DNA of 32,076 nt from a virus. The stretch lies in IMG/VR virus record IMGVR_UViG_3300025141_000451, positions 1-32,076 of that record; one strand, given 5' to 3'. The notes under the pieces are model-generated. The model was not told the origin of the DNA. It saw nothing but the letters and a program-made list of their open reading frames with translations, and searched no databases. Made by a program: the position numbers and the translations under genes. Of this stretch, positions 1-32,076 are shown in pieces (within the stretch, counting starts at the first letter, position 1; the number at the start of each line of letters is the position of its first letter).

Positions 1-212
1 AGTTCCATCAGCCTCAGGTTCCTAATCCCACTTCAGAAGAACAGGCTTTAAAGGAACAGTTTGGTTTAACATTAGGCCAGCTTTATTGGCGTAGATCCCA
101 GATTAATACATTAGGTGTAGAAAAGTTTAGACGCGAGTTTCCCGCTACAGTCGATGAAGCCTTCTTTGCATCCTCTAACAACTTCTTTCCGATGGACATC
201 TTAGATCGTTTA
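1..212. repeat. Terminal direct repeat, left copy (contig circularity overlap)
   Basis: These 212 bases recur at 31865-32076 with one difference, T at 86 against C at 31950. The change turns a TAT codon into TAC, both tyrosine, inside the terminase gene. The terminase frame continues correctly from the right copy into the sequence after the left copy, so the repeat is best read as assembly overlap of a circular or circularly permuted genome. A true short terminal repeat inside terL would be unusual. The single difference could be a population variant or a read error. Confidence 0.9.
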
Positions 213-863
213 GAGCGAAGTGACAATGGCCGCTCATCGGAAAGACAATACACGGATGCAATAGAAGGCGATAAGTTCGCTATGGGCGTTGATGTCGCGA
301 GTGGTGGGGGTGGTGATTACTCAGTTATTACTATTGTAAGCTGCACCACAATGCAACCAGTTTATTGCTATAGAAGCAATGAGATTTTACCACATAAGTT
401 AGCTGAACTGATTTTTGATTTGTATCATGAATACGGTAATCCGCTAACATTGGTAGAACAAAATGGGCCAGGTGAAACTGTCCTATACAGATTAAAAGAA
501 TGGAAGCTAAAAAACCTTTACAAAGATAAACGCGGAAAGGATTGGAGAACTAGAAAGGAAAATAAAATCGCTATCTATGACCACTTACGCGATTTAATCT
601 GCGAACAGTGTATTACCTGTGTGGATAAAGATCTATGGCAAGAGCTTCGAAACATTCAAATAACAAAAGGCGCACCAGCAGCTATAGGGGCTCACGACGA
701 CATGGTCATGAGTATAGCATTAGCTTTATGGGCGGCAAAACTCGTTGGGGTTCCAAGCTTCCTGTCAGTTCGGAGGAGTATGATTGATGAATACAGAAAA
801 AAAAGAAAATCACAAAGAATACTTAAAGCTAACGGCATACACCAACACATTAGAGGATGGTAA
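1..863 (+). CDS. terL: Terminase large subunit, C-terminal part (gene split by the contig ends)
   Basis: This is the 3' part of the DNA-packaging motor gene whose 5' part lies at 31183-32076. The reading frame is open from base 3; the first ATG inside this piece (192) is internal, not the start. Joined across the circle the protein is 514 aa. This part carries the RNase H-like nuclease that cuts concatemeric DNA: MGVDVASGGGGDYS (first Asp about residue 325 of the joined protein), LTLVEQNGPGE (Glu about 380) and a late AHDDMVMS (Asp about 460), the usual order of acidic metal ligands. The stop at 861-863 lies 4 bases before the portal ATG, as expected for a packaging and head operon. Family identity is secure; the exact catalytic residues are inferred from motif position. 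Confidence 0.93.
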   Translation, partial: FHQPQVPNPTSEEQALKEQFGLTLGQLYWRRSQINTLGVEKFRREFPATVDEAFFASSNNFFPMDILDRLERSDNGRSSERQYTDAIEGDKFAMGVDVASGGGGDYSVITIVSCTTMQPVYCYRSNEILPHKLAELIFDLYHEYGNPLTLVEQNGPGETVLYRLKEWKLKNLYKDKRGKDWRTRKENKIAIYDHLRDLICEQCITCVDKDLWQELRNIQITKGAPAAIGAHDDMVMSIALALWAAKLVGVPSFLSVRRSMIDEYRKKRKSQRILKANGIHQHIRGW

Positions 864-867
864 ATAA

Positions 868-2544
868 ATGAGTTATTCTTTATCAGTTGAGGTAGTTAAA
901 CAGATCTGTCATGAACATGATAAGTATTGGGAAGAGCAGAAGCAAGAACTATGGCGATACAAATCAGTTTATGAGACACAGTTTTGGAATAAAGAAAGTC
1001 AGCTTAACTCTCAGCTTTATGTTCAAACATCAGATGGTTATGGCTTTATTGAAAGCTACATTGCTTCATTATTTTCTAGAAACCCAGGTGTGATTGTTAA
1101 ATCTGGTTTAAAAGGAAGAGGTAATGCACAGATAGCTCAGCATTTGGCTAATGATTTTTTAATCTTTCAAAGAAAAGAGCTTGAAGCTGCAGCACGATTA
1201 GCTTTAATCTATCCTAACTCTTTTGTTAAGCTTCTTCCTACAGGTCAAGAAGACATTTACAGAAAAATAGATTTAACTGCAATACCACCTTGGGAAGTGA
1301 TTACAGATAGAAATGCACGCAGGTGGGATGAGCAAAGATTTGTGGGTCATAAATACTACATGACTGTTATCGATGCTAATAGGATTTATGGAAAGAAAAG
1401 ATGGAACTCAGTATTTAAAAAGGATTTCTTCGATCGCTATCAAAGAGAATACGAAAAGGAAGATGGCGACATAGGTGATTATGATTTTGATTATTACAAA
1501 TACATTGAAATGGTTGAGATCTATGACATTGCTACTGGTATGGTTTATCATTGGACACCAAACTGGAGCGATGGTGAGAAGTTTTTAGATAAGTATGAGA
1601 TCCCATTCATGGATCCAAAGGGAGATCCTGTTCTTCCGATTATACCATTTTACTTTAATAGGTTGCCTGATGAGCCTCTTCGCGGTTATTCAGCGATGAA
1701 GCGCATCTATGATCAACTCTATGAAACTAACATCATTAGAACTTTCCAAGCTAATGCTGTCCGTAAATGTTCTCGTCAATACTTGGTTAAAAAAGGAGCT
1801 ATGGACGAAGAACAAATGGCACAAGTTACTAGTGGTATTGATGGGCTGTTTATTGAGATTGATGAGGAAACAATGGATGGTATTGTCCGTCCCCTTCCTC
1901 AAAATCCAACACCTCCAGAACTTCAATACTATTATCAACAAGTGCAGGTCGATAAAGACAAAGGCTCCATCTTGGCTCCCTTTACAAGGGGTGAAAGCAC
2001 AAGAGCATCGGCTACGGAGATAACAGCACTTGCCGCTTATACTTCATCTGAGGTAGGTAGGTTAGCGAGAGAAAGGGATAATACAATAGAAGATCTAGCT
2101 AGAGCTTATCTCTACATGCTAGCTCTTTACATTGAAGAAGACGATACCAGAGAACTATTAAGCATTGCGGGCGAGCCAACGGTTGTTACACCGATGGATT
2201 TAGACGAGATGTTTATTGTTTTCGCACAAGATCAAGCACAAACTCCACTTTCCGAAAGCGTGAAGAAAAGAGAGTTCTTGCAATCAATCCCGTTATTACA
2301 ACAACTAGGTGTCCCTACAATGACTATTTTGGAAGAAATGGTAAGAGCTTTAAATCTACCAGAAGATTTCGTTATGGCCGCAGAGGAAAACAACGCCCGT
2401 ATTTCGGCAGCACAAGCAGCACTGGCTGGAGAAGCAGTTCAAGCAGATGCAGTAGAAATGTCTCAAAATCCTCAAGCAGCTGGAGGCCCACAAGGCCCAG
2501 CAAACTTACAAGGTATTCTACCGGGCGCACTGCCCTTTAGCTAA
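868..2544 (+). CDS. Portal (head-tail connector) protein
   Basis: A 558-aa protein directly after terL and before a scaffold and capsid gene, the standard portal position. The portal forms the dodecameric ring at one capsid vertex through which DNA is packaged. The sequence fits podovirus-type portals: an N-terminal helical part rich in aromatic and acidic residues, a central stretch with LPDEPLRGYSAMKRIYDQLYE followed by a conserved-looking PFTRGESTRASATEITALAAY helix region, and an Ala/Gln-rich C-terminus (QAAGGPQGPANLQG). The start ATG follows an AGGATGG ribosome site. The call rests on position, length and overall character; I cannot align it here. Confidence 0.82.
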   Translation: MSYSLSVEVVKQICHEHDKYWEEQKQELWRYKSVYETQFWNKESQLNSQLYVQTSDGYGFIESYIASLFSRNPGVIVKSGLKGRGNAQIAQHLANDFLIFQRKELEAAARLALIYPNSFVKLLPTGQEDIYRKIDLTAIPPWEVITDRNARRWDEQRFVGHKYYMTVIDANRIYGKKRWNSVFKKDFFDRYQREYEKEDGDIGDYDFDYYKYIEMVEIYDIATGMVYHWTPNWSDGEKFLDKYEIPFMDPKGDPVLPIIPFYFNRLPDEPLRGYSAMKRIYDQLYETNIIRTFQANAVRKCSRQYLVKKGAMDEEQMAQVTSGIDGLFIEIDEETMDGIVRPLPQNPTPPELQYYYQQVQVDKDKGSILAPFTRGESTRASATEITALAAYTSSEVGRLARERDNTIEDLARAYLYMLALYIEEDDTRELLSIAGEPTVVTPMDLDEMFIVFAQDQAQTPLSESVKKREFLQSIPLLQQLGVPTMTILEEMVRALNLPEDFVMAAEENNARISAAQAALAGEAVQADAVEMSQNPQAAGGPQGPANLQGILPGALPFS

Positions 2545-2558
2545 TAGGAGAACATACA

Positions 2559-3008
2559 ATGCCGTTTTACAACTTTAAATGCAAATCTTGCGACACACTT
2601 CATGAGGAGATACTGTCTATCGAACAGATGGAAACCTTTGAGGAAACACATCAATGTGGCTGTGGAGGAGATCTGCAAAAACAGATTTCAGTTCCTTACA
2701 TTTCAATGAAAGGACGAACTAAAGGAACACCAGTCAATGGTTACTACTCACAATCTTTTGGAAAACATTTTTATAACAAATACGCAGAGCAAGAGTATGC
2801 TGAGCGTAATGGTTATGTCAAACCCACATGGGATCAGCTTGACGAATGTATGGAAAAAGGACGCGCACAAAGAGCAAAAGAAGACGAGAGATCACAAACC
2901 TGGACAACAGAACTTAAAAAAGCCGGTGGAGATAAGATCAAAGCCGCAGAACAAACATTCACAGTTAAAAACATGAAAAAATGGGGAGACATGAAAGATG
3001 GCGATTAA
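2559..3008 (+). CDS. FmdB-like zinc-ribbon protein
   Basis: A 149-aa protein opening with MPFYNFKCKSCDTLHE and then CGCGGDLQKQ. The CxxC pair about 30 residues before a CGC pair is the FmdB/CxxC-CxxC zinc-ribbon arrangement, probably binding one zinc ion. The remainder is charged and helical with many Lys and Glu. Small FmdB-like proteins occur between head genes in marine podophage genomes; their role is not established, and a head-assembly or regulatory role is only a guess. The ribosome site is AGGAG before ATG 2559. Its end overlaps the next start by 11 bases, indicating translational coupling. Confidence 0.7.
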   Translation: MPFYNFKCKSCDTLHEEILSIEQMETFEETHQCGCGGDLQKQISVPYISMKGRTKGTPVNGYYSQSFGKHFYNKYAEQEYAERNGYVKPTWDQLDECMEKGRAQRAKEDERSQTWTTELKKAGGDKIKAAEQTFTVKNMKKWGDMKDGD

Positions 3009-3516
3009 CGAAAACGCAGCTTTAGAACAAGAACTGCTTGATGAGGCAATGGCATTAGATGCTGTTGAAGCACAAGCTCTAACAGATTTCGCACCAGAAG
3101 GAGCTTATTCACAAAACAGTTTAAATCGTTTAGTGAGAGCTTTGAATAAGGCAATGCCTTTATTTGGTGCAGATCCTATTATTGAGTTGGAAGAGGACAT
3201 AGAAGGCCCTTTCCCTCCTCAGTTACTACAACCTTTAATGATGATTAAATCTGCTATCGGTGATGCAGCTTTAGAAAACGACCTGATGATTGACCTTGAA
3301 AATCTTGTAGATGATAGAGGGGTTATGATGGTAACAGGTGTTATTGAAAGCGCAGCTGAAAATGCAGTATTCAGATCATTCCTTAAAAATCCACAAGCAA
3401 TGGATCAGATGCCAGAAGTAGCAGTAGAAGTAACTAATGTTGAAATGGAAGAAGAACTACCTGGTGGAGAAGTCGTTGTTGAAGACGATGAAGACATTTT
3501 ACTAGCCCGTGCATAG
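2998..3516 (+). CDS. Small acidic head-region protein, function unknown
   Basis: A 172-aa acidic, largely helical protein, ending in an Asp/Glu-rich tail (GGEVVVEDDEDILLARA). The ATG at 2998 lies inside the end of the zinc-ribbon gene (11-base overlap) and the stop is 13 bases before the scaffold gene, so it is co-translated with head-assembly genes. No enzyme motif is visible. Its position between portal and scaffold suggests a head-assembly accessory or a second scaffold-like factor, but this is from context only. Confidence 0.6.
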   Translation: MAINENAALEQELLDEAMALDAVEAQALTDFAPEGAYSQNSLNRLVRALNKAMPLFGADPIIELEEDIEGPFPPQLLQPLMMIKSAIGDAALENDLMIDLENLVDDRGVMMVTGVIESAAENAVFRSFLKNPQAMDQMPEVAVEVTNVEMEEELPGGEVVVEDDEDILLARA

Positions 3517-3528
3517 GAGGAAAATGAC

Positions 3529-4449
3529 ATGAGCGACGCAGAAGCGACCAACACGGTGGCCCCAACCACTGGTCAAGATGCGGTGAGCACTAATGAAAGT
3601 GAAAGCACAACATCAGAAAATACTGGACAAGATAATCTCAGAGGCGAAACTGCAACTGAGACAGCACAAAACATTATAGAAAGAAATCTTGGGAAGCGAC
3701 ACAAGAAAAAGGTTTTTGGTAGAGATAGAGCTCAAGAAGCACTCGACATAGCCACTTTAGCTGACATAACAGCGAAGGCTAATAAACCTTCTCTGGATGA
3801 TCTGGATAACGCTGAACTCCCCGAAGGTGGTGTAAAAGGTATTAACTTCAACGAAGTTCTCAGTGCCTTACCAGAGGATGCTAAACAGCTGCTTGGAAAC
3901 CTAAGGTCAGATTATACAAGAAAGACACAAGATCTAGCCAATCAGAGAAAAGAGTTAAGAGCTCAACAGGCTGCACTTCAGGAATCTGATTTCTATAGAA
4001 CAATGCAAGAAAAGGCAAATGCTGAAAATGTTGAGCTTGACCCTTATGACACAAAAAGTTTTGAAGCCCGAATAGAGCAAGAAGTAGCGCGTCGTTTAAA
4101 TGACATGTTAGAGCCTATGAGGCAACAACAAAACTTAGAAATGAAAAGAATAAAACTAACACAGTTCCGTAATGAACATCCGGATCTGGAAAACCTAAAA
4201 GGTGAAGTAGCTGCCACGCTGAAAGACAACACGAACTTATCATTGGAAGAAGCGTATTACATAGTTAAAGGAAGGCAGAAAAAAACAGAGCTTGAAACTC
4301 AACGCCAGCAGAAGAAAGAAGAAAGGCAAGAGCGAAGAGCTAACTCTTTAAAGGTCGGAAGGCCGGCCCAGTTCAGTGGAAATAAGCCACCGAAAGGGCT
4401 CAAAGGGTATGAGATTTACGAATGGTTTGAAAGAAATGGAAGAAAATAG
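3529..4449 (+). CDS. Scaffolding protein
   Basis: A 306-aa protein immediately upstream of the major capsid gene, the usual place for the scaffold that templates the procapsid and then leaves. The N-terminus is low-complexity Ser/Thr/Glu (about residues 1-45). A long charged coiled-coil follows (about 115-270, rich in Gln, Glu, Lys and Arg, including LANQRKELRAQQAALQE). The end is basic (KGYEIYEWFERNGRK), resembling capsid-binding tails of scaffolds. Ribosome site AGGAGG lies before ATG 3529. Identification rests on composition plus position. Confidence 0.8.
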   Translation: MSDAEATNTVAPTTGQDAVSTNESESTTSENTGQDNLRGETATETAQNIIERNLGKRHKKKVFGRDRAQEALDIATLADITAKANKPSLDDLDNAELPEGGVKGINFNEVLSALPEDAKQLLGNLRSDYTRKTQDLANQRKELRAQQAALQESDFYRTMQEKANAENVELDPYDTKSFEARIEQEVARRLNDMLEPMRQQQNLEMKRIKLTQFRNEHPDLENLKGEVAATLKDNTNLSLEEAYYIVKGRQKKTELETQRQQKKEERQERRANSLKVGRPAQFSGNKPPKGLKGYEIYEWFERNGRK

Positions 4450-4585
4450 GAAAAAAACTGTGCTATTTACGACAGGCCCCGTTCATCTCAAAACGGATAA
4501 GCTTTTTTGGATTCCAAATGGAATACCCTCAAGAGAACAAAACTTTAGAAAAAACAATACATGTTAAAACCGGAGGATAAAAAAC
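4450..4585 (+). promoter_or_regulatory. Leader of the capsid gene with two small hairpins
   Basis: This 136-base gap before the major capsid gene holds two short hairpins. One is CCGTT/AACGG at 4479-4483 and 4492-4496, followed 6 bases later by a T6 run (4503-4508). The other is ATTCC-AAAT-GGAAT at 4511-4524. The first could be a weak terminator or a processing site that lets capsid mRNA differ in amount from scaffold mRNA. A strong ribosome site (GGAGGA) follows. I see no clear promoter. The regulatory reading is inference. Confidence 0.35.
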
Positions 4586-5593
4586 ATGGCTATTTCAAAT
4601 GATGTATTATCATCGACGCTACGCATCCTCTTAGATGAAGAAGTTGATAACCTTTTTAAATCAACTCCTTTGCTTACAGAGATGAGACGCGGCGATGGAT
4701 TAGAAACATACGACGGCGGTCAAAAACTTGATGTTCCAGTTATTTTAGAAGAGCACTCTCAGATTACACAGCTTACTAATGGGTATGAACCCGTAAATCT
4801 CGCTGTTAAAGATGCGTTGCGCACTGCTAGCTATAACTGGTGTGATTTTGTTGCACCCGTTGTCATTACTAGAAAAGAAGAACTTTCGAACAAAGGCCCT
4901 CGCGCTATCGTTTCGATTGCAGAAGCTCGATTAAAATCAGTTATGGGCTTACTTGCAAGAGAAGTTGATAAGCAGCTTGTTGCTAACAGCTCGACTATTC
5001 TTACAGAACTTAACTCACTTTGTGATACACAAGGTGCCGCGAACCGTGATGGTTTCTTACAGGCTTCTGATTTTGGAGCTCAGCTTGGATCCATTGGTAG
5101 TATCAACTCGGCTACCTTTACTACTTGGCAAAATCAACATACAGAAAGCGCTGCTTTTGCAGTTTCTGACATGGTTGATTTGTATCTTAAGTGTCAGGCA
5201 TACAGCCCAGGAAATGGACAGCCTAACTTGATTATTTCAGATGAAACAAGTTATGCAGCTTATAAGGCAGCTATTCAAACTCAGGAACGCTTTATGCCTT
5301 CCGATGATTTGGATCTTGGTCGTCTTACATTGGCATTTCACGGTGCTCGTCTTTACTTCGATCCTGCTTCACCAGCTAATGTGAAAAATGTAAGTGCTGC
5401 AGATCGTGAGTTCCGTATGTATTTCCTTAACACTGAATACTTAAAACTTGCATTCGATAAAGATGCGCAGTTTGAGCTATCTGACTTTGAACATGTTTCA
5501 GGTTATGCTTCTCGTTCTGCTAACATTATGACCCGTATGCAAATGTATGTATCACACTTGGCTTGTCAAGGCCTTTACACTAAAGATAGCTAA
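4586..5593 (+). CDS. Major capsid protein
   Basis: A 335-aa protein, the right size for an HK97-fold capsid subunit without its scaffold domain, placed right after the scaffold. The N-terminus (LRILLDEEVDNLFKSTPLLTEMRRGDG) and the mid-protein VAPVVITRKEELSNKGP are typical of capsid proteins that begin with a helical arm and then bind neighbours through an extended loop. The C-terminal part (EHVSGYASRSANIMTRMQMYVSHLACQGLY) is a plausible beta-rich A-domain. A strong ribosome site GGAGGA lies 10 bases before ATG. It is followed 12 bases later by a decoration-protein gene. The assignment is firm from order and length. Confidence 0.88.
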   Translation: MAISNDVLSSTLRILLDEEVDNLFKSTPLLTEMRRGDGLETYDGGQKLDVPVILEEHSQITQLTNGYEPVNLAVKDALRTASYNWCDFVAPVVITRKEELSNKGPRAIVSIAEARLKSVMGLLAREVDKQLVANSSTILTELNSLCDTQGAANRDGFLQASDFGAQLGSIGSINSATFTTWQNQHTESAAFAVSDMVDLYLKCQAYSPGNGQPNLIISDETSYAAYKAAIQTQERFMPSDDLDLGRLTLAFHGARLYFDPASPANVKNVSAADREFRMYFLNTEYLKLAFDKDAQFELSDFEHVSGYASRSANIMTRMQMYVSHLACQGLYTKDS

Positions 5594-5605
5594 TAGGGGG
5601 TTATT

Positions 5606-6067
5606 ATGGCTACAAATACGATTATACAGTATCTTGAAACTACTGATGGTGAAGGCACTGCTTACGGTGTCGGCGTTTCGAATAGACGGCAAGTTGAAAC
5701 TTACATTGCAGGCGCTGCTATAGCAGCAAATGACTTAGTTGCTTTTGACTTCTCAGCATCCAGTGATGGTGCTGCGGCTGTTACAGTTATCAAAGCAGAT
5801 GCAGGCTCTACAGACAGCGTTGCTGTTGTTGGGTTTGCTTTAAATGCTGCGACAGCTGCAGGAGATAAAGTCGATGTTACGATTGCTGGTATTCACATAA
5901 GTGCAAATGTTAATGGTTCAGTTGCTAAAGGTGATAGATTATCTATCTCAGCAACAGGCGGCCAAGCAGATACTTATGTAAATGCTGACACTGTTCCGAT
6001 TATCGGGTATGCATTGGAAGATGATTCCGGTAACATCGCATCAGTGATGGTTATCAAGCAGTTCTAG
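5606..6067 (+). CDS. Head decoration / capsid-stabilising protein
   Basis: A 153-aa Ala-, Val-, Gly- and Asp-rich protein predicted to be almost all beta-strand, directly after the capsid gene. Repeated patterns such as AIAANDLVAFDFSA, VAKGDRLSISATGG and PIIGYALEDDSGN resemble the DUF2190 / decoration-protein type that binds the outer capsid surface. Ribosome site is GGGGG before ATG 5606. It is the last gene before the strong terminator at 6171-6202, so capsid and decoration transcripts end together, which would allow high expression of both. The family call is by pattern only. Confidence 0.7.
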   Translation: MATNTIIQYLETTDGEGTAYGVGVSNRRQVETYIAGAAIAANDLVAFDFSASSDGAAAVTVIKADAGSTDSVAVVGFALNAATAAGDKVDVTIAGIHISANVNGSVAKGDRLSISATGGQADTYVNADTVPIIGYALEDDSGNIASVMVIKQF

Positions 6068-6170
6068 TATTTCATTACACTTAACCAGCTGGCTACTTGC
6101 TGAATAAAGGTTTTCTAGACATTTCCTTTGAAAGTAGCACTTCCTTTTTACTTTTGGGAAGTTTCTCCTT

Positions 6171-6202
6171 GGCCCGCCTGGCAACGGGCGGGTCATTTTT
6201 TT
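6171..6202 (+). terminator. Rho-independent terminator after capsid/decoration genes
   Basis: An 8-base-pair GC-rich stem, GGCCCGCC at 6171-6178 pairing with GGCGGGTC at 6187-6194 (one G-U), with an 8-base loop, is followed by a T7 run at 6196-6202. A second weaker dyad, ACTTCC/GGAAGT, lies just before it (6139-6144 and 6157-6162). It separates the head genes from the tail genes, so tail-gene transcription beyond it must come from read-through or a promoter I cannot identify. Confidence 0.88.
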
Positions 6203-6218
6203 AATAAGAGGAATACAA

Positions 6219-7733
6219 ATGAACTTGCTACAAATGAGAAACATGGTCGCTTCTATTTTAGATTACGATCCTAATGTGCAAACATACAAGGATGAAGTAT
6301 CTAGAATGGTTAATGAGAGCTACATAAACTGGTTTGTCTCACGACCTTATACATTCAGTCAAAAAACAGTCGATGTTTATACATTAAGTGACGCATCCGA
6401 TACAGGCACTCGTATAACACCACCAGCTGCAACTGGTATAGCAACTGAACCATCAGGTGTTATAACAAATCTAACAGCTGCGACTACTACGACTAGTGGT
6501 ATTCCTGAAGTTAAAAATGGAGAGCTTACACATGAAGGCTCAGTTTTAAAAATCGCTAGCTCAACTAACTCCACCCACAACACGGGTGAATACATAATAG
6601 ATAAGATTGATAGAGCTGGAGCCCGAGTTTATGTAAGCAGAATGTCTAGCACACCTAGGGTTTCATGGCTTCCAGTTGGTGGATCTGCTGAAACAGTAAC
6701 AGTTAATGTTGAACAAAGGTTCTTAACTCTTCCTGATGATGTTAATCAGATCCTTTCTTGTGGTATTCGTAATGAAGTTAAAAACGGCAATGCTGTTATG
6801 GGCAACATTCAACCACTAGCAAGAAGAGTTGAAGAAGAATGGGATTTAAGGAATAATCTCACAGGATCTCCAGATAGCTACATCGTTTATGATAGCTTAC
6901 CTGACCATACAATGGATGCATTTGATTATGTTCCACGCGCAGGTGTAGATTTTAAAGTAGATGTATCTGCACAAGCCGGCCCGGCTGTTGGTTGGCCTCA
7001 AGGGAAGTATGAGTTTAGAATGGCTTATACTTGGCGAGGTGTTGAATCGCAATGGTCAGATCCTTTTGAAGTAGAGATTTCAGCTTCAAATAAAACATTT
7101 ACATTTACAACCTTACAGACAACCGCTTTAGGTGTTTATGGATTACGCAAAAAGTTTTACATAAGAGCTAAATCAGGTTTTACAGCAATGGGAACAGCTA
7201 ATGCAATGGCTGAAACTTTCTTTAGAGACATGAGCACTTATAGAATAGATAACTTATCAGCTGGTGCGTGGGGTGTTACAGGAATGAATACCTTTGTCAT
7301 TGAAGATAGTGCAACCACATACGCTTGGAACAATAATAATACACCGATTAATAACATAGAAGACATTAAACAACTGGCCAGATCCAAGCCGAACATGGGT
7401 TATAGAAAAAGAATAAGGCTATACCCTCGTCCTGCATCTACAGTGCCAATACAAGTTCGCTACTGTTTCTTTCCTAAGAAGTTAGAAGATGATTATGACT
7501 TGCCTAACTGTCCTTCAGATACACATAGATACATTGTTTATGCTACATGTTCAGAGCTATTTATGAAACATAATAATCCTGACATGGCTTTATACTATGA
7601 AAAGAAGGCAGAAAAAGAGCTATTAAAAATCGACAATAAATACTTCACTCAAAGATCCGCAACATGGATAAAGGATGGATTTCAGGTTGGGCCTAGATTA
7701 CCAAGCCCATACAGAACATTGACGCATTCATAG
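6219..7733 (+). CDS. Head-tail adaptor-type protein
   Basis: A 504-aa protein starting MNLLQMRNMVASILDYDPNV, with EVSRMVNESYINWFVSRPYTF soon after. This helical opening resembles podovirus adaptors (the T7 gp11-like tubular protein A group), which bind under the portal. A long beta-rich insertion occupies about residues 60-370. The C-terminus (CSELFMKHNNPDMALYYEKKAEKEL) returns to the helical adaptor pattern. It is much longer than the roughly 200-aa T7 adaptor, so the insertion probably adds an extra domain on the tail surface. It comes 17 bases after the terminator, with AGAGGA as ribosome site, and is followed by the nozzle-like gene. Confidence 0.65.
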   Translation: MNLLQMRNMVASILDYDPNVQTYKDEVSRMVNESYINWFVSRPYTFSQKTVDVYTLSDASDTGTRITPPAATGIATEPSGVITNLTAATTTTSGIPEVKNGELTHEGSVLKIASSTNSTHNTGEYIIDKIDRAGARVYVSRMSSTPRVSWLPVGGSAETVTVNVEQRFLTLPDDVNQILSCGIRNEVKNGNAVMGNIQPLARRVEEEWDLRNNLTGSPDSYIVYDSLPDHTMDAFDYVPRAGVDFKVDVSAQAGPAVGWPQGKYEFRMAYTWRGVESQWSDPFEVEISASNKTFTFTTLQTTALGVYGLRKKFYIRAKSGFTAMGTANAMAETFFRDMSTYRIDNLSAGAWGVTGMNTFVIEDSATTYAWNNNNTPINNIEDIKQLARSKPNMGYRKRIRLYPRPASTVPIQVRYCFFPKKLEDDYDLPNCPSDTHRYIVYATCSELFMKHNNPDMALYYEKKAEKELLKIDNKYFTQRSATWIKDGFQVGPRLPSPYRTLTHS

Positions 7734-7743
7734 GATTTAAATA

Positions 7744-9903
7744 ATGAAAACAGCTGGAAAAATGCAAGTAGCCCCACAGCTCGGATTAGATCTCCGAATA
7801 CCAGCAGCAAATGGGTCAGCAAATGAAATGGAAAACTGGTGTTATGACACCAAAACAAAATCATGGAATAATCAGGTAGGTTTCGAAACCTTCTGTTCAG
7901 AGAGGGGTTATCCCCTTTCTTATTATCCCAATCATCCAGTTGATAGTATTTACTGCTGGAGACGACATAACTCAGCACAACAATGGATCTTGTTCGAGGC
8001 AGGTGGTTCGCTTTATTATTTGAACCCATCACCTGGTGCTACTTCAGTTAGTAATACATTAGATTCATCAAGGACAATACCCGCTTCAAATGAGCCAGGA
8101 TCCTGGTATCAACCATTTGGAAAGTATTTAGTAATCTCAAATGGTAATGATGGGCCAATGAAATGGCGCGGACAGAAAAATAGGATTTATCCAGTTGGTT
8201 GGCTTAATAGGCCATCTCCTCCAATAGGAACACCACCAACAAATAAGCCTGGTGATGGATCGCCTTATAACTTTATTGAAGGGACAGATCGTTACGAGCA
8301 AGGACAAAGTGAAACAGGTGGTGATACTAGATTTAAAGATGATGCATTTATGGGAATAGGATCTTCAACAGCCAATGCTGAGAACTCTTATTCTTGGAGG
8401 GTTTCTTTTGTAAATGAGAATGGATCTGAATCGCCAATCTCAGAACCTTCAGGCCTCGTAAGATGGACAACTGAAACAATAACAAAAGGCACCAACACTT
8501 ATGAGAACACCCCATGTGTAAAGGTAACTCTTCCAGTTGGCCCTACAGGGACGGTAGCTAGAAGATTGTATAGGACGAAAAACAATGTAGGAACTGATTT
8601 CTTCTTCAGTATGCAAATACCTAATAATGTTGATACATTCGTTATGGATTTCAAAGCAGATAGCCAGTTAGGAGCAACATCACCTAGTGAAAACGATAGT
8701 GTTGCTTTTCCTGCCAGTGGAGCACGCTTTTCAGCCACTTATAAAAACTGTCTATTTCTAGATGGAGGCGCTTTAATGCCAAATAGGCTTTATCATTCAA
8801 AGCCTCTTCAATGCGATACCTATGGAGCTTTTGATTATTTCGAAACAGGAACTTCATTAGGCGGAGACATAACTGCTTTATTCACTTATTATAACTCTTT
8901 GTTTGTATTTAGAGAAGATGCTATAGATCTAGTTAGAGGTGATCCTTTAAATGGATTTGAGTTAGTTCCTTTTGTTTCAGGTATTGGAACGAGAAGCCCG
9001 CACACGATACAAGCCATACCTAATCTTGGATTGATGTTCCTATCCACGGATGGGGTGTATCTTTTAACTGGTGGATTAGATGGAGGCTCATCATTATCTA
9101 TCAATAAAATCTCTGCAGAAATAGATGGCTTAATAGAAAGAATGAGTAAAGATAAACTTTCAAAGTTTGTTAGCATCTATTCACATCAATGGAGAGAGGC
9201 ACACTTTTACATCTCAACTGATGGGCATCCTAAGCTAAATACAGGTATTATTTTCCATCAGGATTCAGGTGCTTGGACAACACGCGATAACATAGCTTAT
9301 AAGGTAGGCTGCTTAACAACAGACAAGGATGGAAACATAATCTATGGTGCAAATCAGGCTACTAACTTAACCAACAACGATCCTGTTACAGGGATCCAAG
9401 TTATTTCAAGAGCTAGGCCAATGGGTTATGTCTCAGCTGGAAGTGGTGAAGACATTACATACACACAAGGTGGTGCATTTAGTGCAACATTTAAATCTCA
9501 GTGGATGGACATGGGCTCACCTTTTCAGAAGAAGCAGCCTAAGTATTTGTATCTATACATACAAACAACTGGGGATGCACCATTGGCTTTAAGCTTTCAC
9601 AAAGATAGAAACTGGGCTAGATTTGTAACTGCTGATGCAAAACAAATGCAGATTGGCGATGCTGAAAATCAACCAACTTATCGCGAAACAGCTACTCCAA
9701 GAACTGATGATGGTGTTGCTGCTATTTGGGGTCAAACATTTTGGCAAGATCCAACAATAACTTGTATAAGATACCCAATAGTTTTAGGATCTTGTAGCGA
9801 GTTTGCTTTTTCATTTGATACAGGGGCGACCCCAGTGGTATTTTTCGGTTATGCAGTGGAATACCAAGCTTCGACAATAGAAACATTAAGGGGGAAATCC
9901 TAA
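7744..9903 (+). CDS. Tail nozzle / tubular protein B-like virion protein
   Basis: A 719-aa beta-rich protein. The N-terminus (QLGLDLRIPAANGSANEMENW) and following repeats such as SWYQPFGKYLVISNGNDGPMKWRG and YKNCLFLDGGALMPNRLYHS match the style of podovirus nozzle or stabilisation proteins (T7 gp12 group), which form a beta-propeller tube below the adaptor. A fibronectin-like segment, YSWRVSFVNENGSESPISEPSG, lies around residues 215-235. Its stop and the next ATG share a TAATG, so translation is coupled. Placement after the adaptor supports the role; the fold assignment is inference. Confidence 0.68.
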   Translation: MKTAGKMQVAPQLGLDLRIPAANGSANEMENWCYDTKTKSWNNQVGFETFCSERGYPLSYYPNHPVDSIYCWRRHNSAQQWILFEAGGSLYYLNPSPGATSVSNTLDSSRTIPASNEPGSWYQPFGKYLVISNGNDGPMKWRGQKNRIYPVGWLNRPSPPIGTPPTNKPGDGSPYNFIEGTDRYEQGQSETGGDTRFKDDAFMGIGSSTANAENSYSWRVSFVNENGSESPISEPSGLVRWTTETITKGTNTYENTPCVKVTLPVGPTGTVARRLYRTKNNVGTDFFFSMQIPNNVDTFVMDFKADSQLGATSPSENDSVAFPASGARFSATYKNCLFLDGGALMPNRLYHSKPLQCDTYGAFDYFETGTSLGGDITALFTYYNSLFVFREDAIDLVRGDPLNGFELVPFVSGIGTRSPHTIQAIPNLGLMFLSTDGVYLLTGGLDGGSSLSINKISAEIDGLIERMSKDKLSKFVSIYSHQWREAHFYISTDGHPKLNTGIIFHQDSGAWTTRDNIAYKVGCLTTDKDGNIIYGANQATNLTNNDPVTGIQVISRARPMGYVSAGSGEDITYTQGGAFSATFKSQWMDMGSPFQKKQPKYLYLYIQTTGDAPLALSFHKDRNWARFVTADAKQMQIGDAENQPTYRETATPRTDDGVAAIWGQTFWQDPTITCIRYPIVLGSCSEFAFSFDTGATPVVFFGYAVEYQASTIETLRGKS

Positions 9904-10613
9904 TGCCGTTTAGATGGAGACAAAAATCTATAGCTGACGATGACATAACATCATCAAGAGAGTTTGACATAGCTTACTCAAACTATGCTGATGTTATTAA
10001 TGGAGGTATGGATAGAGATAATCTTCCTGAAGATTGTATTAACTCAGGTGGTTTATCAAACACAGCAAGAAACGAGTTTAAACAGTTTTCTGTTGGAAGA
10101 TTTAAACATGAATCGAATGTAAATGCACATGCACTTTTCACAACCATTCTTGATGGAAACTTTACAGGTGGGGGTGGTGGATCACAACCTAATCCTCAAG
10201 GTAACTCTGTCTATGGGCTTCATTATGGCGATAATCCATTAATGGAAGGTGGATCTTGGTTTAAAGTAAAAGGAACTGAGGTTAAATGTGAAGAAGGAAT
10301 GTTAGAAACAAACTGGAAAGTTAATGTGTTTATTCCAAAATACAGAGCTTATGTTAAGAGAGGGACATCTGATAAATGTTCAATGAAATGGGTTGAATGG
10401 AGAATAGATGTTGATGGTGTAGAAGTATGCCGATCTTCTGCTATGTTTCAACCTTGGCATACAGTAATGTTAAATGCAAACACACAAATAGGCAAAGGCG
10501 TTCATACAGTCGATGTTTATTGTCTTGTTCCAGGTAGAATAAACGATACAGATAATCAAGCTATAATGACCTTCTTTGGTGGTCAGCTTGCTTGCTGGAA
10601 TAGGAGAAGATAA
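9903..10613 (+). CDS. Virion/tail protein, function unknown (set of three)
   Basis: A 236-aa protein of unknown function in the tail block. It contains NYADVINGGMDRDNLPEDCINSGGLS near residues 25-50, a motif type (short asparagine- and glycine-rich hinge plus 'NGGM...') that recurs in the two genes that follow. The second half is beta-rich, with several Trp and Cys. It is probably a tail-spike or tail-surface component. Its ATG overlaps the previous stop, and its own stop abuts the next ATG after AGGAGAAG. Confidence 0.55.
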   Translation: MPFRWRQKSIADDDITSSREFDIAYSNYADVINGGMDRDNLPEDCINSGGLSNTARNEFKQFSVGRFKHESNVNAHALFTTILDGNFTGGGGGSQPNPQGNSVYGLHYGDNPLMEGGSWFKVKGTEVKCEEGMLETNWKVNVFIPKYRAYVKRGTSDKCSMKWVEWRIDVDGVEVCRSSAMFQPWHTVMLNANTQIGKGVHTVDVYCLVPGRINDTDNQAIMTFFGGQLACWNRRR

Positions 10614-11681
10614 ATGGCTACAGTAAATCTTGCAAACTTTTACCCAAAAAACCAGGTTACTGATGCAACTGAAGTTAATAATAACAGTAATGCATTAAAT
10701 GGTTCAACAAGCGGTATCAATGGAGAAAATGTAAGAAGCGAAGGGATTGATCATAAAAACATGAATGATAATCCTATCCTAATCTATGGAGCACAGCAAG
10801 TGAATGCAGCTGCTAATCCTGCATTTGGTGTTGCACCTACAACTCATACTGGTTGGCGTTATCCTGCTGTTGGCGATCCTTCAGTTCCAGCTGGTGTCAG
10901 ATCGGCTGCTAGAGAATACCCAGTTAATCATGATGCTACTTACGCAATAAATACCAATGTCAATCAAGGCACTAAGCTACAAGTTAATAGCACCAACGGT
11001 ATCGCCTTAGAAAATGACATGCTTTTAAAGATAAACTTCTCAGCTATTATTTGGGACATTACTGCTGGAACAACTGGTGGTGCAATGTGGTCAAATAAGC
11101 TAGCTTGTGATCTTATTGGAACATCAAATGGAGGAACAGGAATAGGTGAATGGTGCTGGTTCTTTTATCCTAAGTTTAATACTACAAGTAGTGCTTTAAA
11201 TGATGCTGATTTTAAAGATTGGAAAGCAGCAGGTTTTAGAACGATAGGATTACCAACAGATCCATTTAATGCAGTTGAAGGTGTTACTGGCACAAGTTAT
11301 GCATTTACTACTAGAGATTTTTCACATGTTGCAGTTGCACCAATGCATACAATGGCAGCTGGAACAGGTGGTGCTGATGGAGCTATAGCAAAGTGTGCTT
11401 ATTATTCTCCATTAACTAACCCAGTCATTTCTTCATCAGGCCCTTACACAGTTAAAGGTGAGGTTTGGGTTCCAGTTGATACTGGCGGATTGGCAGGGGC
11501 AGCAACTGGTAAAACACTTTATGGTATTCAGCTTTTCTGTGGTGGGCCTTGGAGAATGAATAGTATTAACATGGCGTTAGAAGGTGATACCGAAGCTAAT
11601 GATGGAATAGAACACGGTGTTACAATAACTAGAGCACAAATCTCATTACAAATCTATGGTATGCAAGGAGGGTCAGTATAA
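10614..11681 (+). CDS. Virion/tail protein, function unknown (second of set)
   Basis: A 355-aa Gly-, Ala-, Thr- and Asn-rich beta-type protein. The N-terminus (ATEVNNNSNALNGSTSG, then GIDHKNMNDNPI) parallels the hinge motif of its two neighbours. The rest looks like a capped beta-sandwich, with long loops and conserved-looking aromatics. No enzymatic motif is visible. It starts directly after the previous stop and overlaps the next ATG by one base, so the three are made together, suggesting subunits of one structure such as a tail-tip or fibre complex. Confidence 0.55.
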   Translation: MATVNLANFYPKNQVTDATEVNNNSNALNGSTSGINGENVRSEGIDHKNMNDNPILIYGAQQVNAAANPAFGVAPTTHTGWRYPAVGDPSVPAGVRSAAREYPVNHDATYAINTNVNQGTKLQVNSTNGIALENDMLLKINFSAIIWDITAGTTGGAMWSNKLACDLIGTSNGGTGIGEWCWFFYPKFNTTSSALNDADFKDWKAAGFRTIGLPTDPFNAVEGVTGTSYAFTTRDFSHVAVAPMHTMAAGTGGADGAIAKCAYYSPLTNPVISSSGPYTVKGEVWVPVDTGGLAGAATGKTLYGIQLFCGGPWRMNSINMALEGDTEANDGIEHGVTITRAQISLQIYGMQGGSV

Positions 11682-12361
11682 TGGCTTATACAGCACCAAA
11701 TACATTCGCAGCAGGAGCCATCATTGATGGGTCAAACATACAAGCAAACATTGATGAGCTAAGAGATTATGTTAATGGTGGTATGGCTACTGCTGACATT
11801 CAAAATGCTAGCTGGATAGAAACCAAACACCTTATGCGCGGTGAGTTCATTGGTATTTCCAACTCTTATGAGATGAGATCTGGTTTATCAATGGGAAACA
11901 CCGGTGTTAATGAAAGCTCAGGTATTGGAGGAAGGCTTATTGGTCAAGAAGAAGGCGGTAATCCTGCAATCCCAGGATCTGGCTTTAGTTATTTTCTTGA
12001 CGACATCTCTGATGTTTGGATAACAGTAACAGCTTTCCCTCGTATGTATGATGGTGATGCAGCTGCTACTATTACTACAAACAGCACAGGTATTTACATG
12101 GTTGATGCTAACTCTACAACAACCTATCCATACACTTATCACACCTATCTTTCAGAAGCAAAGTTTGGTGTTAATCCTAGATCTGGTGCTAATAATGAAC
12201 AACTACCAGGCTGGGAAAGAAGGAAAGGATTTAGATTTACATTTGCTTTATTTAATCAAGCAGTTGGAGAACACGCTTTCTACATGAGCGCATCTGCTGG
12301 TGTTATGACATTACCCTGGAAGTTCTTTAAAGTGCAGGTTCAAGCATTTAAAAGAGCATAG
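11681..12361 (+). CDS. Virion/tail protein, function unknown (third of set)
   Basis: A 226-aa protein with the clearest version of the shared motif: AGAIIDGSNIQANIDELRDYVNGGMATADIQNAS near residues 12-45, then WIETKHLMRGEF. This 'Asn-Ile...Leu-Arg-Asp-Tyr-Val-Asn-Gly-Gly' opening is common in small phage tail or fibre proteins. The remainder is a beta-rich domain ending LPWKFFKVQVQAFKRA. The ATG overlaps the previous stop (TAATG), with GGAGGG as ribosome site. Confidence 0.58.
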   Translation: MAYTAPNTFAAGAIIDGSNIQANIDELRDYVNGGMATADIQNASWIETKHLMRGEFIGISNSYEMRSGLSMGNTGVNESSGIGGRLIGQEEGGNPAIPGSGFSYFLDDISDVWITVTAFPRMYDGDAAATITTNSTGIYMVDANSTTTYPYTYHTYLSEAKFGVNPRSGANNEQLPGWERRKGFRFTFALFNQAVGEHAFYMSASAGVMTLPWKFFKVQVQAFKRA

Positions 12362-12394
12362 GAAATAAAACATGCTATTATTAGGAGGAAAAAG

Positions 12395-13096
12395 ATGGAA
12401 CCATTAACAGTTGGATTAATCTTAGCGGGAACCGCTGCCTTAGCAAATCGAGCCGGAGCTGCAACATCTGGTTACATCGCAAATGCACCAAGCGAAGCTG
12501 CTCAGGACAGAATAAAAGAACTAGAAAAACTTCAAGAAGCAGATGCATTAGGTTTGACTGGAGCAGAAAGAGAGGCTTTTATGGCCGCTGTTATGCATCC
12601 TCAACAAGCACTTGCTCGAGAAGGATTTGAAAGAACACAAGCTTTACAATCTATGGCTAACCAAAGTGGAGACATTTTGCGTAGAACTGCAGCAATGGAA
12701 GAGCAAGAAGCTAGAGCGGCTGGTGAGGCTGCTAGACAAATAGCTGTTGCTGATGTTCAAAAGGCTGCTCAACAAGAACAAGAGCTATTACAGTTAGAAA
12801 TGGGTGTTGAATCGCAAGAACAAGCACAGAAGGCTGCCTTATGGGGTGGTATTATTGGTGGTGTTGGCGACATTGCTTCTACAGGTGCTCAATACTATGC
12901 TATGACAGAACTAACTAATCGTGGAGGGCCAATGATACCAGGAGCCAATAGCTACATGCAAGCTGCTCCTTACATGAGTATGTATGGTTATGGGCCGACA
13001 GGTTATAATCCTTACGCTAATCCTTATGGATCACCTTATGGTTATGGCCCAATGGCACCTCCCAATGTTAATACAAATCCTACTGGGGAGAAATAA
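12395..13096 (+). CDS. Internal virion protein-like, hydrophobic segments and YGYGP tail
   Basis: A 233-aa protein. Residues 4-25 (PLTVGLILAGTAALANRAGA) and about 148-170 (WGGIIGGVGDIASTGAQYYA) are hydrophobic and glycine-rich, flanking an Ala/Gln/Glu-rich helical region. The C-terminus is a low-complexity Tyr/Gly/Pro/Asn tail with repeats like YGYGP. This resembles the smallest ejected core protein of podoviruses (T7 gp14 type), which inserts into the host outer membrane. The two very large proteins that follow complete the usual trio. Role inferred from order and membrane character. The ribosome site TAGGAGGA is very strong. Confidence 0.55.
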   Translation: MEPLTVGLILAGTAALANRAGAATSGYIANAPSEAAQDRIKELEKLQEADALGLTGAEREAFMAAVMHPQQALAREGFERTQALQSMANQSGDILRRTAAMEEQEARAAGEAARQIAVADVQKAAQQEQELLQLEMGVESQEQAQKAALWGGIIGGVGDIASTGAQYYAMTELTNRGGPMIPGANSYMQAAPYMSMYGYGPTGYNPYANPYGSPYGYGPMAPPNVNTNPTGEK

Positions 13097-13099
13097 GTA

Positions 13100-15172
13100 A
13101 TGGCTGAACCCAAACAAACGAATGGCGATTACTATCGCAACATCTACATTGATACACACTATCAGCGTTATTCAATGGCACTTCAGATGGCACAAGCAGA
13201 AACGCTTCGTGCTTATGAACTTAGTGTCATGTTATCTAGACAGTTATCAAAACTTCAACAACAAAAAGCGAGAATCCAATCCTCGTCTTCTATGTCAGAG
13301 TTTGAAGCTAACCTTAAAATAGCCGGATTAGAAAACTCAATGGAGAATAACGCTTTGCAGCGTCAAATCACTGTTGTTAATAATGTTGAGAAACAATACA
13401 ACATAGATTCAACACTACCTTCAACTAACCAAGCAGCTAATGAGTTTGGTAATGCTTTGGTTGGTGTAGCAGATGTTCGTGCTGCAGCTAAAAGATACTC
13501 AAATCAAGTTAGTGGTTATTCAAAAGGAACCAATGGTGCTAAAGCAACTGCTGCTTCTATTTACTCATCATTTCAAGCAGCAGCTTATCAAAAAGGTGGA
13601 GCTGCTAAAACGAAGTTTGATGCTAATAGAAGTAAAATCTCAGCTGCAATCGCACAATCTACTGGTGTTACTGAATCAGACATGAGAACTTGGCAAGCAC
13701 AAAAAGATCAACAGATTTCAGACGAGATAACAAAGTATGGTGGCGAGGCTCTTGACAAGACACAACTTGAAACGCTTAGAAAACAAGCTAAAGATCCTAG
13801 TCAAAGATTAAGGTCATCTAAACAATCTGTTCTTACACCTATTAGCACAGAAGAAGAAAAGCTTCGTAAGCAGCAGCAAGAATACATCGAAATGTCCAGT
13901 AGATCTCCAGAAGAAACGATGTTAAGAGCTCAAACAATCTATAGAGAAACAATGAGCCCAATGTCTCAACAGCAAATGGCTAAGCGAAGACAAGCAGACA
14001 TTTTAAGGTCATTACCTCAAGAACAAAAGCTATTAGCACAAGGTTATGAAAGAGTAACACTTGACCAAGCAAAACAAATAATGAATAAATCTTATAAGTC
14101 GCTTGATAGTGAAGAGAAGGCAGCATTAGAGATTTATCGCGCTGCTTTAAAAGACAGGGTTGCAAAGAAACCAGTATCATTTAAAATACATGAGAAGATC
14201 CATGAAATGTATCCTGAAGATTCAAATAAACAAGAGCTGGTTGCTGGTTACATCTTAAGATTAACTGAAGCAGAAGGTGCTAGTAAAGGTAATCCAGTAG
14301 GAAAAGATGCAGCACCTTGGGCAGCAAGATACGATGCTCAGATTATGGGCTTTGAACCTGGCTTAACTAAAGAAGAAAAGAAACAACTTAAAGAACTTAA
14401 AAAGATACAATCAGATGTTGGTTGGCGTTGGGCTCCCCCATCACCAGACGAAGCAGCAGCTGCAGGTATTCCACTAACTCAAGAGCAACAGCAAAACTGG
14501 GATAAATACCTTGCTAAGCATCAGAAGAAACATCCCGATCAGTCGCCGGATTTAACAGGTGAGGCACCATTAGTAAGCATTGATGATAAAGAAATGTTAG
14601 AGTTCTTAGAATGGAAGGAAGCTTTAAAAGGAAATAAAGCTACATCTCAGCCACCTAAGATTCCAAGGCTTTATCAAGGTGAAATGGTTGAAGAAATCTT
14701 TCCAGCACATGAGTTTCCTGGTCAATCGATTGATGCTGGTGGTGCTTCATCGCTATTTATGGAACGAGGTATTGAACAACCAGATCCACAAACTGAAGAA
14801 GAATGGGATGAGTTTCTTCAATACATACCTGAATCACCTGCACCAAAAGATGCGAAGAAAGATGCGAAGAAAGATGCGAAGAAAGATGCGAAGAAAGGGA
14901 AGGGTAAGGTTGGTAAGAAAGATGCGAAGAAAGATGAGTTCTACGATCTTTCTGAAAACATTACACCTAAAGATTTCACACCATACACAATCGCCGGCCC
15001 TGATTGGGCAGGAAAAGTGGCTACTTTCACAGTAATAGCACCTAATACTATTCAAGTTGTAAGCCCAGAATACGGAAACTTTGTTCTTCAAGAGGGCAAG
15101 GTCATACTAGGCGACATAGAGCTAGGTAGCCCAAAAGGTTGGTGGGATCCCATGAAAGGACAAATCAAATAA
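13100..15172 (+). CDS. Internal virion protein (ejected core type), 690 aa
   Basis: A 690-aa, highly helical Gln/Lys/Ala-rich protein. The first 400 residues are coiled-coil-like (for example MALQMAQAETLRAYELSVML). A lysine/aspartate repeat region (about 584-610) is built from tandem KKDA units, followed by a compact C-terminal domain of about 75 residues. By position it corresponds to the middle ejection protein of podoviruses (T7 gp15 type). I found no lysozyme or transglycosylase signature. It is packed tightly between the 233-aa and 2063-aa genes, each with a 3-12 base gap. Confidence 0.55.
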   Translation: MAEPKQTNGDYYRNIYIDTHYQRYSMALQMAQAETLRAYELSVMLSRQLSKLQQQKARIQSSSSMSEFEANLKIAGLENSMENNALQRQITVVNNVEKQYNIDSTLPSTNQAANEFGNALVGVADVRAAAKRYSNQVSGYSKGTNGAKATAASIYSSFQAAAYQKGGAAKTKFDANRSKISAAIAQSTGVTESDMRTWQAQKDQQISDEITKYGGEALDKTQLETLRKQAKDPSQRLRSSKQSVLTPISTEEEKLRKQQQEYIEMSSRSPEETMLRAQTIYRETMSPMSQQQMAKRRQADILRSLPQEQKLLAQGYERVTLDQAKQIMNKSYKSLDSEEKAALEIYRAALKDRVAKKPVSFKIHEKIHEMYPEDSNKQELVAGYILRLTEAEGASKGNPVGKDAAPWAARYDAQIMGFEPGLTKEEKKQLKELKKIQSDVGWRWAPPSPDEAAAAGIPLTQEQQQNWDKYLAKHQKKHPDQSPDLTGEAPLVSIDDKEMLEFLEWKEALKGNKATSQPPKIPRLYQGEMVEEIFPAHEFPGQSIDAGGASSLFMERGIEQPDPQTEEEWDEFLQYIPESPAPKDAKKDAKKDAKKDAKKGKGKVGKKDAKKDEFYDLSENITPKDFTPYTIAGPDWAGKVATFTVIAPNTIQVVSPEYGNFVLQEGKVILGDIELGSPKGWWDPMKGQIK
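14847..14938 (+). repeat. 12-bp tandem repeat encoding KKDA units
   Basis: The unit GATGCGAAGAAA is repeated four times from about 14850 to 14897. A diverged GGGAAGGGTAAGGTTGGTAAG stretch follows, then further units to about 14935. In frame it encodes Lys-Lys-Asp-Ala blocks in the 690-aa virion protein. Near-identical DNA units indicate recent slippage expansion, so copy number may differ between strains. Confidence 0.9.
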
Positions 15173-15184
15173 GAGGTATAGATA

Positions 15185-18100
15185 ATGGCTGAACCCGCCC
15201 CAAAACCAGAATACAAGCTTCCTGATTTGACAGTATTATCACCTGTCCAACAGGAAACCTTTAATACTATTTTAAAACTGCAAGGTGAAACACAAGCAGA
15301 AAGGTATTATCAGGATGCTTTAAAAGAAAATCAAGTAGAGATAGATGCTCGTAATCTCCTTGAACAGCAGCGTCAAGAAGAAATAAGAAGAAGAAGAGAA
15401 GCTCAGCGTCTTATGGAAAAAGAAGCAGCTGAACTACAAGAAGTTGGTGTTCAACCTGGTCAGTTAGATCCTGCTGGAAGACAGATACCGGGCATTAGCT
15501 ATCGAGGAATGAGAGATGCTGTCTATCCCGGTCAAGCCGACTGGAGCCAAGAAGAAATAGAAACAATCATGCTGGCCGACCAGATTGGTATGGCTGAAGC
15601 AAAAGGCTATGACATGGAAAAGATTGAGTATGCAAGAACAATCGCTGCTCTTCCTACTGATGTTATTAGAGATGCATACCTTAAAAAGCGTGGCCAAAAA
15701 ATGTTTGGCACTTCAACTCCAGTGCAACCCGGTATTCCTGCAGGATCTGGTAGATCTAGGAACATTACACCTACAATAGCAACAGCGCAAGGGAAAACAG
15801 AACAAGCACCAATGCTAGTCAGAGGTGAGGATCCTCAGTCAATAATCATGACACAAAGGGAGCGTGTTCCTACAGAACAGGACATGGAAAACAGAAAGGT
15901 TCAGGCTTTTCAAAAGATTGAAGCTGGTTATGTTGCTCAAGGTTATCCAACTGAACAAGAAGTATTTGAAAACTATCATGACCAGTATAAGACACAGTTC
16001 TTTAAATCTTGGAACATTACATCGTTTGATGACCTTACAGATCCTAAAGAAAGAAAAGGAATCGAAGCACAACTTGAAAACGCTGCTCAAACTGCTGCAA
16101 GAGGCGATAAAGAGACAGCAACTTATAAAGCCAGACAAATAGTTTATACACGCGCTATGAGGCCCATACAGGTAGGAGGTTATCAACAGGAGCCACTCTT
16201 TGTTGAAGGTGGTAGATTACAAAGGAACCCTGAACTAGTTAAACAGATGAGTGGCCCACAGGCCATGATGGAGGCTTTACGACCTCAGTTATTACAAACT
16301 AGAGAAGAATACCAAGAAGAGCAGTTTGATAGAGCTGATAATGCAAAAGATTTTCAAATGGATGTTTATGCTACAGCAGCAAATGATGGATTAAATCTTG
16401 ACGATCCTAAAAACATAGCAAATACTGAAGTTAAAATGTTTAATCAATGGGAGGATAATCGAAAGAAGCAACTCCGCTTTCAGTTAAAGTTAAATAGAGT
16501 AGTTCAGGAAAACTGGAGCCAAGAGCAACAAGAAGAATGGATTGAGTATGAAGCAAGAAAAGAACTAAGGCAATACATTCCCACTCAATACACACAGGAT
16601 TGGCTAGCTAAGCCATCTATGGAAGCATTCCCACCTATTGATGTTGCACAAGAAATAATGCTCTTTGGTTCTGAACAAGTTATGCCATTTATTGGTGATG
16701 TATTAACTGAAAGAAAACGGGGTGGTGCTCTTGTAGAATCGACTGGAATGGCACTAGTAAGAGACATTAACTTACCTTTCAGAATGATACAAAACCCAGC
16801 AGCTGACCTGATGAGAGAAAGTATTGAAGCTACAACTGGTGTAAAAGAAGAAGACATTTTAAATACTCGAGGCCAGCTATACGATGCTGATACAGTTGAA
16901 CTTACATCAGATGTAGAGTGGGGTAGTGGTGTATTAGAGGCTTGGACAAAAGAACTAGCTGTTGAGGTAGCTACTGCTCGTGGTTTAGGTAATGACCTTG
17001 CTGCTATACAGATAATAGATGATCCTACAAAACTAGGTGATAGACAAGATCACGCATTTTTAATGGGAACAGCAGCAGAGTTTTTTATTCCTTACAATAG
17101 CTTATTAAAACCATTTAGTGCAGGATTAAAATACGGTGGTTCAATGGTAAGAGGCGGTGCTCGAATGATGGATGTTGCTGCTGAAACTAGAAGAATACAA
17201 GCTTTAAGGAATACTGTTCCAAATGGTTCAGTTATGGATAACATAGCAGCTGGTGGAGCTGATGCATTAAAGTTTGAAAGATGGAAACATTTACCTTACA
17301 CAAATGTTGAAGCAATGGGTGCTCGTGCTGGTGATAACATGTCAGCTGTTGATAGAGCTGCTGTTCTTATGAATAGACAAAAGGGCGCTGAACAACTAAC
17401 ACAACCTCAGTTTGCACAAACTAGACAAATGTTAGGTGAAGGATTAGAACCTAGATCCCGTCAGTTATTTGATGAACTAACAGACATAGATTCAACTGAT
17501 GCAGTTGCTGTTTCAAATCGTAGTAGAGAAATAAACGAAAGCATAGAAACTTTAGCAAAAGAAAAAGGTATGACTGGTGATCTTGCTCGAGCATCAATGA
17601 TACAAGAAGGATTAGAAGGCGGCTATCGTGCAAACAAATGGATTGATGACCTATTGATTACAGATCCTGCTTCACCTTCTAGTAAAAGAGCAAAAGGCTT
17701 TTCAGTAGATCAGCAAGGAAGAATGCAAAACAAAGCATACGAACATTTAAAAAAGTATGATGCTCAAGATTATGTTATGCTTACAGATAGAGTTGCTGCT
17801 CATACTGACTTTGTTAATCAAGGCAACATGGAAATAATAAATAGAGGTATTAAGGCTGCTCGACAAGATGGTATTTCAGTTAGAGGTTTAGGTTCCAGAG
17901 GTGATGATAGTTTAATACCTTTAAATGTGCCTAAAAGAGAATACTTCAGAAAAGCTGGAACATACCAAGGCGATCCTGAACTTAGAAGGATTTACGAAAA
18001 GCTTGAAGGCTTGCTTCCTGGTGAAGATGCTGTTCCAACTATGGGGATGGGCGAAAAAGCAATGGTTACCAGAAATCAGCTAACTGCCCGTGAAAGCAAC

Positions 18101-21100
18101 TACATTACAGCAAGAATGGTTGAGATAGAGGCACATAAAATAGCTAAGTCAGGACGAGGTAAGCTTAAAGGTAAAGTGCCAGGAAGAGAAGGAAGAGTTA
18201 CTAAACCTGAAGATGTAATAAAGGTAACACAAGAAGATACATTTAAAAGAGCACGCGTTCCAATGGATAGAAGGCAACCTATTGTAGATGTTGCTAATAC
18301 TTGGAAAGATTTTGGGAAAGCAACAGGAAACTATGCTGTTGGTTTAATGAATCCAGCATTGAAACCTGCTTTTATCGTGCCTAAGCTAAAAAGATGGGTA
18401 AGTGGAAAGCTACCGGCTAAATGGATTTCGTCGTCAGCGGGCCAAGGAGAAAGGCTAGCGATGGGAAGGGTAGCAAGACAGGCTACTGAAGAAGTGGCGC
18501 GTTTGGAACGCTCCCTTCCCATTGTTTTTCGTTCTCTCAAACAGATGGCTGATGGCGATTCAGCCAAAGCATTAACATACGGTGTAGTATGGAGCCAGTT
18601 CGATGATGTTAGTCGTATCCCAACAATGGCACCAGAAGAACAGCTAGCAATGATGAAATACTATTTGGAACGCTCAAGGTTCAGAACTACAGAGGATTTA
18701 ACAGCTTCAGGTGCTCTTGACTGGGCAATGGGAGCAGGTGAAAATCTCTTTGGGCCAAAGTTCTCTACTGTTCCAGCTGATGTTGATGATTTAAGATTAG
18801 CTTTATTAAATGCACATGAAAATGGTAGTAGCCTTTATGATTACAACACTTTAAATAGAGTATTTTCAGAGTTTTTAGATCAGCGACCAGGGTTAGCTGA
18901 TGGTATGGCTGTTACTTATAGAAATGTCCCAGGATTAGAGAAGCCTGATTTAGAAGGTGTCTTTATAGGATCTATTGCTGATAGTGCAGCTAAGCAAAGA
19001 GTTACAGCAGTATTAAGAGAAAACATGGGTGAGTTTCCAGGCTACCAAAGATTTATGTTTCCAGATGCAACAGAAACAAGAGCTTCTTGGGTTGGATGGG
19101 TAATAGGCGATTCTCCTTTAAAGGTCGCAACAGCACCTGCTGCTAGATTAAAGATGACAGAAAAGATTGCAGCTGAAATGCTAGTATCAGGCAAGACAAT
19201 AGATAACATGGCTCCGGCAACACTCAATCGTTTATGGGATGAAGTATTAGGGCCTGATAATCCAGTAACTAGATTAGAGGATGGTATTCCAGGTGGTGCT
19301 ATAGCAAGAGATACAGTGCCGCCTCCTTCAAGAGTTCCATCTAGATTATTTCCTGAAGTAAGGGTATTACCTGAAGGCCCTCAGCCGCCATTGGCTAATA
19401 ATGTTACTGAACTTACAAAGATGCTATTAGGCGATAAGCCACATTTCCTTTCTCAACAAATGAAAGTAATGGGTTATGCTCAAGGTATAGGTGATACTGA
19501 TCAGATCGCTAAACACTTAGGAACAACAGTTACAAAGTTTGATAATGTAAGGCTTGATGAGGTTATTGTTCGAACAGGTTTCATTGAAGCTATGGAAAGA
19601 GGTGATGTTGTTGATGACCTTCGTATGCTTACAGACATTCAAACAAGGTTGGAAACAGTTGCTATTCCATTATCGCGACCAATGAAACGACAGTTATCAG
19701 ACATAGCATCAGGTTTAAACGATCCTAAAACACTTCAACAGTTTGGTGCTTCTATCTCTCAACTAAAAAGAAAGAAGCCCGGTTTAGTTAATAAGATCTT
19801 CCAAAACATAGATGACCTGGCAGGTAATGTAAGAAGATCGTGGATAAGTGGTCAGCTTGGTGGTAAGTATGTTCCTAATGCTCCTTATCACATGGAAAAC
19901 ATTGTTACTGCACCTATCTTAGCTGCTGTTACTAATCCATCAACATTCAACATCTTCTCGTGGGGAAGACAACTAAAAGCCGGAACAAAAGGCCGACCAG
20001 TTGCTTCATTACAAAGACAAGCAATGAATGCACCAGATGATTATCTTCCTGGGACGGCATTAACAAATAAAGAGGTTTATGATGCTTTCCTACGGTATAA
20101 CCTAGGGACGACACAAAGTAATCTTCAGCTAGGCGATGTGGCCCTTAATGATTTAAGATACATCATGAAAGAATCGAAGTTGGGTATTAAGCACAAACAT
20201 CCCGGTTCAGACAACATTTTGAGACAAGCAGGAGAAAACTTAGCTGATGGTATAGAAAGATGGGCACCTGGTATGCAAGGTAGAACAAGCTATGCTATGG
20301 ATTGGGCACTTGAAACTGATTACTTCTTTAGAGAAACATTGTTTGTTAAATCATTACAAGAAGGAAAAGGCTTTGATGAAGCAGCAAGATTAGCAAGAGA
20401 AACCTTCTTAGATTATGGACAACTACCATCTGCTATGAGAAGGAACTGGATGCGATCTGCTTTATACCTCAGTTTTACATACATGACAATGCTTGAGATG
20501 ACTAAGGCTATGTTTAAACCTAGTGCTTTAATCAACATCAATCGTTTTGCAAGAGGTCATGTTGCGATGGCTAAATACACTGGATCTTATAACTATGTGG
20601 GAGACACGACATTACAATCTATGTGGCTTTCTACGCAAGAGCCTATGTTTATAGGGGAAGGTGATGATGATAGCAAGAAATACAAACAGAGGGCCGTTAA
20701 TACATACTATAGAGATCCTTGGATGAGTGGCCTAATGACAATGGCACAGATGGGTCATTACACCTATGGTTTGACAACTGGTCAGCCTGAACTTACAGCT
20801 AACTCTACAATAGAAGATGTGTTAGATTATTTCTATGTTCCTGTTCTTGATACAATCAAAGAGTTGGATGTTGATTATAAGAAAGGTGTGCCTCCAAAAC
20901 AAATGCATCAGTTTCTAACTGGTATGTATTTATCTGGTTTAATACCAGTGTGGAGTGGAGAAGGCGCTGAAACCTATGTCGATCGTTATGATCTTGAAGT
21001 TAAACCACCCAGTAAAACCACAATAGGTGCTCCAAACTATGCGGGCTGGCAGTTTAGATTCAAGACACCTGCTGGTTATCAAAGGTATGTTATTGACCAG

Positions 21101-21376
21101 ACACTTGTAACAGTGGCTGGAGCTAAGCGAATAAATGACGACATAACCGGTGCGCTCATTAGCGGTGGCTATGTTCCTGAAGGAACTGATTTCACCTACC
21201 TAGAAAATGGTAAGCCGGTATTGATGGTGCCTGAAGTAACAGAACCGTTAGAATACATGTTTCTTAGGAAGCGGCCTGTTAGATTACCGGCAGATTGGGA
21301 AGCTCGTGACAGAGTGTTGCGTTCGCGTATGTATAAGTTGAAAGAGTATGAGAAAACTTTCCGTGAGGAAGATTAA
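15185..21376 (+). CDS. Giant internal virion / ejection protein, 2063 aa
   Basis: At 6.2 kb this is by far the longest gene, about a fifth of the genome. The N-terminal quarter is highly charged and helical (QQRQEEIRRRREAQRLMEKE). The middle is Ala/Arg-rich and also mainly helical. The last 500 residues include AMRRNWMRSALYLSFTYMTM, an amphipathic to hydrophobic stretch, and an aromatic-rich end. By position it corresponds to the largest podovirus ejection protein (T7 gp16 type). It is larger than that 1.3-kilo-residue relative and lacks an N-terminal transglycosylase motif that I can see. It probably forms part of the channel or DNA-translocating apparatus delivered into the host. Ribosome site AGAGG before ATG. 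Confidence 0.6.
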   Translation: MAEPAPKPEYKLPDLTVLSPVQQETFNTILKLQGETQAERYYQDALKENQVEIDARNLLEQQRQEEIRRRREAQRLMEKEAAELQEVGVQPGQLDPAGRQIPGISYRGMRDAVYPGQADWSQEEIETIMLADQIGMAEAKGYDMEKIEYARTIAALPTDVIRDAYLKKRGQKMFGTSTPVQPGIPAGSGRSRNITPTIATAQGKTEQAPMLVRGEDPQSIIMTQRERVPTEQDMENRKVQAFQKIEAGYVAQGYPTEQEVFENYHDQYKTQFFKSWNITSFDDLTDPKERKGIEAQLENAAQTAARGDKETATYKARQIVYTRAMRPIQVGGYQQEPLFVEGGRLQRNPELVKQMSGPQAMMEALRPQLLQTREEYQEEQFDRADNAKDFQMDVYATAANDGLNLDDPKNIANTEVKMFNQWEDNRKKQLRFQLKLNRVVQENWSQEQQEEWIEYEARKELRQYIPTQYTQDWLAKPSMEAFPPIDVAQEIMLFGSEQVMPFIGDVLTERKRGGALVESTGMALVRDINLPFRMIQNPAADLMRESIEATTGVKEEDILNTRGQLYDADTVELTSDVEWGSGVLEAWTKELAVEVATARGLGNDLAAIQIIDDPTKLGDRQDHAFLMGTAAEFFIPYNSLLKPFSAGLKYGGSMVRGGARMMDVAAETRRIQALRNTVPNGSVMDNIAAGGADALKFERWKHLPYTNVEAMGARAGDNMSAVDRAAVLMNRQKGAEQLTQPQFAQTRQMLGEGLEPRSRQLFDELTDIDSTDAVAVSNRSREINESIETLAKEKGMTGDLARASMIQEGLEGGYRANKWIDDLLITDPASPSSKRAKGFSVDQQGRMQNKAYEHLKKYDAQDYVMLTDRVAAHTDFVNQGNMEIINRGIKAARQDGISVRGLGSRGDDSLIPLNVPKREYFRKAGTYQGDPELRRIYEKLEGLLPGEDAVPTMGMGEKAMVTRNQLTARESNYITARMVEIEAHKIAKSGRGKLKGKVPGREGRVTKPEDVIKVTQEDTFKRARVPMDRRQPIVDVANTWKDFGKATGNYAVGLMNPALKPAFIVPKLKRWVSGKLPAKWISSSAGQGERLAMGRVARQATEEVARLERSLPIVFRSLKQMADGDSAKALTYGVVWSQFDDVSRIPTMAPEEQLAMMKYYLERSRFRTTEDLTASGALDWAMGAGENLFGPKFSTVPADVDDLRLALLNAHENGSSLYDYNTLNRVFSEFLDQRPGLADGMAVTYRNVPGLEKPDLEGVFIGSIADSAAKQRVTAVLRENMGEFPGYQRFMFPDATETRASWVGWVIGDSPLKVATAPAARLKMTEKIAAEMLVSGKTIDNMAPATLNRLWDEVLGPDNPVTRLEDGIPGGAIARDTVPPPSRVPSRLFPEVRVLPEGPQPPLANNVTELTKMLLGDKPHFLSQQMKVMGYAQGIGDTDQIAKHLGTTVTKFDNVRLDEVIVRTGFIEAMERGDVVDDLRMLTDIQTRLETVAIPLSRPMKRQLSDIASGLNDPKTLQQFGASISQLKRKKPGLVNKIFQNIDDLAGNVRRSWISGQLGGKYVPNAPYHMENIVTAPILAAVTNPSTFNIFSWGRQLKAGTKGRPVASLQRQAMNAPDDYLPGTALTNKEVYDAFLRYNLGTTQSNLQLGDVALNDLRYIMKESKLGIKHKHPGSDNILRQAGENLADGIERWAPGMQGRTSYAMDWALETDYFFRETLFVKSLQEGKGFDEAARLARETFLDYGQLPSAMRRNWMRSALYLSFTYMTMLEMTKAMFKPSALININRFARGHVAMAKYTGSYNYVGDTTLQSMWLSTQEPMFIGEGDDDSKKYKQRAVNTYYRDPWMSGLMTMAQMGHYTYGLTTGQPELTANSTIEDVLDYFYVPVLDTIKELDVDYKKGVPPKQMHQFLTGMYLSGLIPVWSGEGAETYVDRYDLEVKPPSKTTIGAPNYAGWQFRFKTPAGYQRYVIDQTLVTVAGAKRINDDITGALISGGYVPEGTDFTYLENGKPVLMVPEVTEPLEYMFLRKRPVRLPADWEARDRVLRSRMYKLKEYEKTFREED

Positions 21377-21441
21377 AGAAAACTGGTGTGCTGGTTTGGG
21401 GTATTCCAGCGGTTAAGGGGATTTTATTTTAGGAGGTTGTT

Positions 21442-21636
21442 ATGGCTATTAAAAAAGTTAAAGGTGGTTACAAAGCCACTACAAAAAAAGGAAGAGCACT
21501 ATCTAAGAAACCCAAGTCAAAGAAAGGTGCATTAAAACAGCTGGCTGCTGTAGAGCTTTCAAAGAAAAAGAAAGCAAAGAAAAAACCACGGCCAGTGAAG
21601 AAGAAGAAAAAGCCTAGCAAGAAGAAGAAATACTAG
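21442..21636 (+). CDS. Small lysine-rich (DNA-binding-like) protein
   Basis: A 64-aa protein with 28 lysines, 2-3 arginines, one glutamate and no aspartate. Runs of Lys broken by Pro, Ala and Ser (for example KKKKAKKKPRPV) resemble the tails of histone H1 and bacterial histone-like condensing proteins. It probably binds DNA or RNA by charge and could be packaged with the genome, since it lies in the late block between the giant ejection protein and the fibre genes. Ribosome site TAGGAGG is strong, so it may be abundant. The role is inferred from composition only. Confidence 0.62.
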   Translation: MAIKKVKGGYKATTKKGRALSKKPKSKKGALKQLAAVELSKKKKAKKKPRPVKKKKKPSKKKKY

Positions 21637-21702
21637 GAAAAAAATCTATGCTATTATAGAGGTATAATAACTCCAAGTTGTTAGATAGAAGGGAGGATCT
21701 CA

Positions 21703-22152
21703 ATGCCAAAGTTTGGCTCATTTATACATACTGCTAAAAAAATCGGTTTAACAACCGCCTATGGTAGTAGCTTCGACACTTCGAAGTTTGTTCTTTTAAA
21801 TCTCAATGACGCAGCATCTGGAAGTTTCGCTTCACCTAATAAACCTGGCGATTCCTTTCAAGGCAACCTACAGCTATTTCGTTTGAGAGGCTTAGCATCT
21901 GGAGGCTTGACCAATGGGGGGAAGATAACAGTTAAAGGAACATGGGATGCGGCTGGACAACAGTTGATCATAGCTCCAACAACTATAACACTTACTGCAG
22001 ACATGCAAGATGTCGATGGCACTGGTTATCATTCAACCACTATGCTAACGGACGCTTATGTCGCCAATGCAACAGATACATTATACATTTGGATTAAAAC
22101 ATCGACTGGGACATTTACACTCGACCAAGTTGAAATGACATGGGTGGAGTGA
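21703..22152 (+). CDS. Late virion-type protein, function unknown
   Basis: A 149-aa beta-rich protein (repeated Thr, Gly and Val strands, ending TLYIWIKTSTGTFTLDQVEMTWVE), with no enzyme motif. It begins after an unusually strong ribosome site (GGGAGGA) and ends one base before the next ATG. Position among tail-fibre genes suggests a small virion-surface or fibre-associated protein. A TATAAT box lies 35 bases upstream (21663-21668), but with no convincing -35 I do not call it a promoter. Confidence 0.5.
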   Translation: MPKFGSFIHTAKKIGLTTAYGSSFDTSKFVLLNLNDAASGSFASPNKPGDSFQGNLQLFRLRGLASGGLTNGGKITVKGTWDAAGQQLIIAPTTITLTADMQDVDGTGYHSTTMLTDAYVANATDTLYIWIKTSTGTFTLDQVEMTWVE

Positions 22153-22153
22153 G

Positions 22154-22450
22154 ATGCCAAGAGTTCAGTATCCAAGCCCGTTCGTAATAACAGCGGATCA
22201 TTATGGTTCGGATTTAATCTACCAAGATTTGACTAGTTCCTGTAATGGGAGCAGAACCGTATTCACTGTTAGTGAGGAGTATAGAGCAAACGCCTTATAC
22301 ATCTTCTTTAATGGATTATTACAACGCTTAGGGCAAGAAGTAACGCAAGATGCAGCAAACTCTCAGTTTAGTTTGTCATTTACACCGACAAGCAATGATA
22401 CTTTGGTTGCAATCTTTCAGCCAAAAGATCTTCCACTTGCCCCACAATAA
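22154..22450 (+). CDS. Small tail-fibre-module protein
   Basis: A 98-aa protein consisting of one beta module: TVFTVSEEYRANALYIFFNGLLQ near residues 35-57, then FSLSFTPTSNDTLVAIF. The pattern 'aromatic-Thr...Leu-x-Val-Phe-x-Asn-Gly-x-x-Gln...Thr-Phe...' is common as the end module of phage tail fibres. The C-terminus of the next protein carries the same pattern (IMVFRNGLLVEEVA then TITFGAAPATADNVRF). It could be a stand-alone fibre tip. The ribosome site is GGAG overlapping the previous stop region. Confidence 0.5.
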   Translation: MPRVQYPSPFVITADHYGSDLIYQDLTSSCNGSRTVFTVSEEYRANALYIFFNGLLQRLGQEVTQDAANSQFSLSFTPTSNDTLVAIFQPKDLPLAPQ

Positions 22451-22510
22451 GTTATTCTTTAGTTGAGTTTCGTAATACTTAAACATGTCCATTAAAACAG
22501 GAGTTATTTT

Positions 22511-23407
22511 ATGGCTATTCAGATTAGAACCGACCAGGTTCAAAACAACGCAATCACCGCTGGTAAGATTGACCTTACCGGCACATTCGACTTTGGTTCC
22601 GGAACACTACAAGCTGGAACACCTTCAAATACAACCGATGTAGCTAATAAAGCTTATGTTGATTCACAACTTCCAGACGCTTTTTCTGGTGGTGATGGTA
22701 TCGCTATTGCTACTGGTTCAGATCCTGATGTTATTAGTGTAGATTTAGCAACCGATCCAGGCCTTCAGTTCTCTTCAAACAAACTTGACCTTAAGCTTGA
22801 AGCTAATAAAGGTTTGATAAAAGGCGCATCTGGTGTATCTGTTAAACTTAAGACAGAAACCGGTGGAACTATTAGTGTAGATTCCGGTGGTTTATACATT
22901 GCTAATAGTGCTATTGGAAACGCTAAGTTAGCTAACAGCACCATTTCAGGTAAAGCCTTGGGGGCCAACCTTGATAGCCTTACCGATGGTAATGGTATCG
23001 CTGACTTCACCTTCAACGGTTCTGGTGCAGCTTCTATCGCTATCGACCTTGATGGCGCTACTCTTGCAGTAGGTGGAAGTGGTATTAAAATCGCTGATAA
23101 TGGTGTTGGATCCGGTCAAATCGCAGGTGCTGCTGTAGGTTTTGCTGCTATGGCTTTTAAACCTAAGCGAGAAACAGTTACTACCAATGGTTCTACTACC
23201 GCTTTTGCTTTGCTGAATCGTGTTGCTGATGCTGATTGGCGAAAGCAAATCATGGTTTTCAGAAACGGTTTGCTTGTAGAAGAGGTTGCTTCTGGAGCTT
23301 CTGGTTCCGACCAGTATGTTGTTAGTGATAACGGTTCTGCTACCACCATTACATTTGGTGCTGCTCCCGCTACTGCTGATAATGTTCGCTTCATGTATGT
23401 CGCATAA
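22511..23407 (+). CDS. Tail fibre protein
   Basis: A 298-aa protein. The N-terminus (DQVQNNAITAGKIDLTGTFDF, then SNTTDVANKAYVDSQ) has the 'N-A-I-T-x-x-K-I' and 'D-V-A-N-K-A-Y-V-D' motifs shared by many phage tail-fibre and collar proteins. The middle is a beta-repeat region rich in Gly, Ser, Asp and Ala, typical of a trimeric shaft. The C-terminus is the fibre end module also found alone in the previous gene. It is likely to contact the host surface. The 'NKAYVD' family recognition is reliable; host receptor is unknown. Confidence 0.75.
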   Translation: MAIQIRTDQVQNNAITAGKIDLTGTFDFGSGTLQAGTPSNTTDVANKAYVDSQLPDAFSGGDGIAIATGSDPDVISVDLATDPGLQFSSNKLDLKLEANKGLIKGASGVSVKLKTETGGTISVDSGGLYIANSAIGNAKLANSTISGKALGANLDSLTDGNGIADFTFNGSGAASIAIDLDGATLAVGGSGIKIADNGVGSGQIAGAAVGFAAMAFKPKRETVTTNGSTTAFALLNRVADADWRKQIMVFRNGLLVEEVASGASGSDQYVVSDNGSATTITFGAAPATADNVRFMYVA

Positions 23408-23434
23408 GTTATTTGTTAAAGCTGGAGGTATGTA

Positions 23435-23680
23435 ATGGAGCTTGTTGAACTTGCATCTTGGCTTGCCGGCCCTGCTGGTGGCCTCATTACATGCCTCTGG
23501 CTGTTTCAAAAGTTTTTGAACTACCAAGAGAAACAGCTGGATAAACTGATTGAAGAAATGCAGGCTGATAGAGCATTGTTTAGAGATGCCATTAACAAGA
23601 TGGATTCGAGGCTTAGCATCGTTGAGATCGGAGTGAATGACATTAAAACACAACTCTTGAGGGGGAGGAAAGATGAGTAA
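23435..23680 (+). CDS. One-TM coiled-coil protein, possible lysis/holin accessory
   Basis: An 81-aa protein with one hydrophobic segment at about residues 10-28 (LAGPAGGLITCLWLFQKFL), then a charged coiled coil (about 33-78, ending in RLSIVEIGVNDIKTQLL). This layout resembles the haemolysin XhlA/bacteriophage-holin accessory type: membrane anchor plus cytoplasmic coiled coil. It is followed, with an 8-base overlap, by a small Cys-rich gene. Being at the end of the late block fits a lysis role, but there is no partner endolysin, so this is tentative. Confidence 0.45.
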   Translation: MELVELASWLAGPAGGLITCLWLFQKFLNYQEKQLDKLIEEMQADRALFRDAINKMDSRLSIVEIGVNDIKTQLLRGRKDE

Positions 23681-23909
23681 GAAATACGATAAGAAACACC
23701 TATACAGATACACACCTGATGTTATGAAACTAATCGTTAAGATAGTTAAATACTCTAAAGGTGGTTTGGATAAAGACGAGATAAGAGAACTGGGAGAGGA
23801 TTTGTTAGACATTGCTTTAAGAATACTTGAAGAAGTATTTGAAGATGCCTGTCCTAAGTGTAATAAGTCGCCTTGTGTATGTCCTAAATCTGCCATAGCG
23901 ATACCTTAA
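23673..23909 (+). CDS. Small protein with C-terminal Cys cluster, unknown
   Basis: A 78-aa helical protein ending CPKCNKSPCVCPK, a four-cysteine cluster that could bind a zinc ion. No family recognised. The ATG lies inside the last codons of the preceding gene (8-base overlap), with GGGGGAGGA as a strong ribosome site, so it is co-translated with the one-TM protein. Its stop overlaps, tail to tail, the stop of the convergent minus-strand gene, ending the late plus-strand block. Confidence 0.55.
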   Translation: MSKKYDKKHLYRYTPDVMKLIVKIVKYSKGGLDKDEIRELGEDLLDIALRILEEVFEDACPKCNKSPCVCPKSAIAIP

Positions 23910-24205
23910 CGAGGTTTATTCAGATTGGCTTCTATTTGTTTCAATAGGTTATTTAACCTATCATCATTTAGAAGCTCTTCTGGGTTATTCTGTGTATCAT
24001 CATTAAACCAAACCAGTTGTAGCTCTACCCTATCTACATACATTAGCTTTCCGTTGTTCAATAATACCTGAAGTTTGTAAGGCCATTGAGGATCTACATC
24101 TATTATCATTCCAATCAGAATGATGTATTGATAGTTGTCTCCACCCAACCAATCTAGATGCCTCATTGCACATAATGCTCCCTTATACTCTTGATGCATT
24201 ACCAT
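23906..24205 (-). CDS. Minus-strand small protein, start uncertain
   Basis: A roughly 97-100-aa protein with GALCAMRHLDWLGGDNYQY and MIIDVDPQWPYKLQVLLNNG, a plausible folded domain of unknown function, ending in an acidic tail. The start is unresolved. The open frame can run back to 24313, but only a TTG stands there. The first ATG is at 24205 (next at 24199) and neither has a good ribosome site. A separate short frame with a good ribosome site ends exactly here (see 24199-24246). It converges with the late genes and its end overlaps the last late gene by 4 bases. Confidence 0.55.
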   Translation of the reverse strand: MVMHQEYKGALCAMRHLDWLGGDNYQYIILIGMIIDVDPQWPYKLQVLLNNGKLMYVDRVELQLVWFNDDTQNNPEELLNDDRLNNLLKQIEANLNKPR

Positions 24206-24246
24206 ACTGATGCACTGAGGGGATGCTTGTTCTTTACTGTTGCCAT
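24199..24246 (-). CDS. 15-residue leader ORF overlapping the next start (TAATG)
   Basis: On the minus strand an AGGAAA ribosome site (about 24257-24252) precedes an ATG at 24246 by 7 bases. The frame reads MATVKNKHPLSASVW and stops at 24201-24199. The stop forms TAATG with an in-frame ATG of the downstream minus gene. Either this peptide couples translation to the downstream gene, or the two are one protein broken by a single-base frameshift (re-reading one base gives ...SVWVMHQEYKGAL...). The sequence alone cannot decide, but the absence of a ribosome site for the larger frame favours one of these two. Confidence 0.45.
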   Translation of the reverse strand: MATVKNKHPLSASVW

Positions 24247-24341
24247 TTTTATTTCCTGTTGTTATGTTAAGATGTTCTACCAATCTTAGTTTAAGTATAA
24301 CAGGTTCGATCAAAATGTATAAGTTATTTTAAATAAAAATG

Positions 24342-24370
24342 AAATGTAAAAGAAATGTAAATAAATGTAA
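24342..24370 (+). repeat. Three phased AAATGTAA direct repeats
   Basis: AAATGTAA occurs at 24342-24349, 24353-24360 and 24363-24370, spaced 11 and 10 bases, that is one per helical turn on the same face of DNA. A related AAATGTAT sits at 24313-24320. The same octamer recurs in phased pairs in the other two non-coding regions. Iteron-type binding sites for a replication or regulatory protein are the likely reading. Confidence 0.65.
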
Positions 24371-24437
24371 TCATTGAATACAAATACTATTTACAAAGTA
24401 TAGTTACTACTGAGGGGAGGAGGAGAGAGAGAGCTAT

Positions 24438-24473
24438 AACCGGTAGAACGGCGCCAGCCAGTTCGTTACGGTT
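24438..24473. other. GC-rich imperfect hairpin in an AT desert
   Basis: Arms AACCG/CGGTT (24438-24442 and 24469-24473), GAAC/GTTC (24446-24449 and 24461-24464) and GGC/GCC (24450-24452 and 24457-24459) nest into one hairpin with a short apical loop GCCA. It is flanked by a purine tract on one side and a long AT-rich block on the other. It could be a cruciform or single-strand initiation element of an origin, or a terminator, since TTTATTAT follows. The function is inference. Confidence 0.45.
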
Positions 24474-24715
24474 TATTATCTATAGTATTATTATTTATTA
24501 TTATTATAGATCTATAGATTAAATCTATTATAGTTACTCTTAATCTATTTCTATTATTATAATCTTCTATTTATTTAAAAAGATTATTATAAATCTTCTA
24601 TTTACAGAGTATTATTTAACTGTTCTACTAATCAACAACTTACATGAATACAGAAATAAGAGGAATAGTTTATGAATACATTTACATTACATTACATTAA
24701 ATAAAACATAATAGG

Positions 24716-24743
24716 TTTATCTTTATAAGAGAAGGGTTATACT
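24716..24743 (+). promoter_or_regulatory. Promoter candidate for the nuclease transcript
   Basis: TTTATC (24716-24721), a 16-base spacer, then TATACT (24738-24743). This matches the second promoter type seen at 28583-28611 and 29833-29860. The expected start, about 24750, coincides with the first base of the 16-bp stem, so the mRNA would begin as a hairpin. The -35 box is weak against a housekeeping consensus. Confidence 0.38.
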
Positions 24744-24750
24744 TATTGAT

Positions 24751-24827
24751 GAGGAGGGGATGTTGTTTTTTATTATTCTTCTTGTTGTTGAAAGAGTATG
24801 TTCTGCCATTTACAACATCTCCTCCTC
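24751..24827 (+). promoter_or_regulatory. 16-bp hairpin at the 5' end of the nuclease leader, hides a ribosome site
   Basis: GAGGAGGGGATGTTGT (24751-24766) pairs with ACAACATCTCCTCCTC (24812-24827): 15 Watson-Crick pairs plus one G-U, with a 45-base loop. The 5' arm contains a perfect AGGAGG and an ATG (24760). In RNA the stem would hide both. This is a very stable structure in otherwise AT-rich sequence. Confidence 0.7.
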
Positions 24828-24852
24828 TCTTTGTCACCTAAGCTTCGATTAA
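24760..24852 (+). CDS. Possible 30-aa hydrophobic leader peptide
   Basis: From ATG 24760 the frame reads MLFFIILLVVERVCSAIYN... for 30 codons to TAA at 24850-24852. AGGAGG is only 2 bases upstream, closer than usual, and lies in the hairpin stem. The N-terminus is strongly hydrophobic, like small membrane peptides or type I toxins. An overlapping frame from ATG 24749 (MRRGCCFLLFFLLL..., stop at 24841) is equally hydrophobic because the DNA is T-rich, so hydrophobicity is weak evidence. What makes it noteworthy is that its stop directly abuts the element able to pair with the nuclease ribosome site. Confidence 0.3.
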   Translation: MLFFIILLVVERVCSAIYNISSSLCHLSFD

Positions 24853-24973
24853 TCTCCGATACAAAACTTTTAGTCAATAGCTTAACCTCTCCTCAGTAAA
24901 ATGGGGGGAGGCTTCTCTCCAAAATAAGTTAGATAATACACTTCGATCAGTATAGTTATTACTGTATCGGAGA
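24853..24973 (+). promoter_or_regulatory. Long-range pairing that can hide the nuclease ribosome site
   Basis: TCTCCGATACA (24853-24863) is the exact complement of TGTATCGGAGA (24963-24973), which contains the GGAGA ribosome site of the nuclease gene (ATG 24979). Between them lies another hairpin, CCTCTCC/GGGGAGG (24886-24892 and 24905-24911). If both arms are on one RNA, the nuclease would be shut off until something opens this 11-bp helix. The regulatory role is inference. Confidence 0.5.
24949..24964. repeat. 16-bp dyad AGTATAGTTATTACTG (second copy of 24397-24412)
   Basis: AGTATAGTTA(T/C)TACTG is present at 24397-24412 and 24949-24964, 15 of 16 bases identical. The second copy has perfect CAGTA/TACTG arms, 7 bases apart. 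The pair brackets the non-coding region, one beside the presumed origin and one just before the nuclease start. Candidate operator or binding site of a dimeric protein. Confidence 0.45.
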
Positions 24974-24978
24974 CATTG

Positions 24979-25518
24979 ATGACTAACTTATTTGAGCGCT
25001 TACAGAGCGCAGCTCGCCCGTATGAGGTGAGAGTAGGAGAGATCCTGACAACAGAAAACTGGCACCCTATCCCATCTCAGTCGATGGATTATGATGTGCT
25101 ACTATACAACCCCTTAGAAGATAAACACTTAAAAGTAGAAGTGAAGGTTCAAGAGGGGTGCAATAAGAATAAAAAACCTTATGACACTGCATGTATTGAG
25201 ATAAAAGAATACCAATACAGACATGATGATTATGTATGGAGCCATTGGCTAACAGCACCATTCGACATCATGGTGCATTACAATAAGTTTAATGATACTG
25301 CTTACCTCTTCAATGGACAGATCCATAGGTCATGGGCGTGGGGCAAAAGACATAACAGACGCCGCTCTTTTCAGGTAAAAACTGAATACATAAAGAGCGG
25401 TTGGACAGATGTAAATGCTGGGTTCTTTATGTCTATACCATACAAACCTACCACGAACAGGAAAAAAACATCTGCTATTAATGTGGGGAGGCTCCATGAA
25501 CCTATTTCAGATACCTAA
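24979..25518 (+). CDS. PD-(D/E)XK-like nuclease
   Basis: A 179-aa protein. SMDYDVLLYN followed 14 residues later by LKVEVKVQE matches the D...(E)xK catalytic core of the PD-(D/E)XK nuclease fold (Asp about 37-39, Glu 54, Lys 56). The N-terminus begins with a short helix (MTNLFERLQSAARPYEVRVGEIL), as in small resolvase- or recycling-type enzymes of this superfamily. It may cut host DNA or process phage junctions; the substrate is unknown. ATG 24979 is preferred over the TTG 3 bases earlier because GGAGA lies 5 bases before it. Its end overlaps the next gene by 23 bases. Confidence 0.55.
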   Translation: MTNLFERLQSAARPYEVRVGEILTTENWHPIPSQSMDYDVLLYNPLEDKHLKVEVKVQEGCNKNKKPYDTACIEIKEYQYRHDDYVWSHWLTAPFDIMVHYNKFNDTAYLFNGQIHRSWAWGKRHNRRRSFQVKTEYIKSGWTDVNAGFFMSIPYKPTTNRKKTSAINVGRLHEPISDT

Positions 25519-25762
25519 GGTAACATTAAAACAAGGCGATCTTTTCGTGCTGACAAATAAAACAAACAACAACAATCAAGCGATGATGATACTAACTCAG
25601 TTCGATCTGATAGATGAAGAAACTGCGGTATTAGAGCTAACCTCACCTGATGACAACTCTCAACGCATAGTAGGAGAACTAAGATTAAATCAAGGTTTCT
25701 ATGTGAATGGCCAACTACTCGACTGCCACATAGATTACACACCCATCTTGGGGGAGGCATAA
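25496..25762 (+). CDS. Small protein, function unknown
   Basis: An 88-aa protein (MNLFQIPKVTLKQGDLFVLTN...), beta-rich with alternating hydrophobic residues and a C-terminal HIDYTPILGEA. No motif recognised. The ATG at 25496 has GGGGAGG just upstream and overlaps the nuclease end, so it is translated with it. It could be a partner or inhibitor of the nuclease, but that is only a guess from coupling. Confidence 0.5.
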   Translation: MNLFQIPKVTLKQGDLFVLTNKTNNNNQAMMILTQFDLIDEETAVLELTSPDDNSQRIVGELRLNQGFYVNGQLLDCHIDYTPILGEA

Positions 25763-25767
25763 AAGAA

Positions 25768-25998
25768 ATGATACATGAGCAGAACAATGGATACGCAGTG
25801 GTGATAGAAAATCCAAAGCTATGGGGGAAGTATTGCGTATTCACACCAAAAGGTTTAATAATCCCATGCCATAATCTCAACACAGCACGCAACATACGCG
25901 ATGACTATAACATGAAGGTGAAAAAATGCCAGGACACAGAAAAAGCTACGATAACAGACAAGATCCTACTCAAGGTAAAGCAGCACAAACAGGCGTAG
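25768..25998 (+). CDS. Small protein, function unknown
   Basis: A 76-aa protein, MIHEQNNGYAVVIENPKLWGKYCVF..., with the layout of a short beta-hairpin domain followed by a basic helical tail. No known motif. GGGGAGG stands 11 bases before ATG 25768, and the gene is 5 bases after the preceding stop. Its last 73 bases overlap the next gene in another frame, unusual even for a phage, so one of the two ends or starts could be misread. Confidence 0.5.
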   Translation: MIHEQNNGYAVVIENPKLWGKYCVFTPKGLIIPCHNLNTARNIRDDYNMKVKKCQDTEKATITDKILLKVKQHKQA

Positions 25999-26189
25999 AT
26001 ACAATAGAAAAAGCGATCTATACATTAGAGTGTAAGCTTAATACTCCGCATAAATACACAGCTGAGGATAGAGAACTAATGCACCAAGGTATAGAATGGC
26101 TAAAGGCACAGAAACTGGCGGGAAAGACACTCATCGATGTAATCAATGACCTCCCCTCAGATGCCGAACTACCGGGGATTAAGCGTTGA
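25926..26189 (+). CDS. Small helical protein, function unknown
   Basis: An 87-aa mostly helical protein, with a polar start (MPGHRKSYDNRQDPTQGKAA) followed by DTIEKAIYTLECKLNTPHKY and ELMHQGIEWLKAQKLAGKTL. The ATG at 25926 follows GAAGGTG 6 bases upstream, so the start is supported despite the 73-base overlap. No homology recognised. It is the last gene before a hairpin that may end this early transcript. Confidence 0.52.
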   Translation: MPGHRKSYDNRQDPTQGKAAQTGVDTIEKAIYTLECKLNTPHKYTAEDRELMHQGIEWLKAQKLAGKTLIDVINDLPSDAELPGIKR

Positions 26190-26258
26190 AATCATCCATG
26201 CGTGAGATCGCTTACCTTCCCAGGAGCTACGGCTATACGCGTCTGATTTCGATTTTTC
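26186..26258 (+). terminator. Long-stem structure, likely terminator after the nuclease cluster
   Basis: TTGAAATCA (26186-26194) pairs with TGATTTCGA (26244-26252), 9 bp with one G-U, and inside it GCGT/ACGC (26200-26203 and 26237-26240). A T-rich run, TTTTTCTTTTT, follows immediately. It starts in the stop codon of the previous gene, as terminators in compact genomes often do. The stem encloses a larger loop than usual, so it might instead be a small structured RNA. Confidence 0.45.
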
Positions 26259-26284
26259 TTTTTCCAAAAAGTTGAGGAGAAAAA

Positions 26285-26320
26285 ATGATTTTTACAATGG
26301 AAAGTTGTAAAAAAATGTAA
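26285..26320 (+). CDS. 11-codon mini-ORF with strong ribosome site, leader candidate
   Basis: GAGGAG lies 5 bases before an ATG that opens MIFTMESCKKM and stops at 26320. The frame contains a 9-bp stem, TTTTTACAA/TTGTAAAAA (26289-26297 and 26305-26313), with loop TGGAAAG. Its stop lies in the first AAATGTAA element of the region. It may be a leader peptide for the gene at 26473, or the ribosome site may be coincidental. Low confidence. Confidence 0.25.
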   Translation: MIFTMESCKKM

Positions 26321-26435
26321 TAAAATAAATAATCATTTATTTAAAAAAGTTTTGTATAAATGAAGGTTATTTAGTATTATTAATCATCAAAACTTATTAC
26401 TATTTTAATAATAAATAGGTTATTGATAAAACAAA

Positions 26436-26454
26436 AAATGTAATAAAAATGTAA
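26436..26454 (+). repeat. Two phased AAATGTAA repeats before the 206-aa gene
   Basis: AAATGTAA at 26436-26443 and 26447-26454, 11 bases apart, with another single copy at 26313-26320. Same octamer and spacing as at 24342-24370. They sit 19 bases before ATG 26473, where a bound protein could repress it, as when a gene product controls its own promoter. Confidence 0.5.
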
Positions 26455-26472
26455 AAAAATGGAGATAAAAAA

Positions 26473-27093
26473 ATGCCAGTAAATAATAAAATGACAATGT
26501 TTGAAGTGTTAAGTTTGTGTAATGAAATAAAGGATTGGAAGATTTGGGAAGCAAAAATAAAAAAGATAAATAAAAACTTTCTTTACCTTGCCAAATGTAT
26601 TAATGATAGATTAATGTTTGATTTGCAAATCCATTATTCTCAAGTAGAAGATGCAGAAGATTTAAAAAAATATGTTGCCTATAAAAATGCCAAATCAATA
26701 AATGATTTAATAAATCAAAACTTTTACCAAAAGGAAAAGATTAGACATAACCTAAATCTAAACCTTTCCCGTGTTAATGGTTGGGATGAAGAAAAGTTAT
26801 TAGCTTTTGATGCACAAAAAATCATAAACTTTAATGATTGTATTTTAGGATTATTAATGGATAGTAAAGATTATTTATTTAGTTTTGAAAATGATGCATT
26901 AATAAATGTTTGTGCTTCAACTCATTTCAATCTAAAAAATCAGGCCGGTGTAGAAGATTTTGGTAATGCCATAAAATCTTTTTGCCAAAAAGATGTTTCA
27001 TCAACTTGTCCTGAAATGGATTGGAGGTTTAATGGCAAAATGGATCCTGAAGATTTAGAAGATTTTGAAATGGATGAACAAACTTTTCAATAA
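26473..27093 (+). CDS. AT-rich gene of unknown function, 206 aa
   Basis: A 206-aa protein rich in Lys, Asn, Asp and Phe, mostly helical, beginning MPVNNKMTMFEVLSLCNEIK and ending acidic (DPEDLEDFEMDEQTFQ). Its codon choice is clearly more AT-rich than that of its neighbours, and the gene is surrounded by non-coding DNA with AAATGTAA repeats upstream and a strong hairpin downstream, hinting at separate origin. No motif recognised; it has no visible zinc or catalytic cluster. Candidates include a replication initiator acting on the repeats or a host-takeover protein, both unproven. Ribosome site GGAGA is 7 bases before ATG. Confidence 0.55.
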   Translation: MPVNNKMTMFEVLSLCNEIKDWKIWEAKIKKINKNFLYLAKCINDRLMFDLQIHYSQVEDAEDLKKYVAYKNAKSINDLINQNFYQKEKIRHNLNLNLSRVNGWDEEKLLAFDAQKIINFNDCILGLLMDSKDYLFSFENDALINVCASTHFNLKNQAGVEDFGNAIKSFCQKDVSSTCPEMDWRFNGKMDPEDLEDFEMDEQTFQ

Positions 27094-27117
27094 AACAAAA
27101 TCAAAATAAAGTTGTAA

Positions 27118-27136
27118 AAGCCGGCTTTGCCGGCTT
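27118..27136. terminator. Perfect hairpin terminator, works best leftwards
   Basis: AAGCCGGC (27118-27125), loop TTT, GCCGGCTT (27129-27136) form a perfect 8-bp stem. Read on the minus strand, GCCGGCTTTT is followed by a short T tract, so it would end leftward RNA, such as one from 27354-27383. It also follows the 206-aa gene by 24 bases and would stop plus-strand RNA, though with a poorer T run. Confidence 0.75.
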
Positions 27137-27353
27137 CTACTTCTAAAACTATACTCATCACCCTTCAGGATAACTTGCTTAACATTTTCTTTTAGATAAG
27201 AAAAATGAAAAAGAAATGTAAAAAGATGTAATCCTTTTGTAAATCCTTTTAAATCCTTATCATCCTTTCCTTCCTTATTTTCCTTTGACCTTTGTTTCCT
27301 TTGGTCGATGTGTAATCGCGTCGCAAGCGTTTGACGAGTTTTGAAGCGACTTT

Positions 27354-27383
27354 TGTATAAGCCGGTTGATTGGCTATTTACAA
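27354..27383 (-). promoter_or_regulatory. Leftward promoter candidate (TTGTAA-N18-TATACA)
   Basis: On the minus strand TTGTAA (27383-27378), an 18-base spacer and TATACA (27359-27354). The -35 and the first half of the spacer (TTTGTAAATAGCCAAT) are identical to the promoter at 27503 facing the other way. RNA from here would run to the hairpin at 27136-27118, about 230 bases, with no good ORF. Confidence 0.35.
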
Positions 27384-27517
27384 ATGTATTACGAGTTTTT
27401 ACATCATTTTTACAAGTGGCCTCCTCTAAAATGTTGAATGGCTTTCTAAAGATTTACAAAAAAACCTGCCATAAAAGGCGACCTTTCTTTTTGTTTTATC
27501 TTTTGTAAATAGCCAAT
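27369..27517. repeat. 16-bp inverted repeat carrying two divergent promoter starts
   Basis: ATTGGCTATTTACAAA (27369-27384) is the perfect reverse complement of TTTGTAAATAGCCAAT (27502-27517); allowing one mismatch the arms extend to 20 bp. Both arms contain TTGTAA plus ATAGCCAAT, so each carries the -35 and part of the spacer of an outward-facing promoter. A second 10-bp repeat, ACCTGCCATA (27464-27473) and TATGGCAGGT (27566-27575), overlaps the right side. Confidence 0.6.
27474..27497 (+). terminator. Short hairpin with T-rich tail
   Basis: AAAGG-CGA-CCTTT (27474-27486) is followed by CTTTTTGTTTTATCTTTTG. The 5-bp stem is short but the T-rich tail is long. It could end plus-strand RNA that starts in the 27331-27361 area (TTGACG-N19-TATAAG) and insulate the promoter at 27503. 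Confidence 0.4.
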
Positions 27518-27531
27518 AAACATTGTAGAAT
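27503..27531 (+). promoter_or_regulatory. Rightward promoter candidate (TTGTAA-N17-TAGAAT)
   Basis: TTGTAA (27503-27508), 17-base spacer, TAGAAT (27526-27531). This is the right arm of the inverted repeat. Downstream short frames (for example an 18-codon basic one from 27567) lack properly spaced ribosome sites, so the product may be RNA. Confidence 0.45.
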
Positions 27532-27631
27532 AGTAATAGGCTTTTAAATGGCCAGCTAATGGGAGTATGGCAGGTCAAATCATCATCACAAAAAGAAAAA
27601 AGAAAGGATACGAAAAAGTGTAGTATTTTGT

Positions 27632-27660
27632 TTGTAAATCATCATTTTATGAGTTATAAT
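27632..27660 (+). promoter_or_regulatory. Strong promoter of a likely small RNA (TTGTAA-N17-TATAAT)
   Basis: TTGTAA (27632-27637), 17-base spacer, perfect TATAAT (27655-27660). The same -35 and spacing recur at 28526-28531/28503-28508 on the minus strand. Expected RNA start about 27667. Confidence 0.6.
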
Positions 27661-27666
27661 AGCATT

Positions 27667-27857
27667 AACAAGCGAGTTTAAAAGCAGGCCGGGGTGGGGC
27701 CCCAGGTTCAAGCGTCCAAAGCGAGTAGATCTGCTCGTTGAAATGCACCCCTTCAGAAAAGCGAAAACGAGATAAAGCGAAAACGAGAGAAAGAAAACTG
27801 GGAGTGAGCAACCATTGAGAAAAATACTCACCCCCAGAAAAAGGGCTAATCCCTTTT
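27667..27857 (+). ncRNA. Candidate small structured RNA, about 190 nt
   Basis: Between a strong promoter and a hairpin terminator (27839-27857) lies no credible ORF, but much structure: a palindrome TGGGGCCCCA (27695-27704), a near-palindrome CGAGTAGATCTGCTCG (27722-27737), a possible long-range GGGGTG/CACCCC pairing (27691-27696 and 27746-27751), two copies of AAAGCGAAAACGAGA, and an 11-bp stem with one mismatch, CTGGGAGTGAG/CTCACCCCCAG (27798-27808 and 27827-27837). Its first part is GC-richer than the flanks. No known RNA family recognised. Function unknown. Confidence 0.5.
27839..27857. terminator. Shared two-way terminator
   Basis: AAAAGGG (27839-27845), loop CTAAT, CCCTTTT (27851-27857). 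Its right edge overlaps the stop codon of the minus-strand gene (27858-27856), so it ends that gene from the right (TTTT/C after the stem on that strand) and the candidate small RNA from the left. Confidence 0.65.
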
Positions 27858-28452
27858 AAAAGATGTCTGCAGATACTACCCTGGCCCAACAATCACGGTA
27901 ATCATTAACATCCCGATCTTGAACTTGAATCCATGTCTGCATAAAGTTTTTGATTTCAACTTTCAGATCTGCATTCATTCTCCACTCACAACATTCCCAA
28001 CAACCTATGTCTAGTGGTGGGGTTTTGAAGTAATAGCAGCCATCTTTTTTGTAATGAAACTGAACCAATCGATTGTTCCGGGCCAAAATACCGGAAACAC
28101 TTCGGCTAGCCCATGTGATTACAGCATGACCATAGATCTTCTTCTTCTTTTTCTTAGGAATAATGGGTTTTAAATCTGTTTCAAACTCAAGCTTTCTGCG
28201 ATGACAAGCTATCCAATGCATTCTATTTCCGACTGTTCGCTTATCCCGTAACTTGTATTCAACCTGCCAACCAGGGAAAAACATGGCATCCTCTGACCAC
28301 CAGATCCGATACATTCTTATCAGATTTGAAGCATAATCAGGCTTTTCAACATGATAGTATTTACCCTTCTTGACGATTTGTTCATCATTCCATCGGGTTT
28401 CGTTATTCGTTCCATCACTCCAAAAAATGTCTGCTATTTTTATGTATGACAT
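27856..28452 (-). CDS. Minus-strand gene of unknown function, 198 aa
   Basis: A 198-aa protein rich in Trp, Tyr and Lys (MSYIKIADIFWSDGTNNETRW..., with a KKKKKK run near residue 100 and CWECCEWRMNADLKVEI near 150). The aromatic- and basic-rich composition suggests nucleic-acid or protein binding, but no family is recognised. AAGGAGAA is well placed before ATG 28452, and a TTGTAA-N17-TATAAT promoter stands at 28531-28503. It is the only sizeable minus-strand gene and is transcribed away from the methyltransferase cluster, as regulatory or early genes often are. Confidence 0.65.
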   Translation of the reverse strand: MSYIKIADIFWSDGTNNETRWNDEQIVKKGKYYHVEKPDYASNLIRMYRIWWSEDAMFFPGWQVEYKLRDKRTVGNRMHWIACHRRKLEFETDLKPIIPKKKKKKIYGHAVITWASRSVSGILARNNRLVQFHYKKDGCYYFKTPPLDIGCWECCEWRMNADLKVEIKNFMQTWIQVQDRDVNDYRDCWARVVSADIF

Positions 28453-28502
28453 GTTAGTTCTCCTTATTTTAAATGAATAGTTCTGCCATGAACCATGTTA
28501 TT

Positions 28503-28531
28503 ATTATACACAGCTGTAGCAGCATTTACAA
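28503..28531 (-). promoter_or_regulatory. Promoter of the 198-aa minus-strand gene
   Basis: On the minus strand TTGTAA (28531-28526), 17-base spacer, perfect TATAAT (28508-28503). Expected RNA start is about 28496, giving a 43-base leader to ATG 28452. Identical boxes and spacing to the promoter at 27632-27660 on the other strand. Confidence 0.65.
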
Positions 28532-28547
28532 AATAAAGTGAAAGTTC

Positions 28548-28575
28548 TCAAATTAATTGCATGCAATTAATTTGA
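28548..28575. promoter_or_regulatory. 28-bp perfect palindrome, operator candidate
   Basis: TCAAATTAATTGCA (28548-28561) is followed at once by its exact reverse complement (28562-28575), centred on GCATGC. It stands between the divergent promoters, 17 bases upstream of the minus -35 and 8 bases upstream of the plus -35, the classic place for a regulator that controls both directions. Such a long perfect dyad is very unlikely by chance. Confidence 0.75.
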
Positions 28576-28582
28576 AAAGTAG

Positions 28583-28611
28583 TTTATTGATCGATACTTA
28601 CAGTGTATAAT
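28583..28611 (+). promoter_or_regulatory. Promoter of the methyltransferase-to-terminase block
   Basis: TTTATT (28583-28588), 17-base spacer, perfect TATAAT (28606-28611). The -35 is poor against TTGACA, suggesting that an activator or the palindrome just upstream helps. Expected start about 28618, with AGGAGG at 28629-28634 before ATG 28643. Confidence 0.5.
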
Positions 28612-28642
28612 AGTAATGGCTTACATACAGGAGGAAAACAAC

Positions 28643-29158
28643 ATGAAGCTTAAACACTGGAAAAAGAAGGCTATGAAAGATGATGCTGACTATTCAGATG
28701 TCGTCTATACGCCGAAGGATCTTGCTTTTAGAATAGTGGATCACTTCAAGCCGTGGGGTTCTGTCTTAGAACCTTGCTGTGGCACTGAGCAGGGATACAT
28801 TGATCACCCAGCTTTTACACATTGGTGCGAAGTAAGAAAAGGAAAAGATTTCTTTGATTACGAAAAGTTCCACGATTGGATTATAACAAATCCACCTTAT
28901 TCAACATTCGCTCAGTTCTTGGAAGGTTCCCTATACACGGCCAATGAAATCGTTCTAGGGCCAATCAAAGCTGACCAGATCTTCAGTTCAAAGAAGCGTC
29001 TAAGGGTTATTAAAGAAGAAGGCTTTGGTATTAGAGAAATCGTCTTGATGGACACACCACCGAAACCTTGGCCTCAAACAGGCTTTCAATACTGTGCCGT
29101 CTGGCTTAGTCGAAACTACTTTGGCCCTATTAACTTTACAGATTGGAGGACAAAATAA
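28643..29158 (+). CDS. DNA adenine N6-methyltransferase, small
   Basis: A 171-aa enzyme. GSVLEPCCGTEQGYID (about residues 37-52) is the SAM-binding motif and ITNPPYSTF (about 85-93) the catalytic NPPY, both of N6-adenine methyltransferases. The protein is short and lacks an obvious target-recognition domain, so its sequence specificity must come from few residues or a partner. ATG 28643 is chosen over an in-frame ATG 27 bases earlier because AGGAGG precedes it properly. It overlaps the second methyltransferase (TAATG), so the two are co-translated and may act together. Confidence 0.85.
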   Translation: MKLKHWKKKAMKDDADYSDVVYTPKDLAFRIVDHFKPWGSVLEPCCGTEQGYIDHPAFTHWCEVRKGKDFFDYEKFHDWIITNPPYSTFAQFLEGSLYTANEIVLGPIKADQIFSSKKRLRVIKEEGFGIREIVLMDTPPKPWPQTGFQYCAVWLSRNYFGPINFTDWRTK

Positions 29159-29814
29159 TGTTAAATCAAAAAGGAACACCATTTAAAACAATAGTAATAG
29201 ATCCGCCATGGAAGTTCATTGGCGGTGGTAATCGTAATCCGGATCAGCATTATGACGCAATGAAGCTTAAGGACATCATCCCTCTTTGCAAAGATACACT
29301 TGATAACTACAACATTGAGGATAATGCACATTGCTACATTTGGTGCATCAACATGCACATTGACAAAGCTCTAGATCTAATGAAAGAACTAGGCTTCGAA
29401 TACAAGACGAACATTGCTTGGGTTAAGAACTCATTTGGTTTAGGATACTACTTCAGAGGCCAGCACGAGCTTTGTCTCTTTGGCGTTAAGGGTAAAGGTA
29501 GCCAAGTGAGAACAGGCCATAAGAATGTATCCTCAGTCATTAAAGCGAAGAAGCGAAAGCATAGTCAAAAACCAGATGAGTTCTACGATCTTGTTGAGAA
29601 AAGAAGCTTTGGCCCTTATCTTGAACTATTCAGTCGTCATACACGAAAAGGTTGGACAATGTGGGGTAATGAAGTAGGAAAGCTTGATGACCCAATTGAC
29701 GAACCGTCAATTGGAGAGGTATTAGATCTCTATCCACCTTCAAATGGCCCATTAGAGGAACGAAACATTTGGACAGAAGATCGTGCAAAAAAGACAATAG
29801 TTAAGGTTCGTTAA
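29158..29814 (+). CDS. MT-A70-type adenine methyltransferase
   Basis: A 218-aa protein with TIVIDPPWKF (about residues 11-20), whose DPPW is the catalytic motif of the MT-A70 family, and later YLELFSRHTRKGWTMWGNEVG, the matching SAM-side conserved region. HSQKPDEFYDL before it is also typical. MT-A70 enzymes in phages modify DNA adenine in specific sequence contexts. ATG 29158 follows GGAGGA. Together with the preceding enzyme it gives this genome two different adenine methyltransferases and no visible paired restriction enzyme. Confidence 0.9.
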   Translation: MLNQKGTPFKTIVIDPPWKFIGGGNRNPDQHYDAMKLKDIIPLCKDTLDNYNIEDNAHCYIWCINMHIDKALDLMKELGFEYKTNIAWVKNSFGLGYYFRGQHELCLFGVKGKGSQVRTGHKNVSSVIKAKKRKHSQKPDEFYDLVEKRSFGPYLELFSRHTRKGWTMWGNEVGKLDDPIDEPSIGEVLDLYPPSNGPLEERNIWTEDRAKKTIVKVR

Positions 29815-29820
29815 AAAAAA

Positions 29821-29860
29821 ATAACGACCCCGTTTATAAAAACAGGCGTCTCGTTATACT
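29821..29860 (+). promoter_or_regulatory. Promoter/operator candidate before the 107-aa gene
   Basis: TTTATA (29833-29838), 16-base spacer, TATACT (29855-29860), the second promoter type of this genome. A 7-bp inverted repeat ATAACGA/TCGTTAT (29821-29827 and 29851-29857) overlaps it and could be an operator. CCTGT/ACAGG arms (29865-29869 and 29878-29882) lie just after the start, next to the ribosome site. Confidence 0.38.
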
Positions 29861-29892
29861 TATACCTGTATTAACTTACAGGGAGATAATAA

Positions 29893-30216
29893 ATGTCTAG
29901 AAATAAAGGTGGTATGGTGTATGAGAAACCTCCATACTGGAAGGGTAGTAGATACCCAGATAAGTTTTTTGAAGGTCGCGTCTTAGACAAAACCTTCAAT
30001 CTTTATAACTCAGCTCTTAAAGAGCATTATGAAGCGAAAGTTGTGTTAGTTGATGATAAGCTTCCACGGGTTAGGCTTTACATTCCCCACTTTGACCAAC
30101 AAGCTTGGTGCAAATGGGCGGATGGTAGGTATAACCAGATCCCAATGGCGGGTAGATGGAAGATGCAAACAGTAAAAGGCACCCCAAGGGCGTGCGACTG
30201 GAGGATAAGATTATGA
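29893..30216 (+). CDS. Small protein, function unknown
   Basis: A 107-aa basic, aromatic-rich protein (VYEKPPYWKGSRYPDKFFEG ... FDQQAWCKWADGRYNQIPMAGRW). No family recognised. The ribosome site GGGAG precedes ATG 29893. Its stop overlaps the start of the sigma-like gene (ATGA), so it is made together with it. Possibly a DNA- or RNA-polymerase-associated factor given that coupling, but this is speculative. Confidence 0.55.
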   Translation: MSRNKGGMVYEKPPYWKGSRYPDKFFEGRVLDKTFNLYNSALKEHYEAKVVLVDDKLPRVRLYIPHFDQQAWCKWADGRYNQIPMAGRWKMQTVKGTPRACDWRIRL

Positions 30217-30578
30217 ACATGTATCACAAACATGCTTGGTGGGTTGGTTTAAAAGATGAAGATGATAAGATCTGGTATCGCTACCATAAATCATACAAGC
30301 AAACTACAATCGATTGGATTATTGACCAAAATGAGTGTTGTTATCAGACACATTCATGGGATGACGAGGATGCTGGAGAAGACATTGAACAGCCTGACCC
30401 TATGGAAATACTGGGGCCCTTATTAAAACACATCTCAGAGTTGGATCAGAACATCCTAATGCTACGATACGGACATAACTTAAAGTGGCGTGAAATAGGC
30501 GATAAGTTAGGTTACAACATTAGTTACTTATGGAAGCGTGAAAAGCGAGCAATGAAACTACTTAGAAGCTTGTTATGA
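30213..30578 (+). CDS. Sigma-70 region-4-like transcription factor
   Basis: A 121-aa protein. The C-terminal 55 residues (ISELDQNILMLRYGHNLKWREIGDKLGYNISYLWKREKRAMKLLRSL) match sigma-70 region 4: 'L-x-x-L-R-Y ... E-I-x-x-x-L-G ... V/L ... R-A-x-x-x-L-R'. That helix-turn-helix in sigma factors contacts the -35 box. The first half is unlike region 2, so it is not a complete sigma factor; it may combine with another protein or act on host polymerase as an appropriator. ATG 30213 after GGAGGA is chosen over an in-frame upstream ATG at 30156. Its stop overlaps the next gene (ATGA). Confidence 0.7.
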   Translation: MNMYHKHAWWVGLKDEDDKIWYRYHKSYKQTTIDWIIDQNECCYQTHSWDDEDAGEDIEQPDPMEILGPLLKHISELDQNILMLRYGHNLKWREIGDKLGYNISYLWKREKRAMKLLRSLL

Positions 30579-30889
30579 AGTTTCTTTGTAGTGGTTGCGG
30601 AGCTTGTTGTAATCATGTGGGCACTCTTCAAAAAGAGCTACCAGTTGATGAGAACGGACGCTGTTTAAATCTAGATGAGAATAATCAATGCAAGATCTAT
30701 GATACTAGGCCTGATGTGTGTCGTGTTAATAAGATGTTTGAGAAGAATAAAGGTGTGGTTGAAGGCCGTGTCTTAACTCGTCTTCAGTATTACATGTTAA
30801 ATACACTTACTTGTCATCGTTTAATAGACATGGATGGATTAGATGAAAAGTTTAAAATACCTCTAGGTGATTATGACAAGGAAAAATAA
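30575..30889 (+). CDS. YkgJ-family cysteine-cluster protein
   Basis: A 104-aa protein with CSGCGACCNHVG, then CLNLDENNQCKIYDTRPDVCRV. The CxxCxxCC start, following single Cys, and Cys before IYxxRPxxCR are the signature of the YkgJ family, thought to bind zinc or an iron-sulfur cluster. Members are small and of unclear role. The C-terminal half is less conserved in character (LTCHRLIDMDG adds one Cys). It starts at ATG overlapping the sigma-like gene stop (ATGA), so the two are translated together. Confidence 0.85.
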   Translation: MKFLCSGCGACCNHVGTLQKELPVDENGRCLNLDENNQCKIYDTRPDVCRVNKMFEKNKGVVEGRVLTRLQYYMLNTLTCHRLIDMDGLDEKFKIPLGDYDKEK

Positions 30890-30914
30890 AGTGCTATACA
30901 TAGGAGGTAACACT

Positions 30915-31199
30915 ATGAGCACTCAAGATCAAAAACTAAAGAAGAAAGCTGAGCACGCTCTGCGTTCCAGAAACTACAAGACACGGCTAAAGAAGGCTGT
31001 AGAAGGTGGTGACTTTGAGCAGATCGTGAAAAGCATTATGCTATTAGCAGTCAAGCACAACGATGATACAGATTGGAAAGCCTCACCTAGAACCTTTATG
31101 GAACTACTACAGGTGATGCACAAGTATAAGGTTGAGTTTGGAACTGCAGATGGTGATTTCGACGAAATACTCAGGGTGATAGATGGCGGCCAGGATTAG
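30915..31199 (+). CDS. Possible terminase small subunit
   Basis: A 94-aa, mainly helical, charged protein (MSTQDQKLKKKAEHALRSRNYK...) directly before terL and overlapping it by 17 bases, the normal place of the DNA-recognising small terminase subunit. It has no recognisable helix-turn-helix and is shorter than most, so the call is from position only. ATG 30915 follows a perfect AGGAGGT 6 bases upstream; an in-frame ATG at 30867 is less likely because it overlaps the preceding gene and lacks a ribosome site. Confidence 0.45.
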   Translation: MSTQDQKLKKKAEHALRSRNYKTRLKKAVEGGDFEQIVKSIMLLAVKHNDDTDWKASPRTFMELLQVMHKYKVEFGTADGDFDEILRVIDGGQD

Positions 31200-32076
31200 G
31201 AAGGTTCCTCAGGAGCTATTAAACGCTTTTGAGAACCCAAGAAACTTTTTCAAGTTTTTAAAAGTATTCGATAAAGAAAATAACAAACTGGTTCCTTTTG
31301 TTTTAAGGGACGAGCAAGAGGAGCTATTAGATGCATTACTCACGCAAAACCGTATTATCGTTCTTAAAGCACGCCAACTTGGATGCTCAACTCTTATCAG
31401 AGCTTACTTCCTCTGGCAACAATACATGTCAGGAGAGCCAACAAGCCACGCCATTATTAGTTATACCAGAGACAGTGCCGACCATCTCCACCAAATGGAC
31501 AAAGAGTTCTATCTCTCATTGCCAAAACCATTGCAAAGGAAGCTTAGCAAATCGTCCGCAAGAACCCTCCAGTTTGGAGATACTAAATCGACACTTAGAT
31601 CCTTTACCGCAAGTGGGAAGGCCGGAGCCACGCGAAGCTTTACTTTTTCATCTAGCCACATCTCTGAGTTTGCTTTCTTTGACGATCAAAGTGATTTGCT
31701 TGCCAATGTTGTCTCTTCAGTAGGGGAAGGACAGATTATTATAGAAACAACGCCAAATACACCAGGTGATAAATACCACCAACTTATTATGGGAGCACCA
31801 GAGAATGGTTGGCACCTTTGTTTCTTTCCTTGGCATCAACATAAAATCTACACTAAAAAATCTCAGTTCCATCAGCCTCAGGTTCCTAATCCCACTTCAG
31901 AAGAACAGGCTTTAAAGGAACAGTTTGGTTTAACATTAGGCCAGCTTTACTGGCGTAGATCCCAGATTAATACATTAGGTGTAGAAAAGTTTAGACGCGA
32001 GTTTCCCGCTACAGTCGATGAAGCCTTCTTTGCATCCTCTAACAACTTCTTTCCGATGGACATCTTAGATCGTTTA
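31183..32076 (+). CDS. terL: Terminase large subunit, N-terminal part (continues at position 1)
   Basis: The open frame from ATG 31183 runs to the end of the window and continues in frame at the start (after the 212-base repeat), giving a 514-aa packaging motor. The N-terminal ATPase shows LKARQLGCSTL (Walker A, about residues 61-71), then FTFSSSHISEF (Walker B with the Glu at 162), and IIIETTPN (coupling motif, about 185-192). It is an ATP-driven DNA translocase of the headful type, by family. It overlaps the upstream gene by 17 bases and has no clear ribosome site, so it depends on translational coupling. Confidence 0.92.
   Translation, partial: MAARIRKVPQELLNAFENPRNFFKFLKVFDKENNKLVPFVLRDEQEELLDALLTQNRIIVLKARQLGCSTLIRAYFLWQQYMSGEPTSHAIISYTRDSADHLHQMDKEFYLSLPKPLQRKLSKSSARTLQFGDTKSTLRSFTASGKAGATRSFTFSSSHISEFAFFDDQSDLLANVVSSVGEGQIIIETTPNTPGDKYHQLIMGAPENGWHLCFFPWHQHKIYTKKSQFHQPQVPNPTSEEQALKEQFGLTLGQLYWRRSQINTLGVEKFRREFPATVDEAFFASSNNFFPMDILDRL
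31865..32076. repeat. Terminal direct repeat, right copy
   Basis: Matches positions 1-212 except for C at 31950 (T at 86). See the left copy: this is the overlap expected when a circular or permuted genome is reported as a line. Confidence 0.9.

Follow-up and report, generated by a model that had tools for sequence, protein, structure and literature searches.

What controls the translation of a nuclease-like gene whose upstream region holds a sequence complementary to its own ribosome binding site is the question raised by this locus. The window, i.e. the whole stretch of DNA analyzed, is a single virus record of 32,076 bases (IMG/VR IMGVR_UViG_3300025141_000451), derived from an uncultivated, probably marine, phage. 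It contains SU10-type portal and adaptor genes, and no relative of the portal was detected among named phages. A sequence-only reading had proposed translational attenuation, in which a ribosome reaching the stop codon of an upstream mini-ORF would cover an inhibitor arm and free the ribosome site of the nuclease gene. All its coordinates were correct when rechecked on the sequence, and a stretch aimed at the ribosome site of this gene was upheld by our analysis, whereas the attenuation mechanism was not.

The nuclease-like gene and its relatives

The gene and its ribosome binding site are as follows:
24979–25518, plus strand: nuclease-like gene, 179 aa, with an invariant D39...E54-V-K56
24969–24972, plus strand: Shine-Dalgarno GGAG of the nuclease-like gene, target of 24853–24863

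The D39...E54-V-K56 residues, together with other invariant residues, are common to six full-length copies of the protein. The nuclease-like protein did not match any entry in Pfam, PHROG or PDB, and one of its relatives showed a weak Pfam match (E = 0.14) to XisH. Since XisH is a member of the PD-(D/E)xK superfamily, this match points to a PD-(D/E)xK nuclease, and the PD-(D/E)xK-like motif of the deduced product also suggests that it is a nuclease. Structure models of the protein were too poor for use (mean pLDDT 41–42). The target proteins have 160–179 aa, contain an ExK motif and, by inspection, are not hydrophobic.

Near and distant searches identified no detectable relative of the gene in named phages, plasmids or bacterial genomes, and the comparison was thus limited to IMG/VR contigs. 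Profile and pattern searches revealed six further loci (L084, L085, L137, L144, L145 and L152), so that seven were compared, including the window; L084 and L085 are near-identical to each other, and L145 is the same contig as L086, with the gene truncated by the contig end. The full-length proteins of the relatives are 41–47 % identical to that of the window. A near-identical contig, L001, has zero differences from the window over 24301–25520 and, therefore, provides no evolutionary evidence. The 16-nt repeat was located by a scan in 47 stretches, and just one of these, in the near-identical contig, contained two copies.

In L145 and L152, a gene for an MT-A70 methyltransferase is situated directly upstream of the unit formed by the putative small RNA described below and the nuclease-like gene. 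The window also contains a DNA methyltransferase-like gene (28616–29158, PHROG 799) followed by an MT-A70 methyltransferase gene (29143–29814). The minus-strand gene at 23906–24313, whose product has no PHROG or Pfam match, shares its upstream region with the putative small RNA, and the intergenic region 24314–24978 is thus divergent; minus-strand genes also occur at the matching position in L089.

Complementarity to the ribosome binding site

The sequence complementary to the Shine-Dalgarno is situated upstream of the gene:
24853–24863, plus strand: antisense stretch, TCTCCGATACA, complementary to the nuclease Shine-Dalgarno

As described in the sequence-only reading, the 11-nt arm TCTCCGATACA is the exact reverse complement of TGTATCGGAGA (24963–24973), GGAG included; both arms are separated by a gap of 99 nt. 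By itself, an 11-bp inverted repeat is not rare, because the window contains eight such repeats without any mismatch (at least 11 bp, gaps of up to 120 nt), and shuffling of a 677-nt region produced such a repeat in about 11 % of trials. The linkers, i.e. the stretches between the upstream hairpin and a GC-rich hairpin, were delimited by these hairpins, although after the pairing was first noticed. The linker of the window nevertheless matched its own ribosome site with a shuffle p of 0.0006. A pairing as strong as that of the window was present in 8 of 4407 genomic segments, and the pairing with the nuclease gene ranked first among the 27 gene starts tested in the window.

The linker pairs with the Shine-Dalgarno region of its own gene in five of the six relatives, and hence in six of the seven loci overall, with different letters; because complementarity is kept while the letters differ, the pairing covaries. 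The pairing block is UCUCCGAUACA in the window (11 bp), CUUCAGGAUA in L144 (10 bp, one G-U), CCAGGUCAA in L137 (9 bp) and CCGGAUCA in L152 (8 bp); that of L084 is split in two, CUCCU and AAUGAAU. Shuffle p values for the linkers were 0.0018 (L137), 0.0038 (L144), 0.0032 (L084), 0.0076 (L085) and 0.012 (L152), and no pairing of the linker with the Shine-Dalgarno was found in L145 (p = 0.36). Fisher's combination gave p = 3e-7 for shuffles over five loci (the window, L137, L144, L145 and L152) and p = 7e-6 against genomic segments over six loci. The true assignment of partners was the best of 720 permutations (-86.0 vs. a mean of -57.2 kcal/mol). In the aligned loci, five of the ten pairs of the antisense helix were changed on both sides, with a covariation of 0.56 compared to 0.215 in shuffled alignments and at most 0.16 when the helix was slid; since the alignment of the helix was set by the pairing itself, the alignment-free tests weigh more. 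The predicted gain from duplex formation was -8.6 to -14.0 kcal/mol in all seven loci. These comparisons of sequences indicate that the match to the ribosome site exceeds chance, and covariation in relatives, which the sequence-only reading had named as a check, was found both for this pairing and, in four relatives, for the stem of the upstream hairpin.

The promoter-like site and the hairpin upstream of the antisense stretch

Three features precede the antisense stretch:
24716–24747, plus strand: P2, promoter-like site of the proposed small RNA, TTTATC-16-TATACTTATT, at the same position in L137, L152 and L084
24751–24827, plus strand: hairpin 1, with a 16-bp stem (24751–24766 with 24812–24827) and a 45-nt loop
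24760–24852, plus strand: 30-codon frame, judged non-functional because of its 2-nt Shine-Dalgarno spacing and its lack of conservation

The promoter-like boxes (TTTATC, 24716–24721, and TATACT, 24738–24743, 16 nt apart) and the 16-bp hairpin were present as noted previously. The TATACTTATT box of P2 differs by one letter from the family motif TATAGTTATT, and the P2-like site is weaker in L144 (AGTATATTTATC) and in L145; the -35 boxes of the promoter-like sites are weak. In the stem of hairpin 1, GAGGAGGGGATGTTGT pairs with ACAACATCTCCTCCTC, including one G-U, and two of 200 shuffles reached a 16-bp stem. In place of hairpin 1, four relatives have a short hairpin whose loop, AAGTCAGGC, is conserved; its stem has different letters in each of them and is always paired (100 %), both partners having changed in 5 of the 6 pairs.

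The AAGTCAGGC loop is complementary to ATGCCTGACTT, comprising the start codon and the next codons, in L137, L144, L145 and L152 (p 0.001–0.0065; one G-U in L152), four loci that share ancestry and whose contacts with the start codon are not independent. The order of this contact and that of the linker fits a single antiparallel duplex, and both contacts are clear only in L137, L144 and L152. Hairpin 1 of the window showed no contact with the start codon (p = 0.80), and co-folding extended the main duplex of the window weakly towards this codon.

The hairpin of the window was also said to hide a ribosome site and an ATG. Both AGGAGG (24752–24757), a sequence occurring nine times in the window, and the ATG (24760) are indeed there, but their 2-nt spacing is too close for good initiation. 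The 30-codon frame starting at this ATG was correctly described, with its stop (24850–24852) directly before the arm at 24853. A comparable mini-ORF is absent in L137 and L144; L084 contains a 15-codon frame with its stop inside the antisense stretch, and in L152 a frame spans the whole region uninterrupted.

A terminator-like hairpin and a promoter-like element between the complementary arms

The sequence-only reading did not include a hairpin at 24886–24911, a promoter-like repeat at 24949–24964 and a local hairpin at 24941–24972, each of which is situated between the two arms or overlaps them. The first two, and the small RNA that we propose, are as follows:
24886–24920, plus strand: terminator-like hairpin with a 10-bp stem (CCTCTCCTCA/TGGGGGGAGG), followed by a weak tail of pyrimidines, CTTCTCTCC
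24949–24964, plus strand: P3, promoter-like element AGTATAGTTATTACTG immediately preceding the nuclease gene, with a second copy at 24397–24412
24748–24922, plus strand: proposed small antisense RNA, about 160–175 nt, ends approximate, with an anatomy common to all six relatives

The GC-rich paired part of the terminator-like hairpin spans 24886–24911, and a terminator scan did not score the hairpin of the window as a terminator. The tail of the GC-rich hairpin is U-rich in L137, L145 and L152 and mixed U/C in L144, L084 and L085. In all seven loci, a conserved ATAGTTAT promoter-like element precedes the start codon by 27–49 nt (47–49 nt in four of them), which makes a start between the arms probable for the main nuclease mRNA; the sequence-only reading had itself named such a start as refuting its model. 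The seven loci share the same order of parts: a ATAGTTAT-like element, a hairpin, the linker, the GC-rich hairpin, a second ATAGTTAT-like element and the ribosome site. A potential pairing of the 5′ end of the first transcript with the terminator arm (24408–24420 with 24886–24898) was discarded, as inspection showed that it is not kept in L085.

The AGTATAGTTATTACTG element (core ATAGTTAT) is repeated before several genes in the window, L084, L085, L088, L089, L137, L144, L145 and L152, often with A[GC]TTTT 4–8 nt before it, and an element with the ATAGTTAT core is also found upstream of a 106-aa gene at 5754 in L089. By analogy with phiEco32-like phages (PMC8948821), a phage sigma factor may recognize the ATAGTTAT element. 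A small protein with a sigma-70 region 4, and no other sigma domain, is encoded in the window (30156–30578, E 4e-6) and in L137 (4896–5288, E 1.5e-7), and is a candidate phage transcription factor.

Predicted folding of the ribosome binding site

The Shine-Dalgarno is enclosed in a local two-tier hairpin, or lock:
24922–24993, plus strand: outer stem of the local lock (24922–24932 with 24983–24993), enclosing the ribosome site and the start codon, probability 0.66–1.0
24941–24972, plus strand: local lock hairpin (24941–24952 with 24960–24972), containing the Shine-Dalgarno, probability 0.95–1.0

In the predicted ensemble of 24750–24999, the distant arm paired with a probability of 0.0 and the local lock formed with a probability of about 1.0. 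The lock has a covarying counterpart in the relatives, with a 5-bp Shine-Dalgarno core paired in five of the five aligned loci. For RNAs starting at P2, the predicted mean accessibility of the Shine-Dalgarno was 0.01–0.42 across all loci. For RNAs starting at P3, the Shine-Dalgarno was predicted to be open in the window, L084 and L085 and still closed in L137, L144, L145 and L152; a start at P3 was hence rejected as a general means of unlocking, because it is predicted for the first three only. In the long RNAs of L137, L152, L084 and L085, cis pairing between the antisense stretch and the ribosome site was predicted.

A proposed tandem small RNA acting in trans

The explanation that best accommodates these results places a small RNA gene directly upstream, in the same orientation, with a product that would pair in trans with the ribosome site of the nuclease-like mRNA; judging from the sequences compared, we assign this explanation a probability of about 0.58. 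The small RNA would start at P2, near 24748, fold into hairpin 1, carry the antisense stretch at 24853–24863 and end at the hairpin at 24886–24911. The nuclease mRNA would start separately at P3, at about 24963, and be bound in trans by the small RNA over its Shine-Dalgarno; in four relatives, the loop of the hairpin replacing hairpin 1 would additionally cover the start codon. Translation would be blocked while the small RNA is in excess and relieved once it is outnumbered or lost, and transcripts reading through from upstream would be kept silent by the local hairpin around the ribosome site. The main argument favoring action in trans is the conservation, between both partners, of a terminator-like hairpin and a promoter-like element. 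It is also favored by the folding predicted for the window, where cis pairing has a probability of 0.0 and the RNA from P3 has an open Shine-Dalgarno. Some room is left for action in cis, since the long RNAs of four relatives are predicted to pair in this way.

Alternative explanations

An alternative that we consider unlikely, yet deserving attention, is that regulation occurs only in cis. Read-through RNAs would then be locked at the ribosome site either by the local stem or by the antisense stretch, a free small RNA being irrelevant, much as early transcripts of the T4 genes e, soc and 49 are kept silent. This alternative agrees with the strong local stem of the window, whose 5-bp core is kept in five aligned loci, with the cis pairing predicted for L137, L152, L084 and L085, and with the 5′ arm of the lock lying at a promoter-like element, an arrangement also described for T4 gene e (PMC3014915). 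However, in all loci the arms remain separated by a terminator-like hairpin and a promoter-like element; moreover, the local stem outcompetes cis pairing in the window, making an antisense stretch acting only in cis redundant there, and opening by a start at P3 is limited to the window, L084 and L085.

A binding site in the DNA appears very improbable. Here, CTCCGATACA and its inverted copy would bind a phage regulator around P3, and RNA pairing would be a by-product; within this divergent intergenic region, the motif adjoins a promoter-like element, and CTYCGAT is found at 24843, 24854 and 24941, with an inverted copy at 24972. Nevertheless, the relatives keep the complementarity and not the sequence, whereas a binding site should keep its letters among close relatives. 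There is equally little reason to favor a functionless complementarity arising from low-complexity purine and pyrimidine tracts: 11-bp inverted repeats do arise by chance in the window and L145 shows no pairing, but both combined p values and the first rank of the true partners among 720 permutations argue against it. Finally, translational attenuation is hardly tenable in spite of the stop at 24852 directly adjoining the arm, because the leader ORF is unconserved and poorly spaced from its Shine-Dalgarno, a terminator-like hairpin and a promoter-like element are situated between the arms, and the nuclease site would not be released by a ribosome that reaches the stop of the mini-ORF, as in the predicted folding the local two-tier hairpin, and not the distant arm, keeps this site locked.

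Other conserved sequences in the vicinity

A second conserved non-coding element is found at 24397–24485 in the window, and in L137 (1640–1735), L144 (2968–3050) and L145 (4335–4420), with a mean column identity of 79 % across the four phages. It consists of a ATAGTTAT-like element, a purine tract (GAGGGGAGGAGGAGAGAGAG) and a hairpin, AACC.GTAGAACGGC[AG]CCAGCC[AG]GTTCGTA.CGGTT. From its sequence it looks like another RNA; it has no Rfam family, and it shows few covarying pairs because it hardly varies. Additionally, a long intergenic region of the window contains a perfect 16-bp inverted repeat, ATTGGCTATTTACAAA (27369–27384 with 27502–27517, 117 nt apart); CTATTTACA also occurs at 24387 and 24598.

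Comparison with known systems

The C4 antisense RNA of P1 is encoded on the same strand as its target. C4 of P1/P7 (RF01695) is the nearest kind of regulator, as it is encoded upstream of its target and also pairs with the ribosome-binding region of the latter; likewise, the RNA proposed here is upstream of its target and could pair with this region in six of the seven loci. C4 retains its scaffold, whereas its pairing stretches change along with the target, and the RNA, with three stem-loops and the pairing loops a′ and b′, is cut by RNase P from a longer transcript (PMC5320573). In contrast, the RNA proposed here would comprise one hairpin, a single-stranded linker and a terminator hairpin, with no three-stem fold, and has an apparent promoter and terminator of its own and a different target. 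The C4 covariance model (RF01695) had no match at the gathering threshold nor up to E = 5, and no Rfam model matched the proposed small RNA, which by analogy would work like C4 and fall outside the C4 family.

Type I antitoxin RNAs such as OrzO and IstR-1 are divergent or antisense to their targets, whereas the putative small RNA is in tandem with its own. As described for OrzO and IstR-1 (PMC3919570, PMC4147584), these RNAs are encoded adjacent to their targets and block translation of the mRNA through limited pairing, and in this they resemble our putative small RNA, situated beside its target and with a potential to pair with its leader. However, type I toxins are small and hydrophobic, unlike the nuclease-like targets of 160–179 aa found here.

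In long transcripts of the T4 genes e, soc, 49 and I-TevI, two of which encode nucleases, the ribosome site is concealed by a local hairpin that has a promoter at its 5′ arm (PMC3014915). The nuclease-like gene shares a ribosome site predicted to be locked in long transcripts and a promoter-like element at the 5′ arm. The account of T4 (PMC3014915) describes no separate antisense RNA at these leader locks like the one proposed here, and in our predictions unlocking of the T4 type by a near promoter is limited to the window, L084 and L085. VpdS and PreS (reviewed in PMC12197685) are also phage-encoded small RNAs, but they act with Hfq on other phage and host genes, whereas the RNA proposed here, with its hairpin, pairing stretch and terminator hairpin, appears dedicated to the neighboring gene.

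Implications for phage small RNAs

To our knowledge, few phage small RNAs have a known target. A review of T4 from 2010 indicated that no trans-acting regulatory RNA of this phage had been functionally characterized (PMC3014915). A limited search of the open-access literature yielded no report of such an element for these phages. We see about even odds that these loci represent a new family of phage small RNAs, each in tandem upstream of a single target, capping the ribosome site and the start codon of a nuclease-like gene and co-evolving with it. If so, the co-evolving small RNA would serve as a dedicated timer for an enzyme that may be harmful. Since the RNA and its target are adjacent and co-vary in six of the seven loci, the pairing partners could be read from the sequence alone. 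The order of parts (a hairpin, a linker complementary to the next ribosome site, a terminator and a promoter) would also provide a recipe to search metagenomes.

Follow-up and report, generated by a model that had tools for sequence, protein, structure and literature searches.

Comparison of a 32,076-bp virus record, the whole stretch of DNA analysed here (the window), with contigs of uncultured phages indicates that it carries a real, conserved, non-coding and previously unrecognised element. We infer that this element acts as a linear, cis-acting, non-coding 5' leader of the rightward packaging/structural operon, and put the probability of this reading at about 0.42. The initial annotation had described a likely small RNA gene with no protein, in which a promoter and a terminator framed a unit that fitted exactly. 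That delimitation was wrong, since the conserved unit consists of about 27691-27768 plus the promoter ahead of it, and the tail is variable (Table 1).

The two ends of the record (positions 1-212 and 31865-32076) lie within the large-terminase gene and share an overlap of 212 bp at 99.5%, so that the window is probably a complete, circularly closed and circularly permuted genome. Its portal and adaptor are of the SU10 type, and its large terminase was recognised as T4 gp17-like. Searches of cultured phages found no relatives of the portal or of the nearby DNA and no carrier of the element, and the best cultured match to the large terminase was 30%. No recognisable replication, integration or polymerase genes were found among the scanned proteins of the window, and most early proteins had no family. 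Two more AT-rich non-coding stretches of the window (24313-24976 and 26190-26472) contain repeated AAATGTAA units.

Table 1. Features of the element and of the opposing gene, in coordinates of the window
Feature	Position	Strand	Basis or remark
Promoter TTGTAA-N17-TATAAT	27632-27660	+	-35 inside the phage motif TTTGTAAAT (27631-27639)
Transcript start and variable leader	27661-27690	+	Sequence; 100% identity to L004
G-rich run and GC palindrome (GGGGTGGGGCCCCA), core motif 1	27691-27704	+	Relatives compared
Spacer, nearly constant in length and variable in sequence	27705-27742	+	Relatives compared
ATGCACCCC box and A-run, core motif 2	27743-27757	+	Consensus GAAATGCRCACCC-R-AAAAAA
Duplicated AAAGCGAAAACGAGA	27758-27789	+	Private to the window phage; missing in L004
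11-bp stem with 18-nt loop, then TTTTCTTTCT on the - strand	27798-27837	-	Probable terminator of the - strand gene
AAAAGGG-N5-CCCTTTT hairpin	27839-27857	-	Probable terminator, mainly of the - strand gene
198-aa gene, function unassigned	27856-28452	-	Absent from L004, where its promoter remains
Promoter of the - strand gene	28503-28531	-	Same TTTGTAAAT...TATAAT type

Anatomy and distribution of the element

The order of the parts in the family, from 5' to 3', is a TTGTAA-N17/18-TATAAT promoter, an interval of 34-86 nt, a G-rich run with GGG(G/T)CCC at its end, a spacer, ATGCRCACCC and A-runs. The consensus promoter named in the initial annotation was present, is identical in the near relative L004 and is kept before the element in relatives; a match of at least 10/12 lay 34-86 nt upstream of the palindrome in 14 of the 15 testable relatives, L075 being the sole testable member that has the core without a good promoter. 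Generic promoter-like matches were not enriched in the region (8, versus 7.9 in shuffles). Judged from the -10, transcription would start at about 27667.

The 10-bp palindrome reported earlier, TGGGGCCCCA, was confirmed at 27695-27704, and nearly all relatives have a palindrome of the GGG(G/T)CCC type (GGTCCC in L086). From the palindrome centre to ATGCRC the distance is 42-43.5 nt in most members. A scan that permitted gaps of 36-42 nt returned 8 contigs with one match length throughout, two of the 8 being unrelated sequences. The downstream A-runs comprise 5-8 A and are ~17 nt apart, with C-rich boxes between them (TGCACCC, TACTCCC, TACTCGAGTA and TACCCGGGTA). The duplication of AAAGCGAAAACGAGA, also noticed earlier, was found with copies at 27758 and 27774, and an exact scan for it gave no matches.

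Viral contigs were searched for members with sequence patterns and with a portal profile, and 16-17 distinct variants were found in contigs of uncultured phages (the window, L004, L119, L141, L070, L076, L075, L008, L010/L011, L048/L074, L084 and L090, and further L136, L095, L104, L086/L123, L111/L117 and L016). The full-length element occurred exactly once per record in 11 of the 22 records searched. A sequence-only model was trained on 17 relatives that included neither the window nor its close kin L004. Its only strong match in the 32-kb genome was 27691-27768 on the + strand (E 2.9e-6), and it also matched L004 (4.5e-7) and L075 (3.9e-7), the latter lying outside the training set. A second, weak match in the window (E 0.37) fell on the + strand at 27822-27847, which bears a second ATACTCACCCCC-A-run box. 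A second model, run on about twenty unrelated loci as controls, matched none of them. Two other scans were set aside, as the one for GCGAGTAGATCTGCTCGT returned L004 plus chance matches, and the one of genome contigs for the promoter plus GTAGGGGCCC returned, as judged by eye, chance matches only.

Relatives with only ~62% portal identity show the same promoter and motifs in a non-coding stretch at the corresponding position, and identity among the portal proteins of the carrier group extends down to about 47%. The element is not universal in this group, since contigs such as L101 and L102 lack it and have a strong promoter ahead of their terminase genes. In these two contigs (L101 1527 and L102 541) the consensus promoter is followed, upstream of the terminase genes, by a GCCGTAAGA-TGTCAG-TCTTACGGC hairpin, which is perhaps a different leader.

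The window and L004 differ very little from ~27166 to 27757, a region that covers the entire promoter and the first bases of the predicted transcript, and the tail is rewritten; the protein of the upstream neighbour is only 90% identical. The ~490 non-coding bases before the element (27166-27660), ~99% identical to L004, hold five of the eight exact TTTGTAAAT motifs of the genome, some as inverted pairs (GGCTATTTACAAA / TTTGTAAATAGCC), and are probably a second regulatory region.

Reading frames, folding and the 3' hairpins

The initial annotation saw no credible open reading frame here, and this holds across the family, where reading frames are not common to the relatives. It is highly improbable that the conserved AUG (27743) opens the gene of a tiny lysine-rich peptide. 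No AUG precedes it in the transcript of the window, and in L004 the frame runs for 28 codons, the window and L004 differing by a 30-nt in-frame indel and three synonymous changes. However, the frame has 10 codons in the window and 6-33 elsewhere, no Shine-Dalgarno sequence precedes it, lysine is the only residue shared, and the start codon itself is missing in L136, L016 and L086.

Rfam 15 returned 0 matches at the gathering threshold, in agreement with the earlier remark that no known RNA family is matched, and relaxed thresholds gave only chance-level miRNA and lncRNA matches (E 1.7 or worse). Folding of 27661-27861 was not exceptional (z -1.26; 21 of 200 shuffles folded as well), and consensus folding of the family produced no pairs. 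The folding z averaged +0.18 over 18 members on each of the two strands, short of what would be expected of a structured small RNA. A hand-drawn GUC/GAC hairpin differed among members, could not be aligned column for column and was dropped.

Two hairpins at the 3' end had been described, one as an 11-bp stem with an 18-nt loop and the other as a terminator shared with the minus-strand gene. The stem (arms 27798-27808 and 27827-27837) exists, but it is complete on the - strand only (11/11 pairs), an A-C mismatch leaving 10/11 pairs on the + strand. As for the terminator, the hairpin has just three G-C pairs (AAAAGGG-CUAAU-CCCUUUU) and a terminator scan found none on the + strand, which leaves this assignment unsupported. 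The hairpin probably serves mainly the - strand gene; on the + strand it is weak, and in relatives it is broken or missing. Both hairpins lose one + strand pair in L004 through an A-C mismatch and keep G-U pairs on the - strand, as can be read off directly, and neither is present in L119. Because these G-U pairs are kept and a U-rich stretch follows the hairpins on the - strand, they are better read as terminators of that strand, and would probably end the opposing 198-aa gene.

In L076, a homologue of the 198-aa gene runs the other way from the copy in the window. The gene behaves like a mobile cassette, being opposed to the element in the window (27856-28452) and in L119 (97-810) and forward in L076 (1047-1640); in L004 (2238-2309) it has been deleted and its promoter left behind.

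Thus, of the small RNA gene there stands an element that is conserved, non-coding, headed by a promoter and found in no RNA library, and what falls away is a conserved fold or terminator. For this reason, and because most relatives run into the terminase operon within 100-200 nt, the framing as a small RNA gene is unsupported; a plausible RNA would be the packaging operon's 5' leader. We consider a free-standing, trans-acting small RNA, which would pair with mRNAs through the C-rich boxes (CACCC, CUCCC), to be unlikely. Such an RNA would be consistent with the strong conserved promoter, with the A-rich unstructured tail that exposes the C-rich boxes, and with the presence of an opposing gene on the downstream side in both the window and L119, but the terminator is not conserved and the operon begins directly behind the element in most relatives. 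In addition, complementarity to the phage's own translation starts showed no excess (mean -17.8 versus -17.4 kcal/mol for shuffles).

Location before the packaging operon

In relatives, a + strand operon opens with its first gene ~100-200 nt downstream of the element; this is a ~106-aa or sigma-region-4-like gene (the window's homologue of the latter is PF04545), followed by a 94-aa protein, the large terminase and the portal. By position only, the 94-aa protein is presumed to be the small terminase. A fold search with it gave no informative match, and its predicted structure contains helices only (pLDDT 72), without a clear N-terminal HTH. The gene of this presumed small terminase starts ~85 nt after the palindrome in L111. 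In the window it occupies 30915-31199, with the sigma-region-4-like gene at 30156-30578. It is ~3 kb from the element there, antisense gene included; the stretch from the element to the terminase genes holds the opposing 198-aa gene and two genes for methyltransferases. Gene insertions were seen downstream of the element and almost never between the promoter and the element, and this retained linkage is the main reason for which we prefer a transcribed leader over a plain DNA site.

The strongest rival, which we regard as doubtful, is a pac- or cos-like site for the initiation of DNA packaging, where the terminase would bind the ATGCRC/A-tract boxes and cut near the GC palindrome, transcription being incidental. 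It owes this rank to its spacing, which resembles that of lambda cos; the palindrome is ~43 bp from the box array, close to the arrangement in which cosN is followed at ~bp 48 by the TerS-binding R3, and in which TerS bound at R3, ~40 bp from cosN, positions the nicks (PMC4669245). A DNA-binding site would equally well have a rigid 43-nt offset and a GC palindrome. A packaging site would also agree with the presence of one element per record beside the terminase genes, with the absence of an RNA fold, and with near-complete contigs that often start at most 2 kb upstream. Against this, the element stays with the promoter and not with the terminase genes, and the genome closes elsewhere, in the overlap within the large-terminase gene. 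Many contigs continue through the element and none begins in the palindrome, although contigs are not virion ends. The clustering of contig starts had suggested a physical genome end at the element, a candidate that was rejected; one contig lacks several kb of the early region beside the break, so that its break was traced to this missing region and not to a terminus, and assembly breaks explain the starts equally well.

The type of terminase also argues against a packaging site. The large terminase is T4-like and the presumed small terminase was modelled as helical without a clear N-terminal HTH, and T4-type small terminases have no canonical HTH and do not recognise a unique pac site (PMC9611059). 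The element resembles lambda cos (cosN-cosB) in having a GC-rich symmetric site with repeated boxes ~40 bp further on, beside terminase genes. Unlike cos, it is almost always coupled to a promoter, goes with a T4-like large terminase, contains no known R or IHF sequences and, as judged from contigs and not from virion ends, gives no sign of genome ends. The pac of P22 is a 22-bp sequence within the TerS gene (PMC9611059). With the pac sites of SPP1 and P22 the element shares a single-copy location near the small-terminase gene and circularly permuted genomes, recognition being putative here, and it differs from them in being intergenic and promoter-linked.

A transcription-primed (R-loop) replication origin, in which the G-rich transcript would stay hybridised downstream of the promoter and prime replication, appears very unlikely. 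The promoter, G cluster and A-rich stretch do occur in this order and in single copy, in a genome without a recognisable replication gene. However, the absence of replication genes is weak evidence where most proteins are of no known kind, the A-rich stretch is short, and no link to replication was found.

A proposed leader signal without a fold

If the element is a cis-acting leader, RNA polymerase would start at the TTGTAA/TATAAT promoter and transcribe it. A phage or host factor would then read a linear bipartite signal, made up of the G-rich palindrome, the ~43-nt offset and the ATGCRCACCC boxes on their A-run spacing, probably by binding the nascent transcript. As in an antitermination-type leader, the bound signal would adjust elongation in, or expression of, the long operon that follows, with its sigma-region-4-like gene, presumed small terminase, large terminase, portal and capsid. 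In the window, two methyltransferase genes and the opposing 198-aa gene would have come to separate the element from the terminase genes, and the hairpins at 27798-27857 would serve the opposing gene as terminators.

The nearest mechanistic idea is a leader like the put RNA of HK022, which is ~70 nt long and binds the beta' zinc-binding domain through two defined stem-loops (PMC9378689). Like put, the element would be a non-coding part of a 5' leader just behind the promoter of a phage operon, with cis action on elongation proposed for it. Conserved stem-loops and a consensus fold are, however, absent from the element, and because put is folded and the element is not, we do not file it as put. 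The lambda 6S RNA / pR' late leader is an untranslated leader of ~190 nt ahead of the late genes. The element would be similar as a ~190-nt untranslated leader before late genes, but its sequence is unrelated and its terminator is not conserved. Counting against the leader reading, no known leader mechanism was matched, no put-like fold was seen and no terminator to be overcome was identified; the core of L075 without a good promoter, and the ~3 kb with an antisense gene before the presumed small-terminase gene of the window, count against it as well. More speculatively, and with considerable doubt, the element could represent a new class of fold-free linear leader RNA, in which a bipartite motif with a fixed offset (GGGGCCC, ~43 nt, AUGCRCACCC boxes spaced by A-runs) recruits a factor to RNA polymerase where the packaging operon begins.

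The motif allows the operons of these phages, for which no cultured member was found, to be located precisely. Should the element prove to be a packaging site, this terminase group would gain its first recognition sequence. If it works on transcription and needs no fold, the leader signals of phages would extend beyond structured RNAs such as put.
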